This document shows positions 1 to 64,000 of a stretch of DNA of 64,000 nucleotides, one piece after another. The DNA is from Luteitalea pratensis (GTDB lineage: Bacteria; Acidobacteriota; Vicinamibacteria; Vicinamibacterales; Vicinamibacteraceae), in assembly GCF_001618865.1 (NCBI RefSeq), contig NZ_CP015136.1, positions 6,049,001-6,113,000 of the forward strand, written 5' to 3'. How positions within the stretch are numbered: position 1 is the stretch's first letter; each line of letters starts with the position of its first letter. The position numbers and the translations under genes were made by a program. The notes under the pieces are model-generated. The model had not been told where the DNA came from. It saw nothing but the letters and a program-made list of their open reading frames with translations, and ran no database searches.

Positions 1-205
1 CTGTGGGCGTTACGTTGACGATGCCCGACCCCACGCCAATCACCGCAGTTAGTCGCTGGCCATGCGTAGTCCCCATTGCGCGAATCGAGCCAACTGGTGC
101 CGCCAGAGTGGCCGTCGGCGCCGTGGGGCTCTCAGGGGCGCTTCCGCAGGCCACGGCGGCTGCAGACAGGACGGCACCGAATACGAATTGATAGAAGCGA
201 GACAT
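1..205 (-). CDS. Putative lipoprotein, C-terminus outside the window
   Basis: The reading frame opens with ATG at 205 on the minus strand, seven bases after a clear GGAGG, and stays open for 68 codons to the window edge. The product starts MSRFYQFVFGAVLSAAAVAC, a short basic N-terminus, a hydrophobic stretch and a cysteine in a lipobox-like context, followed by a Ser/Pro/Thr/Ala-rich linker. This is the layout of a lipoprotein anchored in the cell envelope by an acylated Cys. No domain is recognisable in the visible part, so the function is unknown. It is divergent from the regulator starting at 364. Confidence 0.6.
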   Translation of the reverse strand, partial: MSRFYQFVFGAVLSAAAVACGSAPESPTAPTATLAAPVGSIRAMGTTHGQRLTAVIGVGSGIVNVTPT

Positions 206-344
206 CGTGACACCTCCGTAGGGCTCGAAAGCCTCCCGCAGCCTGGAGGCATCGGCCGTTTGTGTCGCATGATCGCGTTCGGGAGGACATGGCGCCATCG
301 ACACAATCTGGAGGTTCTCTGAAGATTTTGTGAAGCCCGAGCGC

Positions 345-350
345 TATAAT
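345..350 (+). promoter_or_regulatory. Perfect TATAAT -10 box just before the wHTH-FHA gene
   Basis: A consensus TATAAT lies only 13 bases before the ATG at 364. No convincing -35 hexamer sits at the normal distance. If used, transcription would start near 356-358, giving a leader of under 10 bases with no Shine-Dalgarno sequence, so a nearly leaderless message is inferred. Confidence 0.4.
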
Positions 351-363
351 CCGCGTCGACACA

Positions 364-1077
364 ATGATTGACTGCCTGAGATTCGCTGAGTTCGAGCTGG
401 ATTTGGGCGCCTTCGCCTTACGGTGTCCCGACGGGCCTCTCCGGCTGGAGAAGTTGCCGATGGAGGTCCTGATTCTCCTGGTGCAACGGGCGGGCACGCT
501 GGTGCTGCGGAGCGAACTCCGGGCAACGCTGTGGGGCCCAGACGTTTACGTCGAGTACGATTCGGCAATCAACACGGCGGTCCGCAAGATTCGGCGAACC
601 CTTGGCGATGATGCCGATCATCCTCGGTTCGTGGAAACGGTCGTGGGCAAAGGCTATCGATTCATCGCTCCGGTCGAAGGCGACGCGACTCTTCATGCGC
701 AATCGAGTGTCTGCCACGGCCGATCGCCGGCTCGATGGCAGTGCGTCTTTCCGAGCTACTCGGTCAAACGAGGCCAACAGGAGTTCATCCTGGAGGCCGG
801 CGAAACAGTGTTCGGCCGCGACCCGAACGCTGGTGTCTACGTCGACCATCCGTCGGTGTCACGCCGCCATGCAAGCATCGCGATCGGCTCCCAAGGGGCT
901 GTGCTTCAGGATCTGGAGAGCCGCAACGGCACGTTCGTTGACGGCCGCAGGATTGACCGACCGACACACATCGACCATGGTGCGCTCATCGCGCTTGGTG
1001 CGATCACGTTGACGTTCATCGTGATGGCAGCGGCGGCTTCCACGCAGCCGATTGGTCTACGCCAACCAACGGTGTGA
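364..1077 (+). CDS. Winged-helix (OmpR/CadC type) DNA-binding protein with FHA domain
   Basis: The 237-residue protein has an N-terminal OmpR/PhoB-type winged helix (about residues 1-105, ending in the typical VGKGYRFIAPV wing) and a C-terminal forkhead-associated domain (about 135-225). The FHA phosphothreonine-binding signature is complete: GRDP, SVSRRH and SRNGTFVDG. Known role of the parts: the winged helix binds DNA and the FHA domain reads phosphothreonine. It is therefore probably a transcription factor recruited or switched by Ser/Thr phosphorylation. There is no receiver domain, so it is not a standard two-component regulator. The next gene encodes a kinase carrying the same two modules, a likely partner. 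It has no Shine-Dalgarno sequence; see the -10 box at 345. Confidence 0.85.
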   Translation: MIDCLRFAEFELDLGAFALRCPDGPLRLEKLPMEVLILLVQRAGTLVLRSELRATLWGPDVYVEYDSAINTAVRKIRRTLGDDADHPRFVETVVGKGYRFIAPVEGDATLHAQSSVCHGRSPARWQCVFPSYSVKRGQQEFILEAGETVFGRDPNAGVYVDHPSVSRRHASIAIGSQGAVLQDLESRNGTFVDGRRIDRPTHIDHGALIALGAITLTFIVMAAAASTQPIGLRQPTV

Positions 1078-1162
1078 CCTGCGGTCCGTGACACTAGCGC
1101 GGTTGAACTTTCGGGCCGACATCGGCTAGCACGCACTCGCTTCGGATCCAGAGCTTCCACTT

Positions 1163-2772
1163 ATGGTCCTCACACCTGGGACCCATCTCGGAGCGTATGA
1201 AATTCTGTCGCCGCTCGGCGGCGGCGGTATGGGAGAGGTCTATCGCGGGAGAGACACTCGACTAGGCCGAGACGTCGCGATCAAGGTCGTCTCCGAACGT
1301 CGGACCAATGACTCGAACGCGCTCGCCCGATTCCAGCGAGAGGCTCGGACCGTCGCCGCTCTTTCCCATCCGAACATCGTTGCGCTTCACGATATCGGAT
1401 CGGAGAACGGCGTGGCTTTTATCGTCATGGAGCTTCTCGAGGGAGAGTCGCTGAACCAGTGCATCGCTCCGAGTGGCCTCTCCTGCAGGCGAGCTCTCGA
1501 AATTGGCGCTCAATCGCCGATGCGCTTGCCTCCGCCCACGGCAGGGGGGTCGTGCATCGTGACCTGAAGCCAGCCAACATCTTCGTCACGCGTGAAGGGC
1601 ATATCAAGGTTCTCGACTTCGGTCTGGCAAAGCACGATCCCTTTCGAACTGACGTGCCAGCCGCCGGCTCCACTCGTCCCGGAGTAACCGAACCGGGAAT
1701 GGTCCTTGGTACGGTCGCGTACATGTCGCCAGAGCAGGCGCAGGGTGAACCGTCTGATCAGCGTTCCGACATCTTCTCGCTCGGGTGTGTGCTCTACGAG
1801 ATGTTGTCAGGGCACGTTGCGTTTCCGGGAGCGACGGCTCCTGAAACGCTGGCCGCCATTCTCCGAGACGACCCACCGGCTCTGGCGGGGGCCGGCGAGA
1901 GGTTTCCAGCGAGCCTCGACGCGGTCGTCCGGCGCTGTCTCGAGAAGAAGCCTGGCCAGCGATTCCAATCGGCTCGCGATCTGGCCTTCTCCCTCCGCGA
2001 GATGCTCGGTGCTTCGGAGTCGAGCGCCAACGCCAATCATTTCGGCGCAGGTCGACACTTCAGCCGTCGCAGCGTCGCGCCCGCGCCGGCGTGTCTCGTC
2101 CTGGCAACGGACCGACGATTCGGTCCGTTCACCTTCCACGCCGACCGCCGTCAGCTCCTGCGCGACGGCGCGAACGTGCACCTTACGCCGAAAGCGTTCG
2201 ACCTCCTGGCCTTGCTGATCGAACGGGCGCCGGCCGTCGTGCCCAAGCCGGAGATTCACGTGTGCCTCTGGCCAGACAGGTTTGTGTCGGACGCTACGCT
2301 CGTGGGCCTGGTGAAGGAACTGCGTCGCGCGCTGCACGACGATCACCAGGGCGCGATCGTGCGGACCGCGCGTCGCGTCGGCTACGCGTTCGCAGACCCG
2401 TCGCAGGCAGGCACGCCATCAAAAGCGGCGACCCGTGCCTCCTGTTGGCTGGAGGCCGGGCCGCGGCGCATCCCACTGCAGGAGGGGATCACGACCATCG
2501 GCCGCGACCCCGCGTCGACTATCTGGCTCGATGTGGCCGGTGTCTCGCGGCGGCACGTGCAGATCGTGGTCGAGCACGGCGTGGCGTCACTCGAGGATCT
2601 TGGCAGCAAGAACGGGACGCTGGTCTGCGACCGCCCGGTCCGAGGGCGAGTCAGCCTCTACGATGGGGACCACATTCAGGTCGCGACCGAGCGCCTCGTC
2701 TTTCACGCGGCCGACAGAGGGGTGCCGACCGTGACGCAGCCGGTGCGGCCGTCGGGGCGCGACCACGAATAG
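1163..2772 (+). CDS. Ser/Thr protein kinase fused to winged helix and FHA domain, interrupted by a one-base frameshift
   Basis: Two overlapping frames make one protein. The first (from ATG 1163) carries the Gly-rich loop ([14 protein letters not shown]) and Lys41 of VAIK. The second carries [11 protein letters not shown] and SPEQ of the same Hanks-type kinase domain. The break is at 1511-1514, where adding one A to CAATCGCC restores the family sequence [15 protein letters not shown]. The corrected product is 536 residues: kinase (about 10-275), OmpR-type winged helix (about 310-410) and FHA (about 425-520, with GRDP, VSRRH and SKNGT). A kinase, DNA-binding domain and phosphothreonine reader in one chain suggests a self-contained phospho-controlled regulator. 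The break is either a sequencing slip in an A run or a recent inactivation; the remaining frame is well conserved, which favours an error or a young mutation. Confidence 0.75.
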
Positions 2773-2794
2773 GACGGATCACGGCTCGACAGTC

Positions 2795-5437
2795 TCAGGG
2801 GAAGTTCTCGATCATCATGAGATCTGACCTCGCTTCAAGACGACCGTATAGCAAATGCTTACCATCGGGCGAGACGCTGAGGCCCATGACCACCTCTGCT
2901 TCCACGTCGGCCACTGAGCGCTGCCGCTTTGTCACCGCGTCCCAGTACCGGAGATGGCGGCGCGGTGAGGCACCGGCATCCTCGCCTCCGCACGCAGTGT
3001 AGAAAATGCCCCGCGGGCCGACGGCGTAGCCGTACTGTTGGACACACGGAAGCACGACGTGTTCCTCGCCGCCCTCGACGCTTCGACCGACAAGAGGCGC
3101 ATCGCCCACGGCGCGAAGGTAGTACACCGTCCGGCCGTCCCAACTCTCGAATGGGAAGACGCCGCCATCGCGCGACACTTGCTCCTGCGTGCCGCCGGCC
3201 GACGGCACACGCCAGACCTCGTCGCGGCCCGTTCGTTTCGAGGTGAAGTACACGAAGCGGCCGTCGCGCGAAAAACTCGGCAGGACCTCGTCGCCGGAAT
3301 GGTTCGTGAGCTGGCGTAACCCTGACCCCGAGGCGTCGATGAGCCAGATGTCGACATGTCCGTTCGGATCTCGCGAGTCGAACACGATCGATCGGCCATC
3401 CGGGGACCAGCCGGGCCAGCCTTGGGAAAGACCCGGACCTCGCGTTAACCGAACGAGGTTTGATCCGTCGGCATCGGCCAGCCAGATCTCCCGTTTAGTC
3501 TCTCCGGCTCCTGCGGAGACGAGCGCGATTCGACGGCCATCTGGTGAGTATTGCGGTTGAATATCGTTGACGTTGGACCGGACGATCGGTTCAGGAGGCC
3601 GACCCTCCTCAAGATGGTAGAGGTCAGCATCGCCAACCCGCTGCATGAAGGCGAGCCGCGGGCGGCCCAGTGCGGTCGACGGCCACCACGCGTTCGCCAT
3701 CAATCTCAGTGGCTCGGGAGGGGTGGTCCCATTCGCCCGGATGCGCGACAGGTCGCCGGCGCCGTAGACAATGGAGCGACCATCGCGCGTCCATGCGACG
3801 CCGATCCAACCCCTGCGCGTGCTCGGTAAGGCACGTGTGGGTCCGCGAGGACGATACCCGGTGTCAAGGGCGACGACTCGGACTTCGCAGGCCGGCGTGA
3901 CCTCCGCGCCTTCGCACGATGCGTACGCGAGGTCGTGCCCCTCCGGCGAGAAGGCAGGGGACACATCGAAGGCCGGCGCCGTGGGAAATGTGATCGCGCG
4001 CGCCTCACCGCTCGCGATCGACAGGAGGTAGATGCCCCCTGGCGGCCCGCTCGGTGAGCGTCCCTTCGATACGGCCAGCCAGCGGCCATCCGGTGACCAG
4101 GACAACTGGAGCCTCGCCGGGAAGGTTGACACCTGCCGGTCGGGGCCGCCCACGGGCGAGATCAGGTGAACGGTGCCGACGGCAAGGTGCGTGAGACCTC
4201 TCGTCGTACCGGAGTTGTAGCGCAAGAAGGCAATCTGGGTGCCGTCCCGCGACCAAGACGGGTATCCTTCGGCCGCGGGATCGGTGGTGAGTCGGCGAGA
4301 CTCGACCTCGCCGACGACCTTTAATCGGATATCCCAATTGATCCCATCGTCGCCGGCGGACGCGTACGCGACCTGGGTACCATCGGGCGAGAAGCTGCCA
4401 CCTTCTGTCGAGCGCTCCGACGTCAGATGAACCAGGGTAGGCTCGGGAAACGCAGCTGGGCGCAAGGCCCATAGCGTGACTGTTGCGGCGATGCCGACGA
4501 CTGCGAGGACGATCGCTCCCAACACCAAGTGCCGACGGCGCGCGCGCGGGGCGTTACTGGTCCCTTTCGCCTGTGTCTCGTCTCTCAGTTCCTCGAGCTC
4601 CACCTTCAAATCCGATGCGTGCTGGAAACGCCGAGCCGGGTCCTTCTTCAGGCACCGCAGGATGATCCGCTCGAGGTCATCCGGCAGTGCCGGCGTGAGT
4701 TGGCGTGGCGCTGCAGGCTCGTCGTGCACGATGGCGGCAGCCGTCGCCGACACAGATTGGCGGCGGAACGCCCGATGGCCGGTCGCCATCTCGTACAGCA
4801 CGGTGCCGAAGCTGAAGACGTCGCTGCGCGCATCGACCGTGCCCCCCGACAGCTGCTCGGGCGACATGTATGGCGGTGTGCCGGCAGTGGCACCAACCGG
4901 TTGCAGCGGTACTGTGACCGTGCCGGTCGCTTCGGCGTCGACGTTATGGCCCACGAGCTTCGCGACGCCGAAGTCCAAGACCTTCACGACGCCCTTGGAC
5001 GAAACGATGACGTTGGCTGGCTTGAGATCGCAGTGCACGACCCCATGTTCATGGGCCGCCGCAAGCGCGTCGGCCATGGGAATGGCGACGCGCAGCAGCT
5101 CGCGTACCGGCATCCCGTTCTTCGGGATCAGCGCATCGAGCGTCCGGCCCGGCACGTACTCCATGACGATGAAGTCGAGCCCGTCGACCGACTCGATTTC
5201 GTGGATGGTGACGATGTGCGGGTGGTTGAGCGCGGAGGCGGCCTTGGCTTCCTGTACGAACGCCCATCGTCGAGCGGTGTCGGCCACGCGATCGGCCGGA
5301 AGGACCTTGATGGCCACTTCTCGATCGAGGCGAGAGTCGCGGGCGCGGTAGACCTCGCCCATCCCGCCCGCGCCCAGCGGCGTCAGGATCTCATACGGGC
5401 CTAGTCGATGCCCTGATGTCAGCGACACCGGGTCCAC
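2795..5437 (-). CDS. Membrane Ser/Thr protein kinase with C-terminal PD40/TolB beta-propeller
   Basis: The 880-residue protein starts at GTG 5437. It has a PknB-type kinase domain (about 15-290) with the loop [14 protein letters not shown], Lys44, DFG at 155-157 and SPEQ. One membrane helix follows (about 305-325), then a long extracytoplasmic propeller of PD40/WD40-like repeats with recurring SPDG and SRDG turns. This layout is common in Acidobacteriota: a cytoplasmic kinase with an external, possibly ligand-sensing propeller. The catalytic loop reads HCDLKPAN, not HRDLKPAN, so Cys136 replaces the Arg of RD kinases; activation-loop control may differ. It is convergent with the kinase-wHTH-FHA gene, 22 bases apart. 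Confidence 0.9.
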   Translation of the reverse strand: MDPVSLTSGHRLGPYEILTPLGAGGMGEVYRARDSRLDREVAIKVLPADRVADTARRWAFVQEAKAASALNHPHIVTIHEIESVDGLDFIVMEYVPGRTLDALIPKNGMPVRELLRVAIPMADALAAAHEHGVVHCDLKPANVIVSSKGVVKVLDFGVAKLVGHNVDAEATGTVTVPLQPVGATAGTPPYMSPEQLSGGTVDARSDVFSFGTVLYEMATGHRAFRRQSVSATAAAIVHDEPAAPRQLTPALPDDLERIILRCLKKDPARRFQHASDLKVELEELRDETQAKGTSNAPRARRRHLVLGAIVLAVVGIAATVTLWALRPAAFPEPTLVHLTSERSTEGGSFSPDGTQVAYASAGDDGINWDIRLKVVGEVESRRLTTDPAAEGYPSWSRDGTQIAFLRYNSGTTRGLTHLAVGTVHLISPVGGPDRQVSTFPARLQLSWSPDGRWLAVSKGRSPSGPPGGIYLLSIASGEARAITFPTAPAFDVSPAFSPEGHDLAYASCEGAEVTPACEVRVVALDTGYRPRGPTRALPSTRRGWIGVAWTRDGRSIVYGAGDLSRIRANGTTPPEPLRLMANAWWPSTALGRPRLAFMQRVGDADLYHLEEGRPPEPIVRSNVNDIQPQYSPDGRRIALVSAGAGETKREIWLADADGSNLVRLTRGPGLSQGWPGWSPDGRSIVFDSRDPNGHVDIWLIDASGSGLRQLTNHSGDEVLPSFSRDGRFVYFTSKRTGRDEVWRVPSAGGTQEQVSRDGGVFPFESWDGRTVYYLRAVGDAPLVGRSVEGGEEHVVLPCVQQYGYAVGPRGIFYTACGGEDAGASPRRHLRYWDAVTKRQRSVADVEAEVVMGLSVSPDGKHLLYGRLEARSDLMMIENFP

Positions 5438-5480
5438 TCGCTCATCTGGTCAGAAGAGTATCTCAGGGCAGCAAAATGAA

Positions 5481-5543
5481 CGGAGCTGTGCACAGACATT
5501 CTGGACTTTTGCGGAGCTGAGTACACGAACATTCTGGACTTTC
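5481..5543. repeat. Two-copy imperfect direct repeat, possible transposon end
   Basis: CGGAGCTG...ACATTCTGGACTTT occurs at 5481-5510 and again at 5512-5543, with a period of about 31 bases. Each unit shares CGGAGCTG at its start and ATTCTGGACTTT at its end. Repeated short units of this kind occur at the ends of some insertion sequences, and IS5-type remnants begin 34 bases further on. The family of origin is not identified. Confidence 0.5.
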
Positions 5544-5576
5544 TTGCGCGAGTTCTCGTCACTGGCACCGCAAGGA

Positions 5577-5892
5577 GGCGTTGGTGCATGGCTCGATATG
5601 GAGATGCACTCCCCCAACCCACGATTCGTCACCGGACGATCGCAGACGACTCGGGCCTGCCAAGCGCGGTCATCCGATTCAGAACGTGGCACGCAAGGCT
5701 CGCCTCAAGGTTCCTGCCACCACCACTACGAGCCCGAAGGCCATCGCCAATGATGGACTTGTAGCGGAAGAAGGCATTCTCGACACGGGCCTGCCGATGG
5801 TAGCCCGAGGCCTTCTGCCATGCGCGCCGCCCGAGCGTTTCCACGTCGCTGATCGTGCAATCGCGAGCCCTCGAACGTGGTCCGCGGCGCGA
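5577..5892 (-). mobile_element. Truncated IS5-family (IS903-like) copy A
   Basis: It begins with the 17-base terminal repeat GGCGTTGGTGCATGGCT (5577-5593) and contains only the 3' end of a transposase gene read on the minus strand (stop near 5629). The translated end includes SGYHRQARVENAFFRYKSII and LNRMTALGRPES, typical of IS5-family DDE transposases. The copy is cut at 5893, where the terminal repeat of copy B begins. The missing 5' part is not found beyond copy B, so this is not a simple nested insertion. Confidence 0.75.
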
Positions 5893-6949
5893 GGCGTTGG
5901 TGCATGGCTCACACCGCGTCGCAGGTCCCTCAAGTCGCGGTCTCGTCACGACTGATCGTGTGCGACTCTGGCCTGCCAAGCGCGGTCATTTGGTTCAGGA
6001 TGCGGCACGCGACACTCGCCTCGACATTCCGGCCATTGCCACTACGGGCGCCAAGGCCGAAGGCGTTCTCGACGCGGGCCTGTCGGTGGTAGCCCGAGGC
6101 CTTCTGCCATGCGCGTCGCCCGAGCGTTTCCACGTCGCTGATCACGCGATCGCGAGCCCTCGAGCGCGGTCCGCGGCGCGACACTCGTGCCGTCCTAGTC
6201 GGCGGCACGACCACCTGCGCGTGTCGCCCGCTCGCGGCCTCATAGAAGGCGACCGTGTCGTAGGCCGTGTCCGCCGTGACACTGGCGACGTTGCCAACCG
6301 CCGCCCCGATCAGATCGATACCCACGGTCGCGTCGTCGACCGTCGCCGCAGTGAGCACATGCGCGACGATCACGCCGGTACGGTCGACACCCAAATGGAG
6401 CTTCTCCAGCCTCGTATGCCACGCCCGCCGTGTTTCGCCGCGGCCCACTCCCCTTCGCCGATAACTGACAGCCCTGTGCTGTCGACGATCAGATGCAGCG
6501 GTCCCTTCGCTGGGCGGTTGTGCGCCGTGACGTCGACCGACTGAGTCCGTCGCGAAAGCGTCGTGTGGTCCGGGGCAACGAGACCGGCGCGCATCATGGT
6601 CAGGATCGACCGGAGGAAGCCCTCCGTCTGGCGCAAGGGCGAGTGGAAGACGAGTCGGAGGGTCAGGGCGGTCTCGATCGCCAGATCCGAGAACCGCTGC
6701 TGCCCGCCAGGGCGACCGGACGGTGGCACGCCCCACGCGGCCCTGGGTCCGGCGGGAACCACAACGTCACGTCGCCCCGACTGACGAGGGCGCGCTCGTA
6801 CGCCCGCCAATTCCCCACCCGGTAGTGCGTCTTGTACGTGGGATGCACCCGCGACTTCATCGCACGATCATGCCGCCGCGGGCCCCGACATGCCAGCCGC
6901 TTCAACGGCCGACCCACTACATGACGATCCGCAGCCATGCACCAACGCC
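5893..6949 (-). mobile_element. IS5-family (IS903-like) element, copy B, with both terminal repeats
   Basis: The perfect 17-base inverted repeat GGCGTTGGTGCATGGCT lies at 5893-5909 and, inverted, at 6933-6949, giving 1057 bases. That is the size known for IS903-group elements, and the repeat resembles their GGC-TTG ends. No target duplication is seen (flanks GCGGCGCGA and GATCTCTGA). The transposase inside is broken, so the copy cannot move on its own. Confidence 0.8.
5930..6860 (-). pseudogene. IS5-family DDE transposase, frameshifted
   Basis: The frame starts at ATG 6860 (MKSRVHPTYKTHYRVGNWR) and needs at least two frame changes, near 6770 and near 6400, to follow the family sequence through GRPGGQQRFSDLAIETALTL, LIVDSTGLSVIGEGEW, KLHLGVDRTGVI and GYHRQARVENAF. 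About nine residues (FRYKSIIGD in copy A) are also missing after ENAF. The catalytic DDE core is scattered over three frames, so no active transposase is made. It shares its C-terminal region with copy A and with the chimeric element at 23186. Confidence 0.75.
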
Positions 6950-6958
6950 GATCTCTGA

Positions 6959-7262
6959 CGTCGGTTCACCCTGAGCGAAGCCGAGGCGGCGCAGTACCTG
7001 GGTTTGAGTCGGGCGTGGCTCAAGAAGGCGCGCACGGCGCGGTTCCGAGCAGCGATTGATGGGCCGCCGTTTGTGAAGGCTGGCGCCAGGCGGGTCGTCT
7101 ATCGCCGCCGAGATCTCGAAGACTGGGTGCAAGCGCACGTCAGCAGGCAACCTGAGACAACCGGGCTGCCGGAGGTGCGGCCTTCACCCTCGCACCCCTA
7201 ATGCACCCCCGAACCCGCGCAGGCTGTTCGGACGGGGTCGGGACGAGCGCATTAAAGTATTC
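6959..7262 (+). repeat. Copy 1 of a roughly 300-base repeat (excisionase-like HTH segment)
   Basis: This stretch is matched, with substitutions and small gaps, by 52136-52238 plus 52749-52945. Homology starts at ACGTC before the HTH frame and runs through CCTAATGCACCCCCGAACCC to GCATTAAA. The 3' tail can fold, since TAATGC and GCATTA are complementary about 50 bases apart. Copy 2 sits directly beside tRNA-Arg, so the segment is probably the end of an integrated element. Copy 1 has no tRNA neighbour. Confidence 0.6.
6965..7201 (+). pseudogene. Excisionase/AlpA-like helix-turn-helix fragment without a start codon
   Basis: The frame reads FTLSEAEAAQYLGLSRAWLKK, then [20 protein letters not shown], to a TAA at 7199-7201. 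This is the MerR-like/HTH_17 fold of excisionase-type DNA-binding proteins: a helix-turn-helix followed by a wing ending in the DLExWV motif. An in-frame TGA at 6956 precedes it and there is no ATG, only a TTG at 7004 inside the helix-turn-helix, so the 5' end seems lost beside the IS5 end at 6949. A second, interrupted copy lies at 52.1-52.9 kb. Confidence 0.55.
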
Positions 7263-7275
7263 AAAATTAAGGCAC

Positions 7276-9477
7276 TCAGGTCGTCGTCAGCACCCGTATC
7301 GGTCCGCGGCGCGCGAGTGCGTCGACCACGACTTGCTGGCCCGACCGGCGCAGGGCGATGTCGACAGCGGTGTCAGCCAGTGCGAGATTGCGGAGTACCA
7401 CTTCGCCCAGGAACGCCGGGAGGACCGGTTCCTCGAATGTGATGCGCAGCGCGTCGGCGTCGAAGCCGAGCCCGAGGCACGACTGCAGCATGAAGAGCGG
7501 CGCGGCTGCGGCCCACGCCTGCGGCGTGCACGCCACCGGATATGGCGTCGGACCATGTGTCCGCTGTCGCCGGAAGCCGCAGAACAGCTCCGGCAGGCGG
7601 CGCAGGTCGATGTAGATCGACACCCCGAAGAGTCCCTCGAAGATGCGCGCGGCGTGATGCTTGAAGCCGTAGCGCGCCAGCCCAGCGGCGATGAGCGCGT
7701 TGTCGTGCGGCCAGACCGACCCGTTGTGATAGCTCATGGGGTTATAACGCGCCGCAGACGCCGTCACCGTGCGTATGCCCCAGCCGCAGAACGAGCCGGG
7801 TGCCATGAGGGTGGCGGCCACCGATGCCGCCCGCTCCGGATACGCGATACCGGCAAACAGCGCGTGCCCCGCGTTCGACGTACGGACCAGGCACGGGCGC
7901 TTGTCGCCGTCAAGGGCGAGTGCATAGGTACCGAGCTCTGGAACGAAGAAGTGCTGGTCGAACGCCCGGCGCAGCGCGTCCGCACGCATCTGGAGACGGG
8001 CCGCGTCGTCGGCATGACCAAGTCGGCGGGCGATCGTGGCCCCTGCCGTCCATGCCCCGTACGTGTAAGCCTGGACTTCCGCGAGCGCGATCGGGCCGTG
8101 CGCGAGCGTGCCGTCGGCGTGGAATACCGAGTCGTGGCTGTCCTTCCAGCCCTGGTTGACGAGTCCTGCCGACGTCTGCCGGGCGTACTCGACGAAGCCG
8201 TCTTCGTCCCGATCGCCGTACCGCTCGATCCACGCGAGCGCCGCCTCGACGCTCGGCCAGAGCCGTCGCACCGTGCCCAGGTCTCCGGTCCGTGCCAGGT
8301 AGGCACCCGCCAGCATCACGAACAGCGGCGTGGCGTCGACGCTTCCGTAGTAGCGCCGGAACGGTACCTCCCCGAGCTCTGCCATCTCGCCGTGCCGGAC
8401 TTCGTGCAGGATCTTGCCCGGCTCGGCGTCGGCGGCCGGATCGACGATCGTCGCCTGGTGCACGGCCAGGTGGTTCAGCACGCCACGCGCGATCGCCGGA
8501 TCCATCCAGAGCATCTCCATGGCCGTGATCAGCGCGTCGCGACCGAACACCGTGCTGAACCACGGGATTCCCGCATACGGGAACGGACCCTCCGGCGTGT
8601 TGGTAATGAGCATGTTGAGATCGGAGACCGACCGTTGCACGGCCTCGTTGAAGATCTCGTTGGACGTCGTAATCGACGCCGCACGCGACAAGGACATCCG
8701 CTGGGCGCGGCGCGCCTCGCGCAGCGCGCCGAAAAAGGCCCGTCCCGGCGTCAGCCAGCTGTGCTCCGTGCCGCACGCCACCTCCAGATACAACGAATGT
8801 GCTTCCCTGGGCTTGAGCTCCAGCGTGAACAGCGCGCGCTCGGCGGTCAGACGATCTGGAGCCGGCGTGAAGCCCAACGTGGTGACCCTCTCGCGACCGT
8901 CCAGACCTCGATACGCCAGCACCACACGGTCACGGCCGACGTTGGGAGGAAGCTTCGTGCCGCGACGCGCGCGCTTCGCTCCACGGACTTCGAAGAGGTC
9001 GGCGAAGTCAGCGGCAAAGGCGAGCTCCAGGGTCACCTGCCGTTGCTGACCGTCGAAGTTGCGCAGCACGAGTCGCTCGTAGCACGTCGCATTCCAGAGG
9101 AACCGCGAGCGGCGGATGTGCAGGAGATCGTGTTCGAGCAGGAGCTGTCCGTCGGCGTCAAATACATCGGGGTTGGTGAGATCGCAGGACAGCGTGGCGT
9201 TGTCGTCGCGCACCGTCGACGACAGCAGGATGGGCCGCGCCCCGGCAATCAGGAGATGCACGTGCGAGAGGTAGCGCGTGTCTCGGTGAAACACGCCTTC
9301 CGGGCTGCCGACTCCCGAGAGCACGTCGCCGCTGCGCTCGAACACCGCGAACGTGTCGCCGTGCTTCAGCGTCCGCAGCCGCTGCTCCTGCAGGGAGTCA
9401 GTGGCTGGGATGAAGAACGGCTCGACCGGGTCGTCGCCTGGCGGGGACACGAGGGTCTCGCCATTCCCTGTGGGCAT
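7276..9477 (-). CDS. Amylo-alpha-1,6-glucosidase / glycogen debranching-type enzyme
   Basis: The 733-residue protein starts at ATG 9477 behind AAGGGGG. It has an N-terminal beta-rich domain of bacterial glycogen debranching enzymes (FAVFERSGDVL, GVFHRDTRYLSHV; about 40-260) and a C-terminal (alpha/alpha)6 barrel with GIPWFSTVFGRDALITAMEM, DSVFHADGTLAHGPIALAEV and NGSVWPHDNALIA. Acidic residues in FGRD, QGWKDS and the barrel match the family's active-site region. It probably hydrolyses alpha-1,6 branches or a related alpha-glucan linkage in the cytoplasm; no signal peptide is seen. It lies 14 bases after the GT4 gene and forms an operon with it, a pairing often linked to glycogen or stress-sugar metabolism. 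Confidence 0.88.
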   Translation of the reverse strand: MPTGNGETLVSPPGDDPVEPFFIPATDSLQEQRLRTLKHGDTFAVFERSGDVLSGVGSPEGVFHRDTRYLSHVHLLIAGARPILLSSTVRDDNATLSCDLTNPDVFDADGQLLLEHDLLHIRRSRFLWNATCYERLVLRNFDGQQRQVTLELAFAADFADLFEVRGAKRARRGTKLPPNVGRDRVVLAYRGLDGRERVTTLGFTPAPDRLTAERALFTLELKPREAHSLYLEVACGTEHSWLTPGRAFFGALREARRAQRMSLSRAASITTSNEIFNEAVQRSVSDLNMLITNTPEGPFPYAGIPWFSTVFGRDALITAMEMLWMDPAIARGVLNHLAVHQATIVDPAADAEPGKILHEVRHGEMAELGEVPFRRYYGSVDATPLFVMLAGAYLARTGDLGTVRRLWPSVEAALAWIERYGDRDEDGFVEYARQTSAGLVNQGWKDSHDSVFHADGTLAHGPIALAEVQAYTYGAWTAGATIARRLGHADDAARLQMRADALRRAFDQHFFVPELGTYALALDGDKRPCLVRTSNAGHALFAGIAYPERAASVAATLMAPGSFCGWGIRTVTASAARYNPMSYHNGSVWPHDNALIAAGLARYGFKHHAARIFEGLFGVSIYIDLRRLPELFCGFRRQRTHGPTPYPVACTPQAWAAAAPLFMLQSCLGLGFDADALRITFEEPVLPAFLGEVVLRNLALADTAVDIALRRSGQQVVVDALARRGPIRVLTTT

Positions 9478-9491
9478 CGGTCCCCCTTGGG

Positions 9492-10589
9492 TTACTCGGC
9501 CACCTGGATGCCGTGCGTCGTGGCGGGCGCGCACGACACCATGCCGGTGGCACCGGTACAGCGTCCCGACAGGACGCGGTAGATCCGGACATAATCACGC
9601 GCCATGCGGGCCGTGGTGAAACGGGCCTCGAAGACGGCGCGCACCGCCGCACGGTTCAGATGATGGAGCTGGCCGATGGCCTCGACAGCTTCGGCGACGT
9701 CGCGCACCACGAAGCCAGTCACGCCGTGCTCGATGACTTCTGGCACCGACCCGTGCGGGAAGGCCACGACCGGTGTGCCGCAGGCCATGGCCTCGATCAA
9801 AACGAGGCCGAAGGGCTCGGGCCAGTCGATTGGGAAGAGCAGCGCACGGGCTTGGCCGAGGAACGCGGCTTTCTGGAGTTCGTCGATCTCGCCGATGAAC
9901 TCGACGTCGGGATGCGCAGCGATCATCGGTCCGATTACTGCGTCCCAATACGCACGGTCGACGTTGTCGATTTTTGCGGCGATCTTGAGTGGTAGGCCGG
10001 CGGCCGTCGCGATCTCGATGGCAAGGTCCGGTCGCTTCTCGGCCGAGATGCGACCGAGGAACGCGAGATATCCGCCGCTCGGCTGAGCGCTGAAGGGCAA
10101 CAGGTCCCGTGGCAGGCCGTGATGGACGGTACCGGCCCAGTTTACCGGCGGCATCGGCTGGCGTTGCGCATCGGAGACGGAGACGAGTGGAAAATCGGGA
10201 AAGGCTCTGTAGAACGGCTTCAGGTCAGTCAAGTCGAGCCTGCCGTGCAGTGTCGTCACACCGTGGCCGGCAAAGCCGTGCATCAGCGGGTAGTGGAGCA
10301 AGTCTATGTGAAAGTGCAGCACGTCAAAGGTGTGCGCACGGCGCCGCACCTCATCGAGCAACATCACGTGATAGGGGAGCGGATCGGCCGCGACAGGGTT
10401 GAGCCGCAGCGCGGTTTTGCAGCAGGGCACGAGCCTGGCGAGGGTGGTCGAATCGCCGCTGGCGAACAGTGTGACTTCATGACCCTGCCGTACGAGCTCG
10501 TCGGTCAGATATGCGACGATTCGCTCGGTTCCACCATACAGCCGCGGCGGGCAACTTTCCGTAAGCGGAGCGATCTGAGCAATCTTCAT
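9492..10589 (-). CDS. Glycosyltransferase family 4
   Basis: The 365-residue protein starts at ATG 10589 with GGAGG eight bases before it; upstream in-frame codons have no ribosome site. Two Rossmann domains of a GT-B fold are visible: MKIAQIAPLTES and YGGTERIVAYLTDELVRQGH at the N-terminus, FLGRISAEKRPDLAIEIA at the hinge, and the nucleotide-sugar binding segment EPFGLVLIEAMACGTPVVAF with the retaining E-x7-E motif. It should transfer a sugar from a nucleotide donor with retention; donor and acceptor are not readable. It is the first gene of a two-gene operon with the debranching-type enzyme. Confidence 0.9.
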   Translation of the reverse strand: MKIAQIAPLTESCPPRLYGGTERIVAYLTDELVRQGHEVTLFASGDSTTLARLVPCCKTALRLNPVAADPLPYHVMLLDEVRRRAHTFDVLHFHIDLLHYPLMHGFAGHGVTTLHGRLDLTDLKPFYRAFPDFPLVSVSDAQRQPMPPVNWAGTVHHGLPRDLLPFSAQPSGGYLAFLGRISAEKRPDLAIEIATAAGLPLKIAAKIDNVDRAYWDAVIGPMIAAHPDVEFIGEIDELQKAAFLGQARALLFPIDWPEPFGLVLIEAMACGTPVVAFPHGSVPEVIEHGVTGFVVRDVAEAVEAIGQLHHLNRAAVRAVFEARFTTARMARDYVRIYRVLSGRCTGATGMVSCAPATTHGIQVAE

Positions 10590-11061
10590 CGACAGGACCT
10601 CCACAGCGATTTCGGGTGCCCGACGACATGTTTCCATCAATTTTCGTTCCAATCCCACGGTGACCGGCGCGCGCGCCGGGACGGTTCGTGACCGCGGCTT
10701 CGTCCCCAAGACTCGAGACCGTGGCGGCGAACGTGCGTTCCACAGGGCAAGGTCGTGGAGGGGTGCGCCGGGTCTCGGCAAAGACTCATGCGCCTCATCA
10801 GCAGTCCTCGCGCTGCCTTTTCGCCGGCATGCACCCCGCAGGGCTGCGGAGGCGAGTGCTTGTCCCGGTAGTGAAGGGCTGAGACGGCAGGTTTGGCGCT
10901 TATTCTTCGCGCTCTGAGCCGCCGTTCAGTGCCAATGTGGAACGACAGGTCTCGCGCTGGTGTCGAACAGGCATTCGGCGTTTGGGCGGTGCCCCGGACG
11001 TGAACCAACCGATTTTCGGACTTTAGCGGCAAGCAGGAGAGACCTTGTTCCAGGAGGACAG
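10590..11061. other. Intergenic stretch, no gene seen
   Basis: This is the divergent spacer between the GT4 operon and the exported protein at 11062, so it should hold both promoters. It contains a 16-base perfect palindrome, CCGGCGCGCGCGCCGG, at 10664-10679. Open frames here have no plausible protein sequence. Confidence 0.5.
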
Positions 11062-11538
11062 ATGAACCGTAGACGCGTCTGCACGGTGCTCCTCGCGCTG
11101 TTGGCACAAGAGCTGGTCGCCGCTCAGATAGCGGACCCGCTCGTCGGCGTATGGGTCCTTGATGTCTCGGCGTCTACGTCCACAGGCGGGATGCCGAGCG
11201 CCTCCACCTTGACGATTACACCGTCGGGATCAGAAACGCTGAGGTTCGAGATCCGGGATACGTTCGACGGCCGGCCCCAGCAGCCGTGGGGATTCGTGGC
11301 CGGACGGTCGGGCAGCGAAACGCCGGTGACTCCGGCTACGTTCATCGACAGCGTCGCGACCACGCGACGCCAACGGCGGTCGAGCGCGCTCATCTTGAAG
11401 AAGGGCGGCGTTGCCGTCAGCGAGATGAGCACGGAGGTGTCTGAAGACGGGCTGACGCTCGTGGTGACGAGCAAGGCCACTGCACCGAACGGCGATACGG
11501 TGAGCGGCACGTCCGTTTATCGTCGCCAGCCTTCCTGA
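11062..11538 (+). CDS. Exported hypothetical protein
   Basis: ATG 11062 follows AGGAGG. The 158-residue product has a signal peptide (MNRRRVCTVLLALLAQELVAAQ) and a mature domain beginning DPLVGVWVLDVSAS, with alternating beta-type segments (TLTITPSGSETLRFEI, LTLVVTSKA). Short exported proteins that open with a 'GxWxLD' motif often adopt a lipocalin-like or related beta-barrel fold; this is inference only. It is probably periplasmic and monocistronic. No catalytic motif is seen. Confidence 0.7.
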   Translation: MNRRRVCTVLLALLAQELVAAQIADPLVGVWVLDVSASTSTGGMPSASTLTITPSGSETLRFEIRDTFDGRPQQPWGFVAGRSGSETPVTPATFIDSVATTRRQRRSSALILKKGGVAVSEMSTEVSEDGLTLVVTSKATAPNGDTVSGTSVYRRQPS

Positions 11539-11796
11539 AGCGGCGTGCGCTCGCCATGGTTGTCAGCCGCTCTGGTGAGCTGCTGCCACGCTTGACGAGT
11601 GGCGGCGGAGCGGCGGTCTCGACGAGGCGTTCGTCGACGTGCCGCTGAAGGTTGTCGCGCTCGGTGTCGGGATCGGCATCGTGGGGGCTGTGCTGGGTAA
11701 AGCGACAGCGAAGAACCTGCCGACAGAAAGCCTAATCCCGTGAACCCACACAACGTTCGGGACCGGCACGTCGGTGTGCGTAGACCAGCCGGCCTA

Positions 11797-12078
11797 CTAG
11801 GCGTCGTGCTCGTCGACTGTATCGTCCAGCAGCGTGTACACGCCGTCAACGCAGCGGAAGCTGCGCGTACCGGCGGCGGCTGCCATCATCCGGGCCTGCT
11901 GCTCAAAGCGAGGGCCGGCCTCCACGGCCGACTCGAACGTGGCGCGGATCAGTTTATGAGTGCCGCCATTCGACAGCCGGATCAACGAGAGACGAGGATT
12001 GCCATTCGGACTTTGAGGTTGGTAGAGGACGACGTAGTCGCCGGGCCCGGGCGTTGGGGAAGAAGGACCGTCGCTCAT
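11797..12078 (-). CDS. Small hypothetical protein, second gene of a coupled pair
   Basis: A 93-residue protein whose ATG (12078) overlaps the stop of the upstream gene as ATGA, so translation is coupled. It opens with a Ser/Pro linker, followed by DYVVLYQP and RLSLIRLSNGGTHKLIRATFESAVEAG. The part after the linker looks globular, with a beta hairpin then a helix. No family is recognised. Its coupling to a Myb/SANT-like DNA-binding protein suggests a shared regulatory role, which is inference. Confidence 0.55.
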   Translation of the reverse strand: MSDGPSSPTPGPGDYVVLYQPQSPNGNPRLSLIRLSNGGTHKLIRATFESAVEAGPRFEQQARMMAAAAGTRSFRCVDGVYTLLDDTVDEHDA

Positions 12079-12278
12079 CGATCGCCGCCGCTGCCTTGGG
12101 GACCGGGCGAGCTATCGTCTCGAACCTTGAGCCGTTCATGCGCGGCCTTCGTGCGAACGGCCAACACGGTGCGGTTCAGCACGGCGGCATTCGCGCTCAG
12201 CGGTTTCTCGTCGAACACGAGCCTACGCAGCAGTGACAGTTCATCCGCGGTCCATCTTCGGCTCTTGCGTTCCGACAT
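12075..12278 (-). CDS. Small Myb/SANT-like DNA-binding protein
   Basis: The 67-residue product reads RRWTADELSLLRRLVF, then LNRTVLAVRTKAAHERLKV. This is the spacing of a single Myb/SANT-type helix-turn-helix: a W-T-x-x-E-L first helix and an LxRTxxAVRxKA recognition helix. Such small bacterial proteins are presumed DNA-binding regulators. It is the first gene of a pair overlapping by four bases with the 93-residue protein. The tail is acidic and Gly/Pro-rich, probably disordered. Confidence 0.55.
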   Translation of the reverse strand: MSERKSRRWTADELSLLRRLVFDEKPLSANAAVLNRTVLAVRTKAAHERLKVRDDSSPGPQGSGGDR

Positions 12279-12472
12279 TGGTCTTCTGCGCTCGCGGCGT
12301 GCGGGGAGCCGCAGCTGAGCTGTCAGAAGTGTGTGGGAAGTATTCGAACGACGCCACTACCAACGGTTATGGGTCGCCGCGTTGGTTGTGCGCCAGGGGC
12401 TTGAGGCGAGGAGACGCCGGTAGTGATGGCGGTGCGGAAGGCAGCCTGCGAGAAGGGGATCACAGCAAGGCC

Positions 12473-12736
12473 GTGGATTGCACGCGCCCTTGGGGCGAAA
12501 ACGATGACATTACTGCAACTGGGACACACCTGCTGTGGTGCGTCCAGTCGCCGGCTGGCCAGCGGGCGGCCTGCACGTTGATCGTGGGCCAAGGGGTGCG
12601 CCTGCAGTTCGAGCTTGATGCGATCAAGGGTCATGCCCGCGCGTCCGAGGCCATGCTCGGCACCGTGGAAGCCTTCGATACGCTGGCGACCTTGGGCTGG
12701 CGATCCTGCTGCACTGGAGACGTAAATGATTCCTGA
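12473..12736 (+). CDS. Small hypothetical protein of a local 'LW...GW' family
   Basis: The frame opens at GTG 12473 and gives about 87 residues with HLLWCVQSPAGQRAACTLIV, LQFELDAI and FDTLATLGWRS. The pattern LW(C/S), about ten residues, A-x-C, a hydrophobic beta strand and a final (R/L)GW recurs in the minus-strand gene at 43139-43393 and in a decayed copy at 13058-13215. The function is unknown. The start is uncertain because no ribosome site is obvious and only non-ATG starts are in frame. It overlaps the next gene by 11 bases. Confidence 0.4.
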   Translation: MDCTRPWGENDDITATGTHLLWCVQSPAGQRAACTLIVGQGVRLQFELDAIKGHARASEAMLGTVEAFDTLATLGWRSCCTGDVNDS

Positions 12737-13040
12737 ACCATTTGAAGGAGTGGGCACTGTTCTCCTCCGGAATGGAGACGAGCTCGCCGAGACGCTCTAC
12801 CGGGTGTCGGCAGGCAGCCATCGCCCCGGAGGCACTGCAGACCCAATCGACTTCACCTTGGGGGTAGTCGAGCTGAGGCCGCTCAATCGAACCTTGGTGT
12901 CGGATTGGCAGAACGACCCATCGGAAACCGCCGGCATGATCCTCATGCGCGAGGACGGTACACAGCTGCAGCTCGATTTCACTTCGGCGGACGGGCGGAG
13001 CGGCGTGGTGTTCGCCACGATTGCGCGGTCACACGGCTGA
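12726..13040 (+). CDS. Small hypothetical protein
   Basis: A 104-residue frame from ATG 12726 (MIPEPFEGVGTVLLRNGDEL). The body alternates short beta-like segments (IDFTLGVVELRPLN, MILMREDGTQLQLDF, GVVFATIA), suggesting a small beta barrel or sandwich. No signal peptide, membrane segment or known motif. It overlaps the preceding small frame and may be co-transcribed with it. Confidence 0.5.
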   Translation: MIPEPFEGVGTVLLRNGDELAETLYRVSAGSHRPGGTADPIDFTLGVVELRPLNRTLVSDWQNDPSETAGMILMREDGTQLQLDFTSADGRSGVVFATIARSHG

Positions 13041-13057
13041 TGCTGGGCCTCCCTCCC

Positions 13058-13215
13058 GACGCGCCTGCTCCAGCCGACGAGGAACTGTGGCGCCTTCGAA
13101 GGCCCCGCGCGCGGTGATGCTGTCGTAAGCGCTGCACCCGCTCGGGCTCGAGCTGCGCCTGGACGTGGACGGCGGGATGGAGGCCGCGCTACTACGGCGA
13201 GCGTTCAGCAGCGCT
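13058..13215 (+). pseudogene. Decayed third copy of the 'LW...' small-protein family
   Basis: EELWRLRR is followed by a stop and then, in another frame, HPLGLELRLDVDGGMEAALL. The second part matches the LELRVDVDG segment of the intact gene at 43139-43393. Both halves run in the same direction within 160 bases, so this is most simply one broken gene. Confidence 0.35.
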
Positions 13216-13254
13216 GGGTCCATGGCGACCACGGTCACCCCGCCGCGGCAGTGA

Positions 13255-13864
13255 TTATATGACCCAGAACAACACGAGACCAAGGTCGAAGATCCGTGGC
13301 TGATACTGCAGCCATGGCAGCTTGTCGACGCGGCCGCCGACGTGGTGACTTCCCACGCGAATCATCTGCAGCACCGACGTCCACAACTCCCCCAACAGCA
13401 CGAAGGAGCCGCTCAGCGCCATCGACCCGACGCTCAGGCTGAGGGCCCTCATCAGCGGGTCTTCCGCAAACCGCTCCTGGATCCATCGAAGGACTCGCCG
13501 CGCTGCCGATGAACACCACCACCATGGGCAGGATGACCGGGAGATTCAGTCCTCGGTCGAACACGCGCAGCCGCGCCTGCTCGACGTCACCCACGCGTAC
13601 GCCGTGCGCCCGCGCCACCGCGGCGACGAGGCGCGTCGAGCATTGGCGTTGATCGACCGTCGAGTGGACGCGGTAGCGATCGACCAACTCGTCGATCAAC
13701 TCCGCGTCGACTACCAAGTGCCGCACATCTGCAGTATTCGAGAGGTCGAGCGCATTGACCGGGTCGGGTGGCCATGCACAGTCCGCATTCATGCCTGGCC
13801 GGAGCACACAGGCGCCAATGACGCTCATCGCCAGACACAACACCGTGAAGGCGCCGAGGCGCAC
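13255..13864 (-). pseudogene. Membrane protein gene with a frameshift
   Basis: The 5' part (from about GTG 13864) gives a membrane helix LGAFTVLCLAMSVIGACVL, then a soluble stretch with DVRHLVVDAELIDELVDRY and a second helix LNLPVILPMVVVFIGSAA. Near 13495 the frame changes to RRVLRWIQERFAEDPLMRAL, two more helices and RVDKLPWLQYQPRIFDLGLV to TAA 13255. Neither half is complete alone; joined they form one protein of about 200 residues with four membrane segments. Function unknown. The break could be decay or a sequencing error; the neighbourhood holds several other broken genes. Confidence 0.5.
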
Positions 13865-14009
13865 CCTGTCTAGGCTTGCGGTTCTCGGCCCGAGCACTGC
13901 CGACAATCTCGCGGTAGCGGATGCCGTCCCGAGGGACCGGCGCGCAAACCGAGGTACCAATCGACGCTTTACTGAGGAACTGGCGTGTGTTTTGCAACCT
14001 GTTCGCCCC

Positions 14010-14231
14010 ATGAGAAACCAAGGATCCCATGATACGGACCAGCCGGCGCTTCAGCGCGATCCCGACGAGTGGAAGACCGGTGACGAGCCGATGACAGACG
14101 CGCAGCGATCCTATCTGGAGACACTGTGCCGGGAGACGGGGGAAGAATTCGACGCGACCCTCTCTAAGGCCGACGCATCTAAACGGATTGACGAGCTCCG
14201 CGAGCGGTCGCCACGACTCGCGCAAGAATGA
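14010..14231 (+). CDS. DUF3072-family small protein
   Basis: The 73-residue product from ATG 14010 contains DPDEWKTGDEPMTDAQRSYL, then ETLCRETGEEFDATLSKADA and SKRIDELRE. This is the DUF3072 signature: a (D/W)KTG-(D/E)-x-MT-x-AQ-x-SYL helix followed by the LSKAxASxxIxxL helix. The family is small, soluble and of unknown function. The longer upstream frame is not supported by the family length. Confidence 0.75.
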   Translation: MRNQGSHDTDQPALQRDPDEWKTGDEPMTDAQRSYLETLCRETGEEFDATLSKADASKRIDELRERSPRLAQE

Positions 14232-14888
14232 CAGGCCCCTGTGCGGAGACTAATCGCATCAGCGAGCGTCAACGTCATTGGCTGAGGTCATTTTGGGGCA
14301 CCGGCAATGCAAGATCAGACCAGGCGGCAGTGAGTTCGAGAGTCGCGACCTTAATTCAGTGCCATGTGGCCACGGCTGAGGCGGGCATTGTGCAGCCTTA
14401 CGGACGCACCAGTTGCGAAACTTATCTGGTGCGACGATGCGCCTGATCCGCGTTCTAGCCGGCGGATGACGGTGGTGTCGATGGGCGTTGGTGCATGGCT
14501 TAACCTGGACTCGCGCCTTCGTCAGTCGGCATCACGTCGCGACGACTCAGCCGCACAGCTTGCAGACGACGTTCGACGGCACCTGCTGCACGAGCCGGTC
14601 AAGGCCAGGCCGCAGACGCTGGTACTTGGCCTCCCTGCTCCAGCGGCGATGCAACTCGGCAACTCGGTCATGGTCGTGCGCCCTTCAGTCGCGGCAGCGC
14701 CAGTGACATGCCGGGACGTTTCTGGACTGTTTGGAACTTGCGCCTAGACCGGCGACGGCACAGCCGCTGGCAACAACACGAGCGGCGGCTGGACGGCAGA
14801 GCGCGACACGGAGGGTCGCCACGAGTGGTGCCGAATCTGACATGTCAGGACGATCCACCGGGTGACGCGTGAACCCCGCTCGTGCGCC
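14232..14888. other. Gene-poor stretch with IS and gene scraps
   Basis: It holds an orphan IS5-type terminal repeat (14484-14500). On the minus strand a short frame (about 14560-14690) reads ELHRRWSREAKYQRLRPGLD and ends VCKLCG; the first part loosely recalls the N-terminus of some antitoxin-like proteins, but this is weak. Nothing else is recognisable before the lipoprotein pair at 14889. Confidence 0.4.
14484..14500 (+). repeat. Orphan IS5-type terminal repeat next to integrase-like scrap
   Basis: GGCGTTGGTGCATGGCT is identical to the terminal repeats at 5577 and 5893. The bases just before it (14457-14482, ending ATGACGGTGGTGTCGATG) closely match part of the integrase-type transposase in the chimeric element at about 23692-23712. 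No transposase follows. It is probably the scar of a deleted mosaic element. Confidence 0.6.
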
Positions 14889-15452
14889 ATGTTCCGGGCG
14901 CGTTACCATCGAGCCGTGCTTGCGAGTCGGCTCGGGATCGCTCTCGGGGGAGCAATAGTGTTTGTCGCGCTCGGGTGCTCGAGTCCGAAGCCGGCCCTCG
15001 TCGTCTCACTCGACGATCCTGACGGGCGACTCGGACCGCCGCCATGGACGCTCGCCGTGTTCAACCCGTATTTCGGACCCGATCGGGACCGTGCGATGCG
15101 CACAGTCGGATCCGCAGCACCCGACCGACCGCTTGCGGTGCTGACCCGCGGCAGGCCTGAGGAGTGGCGGATTCGGGACCTCTTGGTAGAGGACCAAAGC
15201 GTTGTGTTCGGACTGGTGTTACCGGCGCTGCGCACGGACGGCTACTGGCTGGCGCGTGTCGATCACGAACCTGGCAGGTTCAGCGGCACCGGTGGCGCCT
15301 TGTTCTGCCTGTGGGGACAAGTCGAGCCGGACGAGAGCATTGAAGCGCTATCGATTGAAGTGAGTCAGTGGCGCGACGCACCCGGGCTGCAACTTGAGAC
15401 GAAGGTCGGCATCCCGGCGCGCTCGCGGACGAAGGAGCGCGGCCGCCCATGA
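14889..15452 (+). CDS. Lipoprotein, first of two tandem paralogues
   Basis: From ATG 14889 the product has 187 residues; GTG 14862 and GTG 14916 are alternative starts. The N-terminus has a hydrophobic helix ending VALGC-S, a clear lipobox. The mature part opens with VVSLDDPDGRLGPPPW, a segment repeated with small changes in the next gene (SVSDPTGRLGAPPW). The rest is beta-rich with no known domain. Its stop overlaps the next start as ATGA, so both are translated together. Probably an outer- or inner-membrane-anchored periplasmic protein of unknown function. Confidence 0.65.
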   Translation: MFRARYHRAVLASRLGIALGGAIVFVALGCSSPKPALVVSLDDPDGRLGPPPWTLAVFNPYFGPDRDRAMRTVGSAAPDRPLAVLTRGRPEEWRIRDLLVEDQSVVFGLVLPALRTDGYWLARVDHEPGRFSGTGGALFCLWGQVEPDESIEALSIEVSQWRDAPGLQLETKVGIPARSRTKERGRP

Positions 15453-16354
15453 AGCGTCGTGCTCGCGCCCTCATTGCGCTCGCGCGATTCGCGTTGTTTC
15501 CCGTTGTCGTGCAGACCGCAGCATGTGGAACGGAATCGGTCACCCACGACGTGCGCATCAGCGTGAGCGACCCGACCGGTCGTCTCGGGGCGCCGCCATG
15601 GCGCATCGACGCAGGCATGGACGTCGGCGGTCAGGTCGAGTACGGCTCCGCCTCTCCGGAGTCGCCATTCCGGGCCAGCATCAGCGAGGTCCGGGGCGTG
15701 CACGGGCTGACGTCGCGCTCGAACGAACAGAGAATCGGCTTGAACATTCCGGCCCTGGGCAGCGGTTGGTGGCACGGCATCGTCCTGATATCGCCCGACG
15801 GGACGTCGGAGGGGTACGCACGTTTTGCCCATGGAGGCGAGGCGCCCGATGCAGAAACGGAAGTCCTCCTCCTGCGGGGCACGGCGAAGCCCAATCCGCA
15901 CGGCAACGGCTGGCAACTCGACCTGCGGATCAAGATTCCGCCTACGCCGACGCCGGAGGTGGTCGCCGCAAAGCGGCTGAGGAGACTCGCACGAGTAGTC
16001 GCTCCACCTGGCACGTGCAGCTTCGGCTTGGAAGGTCAGCCCACCTCGCGACTGTCTGACGATGCCAAGGTTCTGGTGTTGGCCGACGGCGACTCACGGT
16101 ACGAGGCCTTCGCCAGACCCTGGATGGAAGCACTGCTGCATGCGGGCGGCTGTGCCGTCATCGACCACACGAGTGTCGCCACGAAGCTTCGAGGCCAACT
16201 GCTCCGTGACGTGACGTCGAGGTCCGCCCTACTGCAGGTGTCGCACGCCGTCGGCGCGACTATGGTCTTGCTGGCGGATCAGAAGACGGGCATGGCTCAA
16301 CTGGTCGAGGTCGCCAGCGGCAGAGTGCTTGGCATGTGGTCGACCAGCGAATGA
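15449..16354 (+). CDS. Lipoprotein-like paralogue with extra C-terminal domain
   Basis: The 301-residue protein has an N-terminal hydrophobic segment ending VVVQTAACG, a likely lipobox. Residues about 35-175 are paralogous to the preceding gene (DPTGRLGAPPW near the start, beta-rich). A second domain (about 205-300) contains DAKVLVLADGDSRYEAFARP, then GATMVLLADQKTGMAQLVEV and a C-terminal VLGMWSTSE. This pattern loosely recalls stress- or assembly-type lipoproteins that bind peptides or nucleotides, but no family is assigned. The N-terminal domain was probably duplicated and one copy then extended. Confidence 0.65.
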   Translation: MKRRARALIALARFALFPVVVQTAACGTESVTHDVRISVSDPTGRLGAPPWRIDAGMDVGGQVEYGSASPESPFRASISEVRGVHGLTSRSNEQRIGLNIPALGSGWWHGIVLISPDGTSEGYARFAHGGEAPDAETEVLLLRGTAKPNPHGNGWQLDLRIKIPPTPTPEVVAAKRLRRLARVVAPPGTCSFGLEGQPTSRLSDDAKVLVLADGDSRYEAFARPWMEALLHAGGCAVIDHTSVATKLRGQLLRDVTSRSALLQVSHAVGATMVLLADQKTGMAQLVEVASGRVLGMWSTSE

Positions 16355-16433
16355 GGGAGTGCGTCCACCGACGGCGATGATCCGAAAGTCGCCGTTGACG
16401 AGGATGCTGCCGGGCAGAAGGCGCAAACCAATC

Positions 16434-16766
16434 ATGGAATGCCAGGACGCCACCGCGGATATTGCGGAATATCTCGCGGGATCTCTGCCCGTCGAGAAGC
16501 TCGAGGCGCTTCTATGCCATGCGGTGGCCTGCGCCGCATGCCGCGACAAGGTGACAGAGACGTGGCGGCAGCTGGGGCGAATCCGTCTTCCCGCGGTAAT
16601 CGCGCTTGTGCGTGCTTGCTTCTACTCTCGCGCGGCCAACGGGAAGCTTCTGGTAGGCACCTTCGATCAGACCGGCGTCTCGCGATGGCTGTGTGTCCTC
16701 GCCAGAGGGACCTGGATGCGATGGCGCGCGTCCATTCCTTGCACTCAGCTCTTGGCGGTGTTCTGA
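16434..16766 (+). CDS. Zinc-finger anti-sigma-like N-terminus with unrelated tail
   Basis: ATG 16434 gives MECQDATADIAEYLAGSLPV, then HAVACAACRD. The H-x3-C-x2-C pattern with the preceding MEC is that of the putative zinc finger (zf-HC2) of anti-sigma factors. In those the finger is followed by a linker and membrane helix; here the frame continues into basic, low-quality sequence and ends after 110 residues inside a toxin-antitoxin scrap. It is therefore probably the 5' end of a broken anti-sigma factor gene. Confidence 0.45.
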   Translation: MECQDATADIAEYLAGSLPVEKLEALLCHAVACAACRDKVTETWRQLGRIRLPAVIALVRACFYSRAANGKLLVGTFDQTGVSRWLCVLARGTWMRWRASIPCTQLLAVF

Positions 16767-16960
16767 ACGACCCTGATCGTCCAGCTGCCCGCGTTCTTCA
16801 CCACCAGCCACGAGAAGATTCCGTTGCATGGCGGCCACGGCTTCACAGCGCCGCGAACGTGAGCACGCGTCGAGGTCCTCGCTATCGAGGTAGGGAAACT
16901 CTTCGAGGATGTCCTTGACGCGGAGTCGGAGCCTCCGGAAGACCGTCGACACTGTGCGGC
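16745..16960 (-). pseudogene. Remnant of a DUF433-type antitoxin and its toxin partner
   Basis: On the minus strand RVKDILEEFPYLDSEDLDAC matches the DUF433 antitoxin consensus (xxILxxYPYLxxEDIxAC). One base is missing after DAC; adding a base would give LTFAAL and the usual stop. Just downstream another frame ends LVVKNAGSWTIRVVQNTAKS, which could be the tail of a PIN-like DUF5615 toxin, the usual partner. The 5' part of the antitoxin and most of the toxin are gone. Not functional. Confidence 0.4.
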
Positions 16961-16980
16961 TTGTCAACTATTTGTCTACC
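16961..16980 (+). repeat. Orphan end of the integrase-type IS
   Basis: TTGTCAACTATTTGTCTACC matches 17 of 20 positions of TTGTCCATTATTTGTCAACC at 24201-24220, which borders the integrase-type transposase remnant. Only the end is present here, so it marks an old insertion or deletion beside the toxin-antitoxin scrap. Confidence 0.5.
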
Positions 16981-17519
16981 AACGCCAGGGCGTGGCCCAA
17001 GCGGGCGTCAGGCGGCTGCAGAGTTGTGCCGTCGACCCTCCACACAAGCCGCGAGGTGACAAGCGCCCCGCTACGCTAGCAGTTCGAGCGGCGGTTGCCC
17101 CGTCAACTCGCCGAGGCCAGCGCGAACCACTCGTGCTCGGCGCGAAGCACCCGGCGTGGGAGGCGGAGCAGAGCGGCGGCTTCCTCGGGCGCGAGGTGCG
17201 ACGGTGGGGCAAGCAGGGAGTACCGGACGAGCGCGGACGGTCCGCGATGGCGGCGCACATGTCGGACGTGGCCGCGGTGGCGATGGTTGACGAACTGGTG
17301 AGAGGACATCGTGACCCCCGGCTTCAATGAATGGGCTTCAGCGGGAGTGATCACGCTTTCCACGGACGGGAAGCGTCGATACGGGTACTGGCCGGCATCC
17401 TCACCCGGCACTGCCGGGCGAACACACATTGGCGTCCGACGACGAGACTTGGCCGGAGGCTCTATCAAGAGAACTCGCCTCCGGGCCGCGGATCTTACAG
17501 GCCAACGAGGGCAACAACC
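16981..17519. other. Stretch without a confident gene
   Basis: The best candidate is a minus-strand frame from ATG 17309 to 17103 (68 residues, containing HLAPEEAAALLRLPRRVLRA). The ATG has a GGGGG seven bases upstream, but the first half is a His/Arg-rich run unlike a stable protein. No motif is recognised. It lies between an IS end and a broken hydrolase gene. Confidence 0.3.
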
Positions 17520-18423
17520 GGCGAATGGACCACACTGCGGCCGACCGCTTACACAGGACCGAACGCGGCGAACGAGCAACTGCGGCTACAGACACGCGTC
17601 CTCGGCTCTGGAAGGCCGGTCGTCCTGCTCGGCGGCGGTCTCCTCGGCGCGGATGGATAGGGCGGCGTACCTTCCCTGCGCGCCAGGTCGCATCGCGTGA
17701 TCAATGCGCAGAGTCTCGCGGTCCAGCACGGGCTCGAAGGGCGACCGCTGCCGGTCGACTACGCACTGCAGACCGAGGTGGATGCGCTGCGCGCATCGTT
17801 GGACTCGATGCACGTCGCGGTTGCGGACATCATCGCATGTCGCACGGAGGGGTGACCGGGCTCGTGTTCGCACTGGAGCATCCTCGGCGTGTGCGAACGC
17901 TCACGCTCATCGAGCCCCCGGCCACTGGAGGTTGCCCAATCACGGGCGTGACGACGCCGGGGCACGCGCCATCCAGGACTTTCTGAACTCGATGCGCAAT
18001 TCGACGGTCAGCGAGGCGGATGTGGAGCGATTCCGCTGTCTGCTCGGCGACTGCGCGGGCGGACGATCGCCAAGCCAGGCGCCGCATTGGAATCAGTGGG
18101 TCCGTTACCGCAACTCACTCCGCGGGTTGCACACGATCGGCGCCTACCAGGGCGACCCGCCGCCACTCCGCGGGCTCACCTTCCCGACGCTCGTTGTCAA
18201 CGGCGCCGAGACAGTGGCCTTCCACCGGGCGATCAATGCGGCACTCGTTCGCACACGCCTGCTGGCGGAAGCGCTCGAACTGCCCGGAAGCTACAATTCA
18301 CCAGCATCGGCTCCGGACTATTTCGCCGCCGAATGGCTGAAGTTTCACCGACGTGCCTACGCGGGCCGCAGCCAGCAGCCCCTGAGCGTCGGTCGATTCG
18401 ACGCAGCGCCGCACATCGACTAA
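17520..18423 (+). pseudogene. Alpha/beta hydrolase, broken by several frameshifts
   Basis: Pieces in three frames line up as one alpha/beta hydrolase: LRLQTRVLGSGRPVVLLGGG (strand and oxyanion region), INAQSLAVQHGLEGRPLPVD, VAVADIIA, then SHGGVTGLVFALEHPRRVRT (around the nucleophile elbow, whose G-x-S-x-G is damaged), TLTLIEPPA, and a long final part with LRGLTFPTLVVNGAETVAFH and a C-terminal EALELPGSYNSPASAP that holds the region of the catalytic His (now Tyr-Asn in place of Gly-His). At least three frame changes and the altered active site indicate real decay, not a single sequencing error. Confidence 0.65.
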
Positions 18424-18451
18424 TTTATTACTTACGCTTACAGCGCCGCGA

Positions 18452-18472
18452 CGGCAGGCCTTTGACCTGCCG
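18452..18472. terminator. Stem-loop between convergent genes
   Basis: CGGCAGG and CCTGCCG form a 7-bp stem with a 7-base loop. It sits between the decayed hydrolase (+) and the TonB receptor (-), where a two-way terminator is expected. There is no T run, so it could equally be a REP-like palindrome. Confidence 0.4.
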
Positions 18473-18494
18473 CCCGCGACATCACTCTCGACCG

Positions 18495-21400
18495 TCAGAA
18501 CTGGAACCGCAGGCCCAGCCGCACGTTACGCTCACCGCTTGCGCTCGTGATGGCCATGAAGTTTGCCCCCGACACGTTGGCGTTCGGGTTGCCGAACTTC
18601 GGTGTATTGGTCAGGTTGAACGCCTCGGCCCTGGCTTCGATGCGATAGCGGCCCATCGTGAAGCCGCGGAAGACCGACAAGTCGAGATTCCACTGCCCTG
18701 GTCCGCGCACGCTGTTGCGGCCGGAGTTGCCATAACGGGCCTCGGTTATCGGACGCCACGCCGTGGGGTCGAAGAAGGGCGTTCCCGGGCCGATGTCGCC
18801 GAGCTTCACGATCTCGCCGATCTGATCGGCCGTCTGCGTGTTGCCTGGCGCGTTCAACGACGCCGCCGCCGCGGTGACCGTGAACGGCGTGCCCGAGTAG
18901 GTCGAGTAGATGCCATTGACCTGCCAGCCGCGGGCCAGGGCGCCGACCAGGCCGGTGCTCTGCCGGGCGAAGGGCAGTTCGTAGACGAAACCGACCTGGA
19001 ACATGTGCGTGCGGTCGAACCCGGCCCGCGCGTAGTTGCGCGCCAGCTGCGAGGGCGCGTTGAACGACAGCGCCGCCCACCCATCGTCGTCGGCCTCGTT
19101 CATCGCCTTGGAGTAGGTATAGGCGCCCTTGACCAGCAGCCCGCTCTTGTACTGGCGGTTGATAGCGACCTGCAGCGCGTGATAGTTGGCGCGCGTGAAG
19201 GCGCCGAACCACTCGGTCGCGGCCGGGCGCCCGACGCTGGCAAACAGCGGCTGACCAGCCGCGCCGAGACCCGGCTCGCCGGCGTTGATGTTGACATACG
19301 CGTAGCCGTCGGTGGTCTTGGTGCCGACGTAGGCCGTCGACACCGACACGTCGAAGGGCAACTGCCGCTCGTAGGCGACGTTCCACGACTGGATGTGGCC
19401 GCGATCGACGTTGTCGGGATCCGGCGAGCGCATGGTCACGGTGGGTGGCAGCGGCACGCGTCCGCTCGAGAGATCCGGGCCGTCGACTGGCGGAATGCCG
19501 TCCTCGAGGTGACCGTAAGGCATGAAGGAGTCCGCGCTGACGAAGTTGGCGGCGATCGTCAGCGGGAAGAAGCCGCGCAGCGGGCGGGCGAACGGCTGCG
19601 GGTTGTAGGTGAGCCCATAGCCGGCGCGCAGGACGTTGCGGTCGTCGAGCCGGTAGGCGACGCCGACGCGCGGCGCGAACAGTCCCTTGCTCGTCTCGAT
19701 GCCGAGATCTTCGGGGTTGCCGCCGACGCCGCCGAGCAGCACGTCCATCGTCGACAGATCGAGCAGCTCGATGCCGCGGTCCGCCCGCGTCATGAGCGGG
19801 TAGTATTCCCACCGCAGGCCCGCGCTGACCGTGAGCTTCGAGTTGACCTGCCACCGGTCGCGCAGATACAGCCCCATCTGCCATTCGCGCGTGGTCATCA
19901 GCTCGTACTGCAGGCTCTTGCCGACGTTGCTGGTCAGGCCGAGCAGGAAGGCGGCGTACTGGTTGTAGAGATTGGGTGCCTGCGGGCCGCCGCGCAGTGC
20001 CGTCACGCCACCGCCGAAGGTGAAGCCGCCACGTGGGCCGTAGCCGACCTCGGGCTGCCAGTGATTCAGATGGTGGCGGGCCAGCTCACCGCCGAAACGC
20101 AGCTCGTGGCTGCCACGGATGCTCGTGACGTTGGACGCCAGCGAGAAACTGCCATCGTGTCGCGTCATCGGATACCACGAGCGCTCCTCGCCGATGGTTG
20201 ACAGCCCCGTGGCAAACCATGGGAAGCCGCTCTGTCGAGGGTCGGGGCCGTTGGTGCCGGGGAGGCCGAGGACGTCGAGGCCATAGTTGACCCCGTAGTC
20301 CGGCGGACGGAAGTCCTGGTCATACCGCGTCAGCCCCACCGTGCCGTCGAGGACGGTGGTCGGTGTGAGCGTCCACGTGTGTCCGAGGGTGAACAGATAG
20401 GACCGCGTCCTGCCGATGCCCTTGCCCTCGAAGCCGAAGCGCTGGAGGTTGGCGCTGCGCGCGTCGAGCACACTCAACTTGCCCCACACCTGGTGCGCGG
20501 CGGCCCGGTTCCAGTTGATCTTCAGATCGTAGTTGTCGCGATCGAGGTTGAACTCGAAAGGCTGCTGGTAGTTGCGGTTGATGCCGGGCAGATTCGGCAG
20601 CGGGTAGTACTCCTGGACGTCCAGCGCCGTCTGGCTGAGGCGACTGGCGGGAATGGCATTGCCAGCAAACGGCAGGCGCCCGGCGCCGTTGGCCGCGCCG
20701 GTCGCCGGGTCGTAGATGACCTGTGCGCCGATCTCGCTGAAGTCGCCGGCGCGCATCCGTGCGGTTGGCACGTTGAAGAACTGGAAGTTCGAATCGAGCT
20801 CGTACATGCCTTCCCACGACCCGAAGTAGAAGAGGCGATTCTTCTTGATCGGCCCGCCGGCGGTGGCGCCGACCGTGGTCCGCCGCGAGTCGGTCTTCGC
20901 CGGCGCGAAGTAGGCCCTGGCGTTCAGCTCGTCGGCCCCATAGAAGCCGAACGCCGAGCCGCGCAGCTCGTTGGTGCCCGACTTGGTGATGACTGTCACG
21001 GCCATGCCGCCGGCCATGCCCTGGTCGGCTTCGAAGCTGGCCGTGGAGATATTGACGCTCTCGATGGTCTCGGCGGGAGGCACGTACGCCAGGTGATGCG
21101 TCAACCAGACGTTCATGTTGACCTGGCCATCGAGCTTGGTGCCGTTGTTGTTGGAGTTGGTGCCATTGACCACCGAGCGCAGCGACTTGCCCGGCGTGTC
21201 GTTGGTGTTGGCGCCCACCGGCGGCGTGGCACCGGGCACGAGGTTCATCAGCGACTGGTAGTTGCGGTAGGCCGCCAGCGGCAGCGTGGTGATCTCCCTG
21301 GACTTGAGCTCGACACGCACGTCGCCCTTGTCGGTCTGCAGCACCGTCGCCGGCGAGGCGACAGTGATCGACTCGGATAGCTCACCGAGCTGCATGCCGA

Positions 21401-21758
21401 CGTCGACGCGCGTGACGTTGCCGGCCGAGACGGCGATGCCCGTCTGCAGGAACTCGCGGAACCCCTGGAACGTGACCTTCAACGTGTAAGTGCCCGGCAG
21501 GACATTGGCGAACGTGAATCCCCCGCCATCGTTGGCGAGCGCCTCGAGCACATGGTTGGTCTCGACGTTGGTCAGGACGACCGATGCGGTCGGCAGGGCG
21601 CCGCCCGAGTTATCGGTCACGGCGCCGACCACCGACCCGTAGAGCGTCTGCGCGCGCGACTCGTCGACAGGGGCTCCCCACCCGAGGAGCGCGAGTGCGA
21701 CGAGCGTGATCGCCCGTGCAAATGTGGTTCGCCCTGTCCGTGAAGTCGCTATTGTCAT
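18495..21758 (-). CDS. Oar-like TonB-dependent outer-membrane receptor with carboxypeptidase-regulatory domain
   Basis: The 1087-residue protein has a signal peptide (cleavage after about SRA-Q, residue 36), an N-terminal CarboxypepD_reg-like beta domain (about 38-125: GSVVGAVTDNSGGALPTASV, YTLKVTFQGF), a plug region (about 130-240) and a long beta-barrel ending in aromatic RLGLRFQF, the usual C-terminal outer-membrane sorting signal. These Oar-type receptors are expanded in Acidobacteriota and are presumed to import or bind large ligands such as oligosaccharides or peptides with TonB energy. The ligand is not readable. The phosphoesterase upstream on the same strand may be co-transcribed (gap about 64 bases). 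Confidence 0.9.
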   Translation of the reverse strand: MTIATSRTGRTTFARAITLVALALLGWGAPVDESRAQTLYGSVVGAVTDNSGGALPTASVVLTNVETNHVLEALANDGGGFTFANVLPGTYTLKVTFQGFREFLQTGIAVSAGNVTRVDVGMQLGELSESITVASPATVLQTDKGDVRVELKSREITTLPLAAYRNYQSLMNLVPGATPPVGANTNDTPGKSLRSVVNGTNSNNNGTKLDGQVNMNVWLTHHLAYVPPAETIESVNISTASFEADQGMAGGMAVTVITKSGTNELRGSAFGFYGADELNARAYFAPAKTDSRRTTVGATAGGPIKKNRLFYFGSWEGMYELDSNFQFFNVPTARMRAGDFSEIGAQVIYDPATGAANGAGRLPFAGNAIPASRLSQTALDVQEYYPLPNLPGINRNYQQPFEFNLDRDNYDLKINWNRAAAHQVWGKLSVLDARSANLQRFGFEGKGIGRTRSYLFTLGHTWTLTPTTVLDGTVGLTRYDQDFRPPDYGVNYGLDVLGLPGTNGPDPRQSGFPWFATGLSTIGEERSWYPMTRHDGSFSLASNVTSIRGSHELRFGGELARHHLNHWQPEVGYGPRGGFTFGGGVTALRGGPQAPNLYNQYAAFLLGLTSNVGKSLQYELMTTREWQMGLYLRDRWQVNSKLTVSAGLRWEYYPLMTRADRGIELLDLSTMDVLLGGVGGNPEDLGIETSKGLFAPRVGVAYRLDDRNVLRAGYGLTYNPQPFARPLRGFFPLTIAANFVSADSFMPYGHLEDGIPPVDGPDLSSGRVPLPPTVTMRSPDPDNVDRGHIQSWNVAYERQLPFDVSVSTAYVGTKTTDGYAYVNINAGEPGLGAAGQPLFASVGRPAATEWFGAFTRANYHALQVAINRQYKSGLLVKGAYTYSKAMNEADDDGWAALSFNAPSQLARNYARAGFDRTHMFQVGFVYELPFARQSTGLVGALARGWQVNGIYSTYSGTPFTVTAAAASLNAPGNTQTADQIGEIVKLGDIGPGTPFFDPTAWRPITEARYGNSGRNSVRGPGQWNLDLSVFRGFTMGRYRIEARAEAFNLTNTPKFGNPNANVSGANFMAITSASGERNVRLGLRFQF

Positions 21759-21822
21759 GGCGTTCCTCCCGCGTGAAGCCGCGCAAATCGAGACGGGGTG
21801 TGTTCGCCTGTGGTCTCGACGC

Positions 21823-23076
21823 CTAGGTGCGGCGGTTGAAGGTGTAGCGGCCGATCGACGTGCCGTCGAGCTTGGTCATCATGACGACCAGTTCGTTCGT
21901 GGTCGCTCTGCCCTGGATCAACGTGGCCGCTTCGGGACGCGGCCCGCCGCCCGTCAGTTGGGCGAAGGGCCGCGTGGCATCGGCCTCGAGAAATGCGTAG
22001 CGATGCGTATGGCCGGCGATGATGAGGTCGATGCCGGCCTTGACGAGCAGGTCGTGCCATTTCGCGCGAGCGTCGGCGCCGCCACCAACGCCCGTGCCGC
22101 CATATGGATCGACGGGGCGCTGGCGCGTGCGCCCGGCCGCCTCGTACATGGGAATGTGCGCGACAACGACGCGAAACGACGCGGTGCGGATGTGGTCCCT
22201 GGCCAGTTCTTTGGCCAGCCAGCCGCGTTGCTCGAGACGGTAGGCCGCAAAGTCGGACAGGCCGGCGTAGACCGGGTGGTCGTCGGGCTTGTCCTCGCCC
22301 GTGTCCAGACAGATGAAGGCAACCGGCCCCTGACGGAAGGAGTAGTACGGCAGGCCGTTCGGCGTGTCGACGAACTTCGAGAGATGGCGGGCGCCAGCAC
22401 CACGGACGTCGTGATTGCCGCGCGTGAAATAGACCGGTGACTCGGTCGCATACGCGAGCCCGGCTGGCACGAGCAGTTGCTCGGCCAGGTGCGATTCCGA
22501 TCGGATGTCGTCGAACATGTCGCCGTTCCAGAACGTCATCGCCGTCGGCTCGGCCTTCAACCGGCCCAACAGGGGCGTCAGTGTCTCCTTCGTCTCGTGC
22601 GTGTCGTTGATGACCGAGAACGTGGTCTCGGCACCACGACCGGTGTCGAGGGTAGTGAACGAGTAGATCGGGCTGGCAAACGGTCGGCCTCGCCTGATGT
22701 CGTACGGACCGAGGAAGGCGATCGGCGCGGCATAGACCCGGTAGAAATACTTCGTCGCCGGGGCGAGTCCCGTCAGCCGCACCTTGTGGACGATCGGATC
22801 GAGCGCCATCAGGCCGCAATCGCCGGCCTGCGCCTTCTGACCGAGCGCCTCCGTCGTGCCGTACTCCACCCAGCCGGTGCTCGTGTCGTTGACCGCCCAG
22901 ACGATGGCCGCGCTGGACTCACTGACCCCTTGAAGCACCGGGGCGCCGACCAGATGGAAGTTCTCGGGCGACTTGGCGACGCCCTGCGCGGCAGCTGGCG
23001 CCTCGGGCAGCGCGATGCCAACCGCCGCCGCGCTGGATGCCTTGAAGAACTCGCGGCGGCGGAGAGGGGCGTGCAT
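21823..23076 (-). CDS. Tat-exported purple-acid-type metallophosphoesterase
   Basis: Start ATG 23076 is preceded by GAGGAGA; the longer frame runs into IS sequence and is rejected. The 417-residue product begins with a twin-arginine signal (RRREFFKASS, then a hydrophobic stretch and APAAAQG). Next come a fibronectin-like N-terminal domain (VLQGVSESSAAIVWAVND) and a calcineurin-like phosphoesterase core with INDTHE, WNGDMFDD, RGNHDVRG, VVAHIPMYE and AGHTHRYAF, together the full metal-ligand set. It should hydrolyse phosphate esters in the periplasm; the substrate is unknown. The IS chimera lies directly upstream (23186), so its native promoter may have been changed. Confidence 0.88.
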   Translation of the reverse strand: MHAPLRRREFFKASSAAAVGIALPEAPAAAQGVAKSPENFHLVGAPVLQGVSESSAAIVWAVNDTSTGWVEYGTTEALGQKAQAGDCGLMALDPIVHKVRLTGLAPATKYFYRVYAAPIAFLGPYDIRRGRPFASPIYSFTTLDTGRGAETTFSVINDTHETKETLTPLLGRLKAEPTAMTFWNGDMFDDIRSESHLAEQLLVPAGLAYATESPVYFTRGNHDVRGAGARHLSKFVDTPNGLPYYSFRQGPVAFICLDTGEDKPDDHPVYAGLSDFAAYRLEQRGWLAKELARDHIRTASFRVVVAHIPMYEAAGRTRQRPVDPYGGTGVGGGADARAKWHDLLVKAGIDLIIAGHTHRYAFLEADATRPFAQLTGGGPRPEAATLIQGRATTNELVVMMTKLDGTSIGRYTFNRRT

Positions 23077-23185
23077 GACAATCTCCTCGAATCGAGCGGG
23101 CAGTTTCGGGACACTTATACACAGGCTGCAAAGAACCAGCAAGCGACCGCCAGCGCGCGTCGCTCCGGAAGTTCCGGCAAGTCGC

Positions 23186-24220
23186 GGCGTTGGTGCATGA
23201 CTCGACACTGGACTCGCAGTTCGCCCCACGCCGGCTTCGTCACTGACTGATCGCAATCGACTCCGGCCTGCCAAGCGCGGTCATCCGATTCAGGACACGA
23301 CAGGCAAGGCTCGCCTCGACGTCCCGGCCATGTCGACTACGAGCGCGAAGGCCATCGACGATGATGGACTTGTAGCGGAAGAAGGCGTTCTCTACGCGGG
23401 CCTGCCGATGATAGCCCGACGCCTTCTGCCATTGCTGCCGCCGCCCGAGCGCGTCGGTGATCGCGCGGTCGCGCACACTCGAGCGTGGTCCATGTCGCGA
23501 CACCCTTGCCGTTCTGGTCGGCGGCACGACCACCTGCGCGTGTCGCGCGCTCGCGGCTGCGCCCTCACTGGCGGCGAGGAGTTCAGTCACGCTGTTGCCG
23601 GCCGCGAACGCACCGGCGACGTGCCACGCCAGAATTCGCCGCGAGAAGTTGTCGATCACGGCATGCAGATACGCACGGCTGCCGTCACGCAGCCGGATGA
23701 CGGTGGGGTCGATGTGCCACACCTCGTTCGGGCGCGTCGTCCGCAGACCCACCTTCGGCTTGGTCGGATGTAAGCGGAGACGAGGACGCCTCCATCCGGT
23801 GTCCGCACGAGGCGGTACCAGGTCGAGGGGGAGGCACAGACAATGCCACGCCGCTGGGCGAAGACTGCCAGCGTCCGGGTCGGCACGTGACGGTAGGCCG
23901 GCGAGGTCACCATGTCGTCGATGGCGTGGATCTCGCCGCGCGTCACCCCAGACCATGCCACGAAGAGCGGCGCGCGACACGCCGTCGAACCGGAACCGCG
24001 CACTGCTTCTCGTGATCGGTTGACCGTTTTGAGCGCCGCGAAGGAGCGGACGCATCGAAAGCCTCGTCTTTGAGGCACGAGAAATCTTCGAGGATCTCCT
24101 CGTGACTGGCTTCTGCCGCCCGTCTCCCGGGATCCGCACGCGGAAGACGAGTTGTCGATGCTAGCGGAGCGCGTCAAGGGGAGCCTCGAGTCGCGGCGAT
24201 TTGTCCATTATTTGTCAACC
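23186..24220 (-). mobile_element. Chimeric IS remnant: integrase-type 5' half joined to IS5-type 3' half
   Basis: The left edge is an IS5-type terminal repeat with one change (GGCGTTGGTGCATGACT, 23186-23202). The right edge is TTGTCCATTATTTGTCAACC (24201-24220), the end of a different, integrase-type element. Inside, minus-strand coding sequence switches from an rve-type integrase to an IS5 transposase. The mosaic must have arisen by recombination or deletion between two elements. It cannot be mobile. Confidence 0.7.
23240..24139 (-). pseudogene. Chimeric transposase: integrase core fused in frame to IS5 C-terminus
   Basis: From about 23780 to 23600 the frame gives KVGLRTTRPNEVWHIDPTVI and RAYLHAVIDNFSRRILAWHV, the DDE integrase core (D of HIDPT and D of VIDNF) of IS3/IS481-like elements. 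At about 23585 it passes without a break into RHAQVVVPPTRTARVSRHGP and YHRQARVENAFFRYKSII, the C-terminus of the IS5 transposase seen at 5.6-6.9 kb. Upstream of 23780 the true integrase sequence lies in another frame (IDDMVTSPAYRHVPTRTLAV to STWYRLVRT), so the gene is also frameshifted. The third catalytic residue of the integrase is lost at the junction. Confidence 0.65.
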
Positions 24221-24510
24221 AAGGCGGCGGGCCTCGTGCGTCCACCACGCAAAACGCCCGTTCGCGGACCCGCAAGTTGTTGACGAAACGAGACTTGCGG
24301 TTCTGGAGCATGGCTCTTCGCAGTGACAATGATCTTCGACCGTTTGGCGCAAGAAGCCAATGGGCGCGGCTCCGGCCTTAGTCTCCGGAACTGCTTGCGA
24401 AATAGAGACTTGTCTTTTTCAGGGCAGGCGACGGACGGTCACGCGGTGCGCCGGCAGCGCCCTCCAAACGACGCCGTCGAGCTGCGCTAAGTAGTTGATT
24501 TTAAGGGAGT

Positions 24511-24587
<77 letters not shown>

Positions 24588-24968
24588 ACTGATGGCCGAC
24601 TCGCTCCGGGGGGCCCCGGAGATCCGCCACACCCACCGGGGCGAGGCAGCGTCACGACCGCCCGCCAGTTTACCACCCTCGCCCTTGGCCCGACGCAACG
24701 CCTCGACCGCGGCGTCGTCGGCCCCGGCTGCGCCGTCATTCGCGCACCGCGTCTCCCGTGTTCTGCCGCTCACCGTCGGACAAGTGGTCCGTGGCGAGCG
24801 CGCCACCGGCCCCAACGAACCTGGCAAGCGTTCTCGACATTTCCGCATTGCGGCATTCCAGCATTGCCGCTCGCGGGCGCTCGGCGGGCGTGCCCGCGAG
24901 ATTCGTTGCAGTCCGATGGCTACGTCCGTCCCGCGCTCATTACCAAGACCGCCGACGGACGAGCGTCC
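24588..24968. other. Intergenic stretch, no gene seen
   Basis: It lies between the tRNA-Arg 5' end and the stop of the sulfatase gene, so it should hold the tRNA promoter and the sulfatase terminator. Long open frames here are run-ons antisense to the sulfatase. No structure was found. Confidence 0.4.
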
Positions 24969-26342
24969 TCATTTCACCGGCGACGATGCCCGCGCCGCAG
25001 ACGACGCCTTGTACTCCGCGTCGACGTCCTTCTCCCACGCGTCCAGGAGCGGCCGCAACTCGCGCGCGATGTCCTGACGCTGGTTCGTCAGGTTCTGCCG
25101 CTCGCCCGGGTCCGTCCGCACGTTGAAGACGAACGGGCTCAAGGCATCGAGCACCAGCTTCCAATCGCCACTCCGGACAGCCCACTGTTGCTTGGTCGGG
25201 TTTCCCGTGCGCCAGAACAGCGTCCGCGGCACCTCCGGAATGCGACCCTCCAATATCGGGAAGATATCGATGCCATCCGGTCGCGCGTCGGCCGGCACGG
25301 TGGTGCCCGTCGCGGCGAGGATCGACGCCGTCAGGTCCATCGTGATGCCTACCTGGCCGGATACCTTGCCCGCAGGAATGCGTCCGGGCCAGCGGATCAT
25401 CGCCGGCACGCGGATCCCACCCTCCCACACGCTGCCCTTGCGGTTCAACAGCGGCCCGTTGCTCGCCAGCCACTCGCCGCCATTGTCGTTGGTGAAGATG
25501 ACGATCGTGCGCCTGGCGAGGTCCAGCCGCTCGAGCGCCTGCAGGACCTCCCCCACGCCGCGATCGACGCGTTCGATCATCGCCACGTAGTCGGCGCGCG
25601 TGCTGGTCTCTCCGTCCCACGGCCGCACGTGGCGCGCGTTCCCCGGCGCCATCGACGGCCGATCCGGCGGCTGATACGGCCAGTGCGGCGCGTTGTAGGC
25701 GACCTCCAGGAAGAACGGCCGCGCAGCCTGCTGCTCGAGGAACTTCACCGACCGCTGCGTGATCAGGTCGGTGGTGTAGCCCTCGACGACGACCTGCCGA
25801 TCGTTCTCCCACAGGTCCGGCTTTCCGTCGCCAGCGGTGTGTGCATAGAAGTCGTGGTACCCGCTCTTCAGGCCGAAGAAGTACGCGAAGCCGTGCGCGG
25901 CCGGGCTGAACTCCTGGCGGTAGCCGAGATGCCACTTGCCGATGAGCGCCGTCGCGTACCCGCGCTGCGAGAGCAACTGCGGGAGCGAATGGCCGCGCGA
26001 CGGCAGACCGACGTCTCCGCCGGGAATCCCCTCGGTGGGCAGCGGTGCCTGGATGCCGTATCGCTGCTGATAGCGCCCGGAGATCAGGCCTGCCCGCGTG
26101 GGAGTGCAGACCGGGCCGTTGGAATAGAAGTCCGTCATCCGCACGCCGTCGCGCGCGAGGCTGTCGATGTTCGGCGTACGGACGTCGCTGGCGCCATAGG
26201 CGCCGAGGTCCGCCCAGCCCATGTCATCGGTGATGATCAGGACGACGTTGGGCCGGGCCGATGCCGCAGCCTGCGCGTGCGCCACGGCCGGCGCCGCGGT
26301 CCAGCACACACACGCGAAGAGCAGGAGGACACGGAAAGTCAT
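24969..26342 (-). CDS. Secreted arylsulfatase-type sulfatase
   Basis: ATG 26342 follows GGGAGA; the product has 457 residues with a signal peptide (MTFRVLLLFACVCWTAAPAV). The formylglycine motif C-x-P-x-R is present as VCTPTRAGLISGR with Cys79, and the metal ligands as ITDDMGWAD (Asp39, Asp40) and FTNDNGGEW. KWHLGY and the C-terminal sulfatase subdomain (WKLVLDA) complete the family. It should cleave sulfate esters, probably from polysaccharides or glycans outside the cytoplasm, after conversion of Cys79 to formylglycine by a separate enzyme not seen here. It is divergent from the hydrolase at 26411. Confidence 0.93.
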   Translation of the reverse strand: MTFRVLLLFACVCWTAAPAVAHAQAAASARPNVVLIITDDMGWADLGAYGASDVRTPNIDSLARDGVRMTDFYSNGPVCTPTRAGLISGRYQQRYGIQAPLPTEGIPGGDVGLPSRGHSLPQLLSQRGYATALIGKWHLGYRQEFSPAAHGFAYFFGLKSGYHDFYAHTAGDGKPDLWENDRQVVVEGYTTDLITQRSVKFLEQQAARPFFLEVAYNAPHWPYQPPDRPSMAPGNARHVRPWDGETSTRADYVAMIERVDRGVGEVLQALERLDLARRTIVIFTNDNGGEWLASNGPLLNRKGSVWEGGIRVPAMIRWPGRIPAGKVSGQVGITMDLTASILAATGTTVPADARPDGIDIFPILEGRIPEVPRTLFWRTGNPTKQQWAVRSGDWKLVLDALSPFVFNVRTDPGERQNLTNQRQDIARELRPLLDAWEKDVDAEYKASSAARASSPVK

Positions 26343-26410
26343 GGTTCTCCCTTCGTCCAGTCGCAGGGGGTCGATCGACGGCACCATACTGCGGAGGTTA
26401 CTGCAACCAG

Positions 26411-27964
26411 ATGCCGACGCCACCATCGCCGCCGCCACCGCTCGCCCAACGCCTGCTCTTTGGACTCTCGCGCTTCACGTGGCGCTGGCTCATGCGCGCC
26501 GCGATGCTTGCCGCGCTCGTCCTGTTGGCGGTCACCTCCGGCTTCGCCGCCTATGCCCTGCTGATGCTGCCGCCGGTGGACCCGTGGCACGTCACGCGGC
26601 TCAACGGCGAGTTCACGGCCGGCGACGAGGCTGGCCTGGACTTCGCCGGCTACCAGGCACTCGAGGCGAAGCTGTTCGAGGCACAACGGGCAGCGGTCGC
26701 GACGATGCCGACCGACGCGCCGTACTACCTTGGCAGCCGCTACGACCCGAACGGCCCGGCGCTCCGTCTCGCTCCCGGGCAACCCTACAACCGCAGCAGC
26801 CGTCGCACGCCCGCCCAGGTGCGTGGAGCCGCGCTCCTCATTCACGGCCTGTCCGATTCGCCCTACTCGATGCAGAGCGTCGCCGACGTGCTGCTCGCCA
26901 ACGGGTTCGAGGTCACGATTCTCCGCCTGCCGGGGCACGGCACGCTGCCCTCTGGCATGGTGCACATGCAGTACGAGGACTGGGTGGCCGCCATGCACGT
27001 CGCCGCCCGCGACATCAGCGCGCGCCTGCCGAAGAACCTGCCCTTCTACATGGCGGGCTACTCGACCGGCGGCACCCTGTCGCTGACGTACGCACTCGAC
27101 GCAATCGCTCCTGGCGCCGACGTGTCCTTGCGTGCGCCGACACGCGTACTGCTCTTCTCTGCGGCGGTCGAACTCCCCTCCGCCGCGGCACTCACGCCGA
27201 TCCTCGATCTCTTTGCAAAGGTGCCGATCCGTTCGTTCGAGAAGGTGAACTGGCAATCGATCGGGCCCGAGTACGACCCGTACAAGTTCGTCTCGTTCCC
27301 GGTCAACGCGACCCGGCAGGTGTACAACGCAACGCAGCACCTCCAGAAGAAGTTGCTGGAGGCCGAACAGGCCGGACGCCTTGCCCAGCTGCCGTCGATC
27401 GTCGCGTTCCAGTCCGCCGTCGACTCCACCACTGGGGCGCATGGCGTGGCCACCACGGTGTTCGGGCGACTGAAGGGCGCGCAGCACCGGCTCGTGCTGT
27501 TCGACGTCAACCGCCACCAGCGGTATGACTTCGTGCGACGACCGGGTCCGGGCGCGCTGGTGCAGGAAGTCACGACCGGCTTTGCCAGCGGCACGCGGTC
27601 GCACACCCTTGTGCTGCTCACCAACCGCACGCGCGACAGCGACGACATCGAGACTCGCGAGTACGCACCGGGGCAGCGCGAGCCCGTGATCACGGTGCCC
27701 GGCCTCGGCTGGCCGGCACATGTCGTATCGGTCGGACACGTGTCGATGCCGTTTCCGCCTGACGATCCCCTGTATGGCTACATGCCCGGGAGTGGCGCCA
27801 ACGGCGTGCCGTCGATCGGCTCATGGGCCGTCCGCGGCGAGGAGGGCGCGCTCGTCCTGCCGCTCGGCGCGCTCCCGCGCCTGCGCGCCAACCCGTTCTG
27901 GAGCGTCCTGAAGGCACAGCTCGAGGCGGTGGCGGCCGCAGACACCACTGGGACGACGAAGTGA
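26411..27964 (+). CDS. Membrane-anchored alpha/beta hydrolase
   Basis: From ATG 26411 (517 residues) the protein has one N-terminal membrane helix (about 27-50) and an alpha/beta hydrolase fold: GAALLIHGLSDSPYSMQSVA (oxyanion), GHGTLPSGM, and the nucleophile elbow GYSTGG with Ser218. A late His-containing segment (VVSVGHVSMPFP) is a candidate for the catalytic His. The upstream in-frame extension overlaps the promoter region and is not credible. Its start lies 68 bases from the divergent sulfatase, and it overlaps the region of the next gene's start, suggesting an operon of secreted or membrane hydrolases. Substrate unknown; a lipase- or esterase-type activity is likely. Confidence 0.82.
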   Translation: MPTPPSPPPPLAQRLLFGLSRFTWRWLMRAAMLAALVLLAVTSGFAAYALLMLPPVDPWHVTRLNGEFTAGDEAGLDFAGYQALEAKLFEAQRAAVATMPTDAPYYLGSRYDPNGPALRLAPGQPYNRSSRRTPAQVRGAALLIHGLSDSPYSMQSVADVLLANGFEVTILRLPGHGTLPSGMVHMQYEDWVAAMHVAARDISARLPKNLPFYMAGYSTGGTLSLTYALDAIAPGADVSLRAPTRVLLFSAAVELPSAAALTPILDLFAKVPIRSFEKVNWQSIGPEYDPYKFVSFPVNATRQVYNATQHLQKKLLEAEQAGRLAQLPSIVAFQSAVDSTTGAHGVATTVFGRLKGAQHRLVLFDVNRHQRYDFVRRPGPGALVQEVTTGFASGTRSHTLVLLTNRTRDSDDIETREYAPGQREPVITVPGLGWPAHVVSVGHVSMPFPPDDPLYGYMPGSGANGVPSIGSWAVRGEEGALVLPLGALPRLRANPFWSVLKAQLEAVAAADTTGTTK

Positions 27965-28005
27965 AACTTGAAATCTCAAACTTCAAATTGACTACAGTGC
28001 AGCCC

Positions 28006-29883
28006 ATGACGCTGCCGTTGCTCCTGGTGTTGACCCTCTCCACGCTGGCGCTCGCCGCCCAGCAGCCAGGCGTGGACGAGGCGCTGTCGCGACCCATCCT
28101 CGCTCCAGAGCAGACCCGCATCGACACGCAGGTGTGGACGGCCACGCAGGTACCCGTGCTGCAGGTGCCGGCGTCGCGCGCGGCGTGGGCCGCGCAAGCG
28201 CGCACGCTGCGGCAGCGACTGCTCGACGAGGTCGTGTACCGCGGCACCGCGCGAGAGTGGCGCACGCAGAAAGTCGTCGTCGAATCGTTCGGCGAGATCG
28301 CGGCAGACGGGTATCGCGTGCGCAAGATCCGCTTCGAAGCTGTCCCCGGCCTGCACGTCCCCGCTCTGGTCTACGGGCCTGTTCCCGCGCCCACGAAGCC
28401 GACTCCCGTCGTCCTCAACTTCAACGGTCACGAGGGGACGGGGATGGCCAACGCGTACCATCAGGCGCGTTGCATCAACCTGGCGAAGAAGGGGCTGTAT
28501 GCGATCAACGTCGAGTGGATCGGCCAGACACAGCTCGCAACCGAGGGACTGCAGCACTACAGGATGAACCAGCTGGATCTCGTGGGCACGCCAGGACTCG
28601 CTGTGTTCTACGAGTCGCTGCGGCGCACCCTCGACCTCGGCATCGGCCTCCCGAATGCGGATGCGGCACGCGTCGCCGTCACGGGACTCTCGGGTGGCGG
28701 TTGGCAGACGATCATCCTGAGCGCGCTCGACACGCGCGTGGCGCTGGCAAATCCGGTGGCCGGTTTCTCGAGCTACGTCACGCGTGCGCAGTGGCCAGAC
28801 AAGGACCTCGGCGACTCGGAGCAGACGCCGTCGGACCTGGCCTCGATTGCCGACTACACGCACCTTTCCGCGCTGATGGCACCACGGGCGCTGCAGCTCA
28901 CGCACAACGCGAAGGACAACTGCTGCTACAGGGGAGACTACGCCCTCGGCAACCTCGTGCAGCAGGCGCGGCCCGTGTTCGATCTGCTCGGAGCGGGCAA
29001 CCGGCTCGGCTACTACGTCAACTACGACACGGGGCACAACTACGAGCGGGACAACCGCGAGGCGTTCTACCGCTTCCTGCACGCCAACCTGCTCGGCGGC
29101 AGCGCCGACTTCGACCCGCGAGAGATCGACGTCACCGCGGACCTCCGTGACCTGGCGACACTGACCATCCCCGTCCCGGCCGACAACGCGGACTTCCGCT
29201 CGCTCGCGCGCGGCATCCTCGCCGCGCGCCAGACACCAGCAACGGCACCGCGACGTGAGCGCCTCCAGGCACTCGTGAAGGCGCCCACGTTCGCCGTGCG
29301 GGCCGAACACGCAGGCACTATCGGCGAGGCCGCGTTCTGGAAGGTACATCTCGACAACTGGACGGTGCCCGTGACAGAGCTCTCACCTTCCACGCCGAGC
29401 GCGACAACGCTCCTGCTCAACGACGCCGGGCGAGCCAAGGCGGGAGCCGATGTGCGGCGGTTGCTTGGCGAGGGGCGTCGAGTGGCCGCACTCGACCCGT
29501 GGTACTTCGGCGAATCCGCGCTCGGTCAGCGCGACTTCCTCTTCGGCCTGCTCGTCGCGGCGCTCGGGGACCGTCCGCTCGGAATCGAGGTCGGCCAGGT
29601 CACGGCCACGGCCCGCTGGCTGGAATCGCGCCACGGCGCCCCGGTGGAGATCGTCGCGCGAGGACCACGTACGAGCCTGATCGCGCTCGTCGCCGCGGCA
29701 CTCGAACCCGATGCGATCAGCGGTGTGCAGGTGCACGACAGCTGGCGCACGCTGCGCGAGGTGCTTGACCGCAACATCAGCGCCCAGCAGATGCCAGAGA
29801 TGTTCACGTTCGGCCTGCTCGCCGAGTTCGACGTCGCGCAGATCGAACAGCTCGTCGCGCCACGCGCGGTACGTGTCAGGTAG
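28006..29883 (+). CDS. Exported alpha/beta hydrolase related to acetyl xylan esterases
   Basis: ATG 28006 begins a clean signal peptide (MTLPLLLVLTLSTLALAAQQ); GTG 27961, overlapping the previous stop, is an alternative that adds AT-rich codons. The 625-residue product contains VVLNFNGHEGTGMANAYHQA (oxyanion region), the nucleophile elbow GLSGGGWQ with Ser229, and GYYVNYDTGHNYERDNREAF with the probable catalytic His. A second, hydrolase-like C-terminal half has no clear nucleophile. Family knowledge suggests deacetylation of carbohydrate esters in the periplasm. It follows the membrane hydrolase closely and precedes a feruloyl-esterase-like gene. Confidence 0.8.
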   Translation: MTLPLLLVLTLSTLALAAQQPGVDEALSRPILAPEQTRIDTQVWTATQVPVLQVPASRAAWAAQARTLRQRLLDEVVYRGTAREWRTQKVVVESFGEIAADGYRVRKIRFEAVPGLHVPALVYGPVPAPTKPTPVVLNFNGHEGTGMANAYHQARCINLAKKGLYAINVEWIGQTQLATEGLQHYRMNQLDLVGTPGLAVFYESLRRTLDLGIGLPNADAARVAVTGLSGGGWQTIILSALDTRVALANPVAGFSSYVTRAQWPDKDLGDSEQTPSDLASIADYTHLSALMAPRALQLTHNAKDNCCYRGDYALGNLVQQARPVFDLLGAGNRLGYYVNYDTGHNYERDNREAFYRFLHANLLGGSADFDPREIDVTADLRDLATLTIPVPADNADFRSLARGILAARQTPATAPRRERLQALVKAPTFAVRAEHAGTIGEAAFWKVHLDNWTVPVTELSPSTPSATTLLLNDAGRAKAGADVRRLLGEGRRVAALDPWYFGESALGQRDFLFGLLVAALGDRPLGIEVGQVTATARWLESRHGAPVEIVARGPRTSLIALVAAALEPDAISGVQVHDSWRTLREVLDRNISAQQMPEMFTFGLLAEFDVAQIEQLVAPRAVRVR

Positions 29884-29979
29884 TCGATGCAGGATGCCCA
29901 GCACGGCCGCTTCGTTGCCGGGCCGCAGGTTCCCTGCTAGCATCCGCGCACCCCTCGCGGACTCATTCAGGAGGCAGTG

Positions 29980-31272
29980 ATGATGCAACGCGGTTCTTCC
30001 CGGCCGGCGGCTCGACTCGTGGCGCTCTTGGTGGCCGTGGCCCTGGCCGGTGGCCTTTCCTCGGCGCGCGTCGATGCGCAGGACACGGCTCGCCCTACGC
30101 CCACCGCGCCACAACCGGCGCCCGCGGCCCCGCCGCGGCCGCCGCAATACGTGTCGCCGGAAGTGGCCACGGACGGGCGGATTACCTTCCGCATCCACGC
30201 GCCGAACGCCCAGGCGGTGCGAGTCTCGGCGGGCGACATCCAGGGCCTGGCACAGGGCGCATCCCAGATGACCAAGGGTGGCGAAGGCATCTGGGAGGTC
30301 ACGCTGAGTGCGACGGTGCCCGGCAGCTACCGCTACAACTTCAACGTCGACGGCGTGGCCACCATCGACCCGCGCAATCCGGCCACGAGCGAGTCGAACA
30401 CGAACACGTGGAGCGTCGTCCACGTGCCGGGTGGCCAGCCCTGGGACACGGCCGATGTGCCCCATGGCGCGGTCGCCAGCGTCACCTACAAGTCCACCGC
30501 GCTCGGCCAGTTCCGGCGGATGCACGTCTACACGCCGCCCGGATACGAGACCAGCACCGCGGCCTATCCGGTGTTCTATCTCCTGCACGGCGCGGGCGAC
30601 AGCGACGACTCGTGGACGTCGGTCGGGCGCGCGAACTTCATCCTCGACACGCTGATCGCCGGCAAGCAGGCGACGCCGATGATCGTGGTGATGCCCGCCG
30701 GGCACGTGCGTGGCGCGCCAGGCACCGCGGCCGCCGGCACGGGGACGCAGGACTTCGCCAACGATTTCACGAAGGACGTCAAGCCGTACATCGAGTCGCA
30801 CTACCGCGTCATGAAGGGGCGGGCCAACACGGCCATCGCCGGCCTCTCGATGGGCGGCGGCCAGACCCTCACCGTCGCCATCCCGAACCTGGAACAGTAC
30901 GGGTACGTCGGCGTTTACAGTTCGGGCCTGCTTGGTGGCTTTCCGGACTTGATGCGTCGTCCACCGGGCGCACCCGCCGGCCCGGCCCCGCGCATGGGTC
31001 CGACCGCCGAGGAGTGGACGAAGATGCACGCGGCCAAGCTCGCCGATCCGGCCCTCAAGAAGGGACTCCTCCTGTGGTTCGCCACCGGCAAGGACGACTT
31101 CCTGCTGACGACGACGCAGGCGACCGTGGCCCTGTTCGAGAAACAGGGGTTCTCACCGGTATTCCGCCAGACCGATGGCGGGCACACCTGGATCAACTGG
31201 CGCAGCTATCTCGTCGAGTTCGCTCCGCAGTTGTTCCGCGGTGCGGGTGCAACGTCGTCAGCGCGCAAGTAG
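29980..31272 (+). CDS. Secreted CE1/feruloyl-esterase-like hydrolase with N-terminal CBM48-like domain
   Basis: AGGAGG at 29969 precedes GTG 29977, ATG 29980 and ATG 29983; ATG 29980 is used. The protein (430 residues) has a signal peptide, a Pro/Ala linker, an E-set/CBM48-like domain (about 58-135: ITFRIHAPNAQAVRVSAGDI, GSYRYNFNVDGV) and an esterase-D-type alpha/beta hydrolase with YPVFYLLHGAGDSDDSW, the elbow GLSMGGGQ (Ser290) and a catalytic His in GGHTWINWR. This architecture is that of bacterial feruloyl/acetyl esterases acting on plant cell-wall polysaccharide. It is the last gene of the esterase run. Confidence 0.88.
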   Translation: MMQRGSSRPAARLVALLVAVALAGGLSSARVDAQDTARPTPTAPQPAPAAPPRPPQYVSPEVATDGRITFRIHAPNAQAVRVSAGDIQGLAQGASQMTKGGEGIWEVTLSATVPGSYRYNFNVDGVATIDPRNPATSESNTNTWSVVHVPGGQPWDTADVPHGAVASVTYKSTALGQFRRMHVYTPPGYETSTAAYPVFYLLHGAGDSDDSWTSVGRANFILDTLIAGKQATPMIVVMPAGHVRGAPGTAAAGTGTQDFANDFTKDVKPYIESHYRVMKGRANTAIAGLSMGGGQTLTVAIPNLEQYGYVGVYSSGLLGGFPDLMRRPPGAPAGPAPRMGPTAEEWTKMHAAKLADPALKKGLLLWFATGKDDFLLTTTQATVALFEKQGFSPVFRQTDGGHTWINWRSYLVEFAPQLFRGAGATSSARK

Positions 31273-31284
31273 CGACCTTGTCGC

Positions 31285-31380
31285 CAACGCGTAGCCGCGG
31301 ACCTTCAGCTCGGCGGTCGATCGCCGCGCTGCGTGTCGACCTGCGTGTCGACCTGAAGGTCGACAGCTACATCTTCCCGG
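31285..31380. repeat. Palindromic repeat cluster after the esterase gene
   Basis: TGCGTGTCGACC occurs twice in tandem (31330-31341, 31342-31353), and the second copy opens a perfect hairpin TGTCGACC-TGAA-GGTCGACA (31346-31365). Similar GTCGACC/GTAGCCG units recur at 60.4-61.0 kb, so this belongs to an interspersed palindromic repeat family. It may also end transcription of the two convergent genes around it. Confidence 0.5.
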
Positions 31381-31417
31381 GGTGGCATTGCGGCTATGCC
31401 AGCCTCCGGATCGGCGC

Positions 31418-32470
31418 TCAGACGTCTGCAAACTGCACGATCGTCTTGATGTCGTCCGGCTGCCGCTCGAGCGCGTGCATGAAGCGGTCTGCAGGCTCGC
31501 GGCGCGTGATCAGTGACGCGAGCCACCCGGGATCGGCGTGCGCCAGTACCTGGCCGGCGCGGTACCAGTGCCGCTTGTTGGCGTTCACCGTCCCGACGAC
31601 GACGTTATTCTTCAGGACCGCGGCGGCGGCGAGACTGGCCATGCCCGGCGCCGAGACGGCGCGACCGCCGCTGCCGACGCCGGTGAGGCAGACCACGCCG
31701 CCGGCGGCGATGCTGCTCAACGCCTGACTGATCACTTCGGACGCGCCCGTGCATTCGACGATGACGTCGGGCTCGAAGCCGATCCCGGCGATCGTACCGG
31801 TGTGATAGGTCGCGCCAAGCGCGCGCACGAGAGCCGGCTTCGACCCGGTCTCGAACCGATCGAGCACGTGGACCTCGAGACCATGCTGCTTGCCGATCAA
31901 CGCCGCCAGCAAGCCGATCGGCCCGGCCCCGGTCACGAGCGCCGTCTCCGGCTGCCAGAACGCGCGGTGTCCCACCGCGAGTACCTGCTCCCACGCCTTG
32001 ACCACCACGGTGGTCGGCTCCAGCAGGACGCCGAGGATGCCGAGCGAGGGCGCGACCTTCATCGCGTACTCCGGCTCGATGCGCCAGCGCTCGGACATGA
32101 AACCGTGGATCTCCTTGATGCCGCGCTCGGTGTACAGCCCGTTGCGGCACATGTCCCACTCGCCGACGGCGCAGTTCGGGCACGGCACGGGGTCCGGGCG
32201 CCGGACGATGCCGACCACCAGGTCCCCTTCCTTGAGCGAGCCGCCCGGGCCGGGATCGAGGACGCGCCCGAGGGACTCGTGACCGAGCACGAGCCGTTTC
32301 TCGCCGCGGGGCGCCCACCCGTAGGCGCCGTGGACGATCTCCACGTCGGTGCCGCACACGCCGACGGCAATCGCCTCGACGAGGACCGAGCCTTCGTGAA
32401 GCGCCGGCTCCGGAATCTCCTCGAAGCGGGCGGTGTCGGCGACGAGCGGTTCGACAGTGATGGCCTTCAA
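31418..32470 (-). CDS. Zinc-dependent glucose 1-dehydrogenase-type dehydrogenase
   Basis: The 350-residue protein is a medium-chain dehydrogenase with GVCGTDVEIVHGAYG and LGHESLGRVL (catalytic zinc ligands), a structural Cys cluster (PCPNCAVGEWDMC), the nucleotide-binding loop VTGAGPIGLLAALIG and a C-terminal domain typical of archaeal/bacterial glucose dehydrogenases. It should oxidise glucose or a similar aldose to the lactone with NAD(P)+. The stop is followed after one base by the next gene on the same strand (start at 33182), so the two form an operon in the order exported protein, dehydrogenase in reverse map order. Its position beside polysaccharide esterases fits sugar catabolism. Confidence 0.88.
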   Translation of the reverse strand: MKAITVEPLVADTARFEEIPEPALHEGSVLVEAIAVGVCGTDVEIVHGAYGWAPRGEKRLVLGHESLGRVLDPGPGGSLKEGDLVVGIVRRPDPVPCPNCAVGEWDMCRNGLYTERGIKEIHGFMSERWRIEPEYAMKVAPSLGILGVLLEPTTVVVKAWEQVLAVGHRAFWQPETALVTGAGPIGLLAALIGKQHGLEVHVLDRFETGSKPALVRALGATYHTGTIAGIGFEPDVIVECTGASEVISQALSSIAAGGVVCLTGVGSGGRAVSAPGMASLAAAAVLKNNVVVGTVNANKRHWYRAGQVLAHADPGWLASLITRREPADRFMHALERQPDDIKTIVQFADV

Positions 32471-32471
32471 G

Positions 32472-33182
32472 TCACTTCTTCTTCGGCTTGAAGGCGTCCT
32501 GCACCTGCTTGCGGATGTCCTTGTAGTTCTTCGAGAGCAGCTTCTCCTCGTCCTCGGTGAGGATGCGGAACGGCACGCGCACCACGCTCTTTTCGAACTT
32601 CACGTCCAGCCAGTACTGGCCGTACTTGATGCCGCCAGGGACCTTGAAGTACAGGCGGCCCAGGCAGGCGCGCGTTGAACTGAGCTCGATCTCGTCGCGA
32701 GGCATCGCGCGCTGATCCAGGTCGGGATAGAACACGATGGAGCACGCGCGGCTTGCACTGGGCGGGAAGTAGTTGATCGAGTCACGCTGGACGCGTTCCC
32801 GGTTCTTCAGCGCCCGGGTGTCTCCCTTGCGGTACTCCTCGACGCTCGGGAGCGGGATCGACTGTCCGCCCGGGATCGTCAGCGAGAACTGCGCTGGCGT
32901 GATGGTGTAGTTCGGCACCCGGTCCATCACCGTCATCCCGACTTCCAGCAGGAGCCACTCCTCGCCGACCGATCGGTTTGCGAGCTGGTAGCCGAGGATC
33001 ACGTAGCCCTCGTTGTTGTACGCAGCCCGCACGAACGTGCCCTCGATCGTCATGATCTCTGGCACCCCGGCCTGCGGAATGGCGACTTTGGGCTTCTCCT
33101 TCTCCTGCGCCAGCAGCGGCGACGCGGCCGACAGCGGCAGGAGCACGGTAACGAGGAGGGCGAGTGAGCGTGAAAGCGTCAT
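32472..33182 (-). CDS. Exported hypothetical protein
   Basis: ATG 33182 follows AAAGGA and starts a signal peptide (MTLSRSLALLVTVLLPLSAA, then SPLLAQ). The mature part is charged at first (EKEKPKVAIPQAG), then beta-rich (VRAAYNNEGYVILGYQLANR, EWLLLEVGMTVMD), and ends in a Lys-rich helix (YKDIRKQVQDAFKPKKK). No family is recognised; 236 residues. The dehydrogenase start (32470) overlaps the spacing to this stop within one base, so they are co-transcribed. Probably periplasmic. Confidence 0.7.
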   Translation of the reverse strand: MTLSRSLALLVTVLLPLSAASPLLAQEKEKPKVAIPQAGVPEIMTIEGTFVRAAYNNEGYVILGYQLANRSVGEEWLLLEVGMTVMDRVPNYTITPAQFSLTIPGGQSIPLPSVEEYRKGDTRALKNRERVQRDSINYFPPSASRACSIVFYPDLDQRAMPRDEIELSSTRACLGRLYFKVPGGIKYGQYWLDVKFEKSVVRVPFRILTEDEEKLLSKNYKDIRKQVQDAFKPKKK

Positions 33183-33388
33183 GGAGTCCTTTCCTGGTGC
33201 CAGTGACCACTGCACGCCATGTGCCGAATCGGCCGAGATTCGATGATTGCAGGCAAATCGTTGGGCGACAGCCATTTGCACCAGCGAGGCTAGCACGGGT
33301 CGCCGGCGCGTCCCACGTCGGACCGGAGATTCTCCACGGCGCGTCCACGCAGCCGTGCTGGCAGATCGTCGGCCGCGCAGGGCCTGGT

Positions 33389-35080
33389 TCAGCGCCGAAT
33401 GTTGCGTCCCAAGGAGTAGTGCGTATCGAGTTCGAACTCCGGCTTGCCTGGCGGCAGGGGCTGCGTGCGCTCGTAGATCCGGACGGCAGATGAATGCTCG
33501 ACCTTCACGCTTCGCGCGAGCCGCCACTGCGGTGACGTACGCACCGTCCGTTCCAGCAGGAGATGATGTGGTTCCGTGGCCAGGTCGTCCACGACCACGA
33601 ACTGCACGCGGGCGCGATCCAGAACACGGGAGATGCTCTGGACGTCAGAGTACCGGGACGCGTAGTTCAGCCCCATCCAGGTCCCGACGGCGAGAATCTT
33701 GCTCGCGCGGATCACGAGCGCACCATCGGCCTCGCCCGCGTGGGTCGCCACGTACGACACGAACGCGCCTTCGCCGATGGGATCGGAGGACACGAGTGTC
33801 GTCGTGTCGGCCGGGAGATCTGCGTCGAGGACAACCGACGCGGCCTCGGCGAAACCTCGTGCCGGCCTTGGGCGTGGCGCCCAGGTCGCGAGCACCACCA
33901 GCAGTAACACCGCCGCGCCGGCGCGCACACGGTGCCACACCTCGACCGAGGTCGAAGGCAGCATGTGCGTGACCACGACCTGGATGCCGGCCGCACCGAA
34001 TAACGCCAGGACACCTGCGGGCGCGAGCAGATAGCGGGGCTCGATGATCGGATACAGGAGCGAGTGGAAGGCCCACACCGCAACCAGGACCGCGAGCATC
34101 GAGCACCAGACACCATTCCTGCCTTTGTTCTGCAGCACACAATCGTTGATGCCGAGGGCGGCGAGTGGTATCCCCAACACTCCGACCTGCATCGACAGGA
34201 TCAGGAAGTTCTGCAGGCTCGCCGGGCGCCATGCGCCGCTGGGAGGCAGCGGCTGCGACGCGTATCGCACCATGTCCAGGTGGGTCAGATACCACGGCGC
34301 GGCAACGATCAAGACCGCCGCCGGCATGATCCAGAAATCCATGCGCCGAAGCAGGGACCATTGCCGCCCGGCGACTACGGCAATCGGTGGCACCAGTGCC
34401 AATGCGAACGCGTTGTACTTGGTCAGCAGTGCGGCACCCGCCGCGCATGCGAAGACCAGTGCCCTGCCGCGGCTGGGTGCGTCCATGTAGCGACCGAAGG
34501 AGAACGCGGCCTGCAGGATGAGCAGCGCGCAGAGCATGTCCACCATCACTGACGTGGCCGGCGCCTGGACGATGGGAAAGGTCGCGAACCAGACAGCGCC
34601 CGCGAGAGCCAGCGGGATTCCGAGGAGTTCCCTCCCTGCCTGAAACAACACGACCGCCACGAGCACGGTCGTCAGAGCCACGAAGGCCAGCGCCGCCACG
34701 AACGAGGGACCGGTCAGGAGCAGCCAGCCACCGAGCAACAGGTGAAAGAGCGGCGGCCAGATCCCGAACGCGACCTTCGGATACTTCACGTAATACTGCT
34801 CGGCAAATTCCCGAGGGTTCGAGCCCAGGCCCTCCGTGACGTAGCTGCGGATCATCAACGCGGTCACATAATGTGCGGCTTCGTCTGGCGCGGTGTTCAG
34901 CTCTGACCAGTTCGCCGACAAGGCCATGGGCACGACGCAGGCGACAAGCACCAACACGGCCAGGGCCAGCGGAGCGGCCGCGCGGCGGAGCCGGATGAAC
35001 AGGCGACGACTCAGGGAGGACATGCCTGCAGGCGTCCGCGATACTTCCAGCGATACGGCCGAAGAATCCTCAGTTGCCAT
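33389..35080 (-). CDS. Polytopic membrane glycosyltransferase (GT39/ArnT-like)
   Basis: The 563-residue protein has about ten to twelve membrane helices. It shows the family's first periplasmic loop with acidic residues after helix 1 (LNTAPDEAAHYVTALMI, D-E pair), a cytoplasmic-to-membrane pattern through YYVKYPKVAFGIWPPLFHLL, and a soluble C-terminal part. GT-C enzymes such as the dolichyl-phosphate-mannose transferase and ArnT families use a lipid-linked sugar donor; the conserved acidic pair after helix 1 is their catalytic site. The acceptor is unknown. It is monocistronic, with 206 bases to the exported protein downstream. Confidence 0.78.
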   Translation of the reverse strand: MATEDSSAVSLEVSRTPAGMSSLSRRLFIRLRRAAAPLALAVLVLVACVVPMALSANWSELNTAPDEAAHYVTALMIRSYVTEGLGSNPREFAEQYYVKYPKVAFGIWPPLFHLLLGGWLLLTGPSFVAALAFVALTTVLVAVVLFQAGRELLGIPLALAGAVWFATFPIVQAPATSVMVDMLCALLILQAAFSFGRYMDAPSRGRALVFACAAGAALLTKYNAFALALVPPIAVVAGRQWSLLRRMDFWIMPAAVLIVAAPWYLTHLDMVRYASQPLPPSGAWRPASLQNFLILSMQVGVLGIPLAALGINDCVLQNKGRNGVWCSMLAVLVAVWAFHSLLYPIIEPRYLLAPAGVLALFGAAGIQVVVTHMLPSTSVEVWHRVRAGAAVLLLVVLATWAPRPRPARGFAEAASVVLDADLPADTTTLVSSDPIGEGAFVSYVATHAGEADGALVIRASKILAVGTWMGLNYASRYSDVQSISRVLDRARVQFVVVDDLATEPHHLLLERTVRTSPQWRLARSVKVEHSSAVRIYERTQPLPPGKPEFELDTHYSLGRNIRR

Positions 35081-35794
35081 GACGAGCCCGACGATTCTAC
35101 ACGGGCACGAGCGTGATAATCACGCTAGCAGGAAGCTGACGCGTGCGCATCATCCACAAACTGGTCTCCACGAGGCACGCGAGGGAGATCACCGGGCCCG
35201 ACGTAGCCGTGGCGTTGCGGGAGGCCATTGATGAACTCTGCAACGAGAGAGACATTAGGGGATCGAGAAAAGGCCGAACTGGCGTCATCTTCGGGAAGTG
35301 CGGCGAGCGCGCGATAAAGCTCGGCGCGAGTGTGCACTTCGTATCGATCGATCGCTGTCCTCGCCGCCTGCTGCCGACAGGACTGCCTTTCGGTAGGTCC
35401 GCTTGCATCGAAGCAGGTCCAACCGCCATTCGACTCGCTCCCGGAAGCCAGCGAGCGCAGCACGCGCGGAGCGAGACTCAGCGAGACCGGGGATTAGAGC
35501 CTTTTTAGGCGAGCGACAACTGGAGCCATGGCAGGAAGGCTGCCGGGCGCAGCACTCGCGGACTCGGACCGCGACTCACCAGGGGATTCGGGCCGGAGGC
35601 GAGCTGAAAGCGGAGCCGGAGGCACATCGCTCATCCGGCGGTACTGACGTCAACTGTCGCCGACTCTGCCTTCGGCGACGCATCTGGGCCCCTCTGACTC
35701 AGCGGCTGTGCAAGAGTGAACAGCCGTCCCAGGTCGGCTCCCCTACGATGACTCGATTGAAATCTACGTCATCCATCAACGCGACGCCCTCGCA
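35081..35794. other. Gene-poor stretch of about 0.7 kb
   Basis: On the minus strand VHTRAELYRALAALPED (about 35290-35345) resembles the last helix of LuxR-type output domains, but no upstream helix-turn-helix remains; if real it is a scrap. No other coding signal is convincing. The last 100 bases should hold the promoter of the GT4-GH130-Crp operon. Confidence 0.35.
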
Positions 35795-38068
35795 ATGAAG
35801 AGACTCGCCATCCTTGGCAATCATTTGCCGCGTCAGTGCGGCATCGCCACATTCACGACGCACCTCACGGATGCGCTGGCGACCGAGTTGCCGCATGTCG
35901 ACACGTTCGTGCTCGCGATGAACGATGCCGGTCGACGACACACCTATCCGCCTCGAGTCCGGTTCGAGATCGGCGAGGGCGACGTCGGCTCGTACCGCCG
36001 GGCGGCGGATTTCCTGAACGTCAATCACGTCGATGTGCTGTCCGTGCAGCACGAGTACGGAATCTTCGGTGGCAAGGCGGGTGCCCATGTCCTCACCCTT
36101 CTGCGGGAACTCCGGATGCCGATCGTCACGACGCTTCACACCGTGCTCTCGGCACCCAATCCGACGCAGCGCGCTGTGATCGAGGAACTGGCGCGGGTCT
36201 CGGAGCGTCTCGTCGTGATGAGCACATCGGGCGCAGACTTGCTCACGCGCATCCACGGTATATCCGTCGATCAGATCGATCTGATTCCCCACGGGATCCC
36301 GCACGTGCCGGTTGATGCGGCGAGCAAGGACCGACTGGGAGTCGACGGCAAGACCGTGATTCTGACGTTCGGCCTGCTGTCGCGCGACAAGGGCATCGAG
36401 CATGTGATCGATGCCTTGCCGGCCATTCTTGCCGTCCACCCTGACACCGTGTACATCGTCCTGGGTGCCACACATCCACACGTCGTCGCGCACGAGGGCG
36501 AGGCGTATCGTCTGATGCTCGAAGCACGAGGCCAGCAACTCGGCGTCGCCGGCAGCATGATCTTCCACAACCGATTCGTCAGCCAGGACGAGCTGACGGA
36601 CTTTCTCTCCGCCACCGACATCTACATCACGCCGTACCTCCAGCCGGAACAGATCACGTCCGGCACGTTGGCCTATGCTGTCGGCGCGGGCAAGGCGGTG
36701 ATCTCGACACCGTACATCTACGCTCGTGAGCTCCTTGCCGACGGGCGTGGCGTGCTCGTCCCCTGGAGGGATTCATCCGCCATTGCGCGGGAAGTCATCA
36801 CCCTGGTCAGCGACGGCGATGCGCAGCGCACCATGTGCGCCCGGGCGGCTGCGTATGGTGTCGGGATGACCTGGCCGGCCGTCGGCCGCCGCTACGTCGA
36901 GAGCTTCGAGCGCGCGCAAACCGAACACACCCGCCGCCGCCGAACGACATTCCGTGCACAAACGCTCGCCGCCAGACCGGCTGGCCTGCCCGAGATCACC
37001 CTCAAGCACGTGGAGGCGATGACCGACGACACCGGCATGCTTCAGCATGCCATCTTCAGCATTCCGCGGTACGACGAAGGCTACTGCCTGGACGACAACG
37101 CGCGCGCCCTGCTGCTCATGGCGCTTCTCGAAGAGGCCGGCACCGATGACCCGGTCGTCGTCCGAGCGTTCGGGTTGCGATATCTCGCGTTTGTCAATCA
37201 TGCCTTCGATCGAGCCACTGGACGCTTCAGGAATTTCTTGTCGTACGCAAGGCAATGGCTGGAGCCGTACGGGTCGGAGGACAGCCACGGGCGCGCGCTG
37301 TGGGCGCTGGGTGCCATCATCGGGCGGGCGGGCGATCCGGGCCGTCAGAGTCTGGCTGGCGAGCTCTTCCACGCCGCCCTTCCTGCGGTGTCAGGCTTCA
37401 CGAGTCCGCGCGCCTGGGCCTATGCGCTGCTTGGCATCGACGAGTACCTGAAAGCATTCCAGGGCGACAGCACGGCCGAAGCACGTCGTGAGGAGCTGGC
37501 AGGTCGTCTGTTTGGCCTCTTCGAGCGGACGAGCCGACGCGACTGGCCCTGGTTCGAGGATTCTGTGACCTACTGCAACGGCCGTCTGCCGCAGGCACTC
37601 ATCGTCTCCGGTGATCGAATGCATCGGACAGACATGGTGGAGGCAGGCATGCGTTCGCTCGACTGGCTGCTCTCAGTGCAATCGTCACCGGACAGGCAGT
37701 TTGCAGCGATCGGCTCCAGCGGGTTCTACACGCGTGGTGGGGTGCCGGCGACCTTCGACCAGCAGCCGGTCGAGGCCAGCGCGATCGTGTCTGCCTGCCT
37801 GGACGCGTATCGCGTGCATGGCGATGGGCGATGGCTCGTTCAGGCGCGCTGGGCGTTCAACTGGTTCCTCGGCGAGAACCACCTGCAGCACTGGCTCTTC
37901 GATCCTTCGACCGGTGGTTGCCGTGATGGGCTGCACGCCGATCGCCCCAATCAGAACCAGGGGGCCGAGGCAACGCTCTCGTTTCTGCTCGCCCTGCACG
38001 AGCTCCGGGCGATGACGGCCTTCGACGTGCCCGGCGTCCCTGCCGAGACACTGCAATCCATCTCATGA
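35795..38068 (+). CDS. Two-domain protein: GT4 glycosyltransferase plus (alpha/alpha)6 barrel
   Basis: The 757-residue protein has an N-terminal GT-B glycosyltransferase (about 1-385): LAILGNHLPRQCGIATFTTH, VDVLSVQHEYGIFGG, ILTFGLLSRDKGIEHVIDAL and ITPYLQPEQITSGTLAYAVG, with the Glu of the retaining GT4 motif. The C-terminal half (about 400-745) is a helical barrel with YDEGYCLDDNARALLLMALL, WPWFEDSVTYCNGRLPQAL and NQGAEATLSFLLAL, like those of glycoside hydrolase or phosphorylase partners. It overlaps the GH130 gene by ATGA. In known GT4-GH130 loci this pair is linked to mannose-containing disaccharides or oligosaccharides; the exact reaction is not readable. Confidence 0.88.
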   Translation: MKRLAILGNHLPRQCGIATFTTHLTDALATELPHVDTFVLAMNDAGRRHTYPPRVRFEIGEGDVGSYRRAADFLNVNHVDVLSVQHEYGIFGGKAGAHVLTLLRELRMPIVTTLHTVLSAPNPTQRAVIEELARVSERLVVMSTSGADLLTRIHGISVDQIDLIPHGIPHVPVDAASKDRLGVDGKTVILTFGLLSRDKGIEHVIDALPAILAVHPDTVYIVLGATHPHVVAHEGEAYRLMLEARGQQLGVAGSMIFHNRFVSQDELTDFLSATDIYITPYLQPEQITSGTLAYAVGAGKAVISTPYIYARELLADGRGVLVPWRDSSAIAREVITLVSDGDAQRTMCARAAAYGVGMTWPAVGRRYVESFERAQTEHTRRRRTTFRAQTLAARPAGLPEITLKHVEAMTDDTGMLQHAIFSIPRYDEGYCLDDNARALLLMALLEEAGTDDPVVVRAFGLRYLAFVNHAFDRATGRFRNFLSYARQWLEPYGSEDSHGRALWALGAIIGRAGDPGRQSLAGELFHAALPAVSGFTSPRAWAYALLGIDEYLKAFQGDSTAEARREELAGRLFGLFERTSRRDWPWFEDSVTYCNGRLPQALIVSGDRMHRTDMVEAGMRSLDWLLSVQSSPDRQFAAIGSSGFYTRGGVPATFDQQPVEASAIVSACLDAYRVHGDGRWLVQARWAFNWFLGENHLQHWLFDPSTGGCRDGLHADRPNQNQGAEATLSFLLALHELRAMTAFDVPGVPAETLQSIS

Positions 38069-39021
38069 ACTCGCCGACCCATTACGAAACCCTGTTCCAG
38101 CGCCACGATAGGAATCCCATCCTGACGGCGGCGGACTGGCCGTACCCGGCCCACACCGTGTTCAACGCCGGGGCGACGCGACTTCGGGATGGCTCGACGC
38201 TCCTCCTCTGCCGGGTCGAGGACCGACGCGGCCACTCGCATCTGTGCGCTGCCCGATCCCAGAACGGCTTCGATGGCTGGACGATCGATGCCGAGCCCAC
38301 ACTCCGTCCGGATCCAGAGCGGTATCCCGAGGAGCTGTGGGGCATTGAAGACCCTCGCATCACCTTCGTCGAAGAGCTCGGTCGGTACGTCGTGGCCTAC
38401 ACCGCGTTCGGTCGAGGAGGACCCGGTGTGGCGCTCGCGCTCACCGACGACTTCCGCAGCTTCGAGCGCCTTGGCCTGGTCATGCAACCCGATGACAAGG
38501 ACGCCGCGCTCCTGCCCCGCCGCATCAACGGCAACTTCGCCCTGCTGCATCGCCCGCTGGCGGACTCGGGCTCGCACATCTGGATCTCGTTCTCGCCCGA
38601 TCTTCGCAACTGGGGTGGACACAAGCTCGTGCTGCAGGCCCGGCGCGGGGCATGGTGGGACGCCAACAAGGTGGGGTTATCGCCCCCGCTCATCGAGACG
38701 CCTCGCGGGTGGCTCATGCTGTATCACGGCGTTCGCCAGACGGCCGCCGGGTGCCTGTATCGGTTGGGCCTGGCACTCCTGGACCTGGACACCGCCGAGC
38801 ATTGCATCCTGCGCGGGGACTCCTGGATCTTTGGGCCTGAGGCGCCGTACGAGCGTCAGGGCGACGTCGGCTACGTCACGTTCCCCTGCGGCTACACGCT
38901 GGGAGCCGATGGCGATGCCATCAATCTGTACTACGGAGCCGCGGACACGAGTATTGCGATCGCGACCGGCAGCATCAATCACCTGCTCGATTGGCTGGAT
39001 CGGCATGGCACAGCGGCGTAG
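38065..39021 (+). CDS. GH130-family glycoside phosphorylase/hydrolase
   Basis: The 318-residue five-bladed propeller carries the GH130 marks: NPILTAADWPYPAHTVFNAG, TLLLCRVEDRRGHSHL and GIEDPRIT with the catalytic Asp96, then GRRG-like phosphate-site sequence RRGAWWDANKVGLSPP and MLYHGVRQTAAGCLYRLGLA. GH130 enzymes phosphorolyse or hydrolyse beta-mannosides such as 4-O-beta-mannosyl-glucose. No signal peptide, so it is cytoplasmic. Its start overlaps the GT4 gene's stop and its end overlaps the Crp gene's start by 17 bases, a tightly coupled operon. Confidence 0.9.
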   Translation: MNSPTHYETLFQRHDRNPILTAADWPYPAHTVFNAGATRLRDGSTLLLCRVEDRRGHSHLCAARSQNGFDGWTIDAEPTLRPDPERYPEELWGIEDPRITFVEELGRYVVAYTAFGRGGPGVALALTDDFRSFERLGLVMQPDDKDAALLPRRINGNFALLHRPLADSGSHIWISFSPDLRNWGGHKLVLQARRGAWWDANKVGLSPPLIETPRGWLMLYHGVRQTAAGCLYRLGLALLDLDTAEHCILRGDSWIFGPEAPYERQGDVGYVTFPCGYTLGADGDAINLYYGAADTSIAIATGSINHLLDWLDRHGTAA

Positions 39022-39709
39022 CGCTGCGGCGACACACGTCACCGCCGCGCCGCGCGCGTTCCGCGGATCGTTGCCCCCGTTCGACGTGCGTGCGTTCGTC
39101 GATTCGGTTGGCATCTCACGCCACATCGTGCGCTACGCGCGGTCCTCTGTCGTCTTCGCGCAGGGCAGTCCGGCCAACAACGTGTTCTACATCCAGCAGG
39201 GCGGTGTACAGCTGTCGGTCTTGTCGCGAAGAGGCAGGGACGCGATCGTCGCCATGCTCGCGCCGGGTGACTTCTTCGGTGAGGGCTGCCTGGCCGGTCA
39301 GCCCCTCCGAATGGGCACCGCGACGGCGCTGGTGCCGACGACCGTACTGCGGATTCAGAAGAGGGCGATGATGCGGAGCCTGCACGAGCACTCCGCGCTC
39401 TCGGATCGATTCATCGCGCACATGCTCGTGCGCAACATCCGGATCGAGGAGGACCTCGTTGATCAGCTGTTCACCTCGACTGAGAAACGGCTGGCGCGGA
39501 CGCTGCTCCTGCTCGCACGCTACGGCGACGAGCGTACCCCGCGACGCGTGCTGCCGAAGATCTCGCAGGAAGCGCTTGCCGAGATGGTCGGGACCACGCG
39601 ATCGCGCGTCAACGTCTTCATCAACAAGTTCCGAAAGCTGGGACTCATCACGTACAACGGCACGCTGACGGTTGACAGCGCACTCTTGTGCGTCGTCCTG
39701 CACGACTGA
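39005..39709 (+). CDS. Crp/Fnr-family transcription regulator
   Basis: Start ATG 39005 lies inside the end of the GH130 gene. The 234-residue product has a cyclic-nucleotide-binding-type beta roll (about 30-140: VVFAQGSPANNVFYIQQGGV, LAPGDFFGEGCLAGQPLRMG) and a Crp-type helix-turn-helix (about 180-230: ISQEALAEMVGTTRSRVNVF, INKFRKLGLI). Effector-site residues of cAMP-binding (R-S pair of the PBC) are not evident and no Fnr cysteines are present. It is likely to control its own operon. A close paralogue is encoded on the opposite strand at 40727-41395. Confidence 0.9.
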   Translation: MAQRRSAAATHVTAAPRAFRGSLPPFDVRAFVDSVGISRHIVRYARSSVVFAQGSPANNVFYIQQGGVQLSVLSRRGRDAIVAMLAPGDFFGEGCLAGQPLRMGTATALVPTTVLRIQKRAMMRSLHEHSALSDRFIAHMLVRNIRIEEDLVDQLFTSTEKRLARTLLLLARYGDERTPRRVLPKISQEALAEMVGTTRSRVNVFINKFRKLGLITYNGTLTVDSALLCVVLHD

Positions 39710-39816
39710 CTCCGGGTGCGTTCGACCGTGGCACCGGTGGCTTCGCACCGAGCAGCCAACACCATCGACAACACCTGCAGTTGGGCGCGTACCCGGCCGA
39801 GTTGCAGCTGGTCCTG

Positions 39817-39987
39817 ATGTCCAAGGCCTCGAGTACGCGCGCGCGGAGTGCGATCCGGGAAGCACGACGGCTGGATGTGATCGACGCGCCGCGCCTGGAG
39901 TTGGAACAGCGACAGAAAGAGATCGCGGACGCCGATCTTGCTCGCGACAAGATCCGCACGACAAACAAGGCCGCCTTCCGTCCGTGA
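39817..39987 (+). CDS. Very small hypothetical protein
   Basis: A 56-residue frame from ATG 39817 (MSKASSTRARSAIREARRLD), then a charged helix (LELEQRQKEIADADLARDKI). The single predicted helix and charged composition could be a real small protein or a chance frame. It lies between two Crp genes. No ribosome site is strong. Confidence 0.25.
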   Translation: MSKASSTRARSAIREARRLDVIDAPRLELEQRQKEIADADLARDKIRTTNKAAFRP

Positions 39988-40063
39988 ACACCCGACAAGC
40001 CCTGATTCGGTGACCGACGAGCGCGCCGACCTCTGTTGATGCATCAGCCTTGCGGTGCCGATG

Positions 40064-40207
40064 CTACGAGAGATGCGAGGCGCGGTGTTCGGCGAGCCAC
40101 TGCGCGCTCATCCACCCAGGATCGGCTGTATTGACGCGCCCGGCCACACGCGCCTTGTGGAGCATCAGCGCGCCGGCTGCGACGAGAACTGCGATGGTGA
40201 GCATCAT
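40064..40207 (-). CDS. 47-residue membrane protein, third gene of a micro-operon
   Basis: ATG 40207 overlaps the previous stop as ATGA and the frame ends at TAG 40064. The product starts MMLTIAVLVAAGALMLHKAR, one membrane helix, followed by VNTADPGWMSAQWLAEHR, a polar tail. It is too short for routine gene calling but coupled to two other small genes. Function unknown. Confidence 0.55.
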   Translation of the reverse strand: MMLTIAVLVAAGALMLHKARVAGRVNTADPGWMSAQWLAEHRASHLS

Positions 40208-40392
40208 GGTTGTGGTGCCGCAGGCACTCGCCCGCGATTGCCCGGCTCGAAATCCGTAATTCGCTGCGTCGCCTCGGCCCTGAGGGTCTCTGCGGCGCGC
40301 GCAATCGAGGACTCTCCACTGCGCGCGACCTGTGGGACGCGACGATCGAGCGCGGAAATCAGTTCGTACAAGTCACGAATCGGATTCGGCAA
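40204..40392 (-). CDS. 62-residue small helical protein
   Basis: The frame starts at TTG 40392, directly next to the TAA of the upstream gene, and reads MPNPIRDLYELISALDRRVP, then ARAAETLRAEATQRITDFE. It is a two-helix, charged sequence with no membrane segment. The TTG start is unusual but the arrangement (stop touching start, then an ATGA overlap to the next gene) supports translational coupling. Function unknown. Confidence 0.55.
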   Translation of the reverse strand: MPNPIRDLYELISALDRRVPQVARSGESSIARAAETLRAEATQRITDFEPGNRGRVPAAPQP

Positions 40393-40605
40393 TTACTTGA
40401 GCATCTCGCGGATGCTTTCGGACGTGGTCTGTGCAGGTGCATGCCACAACCGCGAGAGCATGAGCGGGGGCAGCACGCCCAACCCCATCAGGAGGATCCA
40501 GCTGCTTGCCGAGCTCACGTTGAGCGACACGGCCATGACACCGCACGTGAGCACCCACCCGAGGGCGAGCCCTGCCTTCATGTGTTCGAGTTGCATGCTC
40601 GTCAC
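40393..40605 (-). CDS. 70-residue membrane protein, first gene of a micro-operon
   Basis: From ATG 40605: MTSMQLEHMKAGLALGWVLT, with two membrane helices (about 10-28 and 32-50: SSASSWILLMGLGVLPPLML) and a polar C-terminal tail (APAQTTSESIREMLK). The stop touches the next start. Together with the two following genes it makes a three-protein unit of 70, 62 and 47 residues. Function unknown; probably inner membrane. Confidence 0.6.
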   Translation of the reverse strand: MTSMQLEHMKAGLALGWVLTCGVMAVSLNVSSASSWILLMGLGVLPPLMLSRLWHAPAQTTSESIREMLK

Positions 40606-40726
40606 TGTATCGATGCGCGAGGGCTGGGGCTGTTCCGTATTGGACAGTATCGGCGGCCATCGCCAGGGGCGTCATCCCGCTGGACATCTGCCGGGTGCCC
40701 GTCGTGGACTCGAGGCGAGCGAGCGA

Positions 40727-41395
40727 TCAGTCGTGCAGGACGATGCTCAGGAGCGCATTGTTCACCTTGAGCCCGCCGTTGTACTCGATCAACCCGAGCT
40801 TGCGGAACTTGTTCATGAAGAAGTTCACCCGTGAGCGCGTCGTGCCCACCATTTCCGCGAGCGTCTCCTGTGACAGTTTCGGGAGGACGCGCTGTGTCGC
40901 GTCCTCCTTCCCGTACCGAGCCAGGAGCAGCAATGTGCGGGCGAGCCGCTTCTCGCTGGAATTGAAGAGCTGATCGACCAGGTCCTCTTCGATACGGATG
41001 TTGCGCGTCAGCATGTGCGACAGGAATCGGTCGGAGAATGCGGGATGGTCGTGCAGCATCCGGACCATGTCGCGCTTCAGGATGCGCAAGAGCGCCGTCC
41101 GCATGACGGCCGTCGCCATACCCATGCGCAACGGCTGCCCGGCAAGGCAGCCCTCGCCCAGGAAATCACCCGGGCCGAGCATGGCCACGACGGCCTCCTT
41201 GCCGGCCGTGGAGAGGACCGAGAGCTTGATCCCGCCCTCCTTGACGAAAAACACACTGTTCGCCTGTGCCCCCTGGGCGAAGACGACGGCGCCACTCGCA
41301 AATCGCACGGTGCGCGGAGACACCCTCGCCGATGCGAGGAACGCCTGAACGTCGAAGGCCGGCGGCGGACGGGCCGGGAGTGACTTGGGCGGCAT
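40727..41395 (-). CDS. Crp/Fnr-family transcription regulator, paralogue of 39005-39709
   Basis: The 222-residue protein has the same domains as its neighbour, with shared runs such as LGEGCLAGQPLRMG, RNIRIEEDLVDQLF, EKRLARTLLLLARYG and EMVGTTRSRVN. The ligand roll (about 20-130) and helix-turn-helix (about 170-220) are complete. The gene faces the other Crp gene, with the micro-operon between them, and is divergent from the protein at 41498. The two regulators probably came from one duplication; whether they bind the same site is open. Confidence 0.9.
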   Translation of the reverse strand: MPPKSLPARPPPAFDVQAFLASARVSPRTVRFASGAVVFAQGAQANSVFFVKEGGIKLSVLSTAGKEAVVAMLGPGDFLGEGCLAGQPLRMGMATAVMRTALLRILKRDMVRMLHDHPAFSDRFLSHMLTRNIRIEEDLVDQLFNSSEKRLARTLLLLARYGKEDATQRVLPKLSQETLAEMVGTTRSRVNFFMNKFRKLGLIEYNGGLKVNNALLSIVLHD

Positions 41396-41497
41396 GTCGA
41401 ACCATCATCCCACGCGTGCGGCGCCCAACCCAGCCGCGGGGTTCCATCCCTGCCAATCGGTCGGATCGCACGGCCGCTCGACCCGCATACTGCGGCC

Positions 41498-42448
41498 ATG
41501 TATACCCTGACCGCGTTGGCCAGCACATTTGTTGCGGAGGCACGTGGCGCGTCGGACCTCGATCACCAGGCGACGGTCAGGTACCGCCGGGCCGTGGCGA
41601 AACTGCCCTGGGCACAGACCCACCGTCGGTGCGTCGGGCTGCTCGATAGCGCAGGTCGCGTCCTGGCGAGCGCCGATTGCTTCGACCTGGAGGCGGTCCT
41701 CCACGGACGCCCGATACGCTGCCGCGGACTCGGAAACGTTCGGGAAACCCCACTCGGTGCCAGCCGCCACGCCACGGACCTCGTCGCGCACGTTATCGAC
41801 AATGCAGGGGCGTCTGGATTCGATGCGGTGCTGGTGTCCAGCAGTCAGCCACTTTGGCCACGGCAGGACAGCTTCACGCCACTGACCATCAGAGACGTCA
41901 CGCTGCAGGTGACCGAGTCCGATCGCCGTGGCGCACCCATGGTGCCGGTTCGCTGCGGAGAACGCGGCGACCTTGTCCACCTGGCGTCGATCCGGCCGCT
42001 CGGTACGTCGGACTTCCGCCTCGTACGGACCGCCGAGTTACTCGACTTTGCGATCGCCCGACGCCGTCTACTCGCGGCGGTGTTGCCGGCGGAGACACGC
42101 CAGGTGCATTTCCTCGTGGTGGAGGAAGGCGCACGAGCGGCAGCGTACGTGGTCGTCACGGTCACGGGCGAAGGGTGGCGACTGGAAGAGTGCGGCGACC
42201 ACGACCCCACCGGTGCACGGGTCGGCGCTCTGCTCCAGGTACTGGTCGCGCGCGAGCCCGCCGAACACCGACCCAGGATCACGGCATCGCTGCCGCCAGG
42301 ATTTCAGCCGCCCCAGGTGTCAGTGACTGATGCCCGAGTGGGGGGCACGCGCCTCTGGCTGAAGGTAAAGGGCTCTCACCTCGCTCAGGCCGCGGTAGGC
42401 CAAGAACCGATGGCCTGGTGGCCGGGCGATCCGCCGGACGAGTCATAA
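41498..42448 (+). CDS. Hypothetical protein with acetyltransferase-like pattern
   Basis: The 316-residue frame starts MYTLTALASTFVAEARGASD. The middle includes HRRCVGLLDSAGRVLASADC, ETPLGASRHATDLVAHVI, DAVLVSSSQPLWPRQ and, later, VHFLVVEEGARAAAYVVVTV followed by WRLEECGDHDPTGARVGALL. The order of a beta strand, a short G/A-rich loop and a helix in the last part recalls GNAT acetyltransferases, and the E-C-G-D-H-D-P segment could be active, but no family match is certain. Soluble. It is divergent from the Crp gene, 102 bases away, and may be its target. Confidence 0.6.
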   Translation: MYTLTALASTFVAEARGASDLDHQATVRYRRAVAKLPWAQTHRRCVGLLDSAGRVLASADCFDLEAVLHGRPIRCRGLGNVRETPLGASRHATDLVAHVIDNAGASGFDAVLVSSSQPLWPRQDSFTPLTIRDVTLQVTESDRRGAPMVPVRCGERGDLVHLASIRPLGTSDFRLVRTAELLDFAIARRRLLAAVLPAETRQVHFLVVEEGARAAAYVVVTVTGEGWRLEECGDHDPTGARVGALLQVLVAREPAEHRPRITASLPPGFQPPQVSVTDARVGGTRLWLKVKGSHLAQAAVGQEPMAWWPGDPPDES

Positions 42449-42470
42449 ATCCCGCGCCGGCAAGCGCCAT

Positions 42471-43085
42471 GTGCAATACAGAACTGACGTGACGTCGGCC
42501 GTGGCCGATGATGACGCGATGCTGCAACGCGATTTGGAATCGTTCAAGGACCTGCCACTGGTCCCCGCCCACGTGCCCGCGTCTGCCCACACCCGCAGCG
42601 TGCCCCGCGGGCAGCAACGGCCGGGAGTGAGCCCCCTCGGTAGTCAGCGCAGTCGGCAGGAATCCGGCGGAGCGGGGGCCAACCACACCCTGAGCATCGC
42701 CGTCTACGATGCATCGCCTGACCGGAGACGGTTGTTGGCGGCGACCTTATACGGCCTGGGATGCCGAACCGTCCCGCTCGACTGCGAGTCTGACGCGCCC
42801 GAGTTCCTGCGTGCACAACTCGTCGCCTCGCGCCCCGACGTCGTCATCTGGCAAATCGGATCAGCGCCGCACGACCAGGGCGCTCCCCTCCTCCGCGCGC
42901 TGGGGTCAGGCACGCTGGCGGACATCGGCGTGGTGGTCACCACACCCCACCTGGCGCACGCCACCGCCGTGCTGGGCCCCAGCGCGTCCATGGTGAGAAT
43001 GCTCGCCACGCCGTTCAGTCTCGGCGACCTGATGCGTGCCGTGAGCGCCGCCCACCAAGACTCCGTGGGCGCGACTCACGGTTGA
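42471..43085 (+). CDS. Receiver-like domain protein of uncertain function
   Basis: GTG 42471 is used (ATG 42519 also in frame). A disordered N-terminal part of about 70 residues is followed by a CheY-like alpha/beta domain: LSIAVYDASPDRRRLLAATL, YGLGCRTVPLDCESDAPEFL, RPDVVIWQIGSAPHDQGAPL, IGVVVTTPHLAHATAVLGP, MVRMLATPFSLGDLMRAV. The topology and the (T, K/P-F) ends resemble response-regulator receivers, with VIWQIG in the place where the phospho-accepting Asp would be, so it is probably non-phosphorylated. No output domain. Follows the acetyltransferase-like gene by 22 bases and may be co-transcribed. Confidence 0.55.
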   Translation: MQYRTDVTSAVADDDAMLQRDLESFKDLPLVPAHVPASAHTRSVPRGQQRPGVSPLGSQRSRQESGGAGANHTLSIAVYDASPDRRRLLAATLYGLGCRTVPLDCESDAPEFLRAQLVASRPDVVIWQIGSAPHDQGAPLLRALGSGTLADIGVVVTTPHLAHATAVLGPSASMVRMLATPFSLGDLMRAVSAAHQDSVGATHG

Positions 43086-43138
43086 GACTGGCTCCTGCGA
43101 TCGGCGCCGGCCCACGTCGCCTCCGTGCACGAGGCCCG

Positions 43139-43393
43139 TCAGTCGCGCGCCCACCCCCGTGCCACCATCAGCTTCCGCCAGCGGAGGCTGTCCGCCAAGG
43201 CGTTCGGCCGACTCGTGACGATCCGGCGGTGGTGCACATGGCCATCGACGTCCACACGCAGTTCGAGCCCGGCGGCGTCCAGACGCTGCCAGCAGGTCGC
43301 GGTGCTACGGTTCCTCGTCAGCGACCAGAGGTGCTCGTCCAGCGGGTCCACGGCCGCATTGGACCATATGCGAGACGGGTCACGTGCGATCAC
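43139..43393 (-). CDS. Small hypothetical protein of the 'LW...GW' family
   Basis: The 84-residue frame includes DEHLWSLTRNRSTATCW, LELRVDVDGHVHHRRIV and WRKLMVARGWARD. The motif LW-S, a short gap, A/T-x-C, a beta strand with DVDG, and a final RGW matches the gene at 12473-12736 and the decayed copy at 13058. The family appears to be a small beta-rich domain of unknown function. It is close to other small genes on the same strand. Confidence 0.5.
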   Translation of the reverse strand: MIARDPSRIWSNAAVDPLDEHLWSLTRNRSTATCWQRLDAAGLELRVDVDGHVHHRRIVTSRPNALADSLRWRKLMVARGWARD

Positions 43394-43456
43394 GTAGGTC
43401 CCTCGTGGCTTCGCATGGAATGGGCCGTGAGACGCAGCTCGCGCGGGAGTGCGCGA

Positions 43457-43612
43457 TCAATTGAGACCGAGGATCAGTGCGAGCACGTCGGCGACGGTCG
43501 AAACCAGCAGAACAGCGAGCACCTTCGCGCGATGGCGTACGTCAGCATCGTGCGCGACGCCCTTCGCCATCCACTGTTCCCATCGCCACAATCGGACGGT
43601 TGCTCGTCTCAT
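43457..43612 (-). CDS. 51-residue membrane protein of a 'W-W-AKG-AH' family
   Basis: ATG 43612 to TGA 43457 gives MRRATVRLWRWEQWMAKGVA, HDADVRHRAKVLAVLL and a C-terminal helix SVTADVLALIL-type segment (VLAVLLVSTVADVLALILGL). A basic, Trp-rich N-terminus precedes one membrane helix. The segment (R/Q)WxxWxAKGxAHxAxVRxR recurs in the gene at 44673-44861, which supports both as real. Function unknown. Confidence 0.5.
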   Translation of the reverse strand: MRRATVRLWRWEQWMAKGVAHDADVRHRAKVLAVLLVSTVADVLALILGLN

Positions 43613-43662
43613 GATTCGCCACCCATCCCCTCGTCACATGATGGGCGCCCTGCGGGGTGCTC

Positions 43663-43776
43663 CTACGGGGTCTTGGGCCGGGCCTTGTCATCTCTTTTCT
43701 GTGCCTCTTGCTTCTGCTTCTTTACGTGCTGCTGCTTCATCTTGTCCTTGTCTTTCTTGCCACCCTTGTCTCCCAT
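43663..43776 (-). CDS. 37-residue, Lys-rich small protein
   Basis: ATG 43776 follows GGGAGGA. The product MGDKGGKKDKDKMKQQHVKK, then KQEAQKRDDKARPKTP, is almost wholly charged, without a membrane segment. Proteins beginning MGDK-x-KKDKxK are known in many bacteria as small hypothetical proteins. Its strong ribosome site and typical opening support it. Confidence 0.6.
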   Translation of the reverse strand: MGDKGGKKDKDKMKQQHVKKQKQEAQKRDDKARPKTP

Positions 43777-44117
43777 ACGCGTTCCTCCCAGGCCATCGGC
43801 CTTCACACAAGCATGTTCGCCCCGCTGAGACTGCACCGTGTCCAATGAGTCTGACATGCCGCGGCCTCCTTTCGTCGTTCTCTCGAGGACGCTTGATCTC
43901 AGCCACGACCTGCGTCGCCCCGCGCGTACGCGACGCGTTCAAGCACGAACGCGACCAATGCATGTCAGCGCAGCACGGCGTGTCGTTGTCACGCCAGCCA
44001 TTCCGGTCCGAGTGGCTGCCTGACCTGGCGCCCGGCAAGCGCCGGGTCTGCACGGCTCCGCCGCAGGGAGTGCAATTGTGAACAGGCGTCACGGCGGTAC
44101 GGCCGTAATCTGGCTAC

Positions 44118-44435
44118 ATGCAGCTATATCCAGCCGCGGTACGGTCCCCTTCCGGAGCCCAGGTGCCAAATCCGCCGGGCATGACACCGGCGACGGCTCA
44201 CGTTCGTGTGGCCCGCCACGTCAGAGCGCTCGGTGCGGGAACGTCCGGCAGGCTCGCGGTAGTGGGTGCGGAATCTCCCACGGCACCGAGCACCCAATGG
44301 AGGGTGCTCGAGTTCCTCGCGGATGGGTTGCTGTTGCTGCTCGTCGTGTTCGCCGTTCCGGCCGTCATCATGCTGCTCGCCCTGCCGATTGCATTGATCT
44401 TTCGTATGACCGGCGAGATCGGACGACGCTGGTGA
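44118..44435 (+). CDS. Small membrane protein
   Basis: From ATG 44118, 105 residues: a Pro/Ala/Ser-rich N-terminal half, then two closely spaced membrane helices (WRVLEFLADGLLLLLVVFAV and PAVIMLLALPIALIFRMTGE) and a short basic end. It has the look of a small inner-membrane protein, but the N-terminal half may be non-coding upstream sequence, and a start at ATG 44181 is possible. Function unknown. Confidence 0.45.
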   Translation: MQLYPAAVRSPSGAQVPNPPGMTPATAHVRVARHVRALGAGTSGRLAVVGAESPTAPSTQWRVLEFLADGLLLLLVVFAVPAVIMLLALPIALIFRMTGEIGRRW

Positions 44436-44672
44436 TGGCGCGCCGTACAGGACACTGGTCGCGGCGACACGCCGACTAGAACGCCCAGCCGTAGCAGGGG
44501 CGCGCGCCGGCGTGCGTGAGACGCTGGCTGAAGTCCGGCGGGAGTACGTCGGCGGGAGGTGCAGCACGCTCCTCCTCCGAGCCTTCGCATTCTGTGCGAC
44601 ATGGACGAGCGTTCAACCAGCATGTCTGCCGTGTGCAATGCGAGACAGACGGCGCTGGGCAACTGGTCGACC

Positions 44673-44861
44673 ATGGATCGCATGGAAAGTTCATTGGGTC
44701 GGCCCTCGCTGTCCGGTATAAAGAGAGATGCACGTTGGCAGCGCTGGCTCGCGAAGGGCTACGCACATGAGGCCGGCGTCCGATACCGTGTTCGGCTCGT
44801 CACGCTGTCGATTGGCGCACTCATCGCGCTGGCACTTGCGGTCGCTCTGACGATCAGGTAG
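44673..44861 (+). CDS. 62-residue membrane protein of the 'W-W-AKG-AH' family
   Basis: ATG 44673 (or 44682) gives a product with KRDARWQRWLAKGYAHEAGV, RYRVRLVTLSIG and a C-terminal membrane helix (ALIALALAVALTI). It matches the minus-strand gene at 43457-43612 over RWxxWxAKGxAHxAxVRxR. The start is uncertain because no ribosome site is strong. It lies just upstream of a decayed membrane transferase. Confidence 0.5.
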   Translation: MDRMESSLGRPSLSGIKRDARWQRWLAKGYAHEAGVRYRVRLVTLSIGALIALALAVALTIR

Positions 44862-44907
44862 CCGCGCGTGGTCGCCGACTCGCTCACGGTGGCCCTGCAC
44901 GCCCCCG

Positions 44908-46060
44908 CTGAAACGTCCCTTCGATCCCTGGCTTCTCGGGGTCGTTCTCGTCGTCGCCCTCTCGCTCGGTCGGTTCGTCGGCGGCCCGCTCACCGGCGAC
45001 GACGACTACGTTCTCCACAATCTCGCGTCGTCGAAAGTGCGCGAGGTCCTGTTCGCCTACACCGTCGACCTGGTGAAGGGCGAGGGTGGCGAGACCGTCT
45101 GGTACGAGGGGTTCGAGACGCTGCAACGACGGTACGTTCGCGTCGTGCCGAGCGGACTGATGACAATCGAGTATCGGCTCTTCGGGAGCAACCCGATCGG
45201 CCTCAAGACGGTCTCGCTGCTCGTACACCTGCTGAACCTCGTCCTGGGGTACGGCCTGCTGCGGCGCCACCTCCCTGACCCGGTCACGACGGCAGCCATC
45301 GTGGCGCTGGTCGGTTTGCACCCTGCGGCTGCGGACACCTTCACAAGCCCGCACGATCGCGCTACTTGCCTTCGCGGCTACGCTCGCGCCGTCGCTGCTG
45401 ACGCGGGCGACGGTGAGCGTCCTGAACTTTCCGACCTTCCGCCAGCTCTACCTGCCGCTGGCGGGCGTCGCCGTGCTTCTGTACGCCTGGAAGCCGGCGG
45501 GCTTCCGCCGGGCGGGCCGTTGCGTCGCCGGGCTCGTCATCCTGAGCCTCGTCGTTCTCTACCAGACCGTGGCCCCCGCGATGGTGCGCTCCGGGGACCG
45601 CGTGGCGCAGCGAGCAGCGGGGGCCAGGCTCGAGGTTCTCCTGGCTGGTGTGCAGGCGGACATGGCCGTCGTTCAGATTGGGCAGTCCAGCTGCGGCTAC
45701 AGCCTGAGCTTCGACGCGAGAGGGCGGGAGGTCTGGAAGCTCATCCCAGCGACGAATGAGGGCGGCGTTCCGCTGCGGCGGTCGATCGACGATAGGACTG
45801 TCGAGGTGCTGGCCCCGAACAGCACCACGCTGGCAGTCTCCACCATGGTGCCGCCCGACCTGACTCCACGCCGTGCCCGCATCGTGCCGCCTCTTATCGC
45901 AGCGGGATGGCAGCGCCTTCCTGTCGCCACGGCGCACACGCCGCGGCAGTCCAAGGGCGCCGTGACGTCGTTTCGACTGACATTCGACCGTCCGCTCACG
46001 GCCTACGTCTTCCTGCACGTCTCCGGCTGCGTCGAGCTCGGACGCTGGCGCCCCACTTGA
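44908..46060 (+). pseudogene. Membrane glycosyltransferase-like gene, internally deleted
   Basis: The first frame runs LKRPFDPWLLGVVLVVALSL, GRFVGGPLTGDDDYVLHNLA (acidic loop after helix 1, as in GT-C mannosyltransferases), then VSLLVHLLNLVLGYGLLRRH and ALVGLHPAAADTFTS. Near 45350 the frame changes to IALLAFAATLAPSLLTRATV, LNFPTFRQLYLPLAGVAVLL and a soluble C-terminal part ending at 46060. The helices expected between the two parts are missing, so a deletion with a frame change is inferred. There is no start codon for the first part. It is probably not functional. Confidence 0.55.
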
Positions 46061-46079
46061 GCGCCTCGTCGACGAAGGG

Positions 46080-46331
46080 CTACTCACCGTTTGGGCGATG
46101 CGCTGCGAACTTGACCACATGGATCTGGTCCTCGGTCAGCCACCCATCGACGGCGAGGGCCTCCGCTTCCACTGCGGCCTGCTCAATCGCCTCGCGATGT
46201 GTCGCGGCCATGGCGTGCGGCTTCTCGGGGACGATGCTGATCTCGTGTTCGCGCACCGCGCTGGGATGGGCGACCAGGACGTCTCCCACGTGCATGTTCG
46301 ACAATGCACCGGAATTCTTCTCGTTGGACAT
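46080..46331 (-). CDS. Small hypothetical protein
   Basis: The 83-residue frame from ATG 46331 includes MHVGDVLVAHPSAVREHEIS, IVPEKPHAMAATHREAIEQA and WLTEDQIHVVKFAAHRP. It reads like a compact soluble protein with one long helix. No signal peptide or membrane segment; no family recognised. It is convergent with the decayed membrane gene. Confidence 0.5.
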   Translation of the reverse strand: MSNEKNSGALSNMHVGDVLVAHPSAVREHEISIVPEKPHAMAATHREAIEQAAVEAEALAVDGWLTEDQIHVVKFAAHRPNGE

Positions 46332-46694
46332 GGTCCCAGTCTAGGGCACGCAACGCGCGGACGGTGTTCTCTCCAGCACAGTCTCGCTCGCTCACCTCGA
46401 TGCGTCTCGGACGGTTGTGGCTATCGCACTCGAGCATGATGGTTTCCTCGCGAGTGCCCCAACGATTACGACTGCGCCGCCGAGGCGAAGCAATGCAGGC
46501 GTTCGCGCAGTCGCCCGAATGGGCAGGAATAGAATGGGGGTTGGCATGGTTCGCACCGGCGGGTGACGATACGGCGACATCCCCGCGCTCCGATCGCTCG
46601 ACGAAGCCTGAGCGCCAACAACATGGCAAGTCAGAATCGCCCAACATGCGTTGCCGAGGCATGATCCCGCCCGTCAGCAGGGTCCGGAGAGTGA
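46332..46694. other. Intergenic stretch, no gene seen
   Basis: It lies between the small minus-strand gene and the YihY gene and should hold both promoters. Overlapping frames on both strands lack plausible protein sequence. Confidence 0.4.
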
Positions 46695-46700
46695 GTGTTC

Positions 46701-47585
46701 ATGCGCGCTACTACCATCCTGCGAATGTTCCAAACGGCACTCCAGGCTTGGTGGGATGATGACGCACTCCGTCTCGGCGCGTCACTCGCCTATTACACGC
46801 TGTTCGCGATCGCGCCAATCCTGCTGGTCGCGACGGCCATCGCAGGCATGGTGTTCGGCGCCGAGGCCGTCCGCGGGGAAATCGTCGGACAGCTCGATTA
46901 CCTCACCGGACCCGAGGGTGCACGCGCCGTACAGAGTCTTCTCGAGGGCGCCAGCCAACGCCGAACTGGCATCCTCGCCACCGCCTTCGGCGGCGTCGCC
47001 TTCGTCGTCGCTGCCACGGGAGCGTTCCTCGAACTTCAGAGTGCGCTGAACACGATCTGGCGCGTAACGTCCAAGCCGGGGACCAATCTCAGAGCATTCC
47101 TGCTGGATCGCGTGCGCTCGTTCGGGTTGGTGGTGGCGGTCGGCTTTCTGTTGATGGTGTCTCTCGCGGTGACGGCCGCAATTGCCGCCCTGAACGGCTG
47201 GCTCGCCCGCTACGCCCCCAGCATCCCGCTGCTGTGGAGTGGCGTCAGCATGTTCGTGTCGCTCCTTGTGACGACGGCGCTGTTCGCGCTCCTCTTCCGC
47301 TTCCTGCCGGATGTACGTCTCCGCTGGCGCGATGTGATGACCGGCGCGCTCGCGACGGCCGTGCTCTTTACGATCGGTCAACAGCTCATCGGCCTATACC
47401 TGGGCCAGAGCAGCATGTCCTCCAGCTACGGTGCAGCAGGATCGGTGATGATTCTCCTGCTGTGGGTGTACTACTCGTGCCAGATCCTGCTGCTCGGCGC
47501 CGAGTTCACCCGCGTATACGCTGAGCACAGCGGTACGAAACCGGCCCCACAGTCCTTCGCAGAAAAAGACCGTGGCACCCGCTAG
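46701..47585 (+). CDS. YihY/BrkB-family membrane protein
   Basis: From ATG 46701 (294 residues; GTG 46695 also in frame) the protein has six predicted membrane helices and the family marks: WWDDDALRLGASLAYYTLFA, IAPILLVATAIAG, a long loop with GILATAFGGVAFVVAATGAF, WRVTSKPG, DVRLRWRDVMTGALATAVLF and LGQSSMSSSYGAAGSVMILL, VYYSCQILLLGAEFTRVYAE. YihY-family proteins are inner-membrane proteins of uncertain transport function, once wrongly called RNase BN. A short charged C-terminal tail follows. Monocistronic. Confidence 0.92.
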   Translation: MRATTILRMFQTALQAWWDDDALRLGASLAYYTLFAIAPILLVATAIAGMVFGAEAVRGEIVGQLDYLTGPEGARAVQSLLEGASQRRTGILATAFGGVAFVVAATGAFLELQSALNTIWRVTSKPGTNLRAFLLDRVRSFGLVVAVGFLLMVSLAVTAAIAALNGWLARYAPSIPLLWSGVSMFVSLLVTTALFALLFRFLPDVRLRWRDVMTGALATAVLFTIGQQLIGLYLGQSSMSSSYGAAGSVMILLLWVYYSCQILLLGAEFTRVYAEHSGTKPAPQSFAEKDRGTR

Positions 47586-47708
47586 CGCCAACTGTCTTGC
47601 GCCATGCGTGATCCATCTCGTCGATGACAGGTACGCCCGTTCGCAGTCGCGCGGCGAACAACGCCGACAATGCGCTCGCCACGCCGTGCCACTGTGAGGA
47701 TCGCCAGT

Positions 47709-49691
47709 CTATCTGCCTGGACTCAATGCGGCTTCAGCGGCGCTGATTCGAGGGATCACCTCTTGCGATGGCGGTAGATCGCTTAGCGCCGCCAACGTCG
47801 CGTCGATCGCCTCACGAATGGAGGCGACGTACCGATCGCCTCCGAGCGCCTTCTGCGCCTGCGGTTCGTTCAGCACCGCTTCGCCTGTGGGCCATAGACC
47901 AGCAATGATGGCCGCGTGAGGCGCGCGGCGCCGAAGTCGGCGGATCAGGTACCGCAAGTGCGCCGGCGCTCCAGCCAATTCCAGATAGGAGACGGCGATC
48001 ACCTTGACGGCGGAGAGATCCAGCTGCGCGATCGTGTCACGCGAGACGGCTGCGTGGAGGACTGTACGCGAGTCCACACCTCGCTGGACCAACAGCTGTG
48101 CCAGCATCGCCGTCACGACATCGTCGAACGGGCCGCGACCTGCCACACACGCGACGAGCCCGGTGGACGTTCCCTGCAGGAGCTGCTCCGGTTTCGAGGT
48201 TCCCGTGTGTTTGGCATCGACATGCTCTGCGAGGTCTCCGATGACGGCGAGTATGGAGCGAGTCATTTCGGCGGCGCGCTGGCGGCTGATCGTCCCGCGT
48301 GCCTCGTCGGCCGCGGCGAGCTTCAGCCCCGGCACGACCACGCTGTCGTAGTAGTCGACAAGAGGCCGATCCGCGAGCATCTTCTCCGCCTGATCGAGCG
48401 CCTCGTCCGAATCGTCTGCGAGCGTGCGCTGGTAGAAACGGTTCACTTCTGACAGGGCCGGTCTGTCGCCGAGCAGTACGTCAAAGAACTCCAGCGACTT
48501 CACATGCCGCCCCATGACGACGAGGCAGAGCGTCAGAGGCGTGGAGAGGATGAGGCCGACCGGGCCCCAAATCCACGTCCAAAAAACGGCGGCGACAATC
48601 ACGGACATGGGAGACAGTCCAGTGGAGTGGCCGTAGAGCAGTGGCTCGACCACATACCCCGTGAGGGGTTCGATGATCACGAACAACAGCGCCACGTAGA
48701 TGGTGGTCCACCAACTCGGGTCAACGGCTGCCGCCAGCGTCAGCGGGGCAACCGCCGCCAGCAGTGGCCCGACGTATGGAGCGAATCGGAGCAGACCTGC
48801 CAGCACGCCCCAGAGCACTGCGAACGGTACACCGATCAGCCAGAGTCCCACGCCGATCACCACACCGAAGCAGGCATTCACCGCCAGTTGGGACACGAAG
48901 TATCGGCTGAGGCGTTTACCAGCATCGTCCATCGCGATTGTCGTCCGATGCAGATCCCTGGAGCCAACGAGGCGTATGAACCTGTCGCGCAGGTCCTCGC
49001 GCTGCATCAGAATGAACACCGCAACGATCAGCACAATGGCCGTGGTTTCGAGCGGTCCGAGGAGCGGCTCGATGACGGCCCGAGCCACCGCGAGCACCGA
49101 GGAGTTCCGCGCGGCAAGTTCGACGACGAGCGGTTGTTGCTGCGTGCCGCCAGGAAGAGCCGGCGGTCCGGTGTTGTTCCGTCGCGGACGGACAGCGGGA
49201 ACGATCGGCGGAGTGGTGGCAGTCCTGCCTCGGTTCAGGATTCGCGTGATGGATTCGAGGCGTGTGGTAGCGACAGCCTGGATACTCTCCAGCTTGTTCT
49301 GGACGGCCTCGACATAGTGCGGGACATCGGCCGCCAACGTCGTGGCCTGACTCCCGAGCAGCGTGCCAATCAAACCGATGGCCCCCAACGCGACAAGCAC
49401 ACTCAGCGCGACGGCGGGCGCCCGCCACAATCCGATCCGCCGAAGAAGATCGACCAGCGGAGAGAGGACGAAGGACAGGAGGACGGCCAACGTCATCGGG
49501 ATGAGGACGTCTTGCGCGACGTAGAGCGCCGCAACGACGACCGCCCCCACGACGACCGCGACCAGAGTCCTGAGCTCCGGCGAAGACGCGGCGGGAACGC
49601 TGGGCGGCGACGCGAGCGCCTGCAGCTCCGGAATCCGGTCGTCCCCATGATCGTCGTAGCCCGCCAGTTGCTCTTGTTCCGTCATAAGCAT
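47709..49691 (-). CDS. AI-2E-family transporter with C-terminal cobalamin-binding-like domain
   Basis: ATG 49691 follows AGGA (ATG 49685 is an alternative). The 660-residue protein has an N-terminal tail, about eight membrane helices (TLVAVVVGAVVVAALYVAQD, LAVLLSFVLSPLVDLLRRIG and the AI-2E/PerM core FVSQLAVNACFGVVIGVGLW, LRFAPYVGPLLAAVAPLTLA, GPVGLILSTPLTLCLVVMGR). A soluble C-terminal part (about 430-640) has YDSVVVPGLKLAAADEARGT, LVACVAGRGPFDDVVTAMLA and VKVIAVSYLELAG, the layout of a B12-binding-type domain with its helical cap but without the D-x-H-x-x-G cobalamin His. It may sense or couple a ligand to transport. Substrate unknown. Confidence 0.85.
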   Translation of the reverse strand: MLMTEQEQLAGYDDHGDDRIPELQALASPPSVPAASSPELRTLVAVVVGAVVVAALYVAQDVLIPMTLAVLLSFVLSPLVDLLRRIGLWRAPAVALSVLVALGAIGLIGTLLGSQATTLAADVPHYVEAVQNKLESIQAVATTRLESITRILNRGRTATTPPIVPAVRPRRNNTGPPALPGGTQQQPLVVELAARNSSVLAVARAVIEPLLGPLETTAIVLIVAVFILMQREDLRDRFIRLVGSRDLHRTTIAMDDAGKRLSRYFVSQLAVNACFGVVIGVGLWLIGVPFAVLWGVLAGLLRFAPYVGPLLAAVAPLTLAAAVDPSWWTTIYVALLFVIIEPLTGYVVEPLLYGHSTGLSPMSVIVAAVFWTWIWGPVGLILSTPLTLCLVVMGRHVKSLEFFDVLLGDRPALSEVNRFYQRTLADDSDEALDQAEKMLADRPLVDYYDSVVVPGLKLAAADEARGTISRQRAAEMTRSILAVIGDLAEHVDAKHTGTSKPEQLLQGTSTGLVACVAGRGPFDDVVTAMLAQLLVQRGVDSRTVLHAAVSRDTIAQLDLSAVKVIAVSYLELAGAPAHLRYLIRRLRRRAPHAAIIAGLWPTGEAVLNEPQAQKALGGDRYVASIREAIDATLAALSDLPPSQEVIPRISAAEAALSPGR

Positions 49692-49877
49692 GAATGTCCT
49701 GCAACGCTCAGGCCGCCGACAGCGCACTGAAGGCACGCGACGTGTTTGATGGAGAGTTCAGGCGGTTCAACGAGCAGCCGAGCGTCCGAACGGCCTCGAC
49801 CTGTCCCACGCCAAGCGGGTTCACGTACCCCTCGAGGAGCATCTCCACCCCGAGGGGCAGGAGTGGGAGTGCTGCGG

Positions 49878-51470
49878 TCATGGCCATGCCCTGATTCGCG
49901 CGGTCCACTCGGAGATGGACCGTTCACGGTCTGCGGGTCCGAGGCTGGCGTCTGTGGGCGCCAATTCAATCGCGCGCTGCAGCGAACGGCGCGCGCGCTC
50001 CCGATCGCCCGCGGCGAGGTACGCGTCGGCCAGGCTGTCCTGCGCATTGGCAAGTCCGGGATGCGCCCAGGCGACGAGCTCGAGAACGGCGATGGCCTCG
50101 CGGACTTGGTGCTTCCCAAGCAGCGCGTATCCGAACGAGTTGAAGCGCGCTGCGTCGACACAGCCGGCCGGGGCATCGTCTGCGCAGGCGGCGCGGAACC
50201 TCGCCTTGACTCGCTCGAGACCCTCGGTCGTCAAGAGACGACTCGTCTCCTCGGGCGACGGCGGCAGCGGCGACGCGACGAGTGCTGCCCAGCGCACCGA
50301 CTCGTGCTTACGCGCCAAGGCCTCGAAGCGCCCCCTCGCCAACGGGTCCGCCTTCAATGTCTCGAAGAGCAGCGCGAGAATCAGCCGGGCGGTGGTTTCG
50401 TGTCCGTCACGTCCGGTCCGGCGATCCCAGCGCGTGCCCGCGTACTTCGGGTCGATGGGTGTCAGGAACCGGTCGGCCACCATGGCGAACGACGTGAAAT
50501 CGCTGTGGTGCATGGCGCCGATGGCCACGAGATCCCGTCGAGCGTATTTCATTGCGCGTACGGACGCCATGTCGAGCCGCGCCTCTTGTTCTCCCTCGGC
50601 CCGCCGAATGTCCAGGACGGCTGCCCGCATCCGTGTCGGGTCGTACCCGAAGCCCGTGGTCAGCAGGCTCCCAGCCCCCTCGAATCCGTAGGTGCCATCG
50701 AGGCCGATGGCCGCCCGCGTGTTGCCGTGGCGGGCCGCAAAGATCATCGCGGCGACCGCGCCGAGGCTGTGGCCCACGACCGCCACCCGCGTGCCGCGGG
50801 CCAGGCCCAGCTGACGCACCACGGTCGACGCAAATTCCAGGTCGCGCACGGTCGCCTCGAGGTCAATCGCCGACCGTGATTGCGTCACCTGCGCGTCGCC
50901 CGCGCCGACCAGCGAGACGCTGGCCACCGCGAATCCATGCGACGCGAGGAACTCGGCCAGCACGATATTCGAGATGACCGATGCGTTGAGGCCGCCCGCG
51001 TAGAGGACGAGCGGCGCGTCGCCTCCGGAGGGAGGCGCACCAGCGCACGAGTGCAGCGGCGAGGAGAGCAGTTCACTGAAGCGCTCGGCCGGGACCGCCG
51101 AGTGTGCGTCTTCACGGTTCCTCAGGCGCATCGCGCTCGCGAAGTCGGTGAGCGGCGGCGGAACGACCACGTCGACGTCGACGGCCCCACCGAACGACAT
51201 TCCCGCACAGGGGCCGGTCGCCTGGGCTGGATACCACACGCTGACCTGCACCGGCCGGCCGTTCGAATCCGGAACGAACACGCCTGCCGCGTCGTAGGTC
51301 CTCGCCCACGTCCTTTCGGGGTCGAACCGGAAGACGGTGGTAAAACCAACGCGCTCGGGACCTGGCTGAAGCGCGCCCCACAATGGCGGTACCTGGGCGA
51401 AGCTGCTGGGCGCCAGCGAGAGCGCAGCGCAGATGGCGACCACGACGTGACGAACACGCGTCTGCTTCAA
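49878..51470 (-). CDS. Exported alpha/beta hydrolase with C-terminal TPR-like region
   Basis: TTG 51470 follows AGGGGG and starts a signal peptide (LKQTRVRHVVVAICAALSLA); the longer GTG 51500 has no ribosome site. The 530-residue protein has a platelet-activating-factor-hydrolase-like domain (VSVWYPAQATGPCAGM, APLVLYAGGLNASVISNIVL, GHSLGAVAAMIFAARHGNTR with Ser235, GAMHHSDFTSF with the probable His) followed by a helical C-terminal part (about 400-530) with FNSFGYALLGKHQVREAIAV and AQDSLADAYLAAGDRERARR, at least two TPR units. The domain pairing suggests that substrate access or a partner protein is held by the repeats. Substrate unknown. Confidence 0.8.
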   Translation of the reverse strand: MKQTRVRHVVVAICAALSLAPSSFAQVPPLWGALQPGPERVGFTTVFRFDPERTWARTYDAAGVFVPDSNGRPVQVSVWYPAQATGPCAGMSFGGAVDVDVVVPPPLTDFASAMRLRNREDAHSAVPAERFSELLSSPLHSCAGAPPSGGDAPLVLYAGGLNASVISNIVLAEFLASHGFAVASVSLVGAGDAQVTQSRSAIDLEATVRDLEFASTVVRQLGLARGTRVAVVGHSLGAVAAMIFAARHGNTRAAIGLDGTYGFEGAGSLLTTGFGYDPTRMRAAVLDIRRAEGEQEARLDMASVRAMKYARRDLVAIGAMHHSDFTSFAMVADRFLTPIDPKYAGTRWDRRTGRDGHETTARLILALLFETLKADPLARGRFEALARKHESVRWAALVASPLPPSPEETSRLLTTEGLERVKARFRAACADDAPAGCVDAARFNSFGYALLGKHQVREAIAVLELVAWAHPGLANAQDSLADAYLAAGDRERARRSLQRAIELAPTDASLGPADRERSISEWTARIRAWP

Positions 51471-51697
51471 CTGGCCCCCTGGTAGGTCGCTGACCGGCAC
51501 CTACCGTTGACTCATCGCCGGCCCCAGTGGGTTCCGTCGGCCAGACTGTGGGTCAGTGTAGTGTGATCTCCGGCCGCCCCCTTGTGGGCATCGGCATCAG
51601 ACGTGCTGCCTGCGAGTCGGTGGGTACCACATGACTCGGGGCGGATTCGGCATTCGCTACACCTGCACCGAAATCGATTAATCGAAGAGGACTGGCA

Positions 51698-52045
51698 ATG
51701 CCTGACCAATCGACGCCCGACACGCAAGATGCAGGTCAGCCCTTGAGCGCCGCTGGAAAGGGTCATACCGGCGAGCCTGAAGCCAGGGAAGAGCGCACTG
51801 CGGACCCAAGGAATCCCGCGTCCAAGCCCCAGGACACGCAACGGGGCCAGCAGAAGAACATGGAGTCGGAAAGACAGCCTGTTCAGCTGCCCGACCATGC
51901 TGGCGACCTGAGTGCCAGCACCGACGGCACAGCGGCGCGTGAGCGCGAGGCAAAGCTCGCCATGGAACGGTTCGGGCTTCTGAAAAGTAAGCTGCGCACT
52001 GGTGGAGGCTTCACGCGGGCAGTCCCGCCGGGAGACCACAAGTGA
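51698..52045 (+). CDS. Small disordered hydrophilic protein
   Basis: ATG 51698 follows GAGGA. The 115-residue product is rich in Gln, Asp, Pro, Glu and Lys (MPDQSTPDTQDAGQPLSAAG and a C-terminal AREREAKLAMERFGLLKSKL). Only the last third looks helical. No signal peptide or known domain; function unknown. Confidence 0.5.
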   Translation: MPDQSTPDTQDAGQPLSAAGKGHTGEPEAREERTADPRNPASKPQDTQRGQQKNMESERQPVQLPDHAGDLSASTDGTAAREREAKLAMERFGLLKSKLRTGGGFTRAVPPGDHK

Positions 52046-52135
52046 CCGGCCTCTTGACGCCCCCAAACTGACCCAGTACTGTCGAGCGGGGCATCGTCCG
52101 TCCACATGCTGGAGCGCCCTAGATCAGATCCTCAC

Positions 52136-52238
52136 GTCACTTCACCCTCAGCGAAGCAGCGGCGCAGTACCTGGGCATGAGCCGGGCGTGGGTCAAGAAG
52201 GCGCGCACGGCGAGGTTCAGATTGGCGATTGATCCTCC
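52136..52238 (+). repeat. Copy 2, first half, of the excisionase-like repeat
   Basis: It matches the start of copy 1 at 6959: FTLSEAAAQYLGMSRAWVKK, then ARTARFR. A TAG lies in frame before it and no start codon is present. At about 52238 the match breaks off; the second half resumes at 52749, so about 510 bases of other DNA lie within the repeat. Confidence 0.6.
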
Positions 52239-52315
52239 ACCAGCATGGAACAATGCGAATGTCGTGACCAGAAGGCGTTCGTCGCGTTGAGCGCCTGACA
52301 CGAGAGTGCAGTGAC

Positions 52316-52516
52316 ATGCCTGACAACAATGACAAGAAACCATGCACGGCGATCGGCTGCCGCGGAACGATGCGTTATTACGAAGACGTCCTTCCTGAAC
52401 GATATGGACGCAATGAGCCCACCGCTACGCACCACGACGGCGAACTCGTGTTGCAGCCGCCCCGCCATCCTGGCTGGGTGTGCGATCAGGATCCTCGACA
52501 TGTACAGCCGGACTGA
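52316..52516 (+). CDS. Small Cys-containing hypothetical protein
   Basis: ATG 52316 gives 66 residues: MPDNNDKKPCTAIGCRGTMR, YYEDVLPERYGRNEPTATHH, PGWVCDQDPRHVQPD. Cys at CTAIGC and in the WVCDQDPRH end could bind a metal; this pattern, a C-x4-C at the start and a W-V-C-D-x-D-P-x-H at the end, is that of a small putative zinc-ribbon family. It lies inside the DNA that interrupts the excisionase-like repeat. Confidence 0.5.
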   Translation: MPDNNDKKPCTAIGCRGTMRYYEDVLPERYGRNEPTATHHDGELVLQPPRHPGWVCDQDPRHVQPD

Positions 52517-52625
52517 TGCGTTGTCAGCGTTCTGTGGACGGCTGCGGGCGACACGCGGTCGGCATGTGAATCATCCTCCGCTACTCGCCATCCCGGTCGC
52601 CGCCTTGAGGCAATAACCTTAGGGG

Positions 52626-52757
52626 TTCGACTCCAACGAGCTCCTCCGCATCTTCGAGGGCTTCAGGATCCTCACGTACGAGGAAGTGGAGGGCGCCTAC
52701 GACTGGGCTCCCGGCAAGCCCGTCCGAATGGTGTGTCTGATGCGCCACAGTTCGTGA
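52626..52757 (+). pseudogene. C-terminal end of a class I SAM methyltransferase
   Basis: The frame FDSNELLRIFEGFRILTYEE, then VEGAYDWAPGKPVRMVCL, is a typical ending of TehB-type SAM methyltransferases (N-E-L-L-x-x-F-x-G-F-x-I-L-x-Y-E, followed by x-D-W-x-P-G-x-x-V-R-x-V-x-L). It runs into the repeat at about 52749 and stops at 52757. The 5' part of the gene is absent, so a deletion joined it to the repeat. Confidence 0.5.
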
Positions 52758-52945
52758 AGGCTGGGCGCCAGGCGGGTCGTGTATCGCCGCCGTGATCTTG
52801 AGGACTGGTGCACGCCCACGTCAGCACGCAACACAAAACAACGAGGCAACCAGAGGTTCGGTCTCCGTCCCCGCACCCCTAATGCACCCCCGAACCCGCC
52901 CAGGCCGTTCATGCCGGGGCGGGCCAGGAGCATTAAATTGTTTAG
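52749..52945 (+). repeat. Copy 2, second half, of the excisionase-like repeat
   Basis: The sequence runs TTCGTGAAGGCTGGGCGCCA to AGCATTAAATTG and matches copy 1 at 7068-7262. One added G near 52762 shifts the DLEDW frame. The segment ends 15 bases before tRNA-Arg(TCG), as expected for DNA integrated at a tRNA gene. Confidence 0.6.
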
Positions 52946-52960
52946 ATTGAGCGACTTACA

Positions 52961-53037
52961 TGGTGCGCCCGGAGGGATTCGAACCCCCGACCTGCGGCTT
53001 CGAAGGCCGACGCTCTATCCAACTGAGCTACAGGCGC
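52961..53037 (-). tRNA. tRNA-Arg(TCG)
   Basis: A complete cloverleaf on the minus strand: acceptor GCGCCTG/CGGGCGC, D-arm GCTC...GAGC, anticodon loop CTTCGAA (anticodon TCG), T-arm GGGGG TTCGAAT CCCTC, discriminator A, encoded CCA (52961-52963). It reads CGA codons. The first pair of the anticodon stem (T-C) is mismatched. Confidence 0.95.
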
Positions 53038-53087
53038 ACATGAAAGGCGCCATCGTAGCACGCGCGAACGGGGCTCGGCGAAAGTGG

Positions 53088-53402
53088 TCAGTATGTCGAG
53101 CGCCGCGAGTCGCCCGACCGTACCGTCGCATGCTCGGTCTCGCCGGTCATCCGGTTCCACGCATCACGCACCGCGTCCTTCACGTTCTCCCACGTGCTCT
53201 TACCGCGGTATGCGTATGTGTCCCAGTCACGCGACAGATCGGACTCCACGTCCTCCCAACCCCGACCCTTGTACCGGTTCGCCGATTCGTAGCCGTAGCG
53301 ATAGCCGCCACGGAGCTCGTCGTACGCGCGGCCCGTGGCGTATGGCCGCGTGCTGTAGGTGTTCCGCCAGTAACTGTCGTGATCGTCCCAAAGATCAGCC
53401 AT
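53088..53402 (-). CDS. Small Tyr/Arg/Asp-rich hypothetical protein
   Basis: ATG 53402 follows AGGAGAG; the longer frame is rejected. The 104-residue product reads [40 protein letters not shown], then [20 protein letters not shown] and [19 protein letters not shown]. Aromatic and charged residues dominate. Proteins of this kind occur near stress-response genes in soil bacteria; the role is unknown. The C-terminal [14 protein letters not shown] helix is the best conserved-looking part. Confidence 0.6.
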
Positions 53403-53467
53403 GGTGTTCACTCTCCTTGCCTGCAGGTTCCTGCAAGGATCGATCTCGCACCACGGAAGGGCTGCGA

Positions 53468-53851
53468 TCACCGCTGCGCTGCGGTGGATCCCGTCAGCAC
53501 CAGAAGGCCTGGAACGATGAACACCAGCGCGAAGCCGTCACGGGTGACCAACCACGCCCACAACCCGAAGCCCGTGTAGGCGAAGCCGATGATCGTCGTC
53601 GCGCGCATGTGCGGCGCATGACCGCGCATGACCTGCACGAACGATACGACCGCAATCAATCCGAACACGGCTATGGCCATGCCGCCGAAGTACCAGCCCA
53701 CCGACAGGCCGAGAATGGTGTCTGCCGACACGTGGGACTGCAGCAAGACCTGACGTTGGGCCGGCCATCCCAGCACGGTGTGCGGAATGCTGCTCAACAG
53801 CATGAGCACTGAACCGATGAGGCCGGTGATGACGCGCACCCGAGCTGGCAT
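53468..53851 (-). CDS. Small four-helix membrane protein
   Basis: The 127-residue protein from ATG 53851 has four predicted membrane helices ([76 protein letters not shown]). It ends with a short polar tail. No family is recognised; probably inner membrane. It lies 66 bases upstream of the small Tyr/Arg-rich gene on the same strand and may be co-transcribed. Confidence 0.7.
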
Positions 53852-53932
53852 GGGCGGGATTGTACGCTCGGCACTGACGTCAGCAGTTTGCGCACGCGCC
53901 AGGGTGCGTGCAGCTCCACACAGACGCGATCG

Positions 53933-56900
53933 TCAACGTGCGGCAGTGCTGGTGACGATCGGCGCGCGCTTGTCGGGATAGCGGGGCGTCTTCACCGTCG
54001 GCACCGGCGCTTCGCGGATGCGCTGCTCGAGGTAGGCCACGGCGGCCGCCAGTTGCGCATCCTCGCCGCGGAACGTCGCCGCTGGGAGGTTCTCCACGAC
54101 GACGTCAGGATCGACGCCATGTCCCTCGATCATCCACTCGCCCTGGGCGCTGAAGACGCCGGTATCGGGCACCGTCGCGGTGCCGCGATCGACGAGGGCG
54201 CCGCCGACCGATCCCCAGATCTCCCCACCCCATGTGCGCGTGCCAATCACGACACCAAGCCCGAGGCGACGCACCCCTTCGGCAAACGCCTCGCCGTCCG
54301 ACGCCGTTTCCTGATCCACCAGCACCGCGATGTGCCCGCGGTAGGCGGAGGGCATGTTCGGCGTCGGGTGTCCTGTGCGCGGCTGCCAGTAGAACCAGGC
54401 CTGCCGCAGCAGTCGGCTGAGCAGCCAGCTGTCGATGTTGCCGCCGGTGTTGCGACGCAGGTCGATGATCAGGCCCTGCCGGCCCTGCACCGGGTAGAAG
54501 GCGCGCTGCCACTCCGCCATGTCTGCGGCGTTCATCGCCCGCAGGTGCAGGTAGCCGATCGTGCCGGCCGCCGCCTCGTCGACGCGGCGGCGGCGCTCGA
54601 TTTCCCAGGAGCGGTATCGGAGTTCCGCGGCGCGGCGGGACGAGATCGGCCGCACCACCACGTCGCGCACCGTGCCTGAGTCCCCAGCGACGACGCGCAG
54701 GCGGACGTCCTTGTCCAGGGCATCGCGCAGCAGCAGCTGGATGTGATCCGGAACCAGACTGCTTACGCCGTCCACCGCGGTGATGACGTCCCCCTCGCGC
54801 ACGTCGGCATGTGGTGCAGCCAGCGGGCTGCGCTCGCCGGGCAGATCGGGATCGCCGATGAACACGCGCGTGACGCGATAACCGCCGCGATGCTCGTCGC
54901 GCACGAGCGTGGCGCCCAGGGATCCGAGCAAGGCCTCGTCGCCTTTGGCAACGTCACCGCCGTGCACGTACATGTGCAGCGCCGAGAGTTCGCCCACCAT
55001 CTGCGCGACGAGATCGCCGAGCTCGGCGCGGTCGGTGACACGCGCGATCAGGGGCTCGTATCGCGCCCGCATCGCCACCCAGTCGACGCCGTGCATGCCG
55101 CGGTCGTAGAACCCGTCACGCTGCTGCCGCCAGGCATCGACGAAGATCTGTCGCCACTCGTCACGTGGCTGTACCGTGAGCGTCCAGTCACCGAACACGA
55201 CCTTCGTGCGCGAGACGTCGTGTGGCATCGTGCCGTCGGCTGGCAGTACCAGCAGGTCGTCGCCGCGTACCAGCAACAGGGTCGAGCCGTCGAGCGACAC
55301 CTCGTAGCGATCGACGCTGCCGGCCAGCGTCTCCAGCCCACGCGAGTCGCCGATCGGCATCATGCGCAACGCCTTCCGCCCCGGAGCGCTGGCGTCCCAC
55401 GAGAGGAAGTACAGCCGCTGGCCATCCGTGTCGAGGCTCGAGTAGTTGCCGGGGACGAGCGGCACGTCGCTGACGCGGGCGGCCAGACCGTCGAAGTCGA
55501 TGGCCCCGGGGCCTGGCACCGCAATGCCGTCAGCGCCCGCACCGATGTCCAGCGGATCGCGCGCGGGTGTGGTGCGTTCGTCCTTGGTCGCGAAGCGCGA
55601 TCGGGCGCCGTGCTTGAGTGCCAGCTGATAGACACGGGTCTGCCGATCGAAGAACGGCTCCGGCTGTCGCGCGCCCCACGGCGAGGCCACGAGGCTGTCG
55701 AACGTGCGGTCGGAGAGGAAGTAGAGCCATGCGCCGTCTGGACTCCACGTCGGGCTGTAGCTGTCGAAGCGGTCGGTGGTGACTGGCCGCGCCTTGCCGT
55801 CCCTGACGCCGTACAACCAGATGCGGGCGAGCGCATTGGCGCCCGTCTGCACGTACGCGAGCCACTGGCCGTCAGCCGACCAGCGAAGATCGCGAAAGGC
55901 CGTCGTCTCGCTGGTCGCGACGATCCTGCCCTCGCCAGTGACGACGTCGTGCACCCAGAGACGCTGGTCCTGATCCTGGTGGGCCACAAAGCGGCCGTCC
56001 GGCGACGGCACGCCATCCCGGCGGGTCACGGTGGCGCCCGTCGACACGGCAATCGGCGGCCGGCTCGCGTCTGCAGGGAACGTCCAGAACTCGAATTCAC
56101 CGGTGCGATCGGCCAGCGCCACGAGCGTGTGTCCGTCGGAAAGGAAGCGCGCGTCGCGGTAGCGCACGCCTGGCTCTCGTGCGGCAAGCGACACAGGCCC
56201 CTTCTTCACCGGTGCGACGAAGACCTGCCCCCGTGCCGTCAGGGCCAGGCGATCGCCCGTGGGCGACAGGTGCGCCGACGAGATCCACTCTGCGGGGGCA
56301 GGCACCCCGCGCTCCTTGCCTTGCGTCAGCATGGACGTCAGACGGATCGGCACCAGTACGTCCTCGCCATTGGTCACGTCCAGCACACGGAGGTCCGCCG
56401 CAAGCTGATAGACGATGCGCCCGCCGCGCAGCGATGCGCCCTGGACGTCGAAGTCGACGTGGTGCGTGTGCTGCCTGAGGTCCCGGCCATCCGGGAGCAT
56501 CGACCACACGTTCATCGTGCCGTCGCGATCGCTCTGGAAGTAGATGCGGCCACGCCACGGCATCGGCGACCGGCTCGTGCCGGCGAAGTTCGCCGTCAGC
56601 GGCTCGGCCTCTGTCGCGCCTGGGCGGAACCGCCAGATCGACTGCGCGCCGCCACCCTGGTATCGCTTCGTGAAGCTGCCCTGGAATGCGAAGCGCGTCA
56701 CGTACAGCACACCCTCGTCGTCGTACCGACCGTCGCTGGCCAGCGACAGCGGCAGCACCGTCGTGTCGCGCGTCACCGGGTCGACACGCGCCAGGTGCAC
56801 GCCCGGCAGATCGCCATGCCGGCGTGTGGTGTAGAGCACCGCGCCGTCGGTCGTCCAGCCGACGACGATGGCGCCGTCGATCTCGTATGTCAGGCGCACG

Positions 56901-57214
56901 GGCAGGGCGCCGTCGATGAGGCGCTGGACGTAGACCTCGGTGGGGCCGTCGAACGTCGCCGAGAACGCCACCTGCGTGCCGTCGGGCGACACCGCCGCGT
57001 GACTCTCCTCACCGGCCTTCGTCGTCAGGCGCGTCGCTTCGCCACCACGGATGCCCACGCGCCAGAGATCGCCCGCGGCCGTGAAGACGATGCCGTTGTC
57101 CGAGAGTGTGGGGTACCGGAAGTAACCGGGTCCTGAACCCGGCTCGTCCGCGCGGACATCACCTGCAAGCAGGGTGGACCAAACGGCGAGGAAGCAGAGG
57201 CTGGTGCGAAACAT
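53933..57214 (-). CDS. Exported tricorn-like S41 peptidase
   Basis: The 1093-residue protein from ATG 57214 has a signal peptide (MFRTSLCFLAVWSTLLAGDV), a long PD40/TolB-type propeller (about 25-660, with SPDG turns), a PDZ domain (about 780-860: REGDVITAVDGVSSLVP) and a C-terminal S41 peptidase domain (about 870-1060: GYLHLRAMNAADMAEWQRAF, GLIIDLRRNTGGNIDSWLL). The catalytic Ser is in VDQETASDGEAFAEG (Ser972) and TRTWGGEIWGS follows. Tricorn-type peptidases degrade peptides in a propeller-gated chamber. It acts outside the cytoplasm. Monocistronic. Confidence 0.92.
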   Translation of the reverse strand: MFRTSLCFLAVWSTLLAGDVRADEPGSGPGYFRYPTLSDNGIVFTAAGDLWRVGIRGGEATRLTTKAGEESHAAVSPDGTQVAFSATFDGPTEVYVQRLIDGALPVRLTYEIDGAIVVGWTTDGAVLYTTRRHGDLPGVHLARVDPVTRDTTVLPLSLASDGRYDDEGVLYVTRFAFQGSFTKRYQGGGAQSIWRFRPGATEAEPLTANFAGTSRSPMPWRGRIYFQSDRDGTMNVWSMLPDGRDLRQHTHHVDFDVQGASLRGGRIVYQLAADLRVLDVTNGEDVLVPIRLTSMLTQGKERGVPAPAEWISSAHLSPTGDRLALTARGQVFVAPVKKGPVSLAAREPGVRYRDARFLSDGHTLVALADRTGEFEFWTFPADASRPPIAVSTGATVTRRDGVPSPDGRFVAHQDQDQRLWVHDVVTGEGRIVATSETTAFRDLRWSADGQWLAYVQTGANALARIWLYGVRDGKARPVTTDRFDSYSPTWSPDGAWLYFLSDRTFDSLVASPWGARQPEPFFDRQTRVYQLALKHGARSRFATKDERTTPARDPLDIGAGADGIAVPGPGAIDFDGLAARVSDVPLVPGNYSSLDTDGQRLYFLSWDASAPGRKALRMMPIGDSRGLETLAGSVDRYEVSLDGSTLLLVRGDDLLVLPADGTMPHDVSRTKVVFGDWTLTVQPRDEWRQIFVDAWRQQRDGFYDRGMHGVDWVAMRARYEPLIARVTDRAELGDLVAQMVGELSALHMYVHGGDVAKGDEALLGSLGATLVRDEHRGGYRVTRVFIGDPDLPGERSPLAAPHADVREGDVITAVDGVSSLVPDHIQLLLRDALDKDVRLRVVAGDSGTVRDVVVRPISSRRAAELRYRSWEIERRRRVDEAAAGTIGYLHLRAMNAADMAEWQRAFYPVQGRQGLIIDLRRNTGGNIDSWLLSRLLRQAWFYWQPRTGHPTPNMPSAYRGHIAVLVDQETASDGEAFAEGVRRLGLGVVIGTRTWGGEIWGSVGGALVDRGTATVPDTGVFSAQGEWMIEGHGVDPDVVVENLPAATFRGEDAQLAAAVAYLEQRIREAPVPTVKTPRYPDKRAPIVTSTAAR

Positions 57215-57535
57215 GACGCCTGCGCATCAGGACATTGCAAGGTCGGACACAGCGATCTCTCGCATGAGCTTGTCGGATGATCATGCCTCAGCTTTGGAGC
57301 TCTGCCAATAGGCAAGTTTTCGTGTTTCCCTCAGCAAAGCTGGCGACTGGCGGGAAGTGACGCAACGACGGCGCCTCGACGCGGCCAGGCAACAGGCCTG
57401 ACGGGCGCCAGGAACGAGAGGCGGTCCGCCGACGCACGTGTCGCCGGAACGGCACCTCCTATCGGGTGATGGTTCCGCAACCGCCCATGGTCTAGCTGTA
57501 CAGCCTGTGGTTCATGACGGACTCTTAGGCCCGGG
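57215..57535. other. Divergent intergenic stretch, no gene seen
   Basis: It separates the peptidase from the exported protein at 57536 and should carry both promoters. No conserved structure or coding signal was seen. Confidence 0.4.
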
Positions 57536-58414
57536 ATGGCAGGGTCATCACAAGGCAGGACTGTCGCGTGGCTGGGCGTGCTCGTCGCATCCTGCATCGT
57601 GGCTTCGGGGGAGGTTCACGGGCAGGAGGCGTCGGGCACGCTTGTCGATTCGTCGACAGACCGTCTCGAGGTGTCCCAGCCATCCCGTGAGCGGGTCAGG
57701 CCTGACGACACGCGGTTCTGGCAGGCCGCCGACACACACGGGGGCGTCATGGCGGCGGTCTCCGACTCGGTCCGGCTCCTGTCGCTGCAGCACGCGTTTC
57801 GCGTGAGCCTGTCGTCGAAGACGCGCGGCGAACTCGGCGGACCGTTCCTCAAGGACTACGGAAGTTCGGTCCGCATGCCGCACACGTGGGGCGACGGCGA
57901 CGGCTGGGTCATCAACTACCTCGGGCATCCCTCGCAGGGCGCAACCTCGGGTTGGGTGTGGCTGCAGAACGAGGCTGGCGCCGAGCGGCAGACGCTCGGG
58001 CGATCTCGGCGGTACTGGACCAGTCGCGGGCGCGCGCTCGCCTGGAGCGCCGTCTACAGCACGCAGTTCGAGATCGGGCCGTACAGCGAGGCATCGATCG
58101 GCAACGTCGGCCTGCGGCCGGAGACCACGGGCTGGACCGATTACGTGATGACGCCGGTCGGCGGGTTGGCGATGATCGTCGCCGAGGACGCCATCGACCA
58201 GCACCTCGTCAGGTGGCTGGAGCGGCACACGAACAACGAGCCGTTGCGCGCGATCTATCGCTCGTTCATGACGCCCAACCGCGCCATGGCCAACGTCGCC
58301 GGCGGCCGCTGGCCGTGGCATCGCACGACCCGCGATCTGGGGGAGCGCTGGCCGCGAAAGTCCGCCACGCTATCGCAGGGCAAAGGCGACGACAGCATCC
58401 GAAATAGTCCGTGA
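57536..58414 (+). CDS. Exported outer-membrane-type hypothetical protein
   Basis: The 292-residue frame from ATG 57536 has a signal peptide (TVAWLGVLVASCIVASGEVH) and a mature domain with FLKDYGSSVRMPHTWGDGDG, WVINYLGHPSQGATSGWVWL and YVMTPVGGLAMIVAEDAIDQ. The GDGDGWVINYLGHPSQGA region is a conserved type in uncharacterised proteins of Acidobacteriota and related groups, where it is predicted to be outer-membrane- or periplasm-associated. Function unknown. Its last 45 bases overlap the end of the PQQ-type dehydrogenase on the other strand. Confidence 0.7.
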   Translation: MAGSSQGRTVAWLGVLVASCIVASGEVHGQEASGTLVDSSTDRLEVSQPSRERVRPDDTRFWQAADTHGGVMAAVSDSVRLLSLQHAFRVSLSSKTRGELGGPFLKDYGSSVRMPHTWGDGDGWVINYLGHPSQGATSGWVWLQNEAGAERQTLGRSRRYWTSRGRALAWSAVYSTQFEIGPYSEASIGNVGLRPETTGWTDYVMTPVGGLAMIVAEDAIDQHLVRWLERHTNNEPLRAIYRSFMTPNRAMANVAGGRWPWHRTTRDLGERWPRKSATLSQGKGDDSIRNSP

Positions 58415-60265
58415 GAACTTGCCGCCGCCCCCGGCGGCAATCGCCACGTACTGACGTCCACTCTTCGCGCCGCGATAGACGACCGGGGCCGCGTGCCCGC
58501 TGGCCGGCAGGTCCGCGCGCCACACTTCCTGTCCCGTCGCAAGGTCGAACGCGCGGATGCGGCTGTCGGTCGCACCGCCGATGAATACCAGCCCGCCGGC
58601 GGTCACGACGGGGCCGCCGAGATTCAGCGACCCCGTTCCGGTGATCCCCTGCGCTTCGAGCACCGGGACGTTGCCGAGCGGCACCTGCCACGCGATCTTG
58701 CCGGTCCGCAGGTCAATCGCATTGAGGCGGCCCCACGGCGGAGCCTGACAGGGTAGCTGCTGACTGTCCCAGAACCGGCCGTAGGCGCCGAGGCTGCCGC
58801 CGCCGCCGCGCACGTAGGGGAGTGGGCTCCCCTCTGGCGCTGACACCATCTGCCCGATCGCGCCGACCTCGTTGGTGTTCACGATCAGCAGCGACGATGC
58901 CGGATCAACGGCACCGCCGGACCACGTGGCGCCGCCCATCGTGCCTGGAAACAGCAGCGTCAGCGTCAGCCCCGGCGGTGTGTACAGGCCGCCGCTCGTG
59001 ACACGCGCGAACAGCCGCTCGCATTCCTCGCGCGACTGCGCAGTCACCTGGTTCAACTCGCCCTTGGTCACGGGTTGCGTGCGCACGAGCGGTGCGGGCG
59101 CGATCGGGAACGGCTGCGTCGGCGACGTCTCCTCGCCCGGCACCTCGCTGCGCGGCACGGCGCGTTCCTCGAGGCCGAACACCGGCAGCCCGGTGACTCG
59201 CTCGAACACGAACACGAGGCCTGTCTTGGTGAGCTGGATGACGACCGGCACGACGCTGCCATTGCGTGGGATGTCGGCCAGGATCGGCTGTGACGGCGGG
59301 TCGTAATCCCAGACGTCGTGGTGCACGAGTTGCTGGTGCCAGCGACGCGTGCCGGTGGCCGCATCGAGCGCGACGAGCGAATTCGCGAAGAGGTTGCGCC
59401 CCTTGCGATCGCCGCCGTAGAAGTCGTAGGACGCCGAGCCGATCGGCAGGAACACGAGACCGCGCTCGTGATCCACCGTCATCGAGGACCACACGTTGGC
59501 GCCCGTGCGCCGCTGCCACCCGTCGCGTGGCCAGGTCTCGTGGCCGTACTCGCCGGGGCGCGGCACCGTGTGGAAGCGCCAGACTTCCCTGCCCGTACGC
59601 ACGTCGAAGGCGCGGATGTCGCCCGCGGGCCCGCGCGGCACTTCTTCGGGCACCAGGGCACCGGTGATGACCAGGTCGCGGAAGATGGCCGGCGCGGACG
59701 TCACCGAATAGTCTTCGCCTTCACGCGCGTCGACACCCGCGCGCAGATCGATGGCGCCGGCAGTACCGAACTCGTGCCGAGGACGCCCGGTGGCCGCGTC
59801 GACCGCGATCAGCCGGCCGTCACATGTGCCGGAGAAGATCGTGCGCGTGGTCGCGCGTTCGTGATCGACCGCTGGCCAGATCGACGCCCCGCGATGCGCG
59901 TCGTAGCATCGCTTGCCCTTGCGCGCGTGCGGGTCGTGGCGCCACTGCTCCTTGCCGGTCTCGGCGTCGATCGCGATGACGATGCTCGAGGGGGTGGTGA
60001 CGTAGAGCGATCCGTGCGAGACGATGGGCCGCGTCTGCACGCCGGGCACGCTGCCCTTCGGCTGCGGTCCCTGTCCGCCGCTGAAGTCGCCGGTGTGGAA
60101 CGTCCACGCCGGTGCGAGGGCGGTGACGTTGCTCCGCGTCACGTCTGCGAGCGGCGAATAACGGGCGCTCTCGTGCGCCGCGGGTGGCGCCTGCGAGGAG
60201 ACGGTCACGGTCACCGCCGCGACGGACGCGGCGGCGACAAAGGAGTGCAAGAGGATGGCGCGCAC
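58370..60265 (-). CDS. PQQ-dependent dehydrogenase-type eight-bladed propeller protein
   Basis: From ATG 60265 (631 residues) with signal peptide (MRAILLHSFVAAASVAAVTV). The propeller contains PSSIVIAIDAETGKEQWRHD, SGTCDGRLIAVDAATGRPRH, AFDVRTGREVWRFHTVPRPG and LFANSLVALDAATGTRRWHQ, repeats typical of quinoprotein dehydrogenases of the glucose/quinate type. VWDYDPPSQPILADI and GGATWSGGAVDPASS mark the cofactor side. It should oxidise an alcohol or sugar in the periplasm with PQQ and pass electrons to the chain. No membrane helices, so it is soluble or needs a partner; no PQQ genes are seen in the window. The 3' end overlaps the opposite gene by 45 bases. Confidence 0.88.
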   Translation of the reverse strand: MRAILLHSFVAAASVAAVTVTVSSQAPPAAHESARYSPLADVTRSNVTALAPAWTFHTGDFSGGQGPQPKGSVPGVQTRPIVSHGSLYVTTPSSIVIAIDAETGKEQWRHDPHARKGKRCYDAHRGASIWPAVDHERATTRTIFSGTCDGRLIAVDAATGRPRHEFGTAGAIDLRAGVDAREGEDYSVTSAPAIFRDLVITGALVPEEVPRGPAGDIRAFDVRTGREVWRFHTVPRPGEYGHETWPRDGWQRRTGANVWSSMTVDHERGLVFLPIGSASYDFYGGDRKGRNLFANSLVALDAATGTRRWHQQLVHHDVWDYDPPSQPILADIPRNGSVVPVVIQLTKTGLVFVFERVTGLPVFGLEERAVPRSEVPGEETSPTQPFPIAPAPLVRTQPVTKGELNQVTAQSREECERLFARVTSGGLYTPPGLTLTLLFPGTMGGATWSGGAVDPASSLLIVNTNEVGAIGQMVSAPEGSPLPYVRGGGGSLGAYGRFWDSQQLPCQAPPWGRLNAIDLRTGKIAWQVPLGNVPVLEAQGITGTGSLNLGGPVVTAGGLVFIGGATDSRIRAFDLATGQEVWRADLPASGHAAPVVYRGAKSGRQYVAIAAGGGGKFSRTISDAVVAFALR

Positions 60266-60363
60266 GAGAGGTATGTATCACGGTCCGGGGCCTGCCGGCT
60301 TGTGCCAGGCCCCGGACCGCGGGACGACCGTCGAACGCGGAACGCCGAACGCTGAACATGCCA

Positions 60364-60550
60364 GCGTCGAGCAAGCTCGACGCCTACACCCGGCGGGTTC
60401 ACGTCCTGTCTTATTTCCTGTGGTGTAGCCCTGTTTCCTGTGGTGTGGCCGTCGACCTTCCACCTTCGCCAAGGCTACGGCGGACAAGTCAGGGCGACGG
60501 ACAGATGCGGCGTTGCGTAGCGTCGGGATGTCCGAGCCCGACGCAACTCC
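60364..60550. repeat. Left palindromic repeat cluster
   Basis: It starts with the perfect palindrome GCGTCGAGCAAGCTCGACGC (60364-60383) and includes a second hairpin with arms GCGTCGGG/CCCGACGC (about 60519-60544). The same two units recur in the right cluster at 60920-61032, and related GTCGACC units at 31285. Both clusters have a GTAGCCGTCG/GTGGCCGTCG segment and a CGGACAA segment between the hairpins. This is a dispersed, probably REP-like repeat family. Confidence 0.55.
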
Positions 60551-60634
60551 GCTCCCAGCCAACGACGGGTGGCCGTCGAAGGTCCAGGGCCGAAGGCCGA
60601 AACACCGTTCGGGTCCTGGCATGGTCGTCGCATC

Positions 60635-60898
60635 ATGGACAGCATGAGCATCACGCGACAAGTGGCCCAGTACGGGAGCGCGAGACTGGCGCGGCGTCTC
60701 TCCCGGTCGATTCCCGTGCTCGGTGCAGTGATCGCCGTCTTCGCGTTGCGCGCCGCCATCCGTCGCAAGGGCTTTGCACGCGGCGTGGCCGACACCGCCC
60801 TCGATGCCACGCCCGTCGTCGGCGCTGCGAAGAACATCTACGAGATGGCGCGCGGCGACATCATTCCCGATCGCGCGCCACGTCCTCGCCGGACGTAG
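60635..60898 (+). CDS. Small membrane-associated hypothetical protein
   Basis: ATG 60635 gives 87 residues: MDSMSITRQVAQYGSARLAR, RLSRSIPVLGAVIAVFALRA, AIRRKGFARGVADTALDATP, VVGAAKNIYEMARGDIIPD. A weak membrane or amphipathic helix (PVLGAVIAVFALRAAI) is followed by A/V-rich sequence with basic clusters. Homologous-looking short proteins (SIPxLGAxIAL, AIRRKG) are known in several phyla without an assigned role. It is bracketed by the repeat clusters. Confidence 0.6.
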   Translation: MDSMSITRQVAQYGSARLARRLSRSIPVLGAVIAVFALRAAIRRKGFARGVADTALDATPVVGAAKNIYEMARGDIIPDRAPRPRRT

Positions 60899-60919
60899 GA
60901 GGCGAGCGTCGAAAGGTGA

Positions 60920-61032
60920 GCGTCGAGCAAGCTCGACGCCCACATCCGTCGGTGTAGCCGTCGGCGTTGGTCGACGGACAAACCCCGCTGCAGATGCGGC
61001 GGGGGGTAGCGTCGGGCTGCCCCAGCCCGACG
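60920..61032. repeat. Right palindromic repeat cluster
   Basis: It begins with GCGTCGAGCAAGCTCGACGC (60920-60939), identical to the left cluster, and ends with a 10-bp hairpin CGTCGGGCTG/CAGCCCGACG (61010-61032). Together the two clusters bracket a single small gene, an arrangement seen with mobile palindromic repeats or repeat-mediated duplications. Confidence 0.55.
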
Positions 61033-61115
61033 TTCCTTGAGCCATCGTTACGCCTCCAGCCGACGGAAAGACGCCGCCGATCGTGATGGCCGGGGCGTGC
61101 TGCAGATCCGCTTCG

Positions 61116-61511
61116 CTAGGCGAACGGCGAGCGCGGCTCCGATGGTGCGGGCGACATCACCCGTGACGAATCGGCGGAGTGGTGCTCGCCAGCTGGCATT
61201 GGGTCGCTTGCGGTCGACACGAAGTCGTCCAGGCGCGACCGGCGCCAATCCTGCGCCTGCTCGGTGAGCCGGCGCGCGTTACGACGGGCAGTGCCGGCGA
61301 CGCTGTCGTAGGCCTGCCGAAGCTGGCGACCGGCCTGCTGCCCTCGCTCGGCGAGCTGGTTCCGGGTGTAGGTGCCCTGGCGTGGGGCGAACAACAGCGC
61401 GAGGCCGCCGCCGAGAGCGGCGCCGGCAATGAGGCCGACCACCCAGGCCGGCGTCGAGTGGCCGGAGTTGTCCTCGGTGTCTGCGTAGCGGTAGTCGTAG
61501 TGGCTGGTCAT
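61116..61511 (-). CDS. YtxH-like stress-type protein
   Basis: The 131-residue protein from ATG 61511 has one N-terminal membrane helix with the YtxH signature (PAWVVGLIAGAALGGGLALL, FAPRQG), then a long basic helix (QQAGRQLRQAYDSVAGTARR, NARRLTEQAQDWRRSRLDD) and a Pro/Ser tail. YtxH-domain proteins are small membrane-associated proteins of unknown role, often induced by general stress. Probably inner membrane, tail cytoplasmic. Confidence 0.75.
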   Translation of the reverse strand: MTSHYDYRYADTEDNSGHSTPAWVVGLIAGAALGGGLALLFAPRQGTYTRNQLAERGQQAGRQLRQAYDSVAGTARRNARRLTEQAQDWRRSRLDDFVSTASDPMPAGEHHSADSSRVMSPAPSEPRSPFA

Positions 61512-61835
61512 GGCTCGTCACTCCCTGAGGTGATGCGGGCAGCCCGACGCGGCGGCGAGCTGTCCACACGATTCGAGACAGTCCTGGCTGGAGCAATCTC
61601 GTTGCCAGCGTCCCCGGCTGGCGATTGCACGATCGTGTCGACACAAAGTGGCCAGAAACCGCGGCCGTGCGGGTCGAGGCCCGTGCAGGCATGGACGGGC
61701 GGTGTGTCGAGGCTTCCCATGTGTCCGCGCAGGAGACACTCGGTCGTGGGCGCCTGCGAGCCTGAGTCGGTTGGCGGGGTGTGCCGGCTGTGGTATCTTT
61801 CGGGGTCGCGTCTCGCCGCCTGGCGAGCGCAGAGT
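61512..61835. other. Intergenic stretch before tRNA-Lys, no gene seen
   Basis: It contains the promoter regions of the YtxH-like gene (minus) and the tRNA-Lys (plus). No other coding signal or structure is convincing. Confidence 0.4.
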
Positions 61836-61911
61836 GGGCCGGTAGCTCAATTGGCAGAGCAGCAGACTCTTAATCTGCGGGTTGAAGGTTCGATTCCTTC
61901 CCGGCTCACCA
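61836..61911 (+). tRNA. tRNA-Lys(CTT)
   Basis: A complete cloverleaf: acceptor GGGCCGG/CCGGCTC, D-arm GCTC...GAGC, anticodon stem GCAGA/TCTGC with loop CTCTTAA (anticodon CTT), T-arm GAAGG TTCGATT CCTTC, discriminator A and encoded CCA. It reads AAG codons. Confidence 0.95.
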
Positions 61912-62143
61912 CCCTCATGTCGTTCGGGTGATTCGCCCGGAATTCATCAGCCACTTGTGAAGGCGCGTGCCAGCGTCTCCACAATGTCTTCACGGGGCGC
62001 CTCGCAAATGCGGGACGCATTCGAGGAGTCCAATCGCCGCATCGAGCACCGCGGAAACAGTTGGCGAGTGCATGCGCATTTTTGACGCATGCGGACGACC
62101 GGAACCTTCCTCACGCTCGGGGGCGCGGCTCCGTTGCGGGAGT

Positions 62144-63520
62144 TCAACGAAGTCTCTGCAGTTCCGCTCCAGAAATGAGCCGCCCGCCCAGAACGACGGC
62201 CACCACGCGGCGCGTGTTGGCGATGTCTGCCAACGGGTCCGCCTCGAGCAGGACCAAGTTGGCCATCTTGCCCGTTTCAGCCGTGCCTTCGTCAGCAAGG
62301 CGCCCGGTGAATTCAGCGGCATTCCGGGTTGACGCCTGCAGCGCCTCCAGAGGCGTCATGCCGGCGCGCACCAACGCTACCAACTCGTCGTGGAGGGGAG
62401 GTGCTCCGCTCACGTTGGACAGATCGCTTCCGGCCAGCACCCTGACTCCAGCCTTTCGCATGTCGGCAAACATCTCGGCCGCCTTCGTCGCTGCGCTGTC
62501 GGTGGCCGCGGCGTCGTCGGGGTCGAGCTGAGCACGGCGCGAATCCCAGACGCTGCGGAGCGCGCCAAACGTTGGGACCTGCCACGTACCGTTCTTCTTG
62601 AACGCGCTGAACAACGCGGCTGCCTTGCGCCGGTCGTAGGTCTGCACGAGTCTGGTCAGGAATCCTGAACGGTACAGTGTCTCGTCCGGAGATGGCCCGC
62701 CGGCAAGAGCGCTGGAGAGTGCGTCCCGAACCTCAGACGTCAACTCCGCTTCGGCCGAGGAACAGCCGATCAGCACGTTTCGGAAGCCAGCGCTGCCAAA
62801 GTGCTCGATGCTTCGCTGCCCAGCCTGTGTGGCTTCGAGGGCCGACACCGACACTGGCAGGTGCCCGGCAAACGGCAAAGCGAGGCGCTTCGCCTCGCTG
62901 GCGACCCCGAAGTAAGCGTCGCGGGTGAGCGTGTCCCCGACCTTGATGAAATCGACACCCTTTGCCTGCAAGTCATCAACAACGTGCTTTGCGTCGGCGT
63001 CCGTCACCGTTCGAACGAGCGGTGGCGTTCTGAACGGCAATGGACGCTGCAAGATTGGCCCGGCTGCCACAATCTCAGGACCCAGCAAGGCTCCGGCGGC
63101 GCTGTCGCGTCGAAGACGAAGAATGTCGTCGACGGGCGACGCCATATCCCGTACGCCAGTGATGCCGTATGCGACCAGTCGCGGCAGGACCTTCGTGCCT
63201 TCGTCGTACCCACCGATGTGGACGTGCATATCCCACATACCGGGGATCAAGTACTTGCCGCGCCCGTCGACAATGGTGGCCCCCGTCGGTATCCGTTCCC
63301 GGCCGCTTCGAGCGATTGCAGTAATGCGATGGCCTTCCACGATGACGGTCACGACTCGCGGCCTCGCCTCCGTGCCAGCGATGAGCGTCACATTCGTGAC
63401 CGCAATCGCTGTCGATTGGGCTGCGACGACGTCGGCGCACGCCATCGCCAGAGATACGACGATCAGCAGTCGCGCCAACCGAGGCGCGACTGCTTTGCGC
63501 ACACCAGCTGCTGGCTTCAC
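62144..63520 (-). CDS. Exported amidohydrolase, imidazolonepropionase-like
   Basis: GTG 63520 is used, since the longer frame overlaps the hicA gene; it starts a signal peptide (VKPAAGVRKAVAPRLARLLI then SLAMACADVVAAQ). The 458-residue product has VTNVTLIAGTEARPRVVTVI, GKYLIPGMWDMHVHIGGYDE (metal H-x-H), AGHLPVSVSALEATQAGQRS (His), IEHFG (His) and RVLAGSDLSNVSG (Asp), the metal-site set of the amidohydrolase superfamily. Such exported enzymes cleave cyclic amides or peptides outside the cytoplasm; the substrate is unknown. Confidence 0.85.
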   Translation of the reverse strand: MKPAAGVRKAVAPRLARLLIVVSLAMACADVVAAQSTAIAVTNVTLIAGTEARPRVVTVIVEGHRITAIARSGRERIPTGATIVDGRGKYLIPGMWDMHVHIGGYDEGTKVLPRLVAYGITGVRDMASPVDDILRLRRDSAAGALLGPEIVAAGPILQRPLPFRTPPLVRTVTDADAKHVVDDLQAKGVDFIKVGDTLTRDAYFGVASEAKRLALPFAGHLPVSVSALEATQAGQRSIEHFGSAGFRNVLIGCSSAEAELTSEVRDALSSALAGGPSPDETLYRSGFLTRLVQTYDRRKAAALFSAFKKNGTWQVPTFGALRSVWDSRRAQLDPDDAAATDSAATKAAEMFADMRKAGVRVLAGSDLSNVSGAPPLHDELVALVRAGMTPLEALQASTRNAAEFTGRLADEGTAETGKMANLVLLEADPLADIANTRRVVAVVLGGRLISGAELQRLR

Positions 63521-63601
63521 AGTGCCATTGACGAGATCAACTGAGCGAACGTTCTGGCGGGAGAAGGTGCGTGGGATTCGAACCTGGGCGTGGATGCCCC
63601 G

Positions 63602-63621
63602 TAAACCTACCGATAGGTTTA
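63602..63621. promoter_or_regulatory. Perfect palindrome overlapping the hicA promoter
   Basis: TAAACCTACCGATAGGTTTA has 8-bp arms (TAAACCTA/TAGGTTTA) around CCGA and ends ten bases before GTG 63632. HicB proteins and HicAB complexes bind inverted repeats near their promoter, so this is a likely autoregulatory operator. The same site lies 82 bases from the amidohydrolase start. Confidence 0.5.
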
Positions 63622-63631
63622 TACTGCTCGG

Positions 63632-63817
63632 GTGACCTGGGCCGAGGTGATCCGCAAGCTGAAGGCTGCTGGGTTCGCCGAGGTCAGGTCCGGCAAAGGC
63701 AGCCATCGGCTGCTGCAGAACCCCGTCACCGGCAAGGAAGTGTGGGTGGCGGTGCACACGAAGAAGGATGCCGGGCGACTCGGCGCGCGCATCCTGCGCG
63801 AGGCGGGTGTTCAATGA
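63632..63817 (+). CDS. hicA: HicA-family toxin (mRNA interferase)
   Basis: GTG 63632 starts a 61-residue protein: MTWAEVIRKLKAAGFAEVRS, GKGSHRLL with catalytic His25, PVTGKEVWVAVHTKKDAG, and a final RLGARILREAGV. This is the dsRBD-like HicA fold, where the conserved His is needed for RNA cleavage in translation. Its end overlaps the antitoxin start as ATGA. The operator palindrome is directly upstream. It should be inhibited by HicB. Confidence 0.9.
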   Translation: MTWAEVIRKLKAAGFAEVRSGKGSHRLLQNPVTGKEVWVAVHTKKDAGRLGARILREAGVQ

Positions 63818-64000
63818 CCATGCTCTATCCCATCGTGCTCGAGACCGAGGAGGATGGCGCCGTCAGCGCGTACGTACCCGGGCTCCCCGTCTACGCGGCC
63901 GCCGACACGCACGCCAAGGCCGAACGTGCGATCCGTGCGGTGCTCCAGGCGTACCTCGCGCAGCACCCGTCCAGCAGGCCAGAGGCACGTGTACGAGTGG
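63814..64000 (+). CDS. hicB: HicB-family antitoxin, 3' end outside the window
   Basis: The frame from ATG 63814 gives MTMLYPIVLETEEDGAVSAY, VPGLPVYAAADTHAKAERAI, RAVLQAYLAQHP and remains open at the window edge. The strand order (YPIVLE, A-Y-VPGLPVY, a helix with AxxAIxxxL) is the HicB partial RNase-H-like fold that holds HicA inactive. A DNA-binding C-terminus, if any, is not visible. Coupled to hicA by ATGA. Confidence 0.88.
   Translation, partial: MTMLYPIVLETEEDGAVSAYVPGLPVYAAADTHAKAERAIRAVLQAYLAQHPSSRPEARVRV

Follow-up and report, generated by a model that had tools for sequence, protein, structure and literature searches.

Probable int-distal ends of a tRNA-targeting integrative-element family, with an excisionase-like gene and a proposed arm-type tandem repeat, in Luteitalea pratensis

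A segment that is repeated within a 64,000-nucleotide stretch of the Luteitalea pratensis chromosome (hereafter the window, genome positions 6049001-6113000 of a closed, single-contig genome of 7,480,314 bases) very probably represents the integrase-distal (int-distal) end of integrative elements of one family, which use a tyrosine integrase to insert into tRNA genes at their 3′ ends. In this segment, a small HTH_17 gene is followed by the tandem repeat GCACCCC-TAA-TGCACCCC, and blastn finds it at five places in the 7.48-Mb genome. The best account of these five copies is that they are the decayed, integrase-less ends of separate tRNA islands, i.e., of an ordinary and known kind of element. 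The surviving ends most likely stem from separate insertions: one at tRNA-Arg(TCG), one at tRNA-Lys(TTT), one at a duplicate of tRNA-Arg(CCG), and two whose core has been lost.

An earlier note on this DNA had described two copies, and alignment confirms both as real, far beyond what chance would produce. Copy 1 (window 6950-7271, plus strand) aligns by blastn with three further copies, at genome positions 4694925, 4840250 and 6017533, which came from the whole-genome search that the note had proposed (DNA identity 83-87%, E <= 2e-83); it is made up of an HTH gene remnant, the arm sites and an AT-rich stretch before the lost core. Copy 2 aligns as two blocks (window 52127-52233 and 52738-52937) with about 508 bp between them. 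Its first part (52073..52233, plus strand) holds the upstream region and the start of the HTH gene and is 81% identical to the copies at 6017471 and 4840187, while its second part (52742..52937, plus strand) holds the frameshifted remainder of the gene and the tail. All five copies have the same orientation, on the plus strand. The HTH genes are clearly damaged in four of them: that of copy 1 has lost its 5′ end at the edge of an insertion sequence at about 6950, that of copy 2 is interrupted and frameshifted, that of the 6017533 copy has its upstream start in a different frame, and that of the 4694925 copy is open, though its 5′ part has diverged and its tail is shifted and runs on. In the 4840250 copy, the least damaged one, the gene is open from a possible GTG start and stops earlier than in copy 1.

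The edge that truncates the HTH gene of copy 1 belongs to an IS transposase remnant (5930..6949, minus strand; Pfam DDE_Tnp_1). With the best 40 of 313 candidates scored, window 6500-6950 has at least 39 other match rows in the genome, and at least 23 of these end at window positions 6947-6954; most of the IS-type matches group on the minus strand at 3.10-3.42 Mb. On the other side, copy 1 resembles the other copies as far as 7271, and the stop codon of a glycogen-debranching-type gene (7276-9534, minus strand) follows five bases later.

The extra DNA of copy 2 is an insertion and not a swapped core. Delimited against the uninterrupted copies, it occupies 52234..52741 (plus strand) and is flanked on both sides by TGAT (52230-52233 and 52738-52741), one of the two being counted in its 508 bp. 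Its first 507 bases matched only their own place among the loci compared, and an earlier DNA search found 93 bp of it to be 82% like a stretch in one congener. The earlier note had reported about 510 extra bases with a small Cys protein gene and a methyltransferase tail. The bases and a Cys-rich ORF (52316-52516, without a Pfam match) are there, and the label of the 44-aa methyltransferase tail, which has no Pfam match either, is unproven. The further proposal that the internal part of one element had been swapped is not supported, as the 508 bp interrupt the HTH gene of copy 2 alone and the copies appear to come from different elements (synonymous divergence 0.23-0.52, copy 2 excluded). Upstream of copy 2, a small hydrophilic ORF (51698..52045, plus strand; no Pfam match) is possible cargo and lies in a stretch shared with the neighbourhood of the 6017533 copy, window ~51652-51907 being 75% identical over 257 bp to genome 6016652-6016905. 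Elsewhere in the window, positions 39233-39709 and 40727-41203 form an inverted repeat of 477 nt, 74% complementary, with its arms 1017 nt apart.

The HTH gene survives in copy 1 as an ORF remnant of 80 codons (6959..7201, plus strand, 5′ end cut off) whose TAA stop (7199-7201) lies inside the arm repeat, as does the stop of the 6017533 copy. Its description as excisionase-like in the earlier note is borne out by sequence and by fold, the function being putative. The copy 1 protein matches Pfam HTH_17 (32.5 bits) and PHROG_66 (E 3e-5), a family named excisionase and transcriptional regulator; no NCBIfam model matches. RdfS is the sole match at E <= 1 in a sequence search of the PDB, a weak one (E 0.034), and is also the top Foldseek match in the PDB (E 2.5e-3, 38% identity over 56 columns) of an AlphaFold model that was built on a thin alignment of three sequences and is of moderate confidence (mean pLDDT 74.9); no PDB match of this model reaches E 0.001, and Pukovnik Xis stands at rank 4. 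The IntS/RdfS pair of ICEMlSym R7A combines a tyrosine integrase with a small winged-helix recombination directionality factor (RDF) that acts on the attachment site (PMC11963761; 8dgl). The window protein is linked to this system by RdfS, which heads the PDB matches in sequence as well as in fold; the sequence match is weak (E 0.034), and the window copies come without an integrase. We infer that the HTH protein is an RDF and that its activity would be of this kind.

Less probable, yet deserving some weight, is the reading that the gene product is no excisionase and instead controls the transcription of cargo genes or of a satellite responding to a helper (AlpA in its regulatory sense). The name of PHROG_66 includes transcriptional regulator, regulators of the MerR type turn up further down the PDB fold list, and names of PrtN-type activators lead the viral Foldseek list, in which phage excisionase, Excise and AlpA names recur. 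Against this reading, the best PDB matches in both sequence and fold are excisionases (RdfS, with Pukovnik Xis at rank 4), and in a PICMI satellite AlpA drives excision while satellite gene expression is unaltered (PMC10803314).

Over 60 codons of the four ungapped copies (copy 2 excluded), dN/dS is 0.10-0.15 in six of six pairs, including 0.10-0.13 for copy 1 against the three others, at a synonymous divergence (dS) of 0.23-0.52. Such ratios indicate past purifying selection on the HTH gene, and the four copies, having apparently diverged under selection on the protein, are most likely parts of separate elements.

The repeat GCACCCC-TAA-TGCACCCC, our proposed integrase arm-type site, lies at 7192..7209 in copy 1 (plus strand) and at 52873..52890 in copy 2 (plus strand), where 88 bp separate its start from the tRNA 3′ end. 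The portion of the tail conserved among the five copies is GCACCCCTAATGCACC(CC), from which the 6017533 copy differs at one base (GTACCCC) and the 4840250 copy at one base at the far end. Searched over 16 bases with up to two mismatches, GCACCCCTAATGCACC has seven matches in the genome, all forward and none reverse, while the reversed pattern has three. These seven sites are the five HTH copies and the two ends of a 4.7-kb element at tRNA-Val(CAC), whose 16-base repeat is matched exactly by four of the five copies and with one mismatch by the fifth. Across the order, the exact 18-mer GCACCCCTAATGCACCCC occurs in 10 of 162 genomes, this one included, and its reversed control in none of the 162. 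The nine other genomes hold ten exact copies, every one of which has a related integrase or a tRNA, whole or fragmentary, as its neighbour. In three cases a relative of the tRNA-Val element's integrase lies just downstream; in five the repeat is followed by the 3′ end of a tRNA-Asp or tRNA-Ala, either a gene or a fragment (ARAGORN missed two of the fragments, which were identified by eye); and in two (L063 and L065) it is flanked by a complete tRNA-Arg(TCT) and by the 5′ half of a second one, a half that was likewise identified by eye. In all, the 17 places (seven in this genome and ten exact ones elsewhere) divide into four upstream of a related integrase, eleven at a tRNA gene or fragment and two at neither. 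In the other genomes of the order, the surroundings of the arm sites (within ~1.5 kb) yielded no HTH gene.

The distance from the start of the arm repeat to the tRNA 3′ end is nearly constant, at 84-89 bp in 10 of the 11 ends measured and 77 bp in one; this tally includes one end with the variant TGCACCCCTATTGCACCCC and omits copy 1 (no recognisable core), the 4694925 copy (core lost), L085 (contig end), and L063 and L065 (tRNA 5′ half on the far side). Because of this fixed spacing to tRNA 3′ ends, and because the integrases scanned carry arm-binding domains, the repeat can be interpreted as an arm-type site to which the integrase would bind. As the same motif stands beside genes or fragments of tRNA-Arg (TCG, CCG and TCT), tRNA-Lys, tRNA-Val, tRNA-Asp and tRNA-Ala, arm recognition appears to be the same across different tRNA cores. 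The motif is a simple DNA marker for where a family of tRNA islands and satellites ends in one bacterial order, and exact matches have little background. With its help, the borders of elements can be located with a precision of a few bases, also in decayed islands that lack an integrase.

A looser motif, TGCACCCCNNNTGCACCCC with any 3-bp spacer, has five matches in the 395 other genomes of a 396-genome sample of the phylum. Two of them fit (one with an integrase, one with a tRNA-Val) and three fit poorly: two lack an integrase or tRNA context, and one is near a tRNA-Leu in the other orientation. At L079 (genome G305), TGCACCCC-AAT-TGCACCCC lies downstream of a tRNA-Leu, in the orientation opposite to all others, and in a viral contig (L086) the motif lies near a weakly similar integrase, in a different orientation. 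The layout at L063 (G025) and L065 (G093) looks as if an element cuts the anticodon loop and supplies a replacement tRNA. In the open-licence literature, no related mention of the TGCACCCC motif with an integrase was found, the matches looking unrelated, nor was any text joining arm-type sites, AlpA, excisionase and tRNA; the arm-repeat element is not treated in the passages of an acidobacterial prophage paper (PMC5900883).

Two other features of the tail were considered and dropped. The complementary TAATGC/GCATTA pair noted earlier is present in copies 1 and 2 and missing from the other three: TAATGC, which falls within the GCACCCCTAATGCACC repeat, is kept in all copies, but GCATTA occurs in copies 1 and 2 only, so a functional palindrome was rejected. 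A conserved hairpin between arm and core was likewise abandoned, as the window copies have no clear hairpin (z +0.49 for copy 1, with the core set by hand at 85 bp, and -1.58 for copy 2); folds of the 46 nt after the arm at 12 ends include some strong hairpins and give z from -4.65 to +0.89, with a mean of -1.45.

Three of the five copies border the 3′ end of a tRNA or a fragment of one (Arg-TCG, Lys-TTT and an Arg-CCG fragment). Copy 2 is indeed beside tRNA-Arg(TCG), which ARAGORN and Rfam place at 52961..53037 (minus strand), and this gene is the proposed integration target, its 3′ end being the border between element and chromosome. No att duplicate of it is evident elsewhere among eight matches to its 3′-end pattern with up to three mismatches. 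The 4840250 copy is followed by 22 nt that repeat the 3′ end of tRNA-Lys(TTT), the whole tRNA being 72 bp away, and the 6017533 copy precedes a 46-nt copy (95.7%) of the tRNA-Arg(CCG) 3′ end. The note's idea of remnants of a tRNA-targeting element gains from these borders, from the tail at both ends of the tRNA-Val element and from an apparently complete element elsewhere. It had set copies at sites lacking tRNAs or integrases against this idea, and such copies exist in part: no tRNA lies within ~1.5 kb of copy 1, which is not tRNA-adjacent, or of the 4694925 copy, and Phage_integrase has no match near any of the five. Among recombinase types, the search covered Phage_integrase only, with no match at 5.39-6.47 Mb or within 100 kb of the 4694925 and 4840250 copies. 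No second arm (an attL/attR partner) was found for any of the five copies genome-wide at up to two mismatches, nor was a whole element with the HTH gene at its int-distal end.

Copy 1 itself lies inside a different structure. The tRNA-Arg(CCG) gene of the window (24511..24587, minus strand) is the right border of two tandem islands with homologous ends (genome 6017853-6035206 and 6035207-6073510), 46-nt copies of its 3′ end standing at 6017853 and 6035207, and copy 1 is within the second. Phage_integrase has no match inside the two islands (window 1-24510 and genome 6017853-6049000). Because the stretches displayed show no GCACCCC repeat of their own at the island ends, these islands probably belong to another integrase type.

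Integrase-bearing relatives show how such an end may be completed. The 4.7-kb tRNA-Val(CAC) element of the same genome has the arm repeat at both ends, in the order 49-nt tRNA 3′ copy, arm, integrase, cargo, arm and whole tRNA, the 49-nt duplicate being an exact copy of the tRNA 3′ end. Its genes are, in order, a 411-aa integrase at genome 3957792-3959027 (L011:5793-7028), a DDE_3 transposase, a Terminase_4-like ORF and a TIR ORF; five proteins of the region were scanned (integrases, transposase, TIR ORF and Terminase_4-like ORF). The TIR-domain ORF (L011:10003-10410), possible defence cargo, lies at the int-distal end, where its start abuts the arm on the opposite strand. All three integrases scanned (L011, L036 and L087) have Phage_integrase and Arm-DNA-bind_3 domains, together with motifs fitting the R, K, HxxR, H and Y residues, which we take to have the roles that these residues have in tyrosine recombinases.

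The apparently complete element is L087, an IMG/VR metagenomic contig of 13,499 bp. At one end it has a tRNA-Arg(CCG) 3′ fragment and an arm at 2050, and at the other an arm at 12169 and the whole tRNA at 12258-12334; its integrase is at 2127-3329 and its HTH gene at ~4012-4233, with a product 41% identical to the window protein over 63 residues (tblastn) and 50% in a short alignment. Beyond the HTH gene come a D5_N/DUF5906 primase, HNH, TerL, capsid, portal and prohead protease genes. The nine proteins scanned include no tail protein, and L087 therefore looks like a capsid-forming satellite. Capsid-forming PICIs (cf-PICIs) are defined by int, alpA, primase, capsid and packaging genes without tail genes. 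As far as the passages on these satellites and on PICMI go, L087 resembles them in having, between its two arm sites, int, an HTH gene in the alpA position and a DUF5906/D5 primase, followed by HNH, TerL, capsid, portal and protease; passages of PMC10803314 give PF12728 for AlpA and PF19263 for the primase in the PICMI search model. Unlike the satellites covered there, the family has this gene set in its relative L087 only, and the window HTH gene is at the other end; the few window proteins scanned include no capsid or primase product. Genome G006 likewise groups an HTH gene (product 62% identical over 60 residues) with an integrase gene and with a BrnT toxin gene that has an antitoxin-like ORF as neighbour, and there arm repeats flank tRNA-Asp-like fragments on both sides. 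In both L087 and G006, the HTH gene is nearer the integrase, unlike the int-distal position of the window copies.

Altogether, these data lead to a model in which the element end would consist of a winged-helix excisionase (RDF) gene, a tandem arm-type site, about 45 variable bp, an AT-rich stretch and a tRNA-derived core. In a working element, the N-terminal arm-binding domain of the integrase would sit on the arm repeats at both ends and the integrase would cut at the core within the tRNA, while the HTH protein would bend the end DNA and so favour excision. At the five ends described here, the integrase and the opposite ends have probably been lost; copy 1 was cut by the IS, with loss of its tRNA part, and copy 2 was interrupted by the 508-bp insertion. 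A comparable arrangement is found in KplE1, where TorI is a winged helix-turn-helix (wHTH) protein and torI is at the attR end. Passages of PMC2951348 describe this prophage (IntS/TorI), in the E. coli argW tRNA gene, as a 10.2-kb defective element that combines a duplicated core, arm-type sites and the RDF and integrase genes in one recombination module. KplE1, as far as these passages go, retains both ends, integrase and RDF, whereas the window copies retain one end.

It is improbable, on present evidence, that the islands were integrase-less and non-autonomous from the outset, with HTH gene, arm and core forming a minimal cassette that is moved in trans by an integrase encoded elsewhere (e.g., that of the tRNA-Val element) along with differing cargo and into several tRNA genes. 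By this doubtful account, the shared arm code GCACCCC-TAA-TGCACCCC would mean that one integrase type serves many islands at different tRNA genes, and the integrase-less RDF-plus-arm cassettes would be portable, trans-mobilised ends that gather cargo such as an arsenic operon in this bacterial order. The lack of a Phage_integrase match near any copy would agree with it, as would the 16-base identity of the arm repeat with that of the resident integrase element in four of the five copies (one base off in the fifth). The 4840250 copy, moreover, combines an open HTH ORF with neighbouring genes (L010:1037-7042; genome 4834036-4840041) that look like an arsenic operon: a methyltransferase that looks ArsM-like, an SBF-family transporter that looks ACR3-like, an ArsA ATPase and a metallophosphoesterase, with an ArsD match just below the cut-off. 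Yet none of the five copies has an opposite-end arm, so none should be excisable as present, and the HTH genes are damaged in four. Very improbable is that the copies are paralogues from ordinary duplication or gene conversion, unrelated to integration and with the tRNA beside copy 2 coincidental: all are on the plus strand of one genome and two of five lack a tRNA, but the tail marks either end of an element with an integrase and neighbours integrases or tRNAs in nine other genomes, at a fixed distance from arm to tRNA, and the four ungapped copies (dS 0.23-0.52, dN/dS ~0.1) diverged as working genes and not as recent duplicates.

Comparison with congeners, in which the best 40 candidates were scored per genome, bears on the borders of the islands. 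None of the four congeners has a match to the HTH protein. At tRNA-Arg(TCG), congener matches begin within 7 bases of the 3′ base and stop short of copy 2, among the best 40 candidates per genome; in the closed congener G003, the tRNA-Arg(TCG) has the opposite orientation relative to the shared right flank, and the locus has therefore been rearranged. At tRNA-Lys, the similarity shared with G003 sets in 4 bases into the 22-nt core copy, that with G037 and G047 sets in at the tRNA itself, and the matching contig of G016 ends near the place. Congener sequences from the left of tRNA-Arg(CCG) and tRNA-Lys match the L. pratensis genome at scattered places. The distance between a tRNA-Glu match and tRNA-Lys is 162 kb in this genome, 15.6 kb in G003 and 5.9 kb in G037, and the interval, which holds two of the five copies, is apparently an accretion hot spot. 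Near the 4840250 copy, L010:7585-7631 is a dispersed repeat found at several places in the genus, with a row of copies at G003 5877282-5877646.
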